In this document: positions 1-25,493 of the stretch, piece by piece
Layout of the letters: each line of letters starts with the position of its first letter
Position numbering within the stretch: the stretch's first letter is position 1
The notes under the pieces: model-generated
What the model was told of the DNA's origin: nothing
The model's database searches: none
Seen by the model: only the letters and a program-made list of their open reading frames with translations
Source of the DNA: a virus
Virus record (IMG/VR): IMGVR_UViG_3300025853_000585
Location: 1 to 25,493 of that record
Direction: 5' to 3' (one strand)
DNA: 25,493 bases
Made by a program: the position numbers and the translations under genes

Positions 1-2
1 TG

Positions 3-251
3 CAAACAGTAACAGAAGTACTAACAGCAGCAACTTATAGCGTTAACATTATTAATGAGATTAATAATGGTACATATTCTATTATTGGACTCACCCAAGA
101 AGAAAAAAATCAAACAGTTCAAAACAATGTAGACCATCTTGAACTTATCTTGGCTTACACAGAACCTGACGTAGTAGGCTCGTCTGTTGATAAATCTAGT
201 TATACAACGGCAATAGCAACTGGCAAACACTATTTAACGGATAACAGCTAA
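3..251 (+). CDS. Partial phage protein, 3' end only
   Basis: An open frame enters from the left edge and ends at TAA 249-251, leaving 82 readable codons; the start lies outside the window. The visible part is soluble and mixed alpha/beta in composition, with no signal, membrane segment or catalytic motif that I recognise. The ending includes the stretch HLELILAYTEPDVVG followed by a Ser/Thr-rich tail. Its stop overlaps the next start as TAATG, so it is translationally coupled to the fibre gene and probably belongs to the virion/tail module. Function unknown. Confidence 0.6.
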   Translation, partial: QTVTEVLTAATYSVNIINEINNGTYSIIGLTQEEKNQTVQNNVDHLELILAYTEPDVVGSSVDKSSYTTAIATGKHYLTDNS

Positions 252-1906
252 TGGCAAACACAAAAATACCAAGTGAACTAATCTCTGATAACATTGCCTT
301 TTCTGGTACAGAAGGCATAACCCTACCCGCAGGAACCACGGCTGAAAGACCAAGTTCTCCAGCTGATGGAGTGTTTAGATTTAATACTACTACAGATGTT
401 ATGGAATATTATGATGGAGACGCTTGGCAAACTCTTGGAAACGCTCCGGGAGTAACATCAATTAGTCCAACTACTGAAACAGATGCAAATGCCAACATAA
501 CTATTACTGGTTCTAATTTTAAAACAGGAGCAACTGTTCAATTTATAGGTGATGATGGAACAGTATATAACTCTCCTTCTGTTACTGTGAATAGTACAAC
601 TACAATTACTGCTACAACTCCAAGCTCAGCACTTACAGTTGCAAACGAACCATATGACATCAAGGTTATTAATCCCGGAAATTTCAGTGGAACATTAGTA
701 AATGCATTAGATGCTGGTTCAACTCCTGCTTTTGGAGTTGCTTCAGGTTCTTTAGGTACAGTAATTGAAGGAACAGCTGCATCAGCATTTACACAAATAA
801 CAGCAACAGATGGTGATGGACAATCGGTATCAATCACTCTTAAATCTGGCTCATCTCTTCCAAGTGGAGTAAGTATGAGCACAAGTGGAGTATTTAGTGG
901 TACTACACCAACCACAGGATCATCAGTTACAACCACATTTACAGTTGAAGCAACAGATGGTGTAAATACTGCAGAGAGAACATACACACTAACAGTACGA
1001 CCTTATCTATATGCTCAGCTTTCTGGTTCTGGTACTTGGTCAGTTCCTTCAGGAATAGATAGTGCAGAAATACTAATTGTAGCGGGTGGAGCCTCTGGTT
1101 CAAGATCACCTAATATTGCTACTGGTGGTGGCGGTGCGGGTGGAATAGTTCATAGATCATCTTATACTTTTACATCAACCGATAAATCTTCAGGCGTTGC
1201 TTATGCAGTAGGCGCAGGTGGAGACGGTGTTGGTATCTCTCCTTTAGCATATGATGGTGGTTATAACAATGGAGGAGATACTACATTTGCACTCTCTGGT
1301 GGCACAATCACTGCTAAAGGTGGCGGTGGAGCTGGTGGTTATGGTGGTAATGCTCCTCATCTTTCAGGATTTAGTACCTCTTACTTTCCAGCTTCAGCTG
1401 GTGGCTCAGGTGGTGGTGGGTCTTGGAATAATCTGAGTGGTGGAGCTTCAAATCAAGGAACATTTTCAGGTTGGACTTCGTATGGTAACGCAGGGGGAGC
1501 TCATATAAATGGCACTGGCGGTGGAAACTATAACGGTGGTGGTGGAGGTGGAGCCGGAGGTGCGGGCTTACCAGGATATAGTAATACTTCTGGACAAACA
1601 TCAGGTGGTGGTGCAGGTGGTGCAGGGCAATTATTTTCAAACTTTACTGCTTATGGAGAAAGTGGCTACTTCGGTGGCGGTGGAGGCGGCGGTAGTAACC
1701 AAAACCCAGGATCACGCGCATCTGGTGGTATAGGCGGTGGCGGTGATGGTGGTGTATATCATGCTACCGACGTATCAGTGCAGACTGGTCTTAATGCTAC
1801 TGACACAACCGGCGGAGGTGGTGGTGGACAATCAAATGTTGGTTATGCCAATTATACTAACAAATCAGGCGACGGCGGTAATGGAACAATTTTAATAAGG
1901 TATTAA
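251..1906 (+). CDS. Glycine-rich tail fibre / adhesin-like virion protein
   Basis: 551 residues of stacked extracellular-type modules. Residues 31-63 form a short fibre motif (AERPSSPADG, then RFNT and EYYDG..W). Residues about 67-157 look like an IPT/TIG Ig fold (ISPT...ITITGSNF). Residues about 158-249 look like a putative Ig (He_PIG/cadherin-like) domain with LPSGVSMS..GVFSGTP. The C-terminal 300 residues are a glycine-rich domain opening with GSGTWSVPSGI and containing at least eight poly-Gly runs (GGGGAGG, GGGGGGG). This resembles phage receptor-binding tips in which poly-Gly helices pack as a sandwich (known for T-even gp38 adhesins). Likely role is host recognition at the virion surface. 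Start is coupled to the upstream stop (TAATG). No chaperone or protease is evident. Confidence 0.75.
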   Translation: MANTKIPSELISDNIAFSGTEGITLPAGTTAERPSSPADGVFRFNTTTDVMEYYDGDAWQTLGNAPGVTSISPTTETDANANITITGSNFKTGATVQFIGDDGTVYNSPSVTVNSTTTITATTPSSALTVANEPYDIKVINPGNFSGTLVNALDAGSTPAFGVASGSLGTVIEGTAASAFTQITATDGDGQSVSITLKSGSSLPSGVSMSTSGVFSGTTPTTGSSVTTTFTVEATDGVNTAERTYTLTVRPYLYAQLSGSGTWSVPSGIDSAEILIVAGGASGSRSPNIATGGGGAGGIVHRSSYTFTSTDKSSGVAYAVGAGGDGVGISPLAYDGGYNNGGDTTFALSGGTITAKGGGGAGGYGGNAPHLSGFSTSYFPASAGGSGGGGSWNNLSGGASNQGTFSGWTSYGNAGGAHINGTGGGNYNGGGGGGAGGAGLPGYSNTSGQTSGGGAGGAGQLFSNFTAYGESGYFGGGGGGGSNQNPGSRASGGIGGGGDGGVYHATDVSVQTGLNATDTTGGGGGGQSNVGYANYTNKSGDGGNGTILIRY

Positions 1907-1907
1907 T

Positions 1908-2105
1908 ATGGCTACAGCAAAAGAATCAATGGCAAAAATATCAGCACACGAAAAAGAATGCGCTATGCGTTATGAAAACATAGAAAAGCGTTTGGATAAA
2001 GGTGATGCTAAGTTTGATGCTATGGATGCAAAATTTACTAAATACATAATAGGTTTGTATCTTTTAATCATAGCGGCAAGCGGTATTGATAGGGTCTTTT
2101 CTTAG
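1908..2105 (+). CDS. Small C-terminally anchored coiled-coil membrane protein
   Basis: 65 residues. The N-terminal two thirds are charged and probably helical (HEKECAMRYENIEKRLDKG), followed by one transmembrane segment at about 45-60 (YIIGLYLLIIAASG). The organisation resembles XhlA/haemolysin-type phage lysis accessory proteins, and the gene lies two genes before the endolysin, so a role in lysis is possible but unproven. AAGG at 1898-1901 serves as ribosome binding site, six bases before the start. Confidence 0.6.
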   Translation: MATAKESMAKISAHEKECAMRYENIEKRLDKGDAKFDAMDAKFTKYIIGLYLLIIAASGIDRVFS

Positions 2106-2107
2106 TT

Positions 2108-2122
2108 ATATACTAAGTATAT
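2108..2122. repeat. Perfect 15-bp palindrome (operator-like)
   Basis: ATATACT-A-AGTATAT is a perfect 7-bp inverted repeat around one base, in the 42-base gap between two genes. It could be a repressor or activator half-site pair, or a weak hairpin. No run of T follows, so a terminator is unlikely. It lies directly upstream of the hairpin that holds the next ribosome binding site. Confidence 0.5.
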
Positions 2123-2128
2123 TGTTAA

Positions 2129-2147
2129 TTAAATAAGGAGTATTTAA
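2129..2147 (+). promoter_or_regulatory. Shine-Dalgarno hairpin (AGGAG in loop)
   Basis: Arms TTAAATA (2129-2135) and TATTTAA (2141-2147) are perfectly complementary over 7 bp and leave only AGGAG (2136-2140) in the loop. The start codon of the next gene follows immediately at 2148. The GGA in a loop overlapping the Shine-Dalgarno is the geometry bound by CsrA-type proteins. See the finding on the hairpin family. Confidence 0.6.
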
Positions 2148-2390
2148 ATGGAAAACAATCCAATACAAGAAGTGACTTTTGATGGTGACACTTACAGCAT
2201 TGAGAATTTAACCCCCAGAGTAATTGAGTCTTTTAACACCCTGTTCAAAGGCCAACAAAAACTTAATGACCTTGCTATAGAAGTTAGGTTAGCGCAAGCA
2301 GGTATATCTGCATTAACTGAGGATCTTAGAACTATTTTAAAAGAAGATAAGATAAAACCTACTGTTAAAGTAGAAGAAGAAAAGGAGTAA
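2148..2390 (+). CDS. DUF6447-like small phage protein
   Basis: 80 residues: a short beta start (VTFDGDTYSIENLT) followed by a long amphipathic helix (FKGQQKLNDLAIEVRLAQAGISALTEDL) and a charged Lys/Glu tail. This pattern, a short 'gene/DGxxY..e.L' strand followed by a helix that counts residues Q..A.LQ.A, matches my recollection of the DUF6447 family in marine phages, whose function is unknown. The start is fixed by AGGAG seven bases upstream, which sits in a hairpin loop. Three bases separate it from the endolysin gene downstream. Confidence 0.6.
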   Translation: MENNPIQEVTFDGDTYSIENLTPRVIESFNTLFKGQQKLNDLAIEVRLAQAGISALTEDLRTILKEDKIKPTVKVEEEKE

Positions 2391-2392
2391 TT

Positions 2393-2845
2393 ATGAATAT
2401 CGAAAAATGCAAAGCTGAAATAAAACGTCACGAAGGTGAAGTTCTAGAGGTCTATGAAGATAGCTTAGGCTATAAAACATTAGGCGTAGGCCATTTGTGT
2501 CAACCAGGCGACCCAGAATATGATTGGGAAGTGGGCACACCAGTAACTCAAGAGGTAGTAGATCTATACTACGAAGACGATTTTAAAAAACATCTTGACG
2601 AAGCAATACACGTGTACGGTTTAGAAGAAGAGTTTTACAGTTTGCCCGAAGATATACAACACGTGTTGGTAAATATGTGTTTTAATCTAGGAGGCACTAG
2701 ACTTTCTAACTTTAGAAATATGTTAGATGCCTGTAGAAAGCACGAATGGGAACGAATGGCTGCTGAAATGGAAGACAGCAGGTGGTTTAAACAAGTAGGA
2801 AGAAGGAGTCTAGAACTACAAGCGTTAGTTCGTAATACTGTATAA
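2393..2845 (+). CDS. Endolysin, T4-type lysozyme (GH24 muramidase)
   Basis: 150 residues, a single catalytic domain of the usual T4 lysozyme length. The catalytic triad is intact: Glu14 (RHEGE), Asp23 (YEDSLGYKTLGVGH) and Thr29, with the same 9- and 6-residue spacing as E11/D20/T26 in T4. The C-terminal half has the typical VNMCFNLG and SRWFKQVGRRS helices. It hydrolyses the MurNAc-GlcNAc bond of peptidoglycan at the end of infection. There is no signal peptide, so it needs a holin to reach the periplasm. Ribosome binding site AAGGAG precedes the start. It lies far (about 5 kb) from the spanin genes. Confidence 0.93.
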   Translation: MNIEKCKAEIKRHEGEVLEVYEDSLGYKTLGVGHLCQPGDPEYDWEVGTPVTQEVVDLYYEDDFKKHLDEAIHVYGLEEEFYSLPEDIQHVLVNMCFNLGGTRLSNFRNMLDACRKHEWERMAAEMEDSRWFKQVGRRSLELQALVRNTV

Positions 2846-2852
2846 TGAAAGA

Positions 2853-4844
2853 ATGGCATATTTTAAACTTATTACCTTTGGAGGCAAAGCACCTAGAGTA
2901 TCTCCTAGGCTTCTAGCAGATAATCTTGCGCAGACCGCAACCGACGTAAATTTAGAAAGTGGGCGTCTTGTACCTGTAAAAGACAATTCCACAGTAGATC
3001 CCTCTAATGGGGTTTCTACGCTTGCCAATACTACTAAGCAAACTATATTTAAATACACTGACAGCCCAGAACGTTGGCTGCAGTTTGATGAAGATGTAGA
3101 TGTCGTGCGAGGGCCCATAGCTGGAGATACGAACGACACGATATACTGGTCGGGGCAGTCTTTTCCTAGAATGGGCAGAAGTGATATTATCCTAGGCAGT
3201 GCGCCCTACCCCGATGCTTTTTATAGACTAGGCATACCAGCACCGACAGCTGCTCCTACAGTAGCGATCGCAGCACCAACACCAATAGATGCAACCATAA
3301 CAACCACTAGTGGATCTGGTGTTATAACGGTGACTACTGCAAGTGTTCACGGGGCAGCAGTTGGTGATATTATGACGCTTGTTGGTTTTGGTACTACAAA
3401 TGGGCTAACAGCTGACGAAATTAATGGTGATTTCAAAATTGTTTCTGTTCCTAGCACTACAACACTGACAGTTGCAACCAGCGGGTCTGCTACAAGTTCA
3501 AGCACATCTAGTTCAGTTAGCAACGGAGCATCTTTTAATGGCCCATCCGATGCTGATTTAGATTTCGAAACATCTTATGTTTATACCTTTGTGTCTGCTT
3601 ATGGTGAAGAAGGGCCACCTTCTGCTGCTTCTACTGTTGTAACCACCGATGATAATCAAAAAATCAATCTTAGTAATTTAGAAACTAGTCATTCAAACTC
3701 AAACATTAATCTTCTTAAAAAACGTATATACAGATCTAACACTGGTTCAAACACTACGCAGTTTCAGTTCGTTGCAGAGCTTGCACTGTCAGCCACAACA
3801 TACACGGATACTTCTAAAAACAGCGAGTTAGCTGAGGTTATACCCTCTACTACATGGATTGCACCGCCAGACGATGATACCTCTTTGTATCCAGATGGGC
3901 CCATGAAAGGGTTGTGTGCGTTGCCAGGCGGAGTGTTTGCTGGTTTTACTGGTAAACGTATATGTTTTAGTGAACCTTTTCTACCCCACGCTTGGCCTGC
4001 AAACTATAGGCTTGCTATAGAAGAAGAGATAGTCGGCATGAAAGTAGTATCAAACGGTATTTTAGTTACAACAAAAAGCGTGCCATACCTAGTCACAGGA
4101 TCTGGGCCTGACACGATGACAGCAATACGTATTGAAAGTTCGCAAGCTAACCTAAACAAAAGATCAATAGTCGACATGGGGCCCTTCGTTATATATGCAA
4201 GTCCGGACGGATTGATCGCAGCAGAGGGTACAACTGTACGGAACTTAACAGAAGGTATTATCACACCTAGTCAATGGCAAGCTAACTATTACCCCGCAAC
4301 AATCACTGGCTTTTTATGGGAACAAAGGTACGTAGGTTTTTATAGTACAGGCAGTGGCTACGGCGGTTTTATATTTGATCCAAGAGTTGGTGACGGCACA
4401 AGTTTTGTAGATCTTGATGCGGGTGGGCTTATACGTGGCGGACATACAGATCCGGACGACAGCCAGTTATATTTAATTATAACTAACACGATTAAAAAGT
4501 TTCAAGGCAGTGGTACTAATCTAACGTTTAATTGGAAATCAAAAGAGTATGTTATGCCAAAACCGATTAGCATGGGTTTTGTAAAAGTAGAAGCAGAGTC
4601 GTATCCCGTAAGAGTCAAAGTATATGGTGATGGGTCTGTTATTTATAACGCATCGATTGCAGCTTCTGGTAGTGTTTTTGCTGTTACCGGAACTACCCCA
4701 AGTTTTAGTTCTACTTCTATACCTGAGCCCATATTAAGACTGCCAGCAAGTGTGCATAAGACCTTTGCCGTAGAAGTAGAAGGTGCCACTATTGTCAACG
4801 AAATTTGCGTTGGAGAGTCTATAGATGAATTAAGGAACATCTAA
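2853..4844 (+). CDS. Large virion tail protein
   Basis: 663 residues. The N-terminal 130 residues form a conserved block (LITFGGKAPRVSPRLL, then a FKY..SPERWLQF stretch). An inserted Thr/Ser-rich beta region at about 145-225 is followed by an Fn3-like module at about 236-266 (ETSYVYTFVSAYGEEGPPS). The C-terminal 330 residues contain LCALPGGVFAGFTGKRICFSEP and a repeated strand pattern suggesting a beta-propeller or nozzle-like fold. I know similar proteins from marine phages as virion structural or tail proteins, but the exact position in the tail is uncertain. Its stop overlaps the next start (TAATG). The start has only a weak purine stretch upstream. Confidence 0.65.
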   Translation: MAYFKLITFGGKAPRVSPRLLADNLAQTATDVNLESGRLVPVKDNSTVDPSNGVSTLANTTKQTIFKYTDSPERWLQFDEDVDVVRGPIAGDTNDTIYWSGQSFPRMGRSDIILGSAPYPDAFYRLGIPAPTAAPTVAIAAPTPIDATITTTSGSGVITVTTASVHGAAVGDIMTLVGFGTTNGLTADEINGDFKIVSVPSTTTLTVATSGSATSSSTSSSVSNGASFNGPSDADLDFETSYVYTFVSAYGEEGPPSAASTVVTTDDNQKINLSNLETSHSNSNINLLKKRIYRSNTGSNTTQFQFVAELALSATTYTDTSKNSELAEVIPSTTWIAPPDDDTSLYPDGPMKGLCALPGGVFAGFTGKRICFSEPFLPHAWPANYRLAIEEEIVGMKVVSNGILVTTKSVPYLVTGSGPDTMTAIRIESSQANLNKRSIVDMGPFVIYASPDGLIAAEGTTVRNLTEGIITPSQWQANYYPATITGFLWEQRYVGFYSTGSGYGGFIFDPRVGDGTSFVDLDAGGLIRGGHTDPDDSQLYLIITNTIKKFQGSGTNLTFNWKSKEYVMPKPISMGFVKVEAESYPVRVKVYGDGSVIYNASIAASGSVFAVTGTTPSFSSTSIPEPILRLPASVHKTFAVEVEGATIVNEICVGESIDELRNI

Positions 4845-6814
4845 TGACCACTAAAGTACCCGCGTTAAAAAATATACCAACTAAAGTAGATAGAGAATTA
4901 GCTGATACTCTTAAGTCTATGAAAGAAGCTCAGGAAATTAGACTAGGCAGGCTGGGTGATCCCTTAGATAGAGCTATAACACTACGAGAGTTAATAGACT
5001 CTGGTATGGCTAAGAAACTTACTAACAAGCCTTTTGATCCCAACGGGACCACACCAGAATTTATACCTAACGACGATGCTATTGGGGATCTAAGTATTCC
5101 ACCTGCGCCTACGGGGCTAGAAGCTTCTGGGGCTTTCACCGAAATCATAATTAACTGGAACACAGCACCATATACTAACCATGCATACACAGAAGTGTGG
5201 CGTTCAAGAGATGATGAAGTGGGCACCGCTACTCTTATTACAACCACTAGCGCTTTTGTCACCACCGACCCTGTTGGTTACAATCAAACTTATTTTTATT
5301 GGGTACGGTTTGTAAGCACTAGCGATGTAAGAGGCCCATTTAATCAAACAAACGGTACAAAAGCTGTAACGGTACAAAACATAGCTGAAGTATTAACTCA
5401 ATTAACTGAAACCTTAGCTGATTTACCTGGATATTCTACGCTTACTAATCTTATAGACGTTGGTACTTTAGTCATAAGAGCTTCAAGTGCGCCTAGCACT
5501 AGGACCGATGGTAGTTCTCTAAACGTAGATGACATTTGGTTAGATACCGATGACGACCAGCTCTATGTTAGAAACTCGGGTAACAACGCGTGGGTTAAAG
5601 CAAGAGATGGAACTATTAAAGCGGACATTGATAGTTTAGTAGCGTCATTAAATAGTTCTAATTCTCGTTCGGATTCAACCATATCAGCAGCTATAGCAGC
5701 GGAACGGGCTGTTCGAGTTACTGCAGAAGGGGCAAATGCTACTAGTATTTCTAGCCTTACTAGCACAGTTAACGGTGTTTCATCTAGCGTTACTACAGTA
5801 CAAAACGCAGTAACAAACGGTACTTCTTCCCAAGCTGGTTATGGTATCTCTGTAAATGCGGACGGGGCTATAGCTGGTATGTACATTATGGCCGATACTA
5901 GCAACGCCCTACAAAATAATACTTCCAGCACCAATATTATTTTTGAAGCAGACCAGTTTGCAATTAGATCTTCGAGTGCTAGCACTACAAACGCCGATGG
6001 TGGTAGTGGTAATAAATATACGCCTTTTATAGTGCGTACAACTGCAGGAACTGTAAATGGTCTAGCTGTGCCAGCTGGTGTTTATATTAAAGATGGGTGG
6101 ATACAAGAAGGATCTATAACCAATGCAAAAATAGCTAATGCAACTATTGAAGACGCAAAAATAGCTGACTTAAACGCGGGTAAAATTACTGCAGGTACTA
6201 TGTCAGCGGATCGTATTAGTGGCGGGGTTATACAATCCCTAGACTTATCCACAGGGGGCGCTACAACTATTAATGGTGCAAATATCACTACAGGCACCAT
6301 ATCTGCTAACGTTATAGATACTGCTATTATAAGAGCAACTGACTTATCCGCTAATACTAGTACTGTAATACATGGTGGTAACATAACAACAGGTACAATA
6401 GCTGCGGCTCATATAGACACAGCTAATTTAACTTTGCCATCCTCGGGCGTATCATTAACAACAATAGGGCCCTGGTCCCCAAATACTTTTGCATATAAGC
6501 TAGTGGGCAGCGTGGGGTCAGGAGCAGGGTTTTACCACGGCTATGTAAGACTAGTAGGTAGCACCAACCATGTAAAAACAGTAAGTCTAGTTTATTTTGA
6601 TGCAAGCACTTCCGCCATAATTTACAATAGTGGTACAACAGACAAATTGCCAGGAGAGGTAGATAGGTTTTTTTCAAGCTCTGACTCTGCAAATATTCCG
6701 CAAGCATTTGTATACACCGGAAGCAACACAGTGAATTTATTTATTTATGCACAAGGGGATTCGGGCCTTGATTATATTCAAGCTGAAACAAGATTTTATA
6801 AATATAGTACCTAA
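4844..6814 (+). CDS. Tail-tip / central fibre protein, J-like C-terminal half
   Basis: 656 residues. Residues about 86-176 are a fibronectin type III domain (PPAPTGLEASG...EVWRS...YYWVRFVS-like). Then comes a virion-typical motif DDIWLDTDDDQLY, a predicted coiled coil (about 255-320) and a DUF1983-like region (about 330-410) as found in lambda J-type tail-tip proteins. Residues about 425-520 are a repeating fibre (ITNAKIANATIEDAKIADL, then GGNITTGTI/GANITTGTI), compatible with a trimeric straight fibre. The C-terminal 130 residues are a separate beta domain, likely the tip. Probable role is host contact at the tail end. The homology suggests a siphovirus-like tail. Confidence 0.72.
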   Translation: MTTKVPALKNIPTKVDRELADTLKSMKEAQEIRLGRLGDPLDRAITLRELIDSGMAKKLTNKPFDPNGTTPEFIPNDDAIGDLSIPPAPTGLEASGAFTEIIINWNTAPYTNHAYTEVWRSRDDEVGTATLITTTSAFVTTDPVGYNQTYFYWVRFVSTSDVRGPFNQTNGTKAVTVQNIAEVLTQLTETLADLPGYSTLTNLIDVGTLVIRASSAPSTRTDGSSLNVDDIWLDTDDDQLYVRNSGNNAWVKARDGTIKADIDSLVASLNSSNSRSDSTISAAIAAERAVRVTAEGANATSISSLTSTVNGVSSSVTTVQNAVTNGTSSQAGYGISVNADGAIAGMYIMADTSNALQNNTSSTNIIFEADQFAIRSSSASTTNADGGSGNKYTPFIVRTTAGTVNGLAVPAGVYIKDGWIQEGSITNAKIANATIEDAKIADLNAGKITAGTMSADRISGGVIQSLDLSTGGATTINGANITTGTISANVIDTAIIRATDLSANTSTVIHGGNITTGTIAAAHIDTANLTLPSSGVSLTTIGPWSPNTFAYKLVGSVGSGAGFYHGYVRLVGSTNHVKTVSLVYFDASTSAIIYNSGTTDKLPGEVDRFFSSSDSANIPQAFVYTGSNTVNLFIYAQGDSGLDYIQAETRFYKYST

Positions 6815-6826
6815 TGGAGAATAACA

Positions 6827-7186
6827 ATGACTGATTGGGTAATGCGTAACTATACTTATACGTATGAGTTAGTATCGTATAAAACAGAAAAAGAGGGAGA
6901 TATTGCTGACATCATAACGGAAGTTAATTTTAATGTTACAGCTACAGATACCTCTTCTAATACTGTTACTTTTCCTTGGAGATTCACATTCTGTAAATAC
7001 ACAACATCAGGAACTTGTCCGCTAACAGGTAAAACCATAAACTTTACACCCCTTGCAGATCTTAATGATGCAAAGATTATTGGGTGGGTTAAATCAGCTT
7101 TCGCATATCAAGACCGAGACAAAATGCTAAACCACTATGCAGCACAGTTATTAGAAGGAAGAACCGCTGATAATCCAGCACCATAG
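6827..7186 (+). CDS. Unknown protein downstream of the tail-tip gene
   Basis: 119 residues, soluble, beta-rich in the first 90 residues (YELVSYKTEKEGDIADIITEV, then a strand pair around TVTFPWRFTF) with a helical C-terminus (VKSAFAYQDRDKMLNHYAAQL). No catalytic motif is recognised. GGAG eight bases before the start is a good ribosome binding site. Position directly after the J-like gene suggests a minor tail or assembly protein, which is inference only. Confidence 0.55.
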   Translation: MTDWVMRNYTYTYELVSYKTEKEGDIADIITEVNFNVTATDTSSNTVTFPWRFTFCKYTTSGTCPLTGKTINFTPLADLNDAKIIGWVKSAFAYQDRDKMLNHYAAQLLEGRTADNPAP

Positions 7187-7220
7187 TTGCTACCACAACA
7201 GGAGATTGATAGAATAAACC

Positions 7221-7415
7221 ATGGCGTACAAAAGAAAAACAACCAGAAATAAGCCAACACGTAAAAAGTCTCTTACTAAAAGACAAGAGGCTACTATGAG
7301 TAGGCATTCTAAACACCATAGCGCAAAGCATATGAAGTACATGAAGAACCTCATGATGAAAGGAAGTACTTTTACTGCAGCACATAAAAAGGCACAAAAA
7401 GCAGTAGGAAAGTAA
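7221..7415 (+). CDS. Small, highly basic Lys/Arg/His-rich protein
   Basis: 64 residues, with roughly 40 percent Lys, Arg or His and almost no acidic residues. The pattern SLTKRQEATMSRHSKHHSAK followed by HMKYMKNLMMKG is one I have seen repeatedly in marine phage genomes without an assigned function. The charge suggests binding to nucleic acid or to the acidic capsid interior. The nearest AGGAG (7200-7204) is unusually far from the ATG, about 16 bases, so either initiation is weak or another element helps. Confidence 0.6.
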   Translation: MAYKRKTTRNKPTRKKSLTKRQEATMSRHSKHHSAKHMKYMKNLMMKGSTFTAAHKKAQKAVGK

Positions 7416-7426
7416 ATACCCCCACA

Positions 7427-7441
7427 CATGAAGGAGTCATG
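7427..7441 (+). promoter_or_regulatory. Shine-Dalgarno hairpin (AGGAG loop)
   Basis: Arms CATGA (7427-7431) and TCATG (7437-7441) pair over 5 bp and expose AGGAG (7432-7436). Two ATG codons lie in the arms: 7428 in the 5' arm (frame of the 76-residue gene) and 7439 in the 3' arm (a 22-codon frame ending at 7507). Same geometry as other members of the hairpin family in this window. Confidence 0.5.
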
Positions 7442-7658
7442 CAAAAAAATATTACGATGGATCGCGAGTCTTTTTGTACAGCATTACCAAGTTCGAGTAT
7501 CGTTTAACAAAGAGTACGGAGATTCAGACGATAAAGTCTACATAAGCAAAAAAATACTTGTGCAAAAAGAAAACCATCTGAAGTTTCGTGATCTTGATAA
7601 CAAGACTATTGAATATAGAAGTGCAGGTGGTTTGAATTACATTATTGAGGACCTGTAA
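7428..7658 (+). CDS. Unknown small protein
   Basis: 76 residues: a short hydrophobic/basic N-terminus (CKKILRWIASLFVQHYQ) and a beta-rich remainder (VRVSFNKEYGDSDDKVYISK). No known motif. The only ATG in this frame, 7428, lies before rather than after the AAGGAG at 7431-7436, so the true initiation mode is unclear. Its stop overlaps the i-spanin start (TAATG). Neighbours suggest membership of the lysis cassette, without direct evidence. Confidence 0.5.
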   Translation: MKESCKKILRWIASLFVQHYQVRVSFNKEYGDSDDKVYISKKILVQKENHLKFRDLDNKTIEYRSAGGLNYIIEDL

Positions 7659-8053
7659 TGCAACAGATATCTATAGGAATTATATTAATGTTAGGTTTTG
7701 CAAGCTATTATTTCTATAGCCAAAACCAAATACTTACTGCAAACAATGCGGCACTAGAAAGCGCGGTTGCCACACAAGAAGAAACAATAACTTCTTTGCA
7801 AAATGATTTTGCTTTACAAACTACAGAATTACAAAACATGACTGTAAAAAGCCAAGCAGCCCAGAGAGAATTGAATAGATATTCAGAATTTATTAAAAAT
7901 TACGAACTGAGTGACAAGATTATAGGTGACCCAGTTGAAATGCAAAGGAAGATAAACAATGGTACAAAACATATCATGGAAGACATTGAGAACATCAGCT
8001 CTGATATTGATGGTCTTGATGATGGCCTGCAGTTGCAGTCTACTTCCGACTAG
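7658..8053 (+). CDS. Inner-membrane spanin subunit (i-spanin, Rz-like)
   Basis: 131 residues with one N-terminal transmembrane segment at about 4-22 (ISIGIILMLGFASYYFY) and a long periplasmic coiled coil from about 25 to 125 rich in Gln, Asn and Glu (ALESAVATQEETITSLQNDF). This is the Rz topology: N-in, C-out type II protein that reaches across the periplasm to an outer-membrane lipoprotein and fuses the membranes at lysis. The downstream gene begins inside this one in another frame and encodes a lipoprotein, as in Rz/Rz1 pairs. Sequence identity to lambda Rz is not visible, so the call rests on topology and context. Confidence 0.72.
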   Translation: MQQISIGIILMLGFASYYFYSQNQILTANNAALESAVATQEETITSLQNDFALQTTELQNMTVKSQAAQRELNRYSEFIKNYELSDKIIGDPVEMQRKINNGTKHIMEDIENISSDIDGLDDGLQLQSTSD

Positions 8054-8342
8054 AGAAATACAAGTATCTGCTAAACCTATCGACAGGCAGATAGTACAGC
8101 CGGTTATGCCTAGAGAAATAGATCTCAAGCAGGTTAAATGGCTTACGATTACCCCAGAAAACTTTGAGGAACAGTTTGCTCTTATCGAGGACCAAGAGGG
8201 CGAACTTGTTTTTTTAGCTATGACCGTACCAGATTACGAGACCATGGCCTACAACATGCAGGAAATTAAAAGATATATAACAGAACTAAAAGATGTAGTT
8301 GTGTATTATAGAAAAGTAACAGTTATTCAAAAAGAAGAATAA
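7959..8342 (+). CDS. Outer-membrane spanin lipoprotein (o-spanin, Rz1-like)
   Basis: 127 residues. A signal peptide with hydrophobic core SALILMVLMMACSCS carries a lipobox-like cysteine (Cys24 or Cys26), followed by a Pro-containing stretch (VSAKPIDRQIVQPVMPREI) and a folded C-terminal domain with VPDYETMAYNMQEIKRYI. The start at 7959 is supported by AGGAAG eight bases upstream, inside the preceding i-spanin gene, and the two overlap by 95 bases in different frames. It would sit in the inner leaflet of the outer membrane and bind the i-spanin. It is longer than lambda Rz1, but larger o-spanins are known. Confidence 0.7.
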   Translation: MVQNISWKTLRTSALILMVLMMACSCSLLPTREIQVSAKPIDRQIVQPVMPREIDLKQVKWLTITPENFEEQFALIEDQEGELVFLAMTVPDYETMAYNMQEIKRYITELKDVVVYYRKVTVIQKEE

Positions 8343-8368
8343 TCTGTTAAACTTAGGTAAATAAACTA

Positions 8369-8382
8369 GTTCAAGGAGGAAC
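8369..8382 (+). promoter_or_regulatory. CsrA-type Shine-Dalgarno hairpin (AAGGAG hexaloop)
   Basis: Arms GTTC (8369-8372) and GAAC (8379-8382) enclose the hexaloop AAGGAG (8373-8378), closed by a C-G pair. ANGGAN in a hexaloop closed by C-G is the preferred CsrA/RsmE element. A 15-base identical copy, AGTTCAAGGAGGAAC, occurs on the other strand at 22332-22346. It precedes two nested start codons (8386 and 8399). Confidence 0.6.
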
Positions 8383-8398
8383 ATAATGGAGAATATAT

Positions 8399-8566
8399 AT
8401 GTTAGATTTAACATTAAAATTAATTCAGTTAGCTCCTTGGGTTATCTCAGGTGCATCGCTTATTTGTGCCCTGACACCAACACCAAAAGATGACATTTGG
8501 ATTGGCAAAGTCTACAAACTTATAGATTGGTGCGCAATCAATGTAGGTAAAGCAAAGGAGAAGTAG
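8399..8566 (+). CDS. 55-residue membrane-associated protein of the lysis region
   Basis: Starts ATG 8399, ends TAG 8564-8566, directly abutting the nuclease gene at 8567. The first 25 residues are hydrophobic (LIQLAPWVISGASLICAL), then a conserved-looking TPTPKDDIWIGKVYKLIDW and a short basic tail. GGAG at 8388-8391 is the local ribosome binding site, seven bases upstream. I recall related short proteins next to lysis genes in other marine phages, function unknown; a holin or antiholin role is possible. An alternative 35-codon frame starts at ATG 8386 (closer to AGGAGG 8374-8379) and ends at 8493. Confidence 0.6.
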   Translation: MLDLTLKLIQLAPWVISGASLICALTPTPKDDIWIGKVYKLIDWCAINVGKAKEK

Positions 8567-8950
8567 ATGGCCAAAAAAGCGCCAGATGCTTTTGTTTACA
8601 AAGCAACTTTAGAGCGAATTGTCGATGGAGACACTTTTGACTGTTCGCTCGACCTTGGGTTTGATGTCAAGCTACACAAGCAAAGAGTGCGGTTAGCAGG
8701 CATAGATACTCCTGAATCCAGAACACGAGACCTCGCAGAAAAAAAACTAGGCCTTGAAGCCAAAGAAAGATTAAAAGAATTGTGCGTAGGTAGCATAAAA
8801 ATCAAATCCCTAGGCAAGGGTAAATACGGCAGAATACTTGGCATACCTTATACAGAAGATGGTAAAGACATTTGTCAAATATTAATAGACGAAGGTCATG
8901 CAGTGGAGTACCACGGCGGGACTAAAACAAAAATATGGGGTGATTACTAA
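8567..8950 (+). CDS. Staphylococcal nuclease-like (SNase/TNase) endonuclease
   Basis: 127 residues, one OB-fold SNase domain. Catalytic residues aligned to S. aureus nuclease are all present: Asp22 in VDGDTF (D21), Arg42 in RVRLAGIDTPE (R35), Asp47/Thr48 (D40/T41), Glu50 (E43) and Arg89 in KYGRILG (R87). It would be a calcium-dependent phosphodiesterase acting on DNA or RNA. There is no signal peptide, so it acts in the cytoplasm, perhaps on host nucleic acid late in infection or as a virion component. AAAGGAG precedes the start and the stop overlaps the next ATG (TAATG). Confidence 0.9.
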   Translation: MAKKAPDAFVYKATLERIVDGDTFDCSLDLGFDVKLHKQRVRLAGIDTPESRTRDLAEKKLGLEAKERLKELCVGSIKIKSLGKGKYGRILGIPYTEDGKDICQILIDEGHAVEYHGGTKTKIWGDY

Positions 8951-9336
8951 TGAATGACGGACACGGAAGATTTCAGGGGGATATGGATCGTAATGAAGTT
9001 GAAATGGACCTTAATAAGTTCATGGCAATGGTAGAAGAAATAGGCCAACTTAAAGATAAAATTAGAGACCTAGAAGATGAAACAACTAGAAACCCACACC
9101 AAAAATGGATTTTTTTAGCACAAGCAGTTGATTCTTGGCGCATCTTTCCAAGAGCATTTTTAAGTGTATATATGTATTTACTTTATTTTACAACTTTTTG
9201 GTTTATGGATTTAGCAGAACCTACGTTTGAACAAAGTGGTCTTATATCAATAGTAGTTGGTGCGGGTGCAGCTTGGTTTGGTTTGTACGCAGGAACATCA
9301 GGTTCCAGCAAGTCATTTAAAGGCGAGGATAAATGA
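8950..9336 (+). CDS. Two-TM membrane protein, candidate holin
   Basis: 128 residues. Residues 15-50 are a charged helix (MAMVEEIGQLKDKIRDLEDE), then two transmembrane segments at about 67-87 (FLSVYMYLLYFTTFWFMDL) and 97-115 (GLISIVVGAGAAWFGLYAG), and a short charged tail. Two TM helices plus charged ends and a location just after the spanin/endonuclease genes fit a class II-like holin, which would release the cytoplasmic endolysin. No family signature confirms this. Overlaps both neighbours by 1-4 bases (TAATG, ATGA). Confidence 0.6.
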   Translation: MNDGHGRFQGDMDRNEVEMDLNKFMAMVEEIGQLKDKIRDLEDETTRNPHQKWIFLAQAVDSWRIFPRAFLSVYMYLLYFTTFWFMDLAEPTFEQSGLISIVVGAGAAWFGLYAGTSGSSKSFKGEDK

Positions 9337-10454
9337 AGGACGACGACCAAAGAAAACACGATAACATCATAGTATGGGCAGCATTTATGTTTCTTATAAC
9401 ACTTGTTGCGGGTATATCTATAAATGCTAATGCTCAGTCTAGTCAGCAATCTGGTACAGCTTGTGTCAATGGTTCTCAGTATTGCGAAAACAATAGTTTA
9501 GATACCACCAATACAACAACGACTACCAATACAAATACTAATACTAATACCAACACGAACACCAACACGAACACCAACACGAACAACAATACCAACACGA
9601 ACACGACTACAACGACAGCAACGAACACGAATTCGAATACTAATGTTAATACCAACACGAATAATAATATCAACACATCGACAGCAACTTCGACTTCGAA
9701 CAATACCAACACAAACAATAACGTTAATACTTCGACTTCTAATTCAACAGTGAATTCGACTGTCAATCAAAACGTTAACAATACGAACAATTCAACTTCA
9801 ACGTCGAATAATACAAATACTAACACTAACGTAAATCAATCAACTTCAGATTCAAACGTTACTACAGACAATACCAACACAAACAACAACAACACTAAAT
9901 CTGACAACACGAATAGAAATATTAACGAGTCAAATAGTACCCAAACTATTAATCAAAATGTAAAAAGCGAAGCCCCACCTGCATCTGCAATTGCTCCGTC
10001 CATAATGTCTTATTCACAGGACTTATGTACCACGGGGGTATCGGGTGCTTTCCAAGGGCAAGTGTTTGGTTTGTCGGGTGGTAAAACTATAGTAGATGAA
10101 AACTGCGAACGATTAAAATTATCTAAGTATCTATATGACATGGGCATGAAAGTAGCATCAGTTGCTTTGTTGTGTCAGGACGAAAGAGTATTCAAAGCCA
10201 TGTCAATGGCCGGTACTCCGTGTCCGTACAACGGTAAGATTGGTAAAGAAGCTACTGTAGCATGGGAGGAAAACCCACAAAAAAGGCCTGACAAAGAAGA
10301 TGCAGAAAAAGAATTTATTTCCCAGTGCACGCACGAAGCTAATCCAAACAGAGACAAGATTAATAAAGATGTTGTGGGTTTGGTTAAAAAAACTTACACA
10401 AGAAAGACTAAGACCACCAAACAATGCAGAAACGAATTTTATGCTACGCAGTAG
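9333..10454 (+). CDS. Exported Asn/Thr-repeat protein with Cys-containing C-terminal domain
   Basis: 373 residues. An N-terminal signal or anchor (about 11-32, NIIVWAAFMFLITLVAGISI) ends with ANA, a plausible signal peptidase site. Residues about 58-205 are almost only Asn, Thr and Ser with NTNT repeats, likely an unstructured stalk. Residues about 210-373 form a separate domain with a helical core (CERLKLSKYLYDMGMKVASV) and paired Cys (ALLCQDER, GTPCPYNG). I recall similar C-terminal domains in marine phages, without known function. It starts with ATGA overlap to the holin-like gene and overlaps the next gene by 31 bases. Role may be envelope or virion surface related. Confidence 0.65.
   Translation: MKDDDQRKHDNIIVWAAFMFLITLVAGISINANAQSSQQSGTACVNGSQYCENNSLDTTNTTTTTNTNTNTNTNTNTNTNTNTNNNTNTNTTTTTATNTNSNTNVNTNTNNNINTSTATSTSNNTNTNNNVNTSTSNSTVNSTVNQNVNNTNNSTSTSNNTNTNTNVNQSTSDSNVTTDNTNTNNNNTKSDNTNRNINESNSTQTINQNVKSEAPPASAIAPSIMSYSQDLCTTGVSGAFQGQVFGLSGGKTIVDENCERLKLSKYLYDMGMKVASVALLCQDERVFKAMSMAGTPCPYNGKIGKEATVAWEENPQKRPDKEDAEKEFISQCTHEANPNRDKINKDVVGLVKKTYTRKTKTTKQCRNEFYATQ
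9551..9586 (+). repeat. 12-bp tandem repeat in the Asn/Thr stalk
   Basis: Three adjacent copies of CAACACGAACAC, the last ending AA, encode the NTNT units. Further degenerate copies run to about 9960. The unit is a multiple of three, so gain or loss of copies changes stalk length without breaking the frame. Confidence 0.7.
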
Positions 10455-12670
10455 CTAGTCTGCTATCATTTAGTGTATATGGACAATACACTTACGAATC
10501 AGGACAGGATTTATACCACCTGCAAACAAACGCCAACAACTTTGAAGGTGAGTTAGCATACGAGGTAGTAGATGATGGTATTAGCCCTGCAATTGACCTT
10601 TCTTTTAATTTTACTTTTTACGGCTCTACTTTTACACAAGCGAGGATGGCAACGAATGGATGCCTACATTTTGGTAATAGTGGTAGCTATTGCAATGACT
10701 ATACTCCTGACCCTATTAACGGACAACACACCTATACCATATACCCTTTTTGGACTGACCTAATTAGAGACAACGATTCTCGCATGAAGTCTTGGGGTGA
10801 TAACAGCAAGATGATATTTGGTTGGTACGACATGAGAGAGTACAACAGAGCATCAGACAACAGCTTTGAGATAATACTTTGGAACAATAACTCTTTTGAC
10901 ATACGCTATGGTGCGTTAGATATTATTAACCATGATGTTCTCATAGGTGAGGTTGGCAGTGGCAGCAAAGAAATCTATCAATATTATTACCATGATGAAT
11001 GCAATACAGGCTCAACCAACAGTTCTATCTGTGTAAATACTAACTGGAATAACACAACAATTAACACGACATTAGAGAACGGTGGTTCTTTGTATGGCTC
11101 TGGGTCTGGAAATGGTGTTGACTGTAGTGACCCATTAAATGATTCTAGCTGTAGTGGATACGCAGATGCTTATCTAACCCAACAATGTAATATCACTGAT
11201 CTTTATAGTGAGTCTTGCCCTAACTACTGGGAAGCTTATGATGATCAGCAATGCGCAGATGATCCGCAGTACGCACCGTTTTGCCAAGGCTATAGACAAG
11301 AAGAATCTGTAGCTTTCTTTGACGATACTAACGTAGATTATGGGTTTGTAGATGAGCAAGAACAATTTGCCACTGGCGCTTTTACCGATAGTCACCATGA
11401 CGACAACTTTGGATTTGAAGACCCAATAGAAGTTATAGAGATCTTTGAAGAAGAAATGTTTCCACCTTTTGAAGAGTTTGGAGATAACCCCAACGATTAT
11501 TTTGAAGACCCTTTTGTAGAAGAGTTTGTTGTTTTCTATGACCCAGAGCCTTTACCTTTTGTTGACGCTTTTAACTCTCATCATGATGAGCCTTTTCATC
11601 AAGACGAAGTATTAATAGATGAGTTTATATTTCAAGAAACTTTTTTAGTAGAAGATTACAGTGAACCCGAAACATTTATTGAGTTTAACAGCGTAGAAGA
11701 ATTGGAGGAGTGGTTTGAAGAAGAAACTAATGAACGTTTTGAAGAACGAATTGAAGAAGAACTTGCAGATTTGGATGAACCGGAAGAAGAATTTATTGAA
11801 GAAATCTTCGAAGAAGAAGTTGTAGAAGAAGTTTTTGAAGCAATTGAAGAACGTATTGCAGAAGCAGAAATAGAAGAAGAAAGGATTGAAAGAGAAGAGA
11901 TCATAGAAAAGTTTGAAGAAGTTTTTGAAGAAGAGTTCCAAACTGCAGAAAGAGAAGAAGCTACAGGTAAAAGTTCTATTAGTAGGGATATAGCCTTGCG
12001 TGTTGTTTCTTCTACCATAGCAACTGCAACACAAAGTGTTAGCGGTACAAACGCAGGTAATAGTGTTCATGCTACAGGTAACACCGCAGCTTCTGGTAAC
12101 GCTGTAAGTGGTAGTTCCACAGGAGCTTCTTCTGGAAATGCAGGCATAAGTACAACCAGTTCCCCTAGTATGTCAGACCAGTTTGCTTCTGCTACAGTAC
12201 AAACAAACCAGGTTCTAGACATGAGTTCTATGTCCGTGTCCGGGTCTTCTACAAATGATTCCACAGGGTCGACTGATATAAGCACTTCGGTCGTTGTAGC
12301 TAATGTATCTACTAACACAGTACAAGATCAAATAGATACTTCAATAAGCTCTATGGATACATCTTCTGATACAGATACCACAGTGGAAAATTTAATCGCA
12401 CAAAATTTACAGACAGCACAAGAAGAAGTAGAAGCTCAACAAGAAGAAACAGGAGAGTATGGTTCGGAAGACACAATTATTGCGTACATGGGTTTTGTCC
12501 CAGGCTTTAACACGTATCAAACTGTTGTAATGGCCGACCAGGACCAATGGTATACACCTAAGACTATTTATACTGAAACCATGCCAGATAACATAAACGC
12601 ATTTTATGGGCTTGCAGGTAGTAATATAAGTAAAATGAACGATATAATAAGTTTACAACCACCTTTATAG
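10424..12670 (+). CDS. Large secreted NIDO-like, Cys-repeat and acidic protein
   Basis: 748 residues with a clear signal peptide (QKRILCYAVASLLSFSVYG, cleavage near 20). Residues about 45-190 resemble a NIDO extracellular domain (FTFYGSTF, MATNGCLHFG, YPFWTDLI). Residues 234-287 hold six Cys at spacing 9, 12, 10, 12, 10 with a repeated GY/NY..AY...QQC pattern. Residues about 300-545 are extremely acidic, with EEE-rich helices that may form a coiled coil. Residues about 550-690 are Ser/Thr/Gly rich, and the last 60 residues are a compact domain (WYTPKTIYTETMPDNINAFY). Overall architecture is that of a surface or extracellular adhesive protein. Its role for the phage is unknown; virion fibre or modification of the infected cell surface are both possible. 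Confidence 0.65.
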   Translation: MQKRILCYAVASLLSFSVYGQYTYESGQDLYHLQTNANNFEGELAYEVVDDGISPAIDLSFNFTFYGSTFTQARMATNGCLHFGNSGSYCNDYTPDPINGQHTYTIYPFWTDLIRDNDSRMKSWGDNSKMIFGWYDMREYNRASDNSFEIILWNNNSFDIRYGALDIINHDVLIGEVGSGSKEIYQYYYHDECNTGSTNSSICVNTNWNNTTINTTLENGGSLYGSGSGNGVDCSDPLNDSSCSGYADAYLTQQCNITDLYSESCPNYWEAYDDQQCADDPQYAPFCQGYRQEESVAFFDDTNVDYGFVDEQEQFATGAFTDSHHDDNFGFEDPIEVIEIFEEEMFPPFEEFGDNPNDYFEDPFVEEFVVFYDPEPLPFVDAFNSHHDEPFHQDEVLIDEFIFQETFLVEDYSEPETFIEFNSVEELEEWFEEETNERFEERIEEELADLDEPEEEFIEEIFEEEVVEEVFEAIEERIAEAEIEEERIEREEIIEKFEEVFEEEFQTAEREEATGKSSISRDIALRVVSSTIATATQSVSGTNAGNSVHATGNTAASGNAVSGSSTGASSGNAGISTTSSPSMSDQFASATVQTNQVLDMSSMSVSGSSTNDSTGSTDISTSVVVANVSTNTVQDQIDTSISSMDTSSDTDTTVENLIAQNLQTAQEEVEAQQEETGEYGSEDTIIAYMGFVPGFNTYQTVVMADQDQWYTPKTIYTETMPDNINAFYGLAGSNISKMNDIISLQPPL

Positions 12671-12680
12671 GAGAATCACC

Positions 12681-13028
12681 ATGGATTGGTTACAAAGTAA
12701 AACAACACAAGTAATAGCTTTAGTGGGTATTGTTTCAACTCTTGCAGGGTTTGGTTACACAGGGGCTACCTATGTTAACCGCATAACAAACTTAGAAGCT
12801 AAAATTGGCGGCATAAGCGAAGCAGAAGATAATGTGCAAGTTATTGAAGAACGTTTTGCAGCAATAGAAACATCTGTACAATTTTTAGAAAAAGAAATAG
12901 ATAAAATTGAAATTCCCGATGTAACAGACATCAAAACAGATATAGCTACAGTGAAGGCTGACTTAATAAGTTTAGATAAACGTATAGAGGAGATAAAAGA
13001 TGACAATAAGAATCCTCTTGGTGGCTAG
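12681..13028 (+). CDS. Single-TM coiled-coil protein
   Basis: 115 residues: an N-terminal transmembrane segment at about 10-32 (VIALVGIVSTLAGFGYTGATYV), then a coiled coil to the end (VIEERFAAIETSVQFLEKEI). Topology is like an i-spanin or a membrane tether, with the coil outside or inside depending on insertion. GGAG precedes the start by eight bases. It overlaps the next gene, a lipoprotein, by 29 bases in a different frame. This TM/coil plus overlapping lipoprotein pair repeats the spanin arrangement seen at 7658-8342. Confidence 0.6.
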   Translation: MDWLQSKTTQVIALVGIVSTLAGFGYTGATYVNRITNLEAKIGGISEAEDNVQVIEERFAAIETSVQFLEKEIDKIEIPDVTDIKTDIATVKADLISLDKRIEEIKDDNKNPLGG

Positions 13029-13203
13029 TATATTTTTAATCGGCTGTTCAACGCAATCAAAATTCATACCAATACCAGAAGACTCTAAGTTAGAGTGGTC
13101 TGATTCTTATGACCCCGACCAATGGAGAGAACAGTATAAAAAATGTCAGGCATTCTTGTATGAAGATAACGACGCTTGGCGTTGGTGTATGGATACTGTT
13201 TAG
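13000..13203 (+). CDS. Small lipoprotein
   Basis: 67 residues. Signal peptide MTIRILLVASIFLIGC has a canonical lipobox LIGC with Cys16 as the lipidation site, followed by STQSKFIPIPEDSKLEW and a short region with two further Cys near the C-terminus (KKCQAF, RWCMDTV). A good ribosome binding site (GAGGAG) lies inside the preceding coiled-coil gene. It may be the outer-membrane partner of that protein. It is Pro-poor compared with lambda Rz1, so spanin identity is uncertain. Confidence 0.65.
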   Translation: MTIRILLVASIFLIGCSTQSKFIPIPEDSKLEWSDSYDPDQWREQYKKCQAFLYEDNDAWRWCMDTV

Positions 13204-13448
13204 TGGGAAGAAACTATAAAAAAGAATATAAGAATTATCAGGGTAAAACTGAACAAAAAAAACGTCGTGCCATGCGAAATAAAGTGCGGCGTATAATGGA
13301 ACGAGCAGGGAAAGTTAAGAAGGGGGATGGAAAAGACGTACATCATAAAGATGGAAATCCAATGAACTCTAATAAATCTAACTTAAAAGTAGTTCGAAGG
13401 TCAAAAAACCGTTCTTTCGCCCGAAATCGCAATTCTGGGAAAAAATGA
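13203..13448 (+). CDS. HNH-like endonuclease
   Basis: 81 residues if read from GTG 13203, which overlaps the lipoprotein stop (TAGTG); the frame is open 27 bases further up to TTG 13176, a less likely start because homologous proteins I recall begin at GRNYKKEY. Very basic N-terminal half (KKRRAMRNKVRRIMERAGK) followed by a minimal HNH core, DVHHKDGNPMNSNKSNL, and RSKNRSFARN. Small phage HNH proteins cut DNA, sometimes with terminase during packaging; this one closes the rightward gene block. Full ββα-metal motif is compact, so activity is inferred. Confidence 0.7.
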   Translation: MGRNYKKEYKNYQGKTEQKKRRAMRNKVRRIMERAGKVKKGDGKDVHHKDGNPMNSNKSNLKVVRRSKNRSFARNRNSGKK

Positions 13449-13506
13449 CCTCACACAATTGATGCTGTTGCGTTTTGTTAATGTGGTTAAGGGTATTAAT
13501 CCAAAA

Positions 13507-13770
13507 CTATGAAAAATTGCTTGGTGGACTTGTCCGTGCGTCCTCGAGGGTTTCTTCTTTTTCAAGCGTTTTAACTAATCTATTTAGGTACCATTGTGCT
13601 TTTAACACATCTTGAAGGCCTTTTTTGCTTTCATAGCGCCACATGTACTTTTGAATGTTGCCTTTTAGATATCCTTTAAAAGCCTCCGACGTCATGCTTT
13701 CTTCTATTGCGTCTATGCATTCTATATTTCCACTATTGTAATGTGGTGGTGAGTTTACGTAGTCAGTCAT
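13507..13770 (-). CDS. DUF3310 (SaV-like) protein
   Basis: 87 residues from ATG 13770. An ATG two codons upstream (13776) abuts the ribosome binding site AGGAG with no spacing, so 13770 with six bases spacing is preferred. The sequence matches the DUF3310 pattern: VNSPPHYNSGNIECIDAIE, then FKGYLKGNIQKYMWRYESK and LKAQWYLNRL. Members are often annotated next to or within phage nucleotide kinases (T7 gp1.7 region), but the biochemical role of the isolated domain is not established. It is the last gene of the leftward replication operon. Confidence 0.85.
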   Translation of the reverse strand: MTDYVNSPPHYNSGNIECIDAIEESMTSEAFKGYLKGNIQKYMWRYESKKGLQDVLKAQWYLNRLVKTLEKEETLEDARTSPPSNFS

Positions 13771-14251
13771 TTTCATCTCCTATGGTTATGCTGGTTATAA
13801 ATTCTATAAAAGAATCAAAGGTTATGCTTTGGTTATTAAATTCTTTTAGTGTTATATATTCTAAATTAAAATCTTGTGTAAGGTAAACTTGGTTTTTTAT
13901 AGCCAGGCAGGCATAACATTTAATGTTATTAGAAAGTTGAAGGTTTAACCAAATACGTTGTTGTGGGGATAAATTAAACTTTAGTTTAGAGGTTTCTTTT
14001 GCTGGTATTTTTTCTGTGTATTTGTACTCGATAAAACAATGGTCATTGCGACCTGAGTAAAAAGTGTCTGGAACTCCCCCGTGGTAGGGGTCGTTGATCT
14101 TCCATCGATAGATGGTTTTGGGTAAGTGCTTGTGCACTTTATTTATGAACTCCTTTTCACGCACATAAGGAGTGTAACATGTTTTAACACGCTCGTGCCT
14201 GCGACAGTATGTGTCGCAGGTCGAACGCACGTAACACTTAGCTATTGCCAA
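13763..14251 (-). CDS. PD-(D/E)XK endonuclease (VRR-NUC/resolvase-like)
   Basis: Up to 162 residues. Core motif is clear: GGVPD (Asp62), then FIEYKY with Glu75 and Lys77, preceded by KEFINKVHKHLP and WKINDPYHG. This is the PD-(D/E)XK fold used by VRR-NUC and Holliday-junction or repair nucleases. The start is uncertain: the frame is open to TTG 14251, but the first 29 codons are Cys-rich, lie across a strong hairpin (14198-14220) and look unlike homologs, which begin near REKEF. GTG 14164 (133 residues) is the likely alternative; neither has a good ribosome binding site. It overlaps the upstream gene by 14 bases if TTG is used. Confidence 0.7.
   Translation of the reverse strand: MAIAKCYVRSTCDTYCRRHERVKTCYTPYVREKEFINKVHKHLPKTIYRWKINDPYHGGVPDTFYSGRNDHCFIEYKYTEKIPAKETSKLKFNLSPQQRIWLNLQLSNNIKCYACLAIKNQVYLTQDFNLEYITLKEFNNQSITFDSFIEFITSITIGDEND
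14198..14220. repeat. Strong 9-bp inverted repeat, 5-base loop
   Basis: CCTGCGACA (14198-14206) and TGTCGCAGG (14212-14220) are perfectly complementary and GC-rich in an AT-rich region. It lies just downstream of the leftward 223-residue gene and before the conserved part of the nuclease gene. No T-run follows on either strand, so a transcript-processing or attenuation hairpin is more likely than a factor-independent terminator. Confidence 0.6.
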
Positions 14252-14909
14252 ATGAAGCCTGGTAGAAGGATTTTACACCTTCATAGATTTCATCTTTTAG
14301 CCAGTCAACACCTTGAATGTCGATGTTAACCCATGAGCCTTTGGCATTGCTTTGTGGTACAGAAGACATCTTCCACAAGTATGCGAATCTATCGCCACCT
14401 TGTTTTATTATCTTAGTATTCCATTCTCTAGATACTTTGAGCTTTGATGAAGCGCAATCAAATAGAAATGGAATATCTGAGATTTCAGATGTTTTATCAT
14501 CCAAACGCAACAACGTATGGATTTGAGTCTGCGTAATGTCATGTTTAGCAGATTCTAAAGAATTATCTTCAAGATGTTCTTCAGCATCTTTTCTAGTTGG
14601 GAAGTTCCCTACTAGACCGCCACCTTCTTCACGCTTTCTCCACACAACAAATTCTTCTCTGAAGTGTGTGTTAACTACATACATAGATGAACCATAGTTT
14701 TCACCAGTCACAGTGTTAATAAAGTCGCCTTCTTTGGCGCCCTCTACATACTCACTATGGTTTGGATCTACTTCGTGATTCATCTTTTGAAGTAGTTTTA
14801 CTCTTGGTACTGATATATGTTCAGATGAAACATTCTCATTACCTAGTTTTGATCCCTCTTTAACATGAGCTGGAACCTTGCTCGTTACTACACTAATATC
14901 GTTTGACAT
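14238..14909 (-). CDS. Conserved replication-module protein, possibly ssDNA-binding
   Basis: 223 residues, no membrane segment. Recognisable blocks: SVPRVKLLQKMNHEVDP, FVVWRKREEGGGLVGNF and a C-terminal AYLWKMSSVPQ..KGSWVNIDIQG. I have seen this kind of protein in marine phage replication modules without a firm name. Position between helicase/nuclease genes and high charge suggest a DNA-binding role, such as single-strand binding, but no OB-fold motif is evident. AGGAGG nine bases upstream is the ribosome binding site and forms part of a 7-base tandem repeat. Confidence 0.55.
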   Translation of the reverse strand: MSNDISVVTSKVPAHVKEGSKLGNENVSSEHISVPRVKLLQKMNHEVDPNHSEYVEGAKEGDFINTVTGENYGSSMYVVNTHFREEFVVWRKREEGGGLVGNFPTRKDAEEHLEDNSLESAKHDITQTQIHTLLRLDDKTSEISDIPFLFDCASSKLKVSREWNTKIIKQGGDRFAYLWKMSSVPQSNAKGSWVNIDIQGVDWLKDEIYEGVKSFYQASFGNS

Positions 14910-14944
14910 CGTTATTCCTCCTTCGTCATTCGTTATTCGTTATT
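14910..14944 (-). repeat. Heptad tandem-repeat leader with embedded RBS
   Basis: Read on the minus strand, the 35 bases before the ATG are five 7-base units: AATAACG, AATAACG, AATGACG, AAGGAGG, AATAACG, and then ATG. The Shine-Dalgarno AAGGAGG is itself one degenerate unit. A related leader precedes the helicase gene at 16657-16698. Confidence 0.75.
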
Positions 14945-14975
14945 ATTATGTTGATCTAAAGTTTATTTTAGTCAA
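14945..14975 (-). promoter_or_regulatory. Candidate promoter before the 223-residue gene
   Basis: On the minus strand, TTGACT (14970-14975) and CATAAT (14945-14950) resemble sigma-70 boxes, though the 19-base spacer is long. Transcription would start near 14938, in the heptad repeats. The boxes overlap the end of the preceding gene. Confidence 0.3.
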
Positions 14976-15317
14976 CTCCGTACTTTCAACCCCAGGGATG
15001 TCATCCCCAAGACCGATAGCTTCCCTATAGGCAGTGGCTGACATACGTTTTTGTAATAGCTCAAACCTGCTGGTTTTTGCTATGTACTCTTGCAACGCAT
15101 CCCAGTCATCGACTGTAGGTACAATCTCCTTTTTAAGGGAGAGTGTTCGTCCACCATTAGATATTTTTTCAAGACCTTCGTCTTGCATCCTAATGGCTAT
15201 TTGCGCTTCTAGCTCTCGCTTCTGCGCATTGTATTCTTTTTCTTGTGCTTTTAGGTCTGTGATACCGTCACGCACGCGACCGTATTCGGCCAATAAGTCA
15301 TTTAGTTTCTTTGCCAT
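14946..15317 (-). CDS. Coiled-coil phage protein of unknown function
   Basis: 123 residues. Residues 1-50 are a predicted coiled coil (LKAQEKEYNAQKRELEAQIA), then a beta strand GGRTLSLKKEIVPTVDDWDAL and a helix-rich end (FELLQKRMSATAYREAI, PGVESTELTKINF). This two-part layout is common in phage replication modules next to recombination genes, with no defined activity. The ribosome binding site AGGAGG is six bases upstream. It overlaps the helicase gene by 20 bases, so they are coupled. Confidence 0.6.
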   Translation of the reverse strand: MAKKLNDLLAEYGRVRDGITDLKAQEKEYNAQKRELEAQIAIRMQDEGLEKISNGGRTLSLKKEIVPTVDDWDALQEYIAKTSRFELLQKRMSATAYREAIGLGDDIPGVESTELTKINFRST

Positions 15318-16656
15318 GTCCTACCTCCTGTAATATGTGCAATAGATTTTCCATTCGCCCAAGCTTAGTATTAAGCTTTTTATACACTTCGGGCTCCCAA
15401 GTGTTTCGCGCTTGTATAAGTATAGTTTCGGTCTTTTGTGTTTGACCTGATCTATGTATACGTTGGTTGAATTGTTGAAAGTGTTCAGCATTGTATGTAG
15501 GTGAACACCATATAACTGTGTTAGCTTTAGTAAGAGTTAACCCATGACTTGCTGATTGTGGGTGACACAATAACATTTTAATATGGCCAGCTTGGAATCG
15601 TGCGACTATGTCTTTTCTCTTCTCAGCTTTGACTGTACCATCAATAACTTCATAGGTTACACCTTGTTTTTCTGCGAGTTCAATTAACGCATTGCGTTCG
15701 TGTCGCCAGTTGAATGCTACCAGACAGTGTGCACGTTGTTCTACAAGGGTCATAACTATGTCATAACGTTCTTGATGGATAAACTGCACCAACTTGTCTT
15801 CATCATATACTGCGCCTGTAACTAGCTGCAGCAGCTTCTTGACACGAGCTCCTGCATGAACAGCATTAACGGTACCTGTCTTAGTGTATAAAACAGAATC
15901 GTTAGCAAGGAGATTATATTTTTGCTGTATCTGTTTAGACAAGTTAGTGTTTATCGTACGTGTTATGTTGTCTGGTAGATCCATACATTCGGACAACGCA
16001 TAACGTATAGTTATATCTCGCAGTCGAATAGCAACTGCATCTTCAGCATCAGGTTTGTCTATCCATTCATTGGCAAAGCCATTGAACTTAGGTGTACATA
16101 CTTGAGACCTGAATTGAAAGAATCTAGCTCCTAGTCGTTTGCCGTCGTCGACTAACAAAGTTGGATGCCAAATATCTAAAATAGTATTACTGTTAGGAGT
16201 GCCAGACATGACAATCCTGTTAGTAAAGTGGTGGATAATATCTTTGATGTTTTTACTACGTTTAGCTGTACGATTTTTAAAAGCAGTAAACTCATCAATA
16301 ACAATAGTATCAAACTGTTTACAGTAACGTGTGTTTTTACGTAAAAAGTTAACAGCTTCAAAGTTAGTAATAACCATATCTAAATTATTTTCTTTAAATA
16401 CTTTTTCTCGGTTTTTAGCGTAAGCAACCCCATACTTTATATTGGGTTGGAACTTTTTAATGTCTTCGCCCCATGCTGCTTCTAATATAGAAAGAGGTGC
16501 TAAGACAAGTGTACGTCCCCCGATGGCTGCATGTGCGTCAAGCACGGCGCGTGTTTTACCAGTGCCTGGGTCCGAGGTAATCATACATTTTGGATTTGCT
16601 ACTATGAAATCAGTAGTCTTTTTTTGGTGGTCGTAAGCCACAGGTATATCGTTCAT
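15298..16656 (-). CDS. SNF2/DEAD-like superfamily II helicase
   Basis: 452 residues. Motif I SDPGTGKT (about 28-35), Ia LVLAPLSIL, II IDEFTAFKN, III MSGTPNSN, V ASHGLTLTKANTVIW and VI FNQRIHRSGQTQKT are in order, typical of the compact SNF2-like translocases of phages. Motif II reads DEFT, a tolerated variant of DExx. The enzyme would use ATP to translocate on duplex DNA during replication or recombination. It is the usual helicase partner of some viral family-A polymerases. The start at 16656 lies directly after the heptad-repeat leader, with AAGGAG eight bases upstream. Confidence 0.9.
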   Translation of the reverse strand: MNDIPVAYDHQKKTTDFIVANPKCMITSDPGTGKTRAVLDAHAAIGGRTLVLAPLSILEAAWGEDIKKFQPNIKYGVAYAKNREKVFKENNLDMVITNFEAVNFLRKNTRYCKQFDTIVIDEFTAFKNRTAKRSKNIKDIIHHFTNRIVMSGTPNSNTILDIWHPTLLVDDGKRLGARFFQFRSQVCTPKFNGFANEWIDKPDAEDAVAIRLRDITIRYALSECMDLPDNITRTINTNLSKQIQQKYNLLANDSVLYTKTGTVNAVHAGARVKKLLQLVTGAVYDEDKLVQFIHQERYDIVMTLVEQRAHCLVAFNWRHERNALIELAEKQGVTYEVIDGTVKAEKRKDIVARFQAGHIKMLLCHPQSASHGLTLTKANTVIWCSPTYNAEHFQQFNQRIHRSGQTQKTETILIQARNTWEPEVYKKLNTKLGRMENLLHILQEVGHGKETK

Positions 16657-16698
16657 CGTTACTCCTTAATCGTTAATCGTTATTTGTTAATCGTTAAT
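16657..16698 (-). repeat. Heptad tandem-repeat leader of the helicase gene
   Basis: Read on the minus strand the 42 bases before the start are six 7-base units: ATTAACG, ATTAACA, AATAACG, ATTAACG, ATTAAGG, AGTAACG. The periodicity continues into the gene as ATGAACG. The Shine-Dalgarno AAGGAG spans the last two units. Same unit family as 14910-14944. Confidence 0.8.
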
Positions 16699-16701
16699 AC
16701 T

Positions 16702-16729
16702 ATAATATCACGTTTCCGACCATTCGCAA
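16702..16729 (-). promoter_or_regulatory. Candidate sigma-70 promoter for the helicase sub-operon
   Basis: On the minus strand TTGCGA (16724-16729) and TATTAT (16702-16707) are separated by 16 bases; they match the consensus boxes at 4 and 5 of 6 positions. Transcription would start near 16695, making the heptad repeats the 5' leader. Confidence 0.4.
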
Positions 16730-17463
16730 ACCGGGTATTCACCCTTGCCATACGAACACCATTTGCAGTTGTAACTGCTAGGGTTTGGTGGAAACTTGGT
16801 TGCAGTAGTCATAGCTATTGCTCTATCGTGCAACTTGGGCATGAAGACCATTGCTTCATCCCGAGTGTACACCTGTTCTAACATAGTGCCGTGATCGAGA
16901 TACCATATCTCGGTTTTAGCAATTTGTAAGTCTGGGTATCTAAAAAAGCTACCAATTGCGTAAACAAGTGCTTGTTGGCTATGAGCAATTTCATTACCAA
17001 AAGCTTTACCTGTTTTATAATCAATAACTCTTGCTGATGTTTCTGTTTCGTGTACGAAAGCATCTAACTTAATGCGTCCCCACACGTCTGGGGCCATCCA
17101 ACCACACGGCTCCCAACCGCGCGTGAATCCCCAATCACCTTCAAGTTCAACTTTAGCATCTACAAATAGTTCTCTTAGAGTTTTAAATTGAGATGTAAAT
17201 TTTTTGAGTGTGTCAGGGAATTCCCCAAGCTTACCGCATACATAGTCTTCTGCTTGTTTGTGTATTTCCGTGCCTCGTGCCGCTGCGGGCCCGAAGTCTT
17301 CTTGCACCTTTTTAACTTTAGCTATGTAAGAGCGATAAGCGCATGATTCGAAAGTTTTTAGGGTAGAGTATGACCAGGCTGGTATATAGCCTAACTCTAT
17401 GTCCTCCGTGACCTCAACCGCTGAGATTAGGTCTGGACGCTTGGATTGTGTTAGATTCTTCAT
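16708..17463 (-). CDS. Cas4/RecB-like PD-(D/E)XK nuclease with Fe-S cysteines
   Basis: 251 residues. SYSTLKTFESCAYRSYI carries Cys41; ARGTEIHKQAEDYV has the motif I His68; IKLDAF holds Asp134; VIDYKTGK has Asp148 and Lys150; HSQQALVYAI is the QhxxY-type helix. Near the C-terminus CKWC (233, 236) and Cys246 complete a four-Cys set like the Fe-S cluster of Cas4/AddB exonucleases. It likely resects DNA ends in phage recombination or repair. No CRISPR array or other cas genes are present, so it is a phage recombination nuclease. It overlaps the primase-helicase gene by 50 bases. Confidence 0.85.
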   Translation of the reverse strand: MKNLTQSKRPDLISAVEVTEDIELGYIPAWSYSTLKTFESCAYRSYIAKVKKVQEDFGPAAARGTEIHKQAEDYVCGKLGEFPDTLKKFTSQFKTLRELFVDAKVELEGDWGFTRGWEPCGWMAPDVWGRIKLDAFVHETETSARVIDYKTGKAFGNEIAHSQQALVYAIGSFFRYPDLQIAKTEIWYLDHGTMLEQVYTRDEAMVFMPKLHDRAIAMTTATKFPPNPSSYNCKWCSYGKGEYPVCEWSET

Positions 17464-19900
17464 CTATTAGTCCTAAGTCCCTTTCATCGAAATGTTGTTC
17501 GATTAACTCCTTTCGTACATTATTGTCTATTTTCCATGCTAATACAACTCCCCGGGGGATCCCAGCTGTACGGTCCGTGCTTATGCGTTTACGTGCAGTT
17601 TTGATGTTTAGCCTGGACATACGTTTAGCAAATTCACGTTGTGAGATGGTATTACGGCTGTCAGTCATTGCATCGTACACTACTTTGAAATGAGCGAGTG
17701 GTATGACTTGTTCATTAGCTGCTTGTGCTAGCCAATCTTTTACATATCTTTGTGCCGTGCTGATGCCGCCTGCGTCAAATGTATTTGTAAGCGGAATATC
17801 TAAGATTTCTGTAAAGTATTCTAAGTTGCGTGTACGTATTGCGTTTGCAAATTCTTCAAGTACAGACATAGATACTTCTTTCATTTCTTTCTTAGCATCG
17901 TTTTCTAACGCAGTGTGAGCCATACGTGCATCAACTTTGAACTTGTTCAGAAGTCCTGACACGATATATAGTTCTTTATCTAATATCTCTAAGTTATCTA
18001 TTAGATCTTTGTGCGTAGTTGCAAGCTTAGTTTCTTGTCGAGGAGCAACGTTATAACGCCTATCTGAGTCTTCGATCTTTACTGCGTCTGCTCTGTTAGT
18101 CAGAAATATAAAGTTCGTGTAAGACGGCAGCTCGATCTGGTTGGTACGCATAGCTCTGATTGTAAGAGTGGGTTCTGTAATCTGATGTTTTAGCTTGTCA
18201 GCCATGCGGCCTACTGAGCCTGAATCAGCCATACGGAACTCATCAACTACAAGAAACATAGCTGTGCGCATGTAAAGGTTGAACTGTTCTTCTATATTTT
18301 CTAAAGCTCGCATTGGTGTTTGTTGTTCACCAAATAAAGGTTTGAGAATCTTGTGTACAAACAAACCCTTTCCGGTCCCAGGTACGCCCGTAAAGATCCA
18401 AGCGGTCATAGTTTTGCGTTTGTTCTGGTAAATGTACGCAAGCCAATTAATAAAGTGTTCAAACTCAGGTTTACCATTACCAAGAATGTGCATGACTAAC
18501 TTGTAAAAATTAGGTGCAACATTTTTGATTTCAATGGCAGTGCCGTATGTGAGTTCTTTTACGTTCTCTTCTGGGCGCAGCATGTACGACGTACGCCTGA
18601 ACAAGTTCACGCTGTACGGGACTGTATCTAAGTTAATACCGTCTTCACTGCTTGGATCAAATACGACCCGAGCATCAGGAATGTAATCCATGGTAGGGCG
18701 ACTATGAGACTTAAGAAAATCATTAAGGCTGTTTTTATTCGTGGGCGTGAGGGGGTAGTCTTCACTAAACTGTTGTTTGGTTTCATCATATACTCCGTTA
18801 TAAAATGTGTCTGTGTAAAAATCACGTAAGACAACTGGTTTCTTTTTAGTATCTGCATCTATTTTATCTGCAAAAATTTCAAATATAGTTCGATAGAAGT
18901 CTGCGTCTGCTTTTTCTATTTCCCAAATGGGTTCACCTTTGAAGTTGTACATGTAATGTGGGCTTGTTAATAAGAAGTAATAACCTCCACTGTCGCCTCC
19001 GTTCACATTACAGTTGACGTAGGGTTCTGACACACGCGTAACTTCAATGGTCATCTTGTCTGGGTTTTGTAACACTTCGTGCGACTCACCAGCAACGTTG
19101 ACCGTGGATAACTTACCTGTTCTCTTAGGAAGATTATTTTTCTTTCTAAGGTTGTCTTTAATCTGCAAACCTAGGGCATGAACTTTTTCAGGGTTCACCC
19201 CAACTAAAGACGAGGAGATTTTAAGAACAGCTGAACCACGGTCAACCTTGATGAATCTACCATTTGGATAAGGATCTTCAACACCAACAAATTTAGGTGG
19301 TGCTATGTAAATTAATTTACTGTTATCTGCTACAGATGGATCTAACACGCACGACAGACTTTGGCCGTTGGCCGATAGAGTAATTTGTTCTGCAAGAAAC
19401 TCTGTCTCGTAGTTAAGACCACGCATAAAGTCTTTGAGCGTTTTTGGATGTACGGGCATATCCATAAGAAAGAATAAATGTAATGAAATTGTATCTTTTT
19501 TTACACCCAAAGAAGCGCTGGCTTGCACTATGTACGAACAGTCGTGAAATATATCAGGTAACTGAAGCACGATACGATCGGCCATAGCTTGGATGTCATC
19601 TCCTGGGGTTGCACGTAGGCCATCAATGTCTAACACAAGCAACTCAGTCGGAGCTGTTCGGTCGGACATAAAAGCTCGGGGCTCATTTTTGAGTGGGCGT
19701 TTTAATGGTCCTTTTAACATGCACATGCCGTTTGCAGCTGCACTGCAAAGTGCACGAAATAGTTTGTTAAGACCTTTTTTATCAAGAGAAATATCTTCTT
19801 CTGATGATGTAAAGTTTTTAACAAGTGGGTATGGCTTAGTGCCATCTTTGGTGATTTCTTTAGCTAAAGGTTTTTTAGCTTGTAAAAATACAATATTCAT
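17414..19900 (-). CDS. Primase-helicase: AEP primase plus SF3 helicase
   Basis: 828 residues. The N-terminal half is an archaeo-eukaryotic-type primase: LLVLDIDG (Asp91, Asp93), SLHLFF (His141) and VLDPSV (Asp187). Residues about 460-640 are an SF3/D5-type helicase (DUF5906-like): Walker A GVPGTGKG (505-512), Walker B FLVVDEF (549-555), sensor 1 NFIFLTNRADA and the Arg-containing DSDRRYNV. The C-terminal 180 residues hold a winged-helix-like DNA-binding region (ISQREFAKRMSRLNIK). It would prime and unwind at the phage fork, next to the polymerase. The ribosome binding site AAGGAG lies in a hairpin loop overlapping the end of the CsrA-like gene; ATGA overlap couples the two. Confidence 0.9.
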   Translation of the reverse strand: MNIVFLQAKKPLAKEITKDGTKPYPLVKNFTSSEEDISLDKKGLNKLFRALCSAAANGMCMLKGPLKRPLKNEPRAFMSDRTAPTELLVLDIDGLRATPGDDIQAMADRIVLQLPDIFHDCSYIVQASASLGVKKDTISLHLFFLMDMPVHPKTLKDFMRGLNYETEFLAEQITLSANGQSLSCVLDPSVADNSKLIYIAPPKFVGVEDPYPNGRFIKVDRGSAVLKISSSLVGVNPEKVHALGLQIKDNLRKKNNLPKRTGKLSTVNVAGESHEVLQNPDKMTIEVTRVSEPYVNCNVNGGDSGGYYFLLTSPHYMYNFKGEPIWEIEKADADFYRTIFEIFADKIDADTKKKPVVLRDFYTDTFYNGVYDETKQQFSEDYPLTPTNKNSLNDFLKSHSRPTMDYIPDARVVFDPSSEDGINLDTVPYSVNLFRRTSYMLRPEENVKELTYGTAIEIKNVAPNFYKLVMHILGNGKPEFEHFINWLAYIYQNKRKTMTAWIFTGVPGTGKGLFVHKILKPLFGEQQTPMRALENIEEQFNLYMRTAMFLVVDEFRMADSGSVGRMADKLKHQITEPTLTIRAMRTNQIELPSYTNFIFLTNRADAVKIEDSDRRYNVAPRQETKLATTHKDLIDNLEILDKELYIVSGLLNKFKVDARMAHTALENDAKKEMKEVSMSVLEEFANAIRTRNLEYFTEILDIPLTNTFDAGGISTAQRYVKDWLAQAANEQVIPLAHFKVVYDAMTDSRNTISQREFAKRMSRLNIKTARKRISTDRTAGIPRGVVLAWKIDNNVRKELIEQHFDERDLGLIDEESNTIQASRPNLSG

Positions 19901-20091
19901 AGTTTCTCCTTAACTTTGTAAACCTCTTCTCTATCTATGCGGACAGTTGGATCCGCTTCGAACGCGAGTTTGCATGCGCGTTGAGAAATGTTGGTAACCG
20001 TAATCGTGCACATTTCGCCACCTGGCGTGTAAACTCTGACACGATCACCAACTTTTCTTGTTAGGATGAGGTTTGATTTTTTATTTGTCAT
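19897..20091 (-). CDS. csrA-like: Phage-encoded CsrA/RsmA-like translational regulator
   Basis: 64 residues with a seven-residue N-terminal extension before the CsrA core. LILTRKVGDRVRVYTPG aligns with LILTRRVGETLMIG of E. coli CsrA, and IDREEVYKV with VHREEIYQ. Key RNA-contact positions are kept: Leu10 (L4), Arg12 (R6) and Arg54 (R44). The family forms a beta-swapped dimer that binds GGA in hairpin loops, often over ribosome binding sites, and blocks or alters translation. It lies between polymerase and primase-helicase, overlapping both by 11 and 4 bases. AAGGAGG at 20102-20108 is 14 bases from the start, so translation may depend on coupling. See findings for candidate target hairpins. Confidence 0.85.
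   Translation of the reverse strand: MTNKKSNLILTRKVGDRVRVYTPGGEMCTITVTNISQRACKLAFEADPTVRIDREEVYKVKEKL
19901..19915 (-). promoter_or_regulatory. Shine-Dalgarno hairpin of the primase-helicase gene
   Basis: On the minus strand AGTT (19915-19912) pairs with AACT (19904-19901) around the 7-base loop AAGGAGA. The start codon at 19900 follows directly. It lies within the last codons of the CsrA-like gene, so it is a plausible autoregulatory site. Confidence 0.5.
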
Positions 20092-21877
20092 AGACTTGGC
20101 TTACGCCTCCTTCTGCATCAAGCGGTAAATCTTTACACCAGCTTGGTGGAGTCTTCATAATGTTTAGTATCTTTTCCATTGTAACATCTGAATCAAGTTT
20201 AGAACCTAATGCAATGATTTCATCATGTACTTGTAATACTACATCAACTTCTGGGAGTGCGTGTACCTCTAACATTTGATCGGTAATAACAATACGAGCT
20301 AGTGCTTGTATCACGTTCTCCGCCAGACGGGGGCCGTATGTACGTACGATGCCTTTTTGGGTTGTGTAAATAAATTCGCCATCCGTGTATCGCAAATCAG
20401 GATACGACAATGACATACCGTTTGGCAGTTCAATGCGTTGCGGTCCAACCTTTAGCGGCCCGTACTCTGTACCGTAATCTCTGGGTGAAATCATGTTAAA
20501 CAATAGATCTTTCATGCGTGCCCATAGGATTGGAATGTTGCTATAGGTACCACGATACTGAGTAACAATATTGAGTGCGGTCATTAAACTTACATCAACT
20601 GACGGCGAACCTGACTTTAAGGTATCTTGGAACTTGTTATGTCCCATGCCATACCCCAGCCCGAGAACTGCGGTTTTGCCGACATACCTTTCTAGTTTGT
20701 TTTCTTTTGTGATTGTTCTACCGTAAACCTGACCAGCAAATTCACAATACACATCACGGCCTTCTACGAACGCATCAATTAAGTCTTGTTCTTTGGCTAG
20801 CCATGCGAGCATGCGTGCTTCGATGTTAGACAAATCAGCAATGTACATGCGTTGGCCTTCTGGGGCTTTGATTGCCGTACGTAATTTAGATCCGCGTGGT
20901 AAGTTTTGTAGGTTGATTTTATCTGAGCCACCAAACCTACCTGTGTGAGCGGCATAATAACGCAGTGGTACACCAAAGCTGCCGTCAGGGTTGCACGAAT
21001 CAATAAACCTTTGTGCTCTGGTCTCATCAATACGTGACTTAACAACTTCTCTGGCCTCCCAAATGCACGAATGTTCTGGGTACATGTTGCACATTTGTAT
21101 GTAGGCAGGGTCATTTTTACCAAAGGCTGGTATCTTTTTACCAGTCGTTGGGCTTTTCTTCGTGGGTATTGTAATGCCCAGGCTCTCCAGGTGCGCACGA
21201 AACTTTTGCTGTGACGCAAGAACTTCGCGTGTTACACCTGATGAGCTGATGGCATCTTCTGCACGTTTTGCCATATCTTCTTTATATTGCAACAGCATTG
21301 GCTGATCCAACAGAAGTTTTGGCTCCACGAACATCCGTGTAGTTAGATCAATCAAGTCAAGTTCTGACTCTGGAAATCCAACCACATAGGACTGAAAAAG
21401 AGCGTACGTTAAGTCAACATCCTGAATACAATACGAACCTATTTGTTCGTCAAGCTCTGGGTCAAGGTCGCGTATGCCTTTGGCACTTGCAAGTTCTTCT
21501 CCCTTTCGCATAGTATTATCAGACGGAAACTCGCGTGTAACGCAATCTTTCAGCCTTGCGGACACATTAGGGTACAAACCTCTGCTCATTGCAGCTGTAT
21601 CATAGTAATACAGTGGGTTGTATCCGTAGTGCCTCGTAAGAATGAAGGCATCAAACAGAGTATTGTGGCAAACCAAAGCGGTTTCACCCCAATCAATCGC
21701 AGCTAAGATATCGTCTACCTCATCAGCGCTATACCATTCGGTATCTCCATCGTCCACTTTCAGTCCTACACCCCAAACTTTAAAATCTTTGTGATTTATA
21801 TATTGTGCTGTAGACATTTTAGTCAGTGTAAAATGTGTGTCGTAATAGGTCTCAAAGTCTAAATATAAATTTTTCAT
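20081..21877 (-). CDS. polA: Family-A DNA polymerase (PolA type, 3'-5' exonuclease active)
   Basis: 598 residues from ATG 21877, which overlaps the upstream stop as ATGA; a GTG 12 bases earlier is less likely. Exonuclease motifs: YLDFETY (Asp7, Glu9), HNTLFDAF (Asp76), YCIQDVDL (Tyr149, Asp153). Polymerase motif A ADLSNIEARMLAWLA (Asp348), motif B RYVGKTAVLGLGYG (Arg397, Lys401, Leu405), motif C QVHDEI (His551, Asp552). The 5'-3' exonuclease domain of bacterial Pol I is absent, as in phage replicases. The residue equivalent to E. coli Phe762 is Leu (Leu405). It replicates the phage genome with the neighbouring primase-helicase and SNF2 helicase. Confidence 0.95.
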   Translation of the reverse strand: MKNLYLDFETYYDTHFTLTKMSTAQYINHKDFKVWGVGLKVDDGDTEWYSADEVDDILAAIDWGETALVCHNTLFDAFILTRHYGYNPLYYYDTAAMSRGLYPNVSARLKDCVTREFPSDNTMRKGEELASAKGIRDLDPELDEQIGSYCIQDVDLTYALFQSYVVGFPESELDLIDLTTRMFVEPKLLLDQPMLLQYKEDMAKRAEDAISSSGVTREVLASQQKFRAHLESLGITIPTKKSPTTGKKIPAFGKNDPAYIQMCNMYPEHSCIWEAREVVKSRIDETRAQRFIDSCNPDGSFGVPLRYYAAHTGRFGGSDKINLQNLPRGSKLRTAIKAPEGQRMYIADLSNIEARMLAWLAKEQDLIDAFVEGRDVYCEFAGQVYGRTITKENKLERYVGKTAVLGLGYGMGHNKFQDTLKSGSPSVDVSLMTALNIVTQYRGTYSNIPILWARMKDLLFNMISPRDYGTEYGPLKVGPQRIELPNGMSLSYPDLRYTDGEFIYTTQKGIVRTYGPRLAENVIQALARIVITDQMLEVHALPEVDVVLQVHDEIIALGSKLDSDVTMEKILNIMKTPPSWCKDLPLDAEGGVSQVYDK

Positions 21878-22071
21878 TTTGTTTCCCACCTTTTAATAAA
21901 TGTTTCTGCTACCAAACCTTTTTTGACAAGCAGTCTCATCTCTTTCCAAACTTGTTCTATGCTCTCTGCTGAGCCAAAGTTAGTTGGTGTAGACTCGTGG
22001 GCCCATTCAACGTTTTCAGAGACCCATTCAACAAGGTCGTCCATTAGTTTTATTTTATCTGCTGTAGTCAT
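21874..22071 (-). CDS. Unknown small acidic protein
   Basis: 65 residues, mainly helical (DKIKLMDDLVEWVSENVEW, then a helix ending KEMRLLVKKGLVAETFIKRW). No family recognised. GAGGG seven bases before the start is the ribosome binding site. It overlaps the upstream gene by 17 bases and the polymerase start by four (ATGA), so all three are co-translated. Confidence 0.55.
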   Translation of the reverse strand: MTTADKIKLMDDLVEWVSENVEWAHESTPTNFGSAESIEQVWKEMRLLVKKGLVAETFIKRWETK

Positions 22072-22330
22072 TTTTAGCCCTCTGTATAGTGTTATCTATT
22101 ACCAACTCTGCGTTCTCTTTGTCTGGGGCAAGTCGATACGCAATTTGAACAAAGAAATCTAAACCTACATGTAAGACATGAGGCACATTTAAGTGTTCGG
22201 CTGCTTTCGAAACTGCTGCGTCAAGATCTTTAAACAGCTGATCATGCGCTGCTTCTTCGTTGACTAAACGTTCCATAGTTTCTTTCTCGGATTCAATGGG
22301 CTTGCCATCTTTGTCTATTATATTACTCAT
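22055..22330 (-). CDS. Unknown small helical protein
   Basis: 91 residues from ATG 22330. The frame is open further upstream, but this ATG overlaps the preceding stop (ATGA) and follows AAGGAG in a hairpin loop, so it is the start. Composition is helical and acidic (MERLVNEEAAHDQLFKDLD), with a hydrophobic middle (VPHVLHVGLDFFVQIAY). No known domain. Early position in the leftward operon suggests a regulatory or host-takeover role, unproven. Confidence 0.6.
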   Translation of the reverse strand: MSNIIDKDGKPIESEKETMERLVNEEAAHDQLFKDLDAAVSKAAEHLNVPHVLHVGLDFFVQIAYRLAPDKENAELVIDNTIQRAKNDYSR

Positions 22331-22539
22331 AGTTCCTCCTTGAACTGTTTTATTTTCGTACACCATTCTTCGTATTCTGAACGTTTTGCACGTTCCCAAC
22401 CTATTTGCTTACTGGTGTACATATTGTAAGCAACAGATAATTTGACATACTTCCATTGTATATAAGGTAAGTCGTCTGGATTGTTGTATGTATATGGATG
22501 AATCGGATTACGTTTCACATAGACATGAGATGGGGGCAT
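22327..22539 (-). CDS. First gene of the leftward replication operon, unknown
   Basis: 70 residues, rich in aromatic residues (HPYTYNNPDDLPYIQWKYVK) with a charged helical end (GWERAKRSEYEEWCTKIKQF). No known domain. Start ATG 22539 is preceded by AGGAG held in the loop of a perfect 8-bp AT hairpin. It is the first gene after the divergent promoter region, so it is probably expressed early and its translation may be under strong control. Confidence 0.6.
   Translation of the reverse strand: MPPSHVYVKRNPIHPYTYNNPDDLPYIQWKYVKLSVAYNMYTSKQIGWERAKRSEYEEWCTKIKQFKEEL
22331..22346 (-). promoter_or_regulatory. CsrA-type Shine-Dalgarno hairpin (AAGGAG hexaloop)
   Basis: On the minus strand AGTTC pairs with GAACT over 5 bp, exposing AAGGAG in a hexaloop closed by C-G. 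The ATG at 22330 follows with no gap. The same 15 bases, AGTTCAAGGAGGAAC, occur at 8368-8382 on the plus strand ahead of an unrelated gene. Confidence 0.65.
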
Positions 22540-22559
22540 TTAATTACTCCTTAATTAAA
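22539..22559 (-). promoter_or_regulatory. Shine-Dalgarno hairpin at the head of the leftward operon
   Basis: On the minus strand TTTAATTA (22559-22552) pairs perfectly with TAATTAAA (22546-22539), leaving only AGGAG in the loop. The last A of the arm is the A of the start codon. Longest member of the hairpin family, 8 bp, all A-T. Confidence 0.65.
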
Positions 22560-22560
22560 C

Positions 22561-22589
22561 TTGACAAAAACCAATATGGTCTTTATGAC
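22561..22589 (+). promoter_or_regulatory. Candidate sigma-70 promoter for the isolated plus-strand gene
   Basis: Perfect -35 TTGACA at 22561-22566, 17-base spacer, then TATGAC (22584-22589; 4 of 6 matches to the -10 box). Expected transcript start near 22596, giving a leader of about 44 bases to ATG 22640. Confidence 0.5.
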
Positions 22590-22598
22590 TGTATATAG

Positions 22599-22627
22599 AT
22601 ATTACCTAATAATGGGTGATAAAACAA
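22599..22627 (-). promoter_or_regulatory. Candidate leftward promoter facing the rightward one
   Basis: On the minus strand TTGTTT (22622-22627) and TAATAT (22599-22604) with a 17-base spacer. Transcription would start near 22592 and read the replication operon. It faces and overlaps the rightward candidate at 22561-22589. Matches are moderate (3 and 4 of 6). Confidence 0.35.
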
Positions 22628-22639
22628 ACGGAGAATATT

Positions 22640-23050
22640 ATGGCAACTTTTACAAGTGATCCTGTTTCAGGTAATCAGTCGTTCAAGCCATTCCCAAGTG
22701 GAAATATTGGCGTAAGATACGCTAAATTTAATGTAACTGCTGCACCAAATGCTGCTGATGTATACCAAATGGTAGACATCTTTGCTGGTGAAACTTTACA
22801 TGACATCAAAATAAAGTCTTCTGATTTAGACACAGGCACAGGTTTAGTACTTGACGTCGGTGACGGTACAGATTCAGACAGATTTATTGATGGTTCTACA
22901 ATCGGCCAAGCCGGTGGTACAGACCATGAAGATGCAAATCTTGCTCCTATTACCTATAGTGCAGATGATACTATTGACATTACTTGTCAAGTAGCACCTG
23001 CAGGTGATGTTGCAACTGGCACATTAGAAATGTGGATTTACGTATCGTAA
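22640..23050 (+). CDS. Virion decoration-like beta-sandwich protein
   Basis: 136 residues from ATG 22640, which follows GGAG at six bases; an in-frame GTG at 22616 lacks a ribosome binding site. The sequence MATFTSDPVSGNQSFKPFP and the block DLDTGTGLVLDVGDGTDSDR followed by TYSADDTIDITCQ is a pattern I know from marine phages as a small virion (head decoration or fibre-like) protein with beta strands throughout. No signal peptide. It is the only plus-strand gene between two leftward blocks and has its own promoter candidate, suggesting separate, probably high-level expression. Confidence 0.65.
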   Translation: MATFTSDPVSGNQSFKPFPSGNIGVRYAKFNVTAAPNAADVYQMVDIFAGETLHDIKIKSSDLDTGTGLVLDVGDGTDSDRFIDGSTIGQAGGTDHEDANLAPITYSADDTIDITCQVAPAGDVATGTLEMWIYVS

Positions 23051-23221
23051 ATTAAAAGGCGCATAGCCCAAGCCGGAACCCCGAATCTTGGGCTATACTA
23101 ATGCCACTCCTTGGCATGTTCGAATGACTCTCTATCTCCATATACTCTGGCCGTTGGCTACTCAGGGACGGCTTGTTGCGCTACCAATTCTGGATGGCTT
23201 TTCGTCAAGAGAGTCAAAGTT
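23051..23221. other. Structured convergent intergenic region
   Basis: 171 bases without a supported gene between converging transcripts. Three inverted repeats occur in a row: ATAGCCCAAG/CTTGGGCTAT (23063-23072 with 23087-23096, 10 bp), ATGCCA/TGGCAT (23101-23106 with 23112-23117, 6 bp) and GACTCTCT/AGAGAGTC (23126-23133 with 23208-23215, 8 bp, enclosing a GCCGT/ACGGC stem). No T-run follows the first on the plus strand; on the minus strand CCTTTT lies just past it. It may be a bidirectional terminator or a small structured RNA. The middle hairpin exposes AAGGAG on the minus strand. Confidence 0.55.
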
Positions 23222-23329
23222 TTACTGTCTGTTTAGACATTTTAAAATAATAAAAAAAGGTAATAACAACAATCCTAATAAAAGAAAAGTTGCCATTTCC
23301 CACGATTTTGTAAAAGTAGGTATTCCCAT
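23222..23329 (-). CDS. 35-residue single-TM peptide
   Basis: ATG 23329 begins three bases after the upstream stop (TGA ATA ATG) and the frame ends TAA 23224-23222. The peptide has a short polar start (MGIPTFTKSWE) and then an almost purely hydrophobic helix (TFLLLGLLLLPFFIILK) with a basic end (CLNRQ), the topology of a single-pass inner-membrane peptide. There is no separate ribosome binding site, so re-initiation after the 63-residue gene is implied. Possible roles include a toxin-like or superinfection-exclusion peptide; this is inference. A second start, residue 12, is possible. Confidence 0.45.
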   Translation of the reverse strand: MGIPTFTKSWEMATFLLLGLLLLPFFIILKCLNRQ

Positions 23330-23332
23330 TAT

Positions 23333-23524
23333 TCAATGAATAGCAGGTGGTTGATACCCACCGTCTACAATGAATTGGTCCCAATCGCCATCATAAGCAT
23401 TAACGAACAGAATACAGATCTTAACGCCATCTGCTGATTCGAAATACTTACTCATAGCGGCTTTGATGCCGTGGTCTGTAGCATATTCGCCAACATCCCA
23501 CATATAGTTTTTAATTACACTCAT
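23333..23524 (-). CDS. Unknown small protein
   Basis: 63 residues, mixed alpha/beta, with an acidic C-terminal part (VNAYDGDWDQFIVDGGYQPP). No known domain. ATGA overlap with the upstream gene. Its GGAG ribosome binding site lies at the edge of a small hairpin (AATG/CATT around GAGAAA, 23525-23538), weaker than the others in the window. Confidence 0.5.
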   Translation of the reverse strand: MSVIKNYMWDVGEYATDHGIKAAMSKYFESADGVKICILFVNAYDGDWDQFIVDGGYQPPAIH

Positions 23525-23721
23525 AATGTTTCTCCATTGCTATGATAACCATATTGTTGTTGAAACACCATTTTCGCTTGCTCTTCACTATAAGGCGGTC
23601 TGTTTTCACATTTCGCCTCATAGTTAGACATGTCTCTCCATTTCCAATAGTTGGTCTTGTAGTCTTGACGTTCGTCATAGATAAACTCAGGATGTGGTTG
23701 GATATTTGGTTGATTAGTCAT
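23521..23721 (-). CDS. Unknown small aromatic-rich protein
   Basis: 66 residues, hydrophilic, rich in Tyr, Trp, Gln and Asn (FIYDERQDYKTNYWKWRDMS). No recognised family. It overlaps the upstream gene by eight bases; the start follows a GGGGGG tract that could act as ribosome binding site and lies in a TTAC/GTAA hairpin. Part of the leftward operon that includes the VWA-like gene. Confidence 0.5.
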   Translation of the reverse strand: MTNQPNIQPHPEFIYDERQDYKTNYWKWRDMSNYEAKCENRPPYSEEQAKMVFQQQYGYHSNGETL

Positions 23722-24595
23722 TGTTACCCCCCAGTAAAGATGATTCTAACATTACCTCGTTAAACTCCTGTTTCATAGTAGGGGTCAACAAGTCTTCAGC
23801 TTGTACCTTGGCTTTTCGCTCTTTCTTAACAGCAGGTGCAGCCATAGCTTGCAGCTTACCAGCTGGTACTAGGCTCCTGCCGCCAGGAAATTCATCAATG
23901 AATCTCTTAAGCGTAGTAATCGGTTCAATGAAGTCTTTAAACTTCTCAACCATGTCACTTGTTTTCTGTCTTGCCATAGGTATTTGTTCTAGCTTATCAC
24001 ACATTTCTGGATCAGATATAACAAGACCAACCGTAACAGATGGAGCGTAATCTTCAGAAGAATCATAAGAACTGTCGTCACCTTTAGTTAGAAAAGGAAA
24101 GTCGACAGGTTTTTCAAACGTGTGCACAAAGTACATATCGTCAGTTACATAACTTGCAGTGGCGTCGTTCATTTTATCTTCCCAACGACTTTTGTACTGC
24201 GCACGCCAGTTTTTTATAGTATCAAAATTCTCAGATAAACATCGATTTCTGTTACATACAAGGTGTAGCTTTTCTAACTTTTTAAGAGGATAAAATTCTC
24301 TTTCATCTTCACGGTAACCTTCATGAAGATTAGATATAGAACCAAAAACACTACTGTAATTTACAGTATGGATGTCTTTGTATTTGTTTTCGTGGGCAAA
24401 CAACTTGTGTGAAAAGTCATGCGCAGATTGGAGAAGAGTTTTAAAATCTTCGCCAGCTTGTTTTTGAATAGCTTCTACAATGTTTATAATTGTTGATTCC
24501 ACGTCAAAGTCCCTATCGAAAGCAGCTTGACACTGCTTTCTATAGTTATCAGTTATTTGCTCTCTGAGCTCAATTGTCATTCTTACTGATGCCAT
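23714..24595 (-). CDS. Unknown 293-residue phage protein paired with the VWA-like gene
   Basis: 293 residues, soluble, largely helical at the N-terminus (TIELREQITDNYRKQCQAAF, then a helix around 40-65), a Cys pair in the middle (CNRNRC), an acidic linker (KGDDSSYDSSEDY) and a basic region near the end (APAVKKERKAKVQAEDL). I considered a nucleotide-modification-associated (Nmad5-like) family from the N-terminal pattern but cannot support it. It follows the VWA-like gene with a 13-base gap and its AAGGAG lies in a hairpin loop, so the two are expressed together. Confidence 0.6.
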   Translation of the reverse strand: MASVRMTIELREQITDNYRKQCQAAFDRDFDVESTIINIVEAIQKQAGEDFKTLLQSAHDFSHKLFAHENKYKDIHTVNYSSVFGSISNLHEGYREDEREFYPLKKLEKLHLVCNRNRCLSENFDTIKNWRAQYKSRWEDKMNDATASYVTDDMYFVHTFEKPVDFPFLTKGDDSSYDSSEDYAPSVTVGLVISDPEMCDKLEQIPMARQKTSDMVEKFKDFIEPITTLKRFIDEFPGGRSLVPAGKLQAMAAPAVKKERKAKVQAEDLLTPTMKQEFNEVMLESSLLGGNND

Positions 24596-24613
24596 AATAA
24601 TCTCCTTGTTATT
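24596..24613 (-). promoter_or_regulatory. Shine-Dalgarno hairpin before the 293-residue gene
   Basis: On the minus strand AATAA (24613-24609) pairs with TTATT (24600-24596) around the loop CAAGGAGA. The start codon at 24595 follows at once. The 5' arm contains the stop codon of the upstream gene. Confidence 0.5.
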
Positions 24614-25493
24614 GCATGTGAATCACTTCGCCGTATGGGGCGCTGTGATCTTGAGTTGAAACCCACAACACTGGATAATGTGGCTTATCGCCAAAGTCTC
24701 CGCATTCTAGGTCGGTTAGATAGACAAGAGCAGCTGTGTTTGGGTGGTTTTCGTTCACATAGTCTATAACTGGTGTAAATTCTGTACCTCCTCTGCCCTT
24801 GTACGTTACTTTTAGCGGTAACGACTCGCGTGTATATTCAGTCACATCATTGATTTCTGCATCGCATTGTATAAATTGCACACGTTCAGGTGCTAGCTCA
24901 TGCAAGATGTATGATGTTTCTGTTGTGAACTGCTTTAGTTCTTCATCGCTAATAGAGCCAGAAGTATCAACCGCAATAACAATCTCTTCTAGACAAGGAT
25001 TGTGCAAAGAAGGTAGATACATACCGCTAGCAATGAAACGCCTGTTAGGTCTTACCCAAGTAAAGTCAGACTTGTTATTGGAACGTAAAAAACGCGCCAA
25101 CACAGCCTTCCAATCCACTTTAGGGTCAGTGATATCAGATATCAAAGACTCCAAGTCAGCAGATAACTTACCTTGGGCCTTGGCCGCTTCGGCAGCTTGG
25201 TGTATTGCTACAGTCAAGCCAGCTTCGATGGCACCCGCCGTACCGGGAGTGCCGTCGTTACCAGGGTGGTCCATAACTCCACCGCATTTACCAAAGTCTA
25301 CAGCTACATTGTCCCAGCCCTTTTCAGGTTCTGGTAGTTCACTGTAGATAGCTTCCGCAGTCATATTGTCATACTGCGAATCCACAAGGCCGCCTTTTGG
25401 TAATATAAAACCCTCTGCAACCAAATAATTGTTGATTGCATAGTCACAAGCTACGTTCCACTTTGTCGCATGCCGTGAACGTAGCTTGTGACT
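24609..25493 (-). CDS. VWA-like protein (DUF2201/metallopeptidase-type), 5' truncated
   Basis: The frame is open to the right edge, so the start is outside the window; 294 codons are visible. KWNVACDYAINNYLVAEGF near the edge matches the N-terminal putative metallopeptidase domain of DUF2201-type proteins, whose catalytic region would lie upstream. The C-terminal 130 residues are a VWA-like domain with a MIDAS set: VIAVDTSGSIS (DxSxS), RGGTEFTPV (Thr) and VYLTDLECGD (Asp). Such proteins usually work with a MoxR-type AAA ATPase in other systems, which may lie beyond the edge. Function in phages is unknown. The last 52 bases at the edge are an inverted repeat and may be artefactual. Confidence 0.75.
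   Translation of the reverse strand, partial: SHKLRSRHATKWNVACDYAINNYLVAEGFILPKGGLVDSQYDNMTAEAIYSELPEPEKGWDNVAVDFGKCGGVMDHPGNDGTPGTAGAIEAGLTVAIHQAAEAAKAQGKLSADLESLISDITDPKVDWKAVLARFLRSNNKSDFTWVRPNRRFIASGMYLPSLHNPCLEEIVIAVDTSGSISDEELKQFTTETSYILHELAPERVQFIQCDAEINDVTEYTRESLPLKVTYKGRGGTEFTPVIDYVNENHPNTAALVYLTDLECGDFGDKPHYPVLWVSTQDHSAPYGEVIHMQ
25442..25493. repeat. Perfect 17-bp inverted repeat at the window end
   Basis: AGTCACAAGCTACGTTC (25442-25458) and GAACGTAGCTTGTGACT (25477-25493) are exact reverse complements around an 18-base loop. The repeat ends exactly at the last base, so it may continue. It lies inside an open reading frame. Either a real hairpin or a fold-back assembly/amplification artefact at a contig end. 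Confidence 0.8.

Follow-up and report, generated by a model that had tools for sequence, protein, structure and literature searches.

Three linked phage genes, A, B and C, conserved in mostly marine viruses and possibly encoding a non-virion complex of the infected-cell envelope

The virus record analyzed here, a stretch of 25,493 bases with a GC content of 40% to which we refer as the window, contains a run of genes for proteins that look exported or membrane-bound, and it raises the question of which of these genes belong together and what they might do for a phage. The plus strand carries tail genes, a lysozyme-like gene, a spanin pair, a thermonuclease-like gene and a holin-like gene, and the minus strand carries what we take, on our own reading of their functions, to be replication genes. 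The virus has no close relative among cultured phages, with the best identity of its DNA polymerase being 35.6%, to Pseudomonas phage KPP25, and with a tail protein being 32-33% identical to those of Vibrio, Aeromonas and Escherichia phages. A staphylococcal-nuclease-like gene is located at 8567-8950 (Pfam SNase, 1e-13), and genes of this type are found near the cassette in many relatives, in variable order. At 16648-16698, mostly between two minus-strand genes, the 7-base unit ATCGTTA occurs in 7.3 tandem copies.

A preliminary description had proposed a cassette of four consecutive, overlapping genes, which we call A to D. All four open reading frames are present on one strand, with A and B overlapping by 31 nt and C and D by 29 nt, but B and C are separated by 10 nt and do not overlap. 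The features of the cassette and of its surroundings are as follows.

7658-8053 and 7959-8342, plus strand: Rz/Rz1 spanin pair, recognisable in the window
8950..9336, plus strand: holin-like membrane protein (PHROG 10198, listed without function), directly 5′ of A; a neighbour, not core
9333..10454, plus strand: gene A, 373 aa, predicted exported protein with an Asn/Thr stalk and a Cys core (PHROG 20531)
9333..9437, plus strand: signal-peptide-like segment of A, residues 1-35 (sequence and heuristic; helix with pLDDT 76-89 at residues 1-30)
9486..9965, plus strand: Asn/Thr stalk of A, residues 52-211 (period-2 Asn alternation, conserved length)
9996..10292, plus strand: conserved Cys core of A, residues 222-320
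10424..12670, plus strand: gene B, 748 aa, predicted exported, adhesin-like protein
10424..10483, plus strand: signal-peptide-like segment of B, residues 1-20 (sequence and heuristic)
10487..10993, plus strand: beta-rich N-terminal domain of B, residues 22-190 (match to the RemA N-terminus; strands where the model has moderate confidence)
11123..11290, plus strand: Cys repeats of B, residues 234-289 (sequence)
11321..11962, plus strand: acidic, Glu/Phe-rich, partly helical region of B, residues 300-513 (sequence and model)
12389..12667, plus strand: C-terminal region of B conserved in the window clade, residues 656-748
12681..13028, plus strand: gene C, 115 aa, with an N-terminal membrane segment, a coiled coil and a C-terminal NPLGG
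13011..13025, plus strand: NPL tail of C, residues 111-115
13000..13203, plus strand: gene D, 67 aa, small lipoprotein (lipobox LIGC), accessory in the window clade

Across related loci, the conserved unit is the three genes A, B and C, with the lipoprotein D being an accessory of the window clade. We recognized C by a criterion drawn from a few phages, i.e., an N-terminal hydrophobic segment together with a C-terminal NP[LM] followed by no more than 4 residues, and scored loci that had been fetched with A or B queries, that contained the A core and that extended more than 3.5 kb downstream. A lack of co-occurrence of the genes had been named in the preliminary description as one ground for refuting its proposal, and this ground falls away: all 167 of the A-core viral loci scored contain C within 5 kb on the same strand, with a long B, mostly signal-peptide-bearing, between A and C; in the control, C-like open reading frames elsewhere numbered 14 of 5,211. 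Counted by clusters of A identity, these loci being mutually related, A and C co-occur in 23 of 23 clusters at 70% and in 14 of 14 at 60%. The overlap of A and B is 28-31 nt across the window clade, and the spacing between B and C is 20 nt or less in 173 of 185 loci. In HTVC115P and a groundwater phage, the criterion located C behind other genes; an earlier candidate for C in HTVC115P (L083:7836-8198, with the tail NGKAY) was wrong, and the real C is at L083:8541-8969. The C gene of roseophage CRP-810 (L089:6162-6584) is annotated as “lysozyme,” a name that looks wrong.

A and B of SAR11-type phages can be separated by one or two small genes. A recurrent pair of small genes, one of ~120-135 aa starting near SENTSVSMPVKN and one of ~71 aa with GEIKEHRIQESMSDCLK, is present between A and B in SAR11-type loci (L111, L142, L163 and similar) and after B in HTVC115P (L083:7836-8403), and this pair is a putative mobile insert into the cassette.

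D was correctly described as a lipoprotein, but not as an equal member of the set: of the 61 loci of the window clade, 37 have a lipoprotein after C, compared with just 4 of the 111 others, and D is thus not core. At least 1 of these 37 window-clade lipoproteins is an Rz1 spanin. Assignment of D to the EexN entry-exclusion lipoproteins was rejected (E 0.005, 16.7 bits against a curated cutoff of 33). The holin-like gene is likewise not a constant partner, since such a gene lies upstream of A in only 60 of 185 loci, and we dropped the idea of universal holin linkage.

The A-B-C arrangement is widespread. Our search confirmed 367 relatives of B in viral contigs, 80 of which were kept, but none among 50,697 phage records. 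Phage records are reached with the C-terminal core of A, i.e., those of the Pelagibacter phages HTVC202P, HTVC115P, HTVC033P, HTVC023P and Baldr, the T4-like Mosig, an uncultured Autographiviridae phage, two roseophages and two groundwater phages, and in these records two further genes lie downstream of A, the first usually long and the other small and of the membrane/coiled-coil type. The carriers are podoviruses, Autographiviridae and Kyanoviridae, and include a T4-like pelagimyophage and roseophages; those in culture are HTVC033P, HTVC202P, HTVC115P, HTVC023P, Baldr, Mosig, CRP-207 and CRP-810. A-B-C is carried by hundreds of phages, which are mostly from the ocean and belong to several unrelated types. 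Two short A-core patterns, run once as a narrow scan against 84,980 species genomes, returned six contigs, five from labelled MAGs and one from an uncultured isolate assembly, which we take as putative viral sequence.

Gene A had been described as encoding an exported Asn/Thr stalk protein, and the sequence agrees with this, with an N-terminus that combines a hydrophobic segment with the cleavage motif ANA↓Q, and a stalk in which 115 of 160 residues are Asn or Thr. Asn alternates with a period of two along this stalk (mean z +4.6 at lag 2 and -3.4 at lag 1 in 40 orthologues), which suggests beta structure, and we infer that the stalk may be a regular, beta-type element. The AlphaFold model of A is of low confidence (mean pLDDT 47.5), with no confident fold for the stalk, and a fold search using this model returned uncharacterised viral proteins. 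A matches PHROG 20531, likewise a family listed without function, in the window (E 1.5e-7, over a stretch that is partly low-complexity), in HTVC033P (1.9e-11, over the core) and in Mosig (4e-13), and JJJA_0025 of the N4-like Achromobacter phage JWDelta matches the same family at 512 bits. With a small stated database size, the A core profile reaches EBPR podovirus 1 (7e-14), phiAxp-2 (4e-7) and JWDelta (8.5e-7). Members of PHROG 20531 resemble A in having a signal peptide, a low-complexity region and a Cys core, but in JWDelta, phiAxp-2 and EBPR podovirus 1, unlike in the window, the B-C arrangement was not seen after the PHROG 20531 gene. The four-Cys pattern of the A core recurs in a short lipoprotein-like open reading frame that lies directly 5′ of A in two roseophages and a groundwater phage (L088:1731-1937, L089:4573-4815 and L092:889-1098), as if the core domain had two export forms. 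The Cys-rich core and this lipoprotein-like reading frame of the same Cys pattern would both fit an oxidising compartment.

For gene B, the signal-like N-terminus (motif SVYG↓QY), the Cys repeats and the acidic middle region of the preliminary description are all present, but the NIDO-like assignment was not upheld: the N-terminal domain has no match to Pfam NIDO up to E 10, and we reject NIDO as a formal family for B. This domain instead aligns with residues 12-171 of RemA, the gliding adhesin of Flavobacterium johnsoniae (PDB 8gl6 chain D), at E 2.8e-8 over 156 profile positions. The match is confined to the N-terminal domain, out of the 1436 residues of RemA, and B differs from RemA in being phage-encoded, in its acidic middle and in its C-terminus. 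A match of the Cys repeats to Pfam CPW_WPC fell below the cutoff. The AlphaFold model of B is of low confidence (mean pLDDT 43), and a PDB fold search with it returned nothing.

The N-terminal modules of B differ between clades; for example, B proteins of other clades carry a module with LITNGNFETGN, annotated as carbohydrate-binding in two records, or one with NLLPNAGDG, and the B of roseophages is short and has no acidic middle. In hhalign comparisons of the B tails, from which one mixed group (“ctv,” which held members of other groups) was left out, SAR11-type and Mosig-type tails are homologous (probability 99.3%), and the window tail gave probabilities of 3.6-4.6% against these two types and 12% against HTVC115P. 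Homology between the window-type and SAR11-type tails is therefore not demonstrable, so B is equivalent between those clades by position only, and we assume a common function of B across clades. The B of one relative (L059:184-2490) has extra copies of the Cys-containing unit (SGYAQAYQTQQCDINQLYSESC), so the number of repeats varies between relatives. The B gene of a groundwater phage (L087:6239-7345) is annotated as “transport protein tonB,” which again looks wrong.

Gene C was rightly described as encoding a transmembrane coiled-coil protein, with one N-terminal hydrophobic segment and a coiled coil after it. Matches of C to NPV P10, XhlA, Rad50, PADLOC CorA/JetC and similar proteins were attributed to coiled-coil composition.

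Both A and B look exported on a signal-peptide heuristic, a crude rule other than SignalP that does not tell an anchor from a cleaved signal, which is positive for 228 of 228 A and 203 of 207 B homologues, compared with 189 of 1087 other long open reading frames; it also marks 185 of 186 C proteins. The proposal that the set spans the outer membrane and the outside is not supported, as we found no outer-membrane translocator in the cassette, and B may thus stay in the periplasm.

A-B-C is under purifying selection. Between the window and four related contigs (L006, L007, L009 and L019), protein identity is 83-90% for A and B and 77-80% for C, and over these three genes dN is 0.06-0.18 and dS a near-saturated 0.84-1.48; the tail protein encoded at 2853-4844 is 25-26% identical on the same contigs. 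The A stalk is 94-96% identical to those of L006 and L007 (dN 0.03-0.05, dS 0.9-1.5), with at most two gap positions, which argues that it is not a freely drifting repeat.

On this basis, we propose with about even confidence that A-B-C is a module specific to viruses and that its products assemble, apart from the virion, into a complex of the infected-cell envelope, most likely for exclusion or adhesion. C would be the inner-membrane anchor, with its coiled coil extending into the periplasm and its conserved NPL tail docking a partner; A would be exported, with a beta-type stalk and with the Cys core as a conserved assembly domain; and B would be exported, with its acidic, partly helical part as a rod that carries an exchangeable head of the adhesin type. 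Jointly, the three proteins could bring this head into contact with envelope or cell-surface glycans, and the most likely outcome would be that co-infecting phages are blocked or that cell adhesion is changed. It is the adhesin-like, variable head of B that favours binding of envelope or surface glycans, and hence exclusion or adhesion. More tentatively, A-B-C might be a trans-envelope apparatus with a conserved chassis (the A core and the NPL tail of C) and a B head exchanged by recombination, with which unrelated phages would reprogramme the surfaces of infected SAR11, Roseobacter and other cells. The main weaknesses of the envelope-complex reading are the missing outer-membrane channel and the frequent lysis neighbours.

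Many copies of the cassette adjoin lysis genes or terminase, in late-gene surroundings, and A-B-C could instead be a periplasmic accessory of the lysis phase, working alongside holin, endolysin and spanins to help breach the envelope or to set the time at which it is breached, which we consider rather unlikely. Spanin or lysozyme genes (by BLAST) lie within 3 kb in 15 of the 21 window-clade loci with enough flank, the holin-like genes counted above lie upstream of A, that of Mosig being GTA_holin_3TM, and genes for a lysozyme, an amidase or a peptidase are close by in HTVC033P and HTVC023P. However, the window already contains a lysozyme, spanins and a holin-like gene, the cassette precedes terminase in HTVC202P and Baldr, and an exchangeable adhesin-like head has no obvious role in lysis. 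It is less probable still that A and B join the virion, e.g., as fibres that are exported and then attach to particles while the cell lyses or afterwards. Our search of the open-access literature turned up no virion proteome of a carrier. The adhesin-like head of B, the fibre-like stalk of A and the position of the cassette after the tail genes in the window would agree with a place in the virion, but the N-termini of A and B are signal-peptide-like and C is a membrane protein. In addition, A relatives lie outside the structural genes in two non-marine phages, among relatives of N4 gp22, gp24 and gp25 in JWDelta and in a minus-strand cluster in phiAxp-2, which fits a non-virion role. We reject as very improbable that C and D form a second two-component spanin with A and B as mere neighbours, since, despite a topology and a 29-nt overlap that resemble such spanins, a separate Rz/Rz1 pair is recognisable at 7658-8342, 107 of 111 non-window loci lack a lipoprotein after C, and the linkage of C to A is constant.

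The nearest published analogue of A-B-C is the pelagiphage curli, or type VIII secretion, operon, which is made of other proteins. This operon is an exported-protein module carried by phages of a host without it, is common to podoviruses and myoviruses of SAR11, includes a CsgG pore and CsgF, with proposed CsgA/B fibres, and has a debated role in aggregation, exclusion, uptake or lysis timing (PMC7029224, PMC9599517, PMC9004378). A-B-C is similar in being a multigene exported module found across phage families, but A to D have no Pfam or NCBIfam match to CsgG or CsgF, and we therefore reject its membership in curli. A second comparison is with superinfection-exclusion proteins such as Llp of T5 and Cor of phi80, which are phage-encoded and act in the infected-cell envelope, outside the virion; these are single small proteins, whereas A-B-C is three genes including a large adhesin-like component, and no sequence match to them was found in Pfam. 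We found no published description of A-B-C in the open-access literature, and the module seems to be undescribed.

Few biological entities in the sea are as abundant as SAR11 and its phages, and the majority of the genes of these phages are, to our knowledge, without a known function. The linkage of A, B and C and the strong protein-level constraint on them in unrelated phages point to a shared, as yet unnamed step of infection, which is directly testable because cultured carriers exist. A-B-C would be a second exported module in the debate opened by phage-encoded curli.
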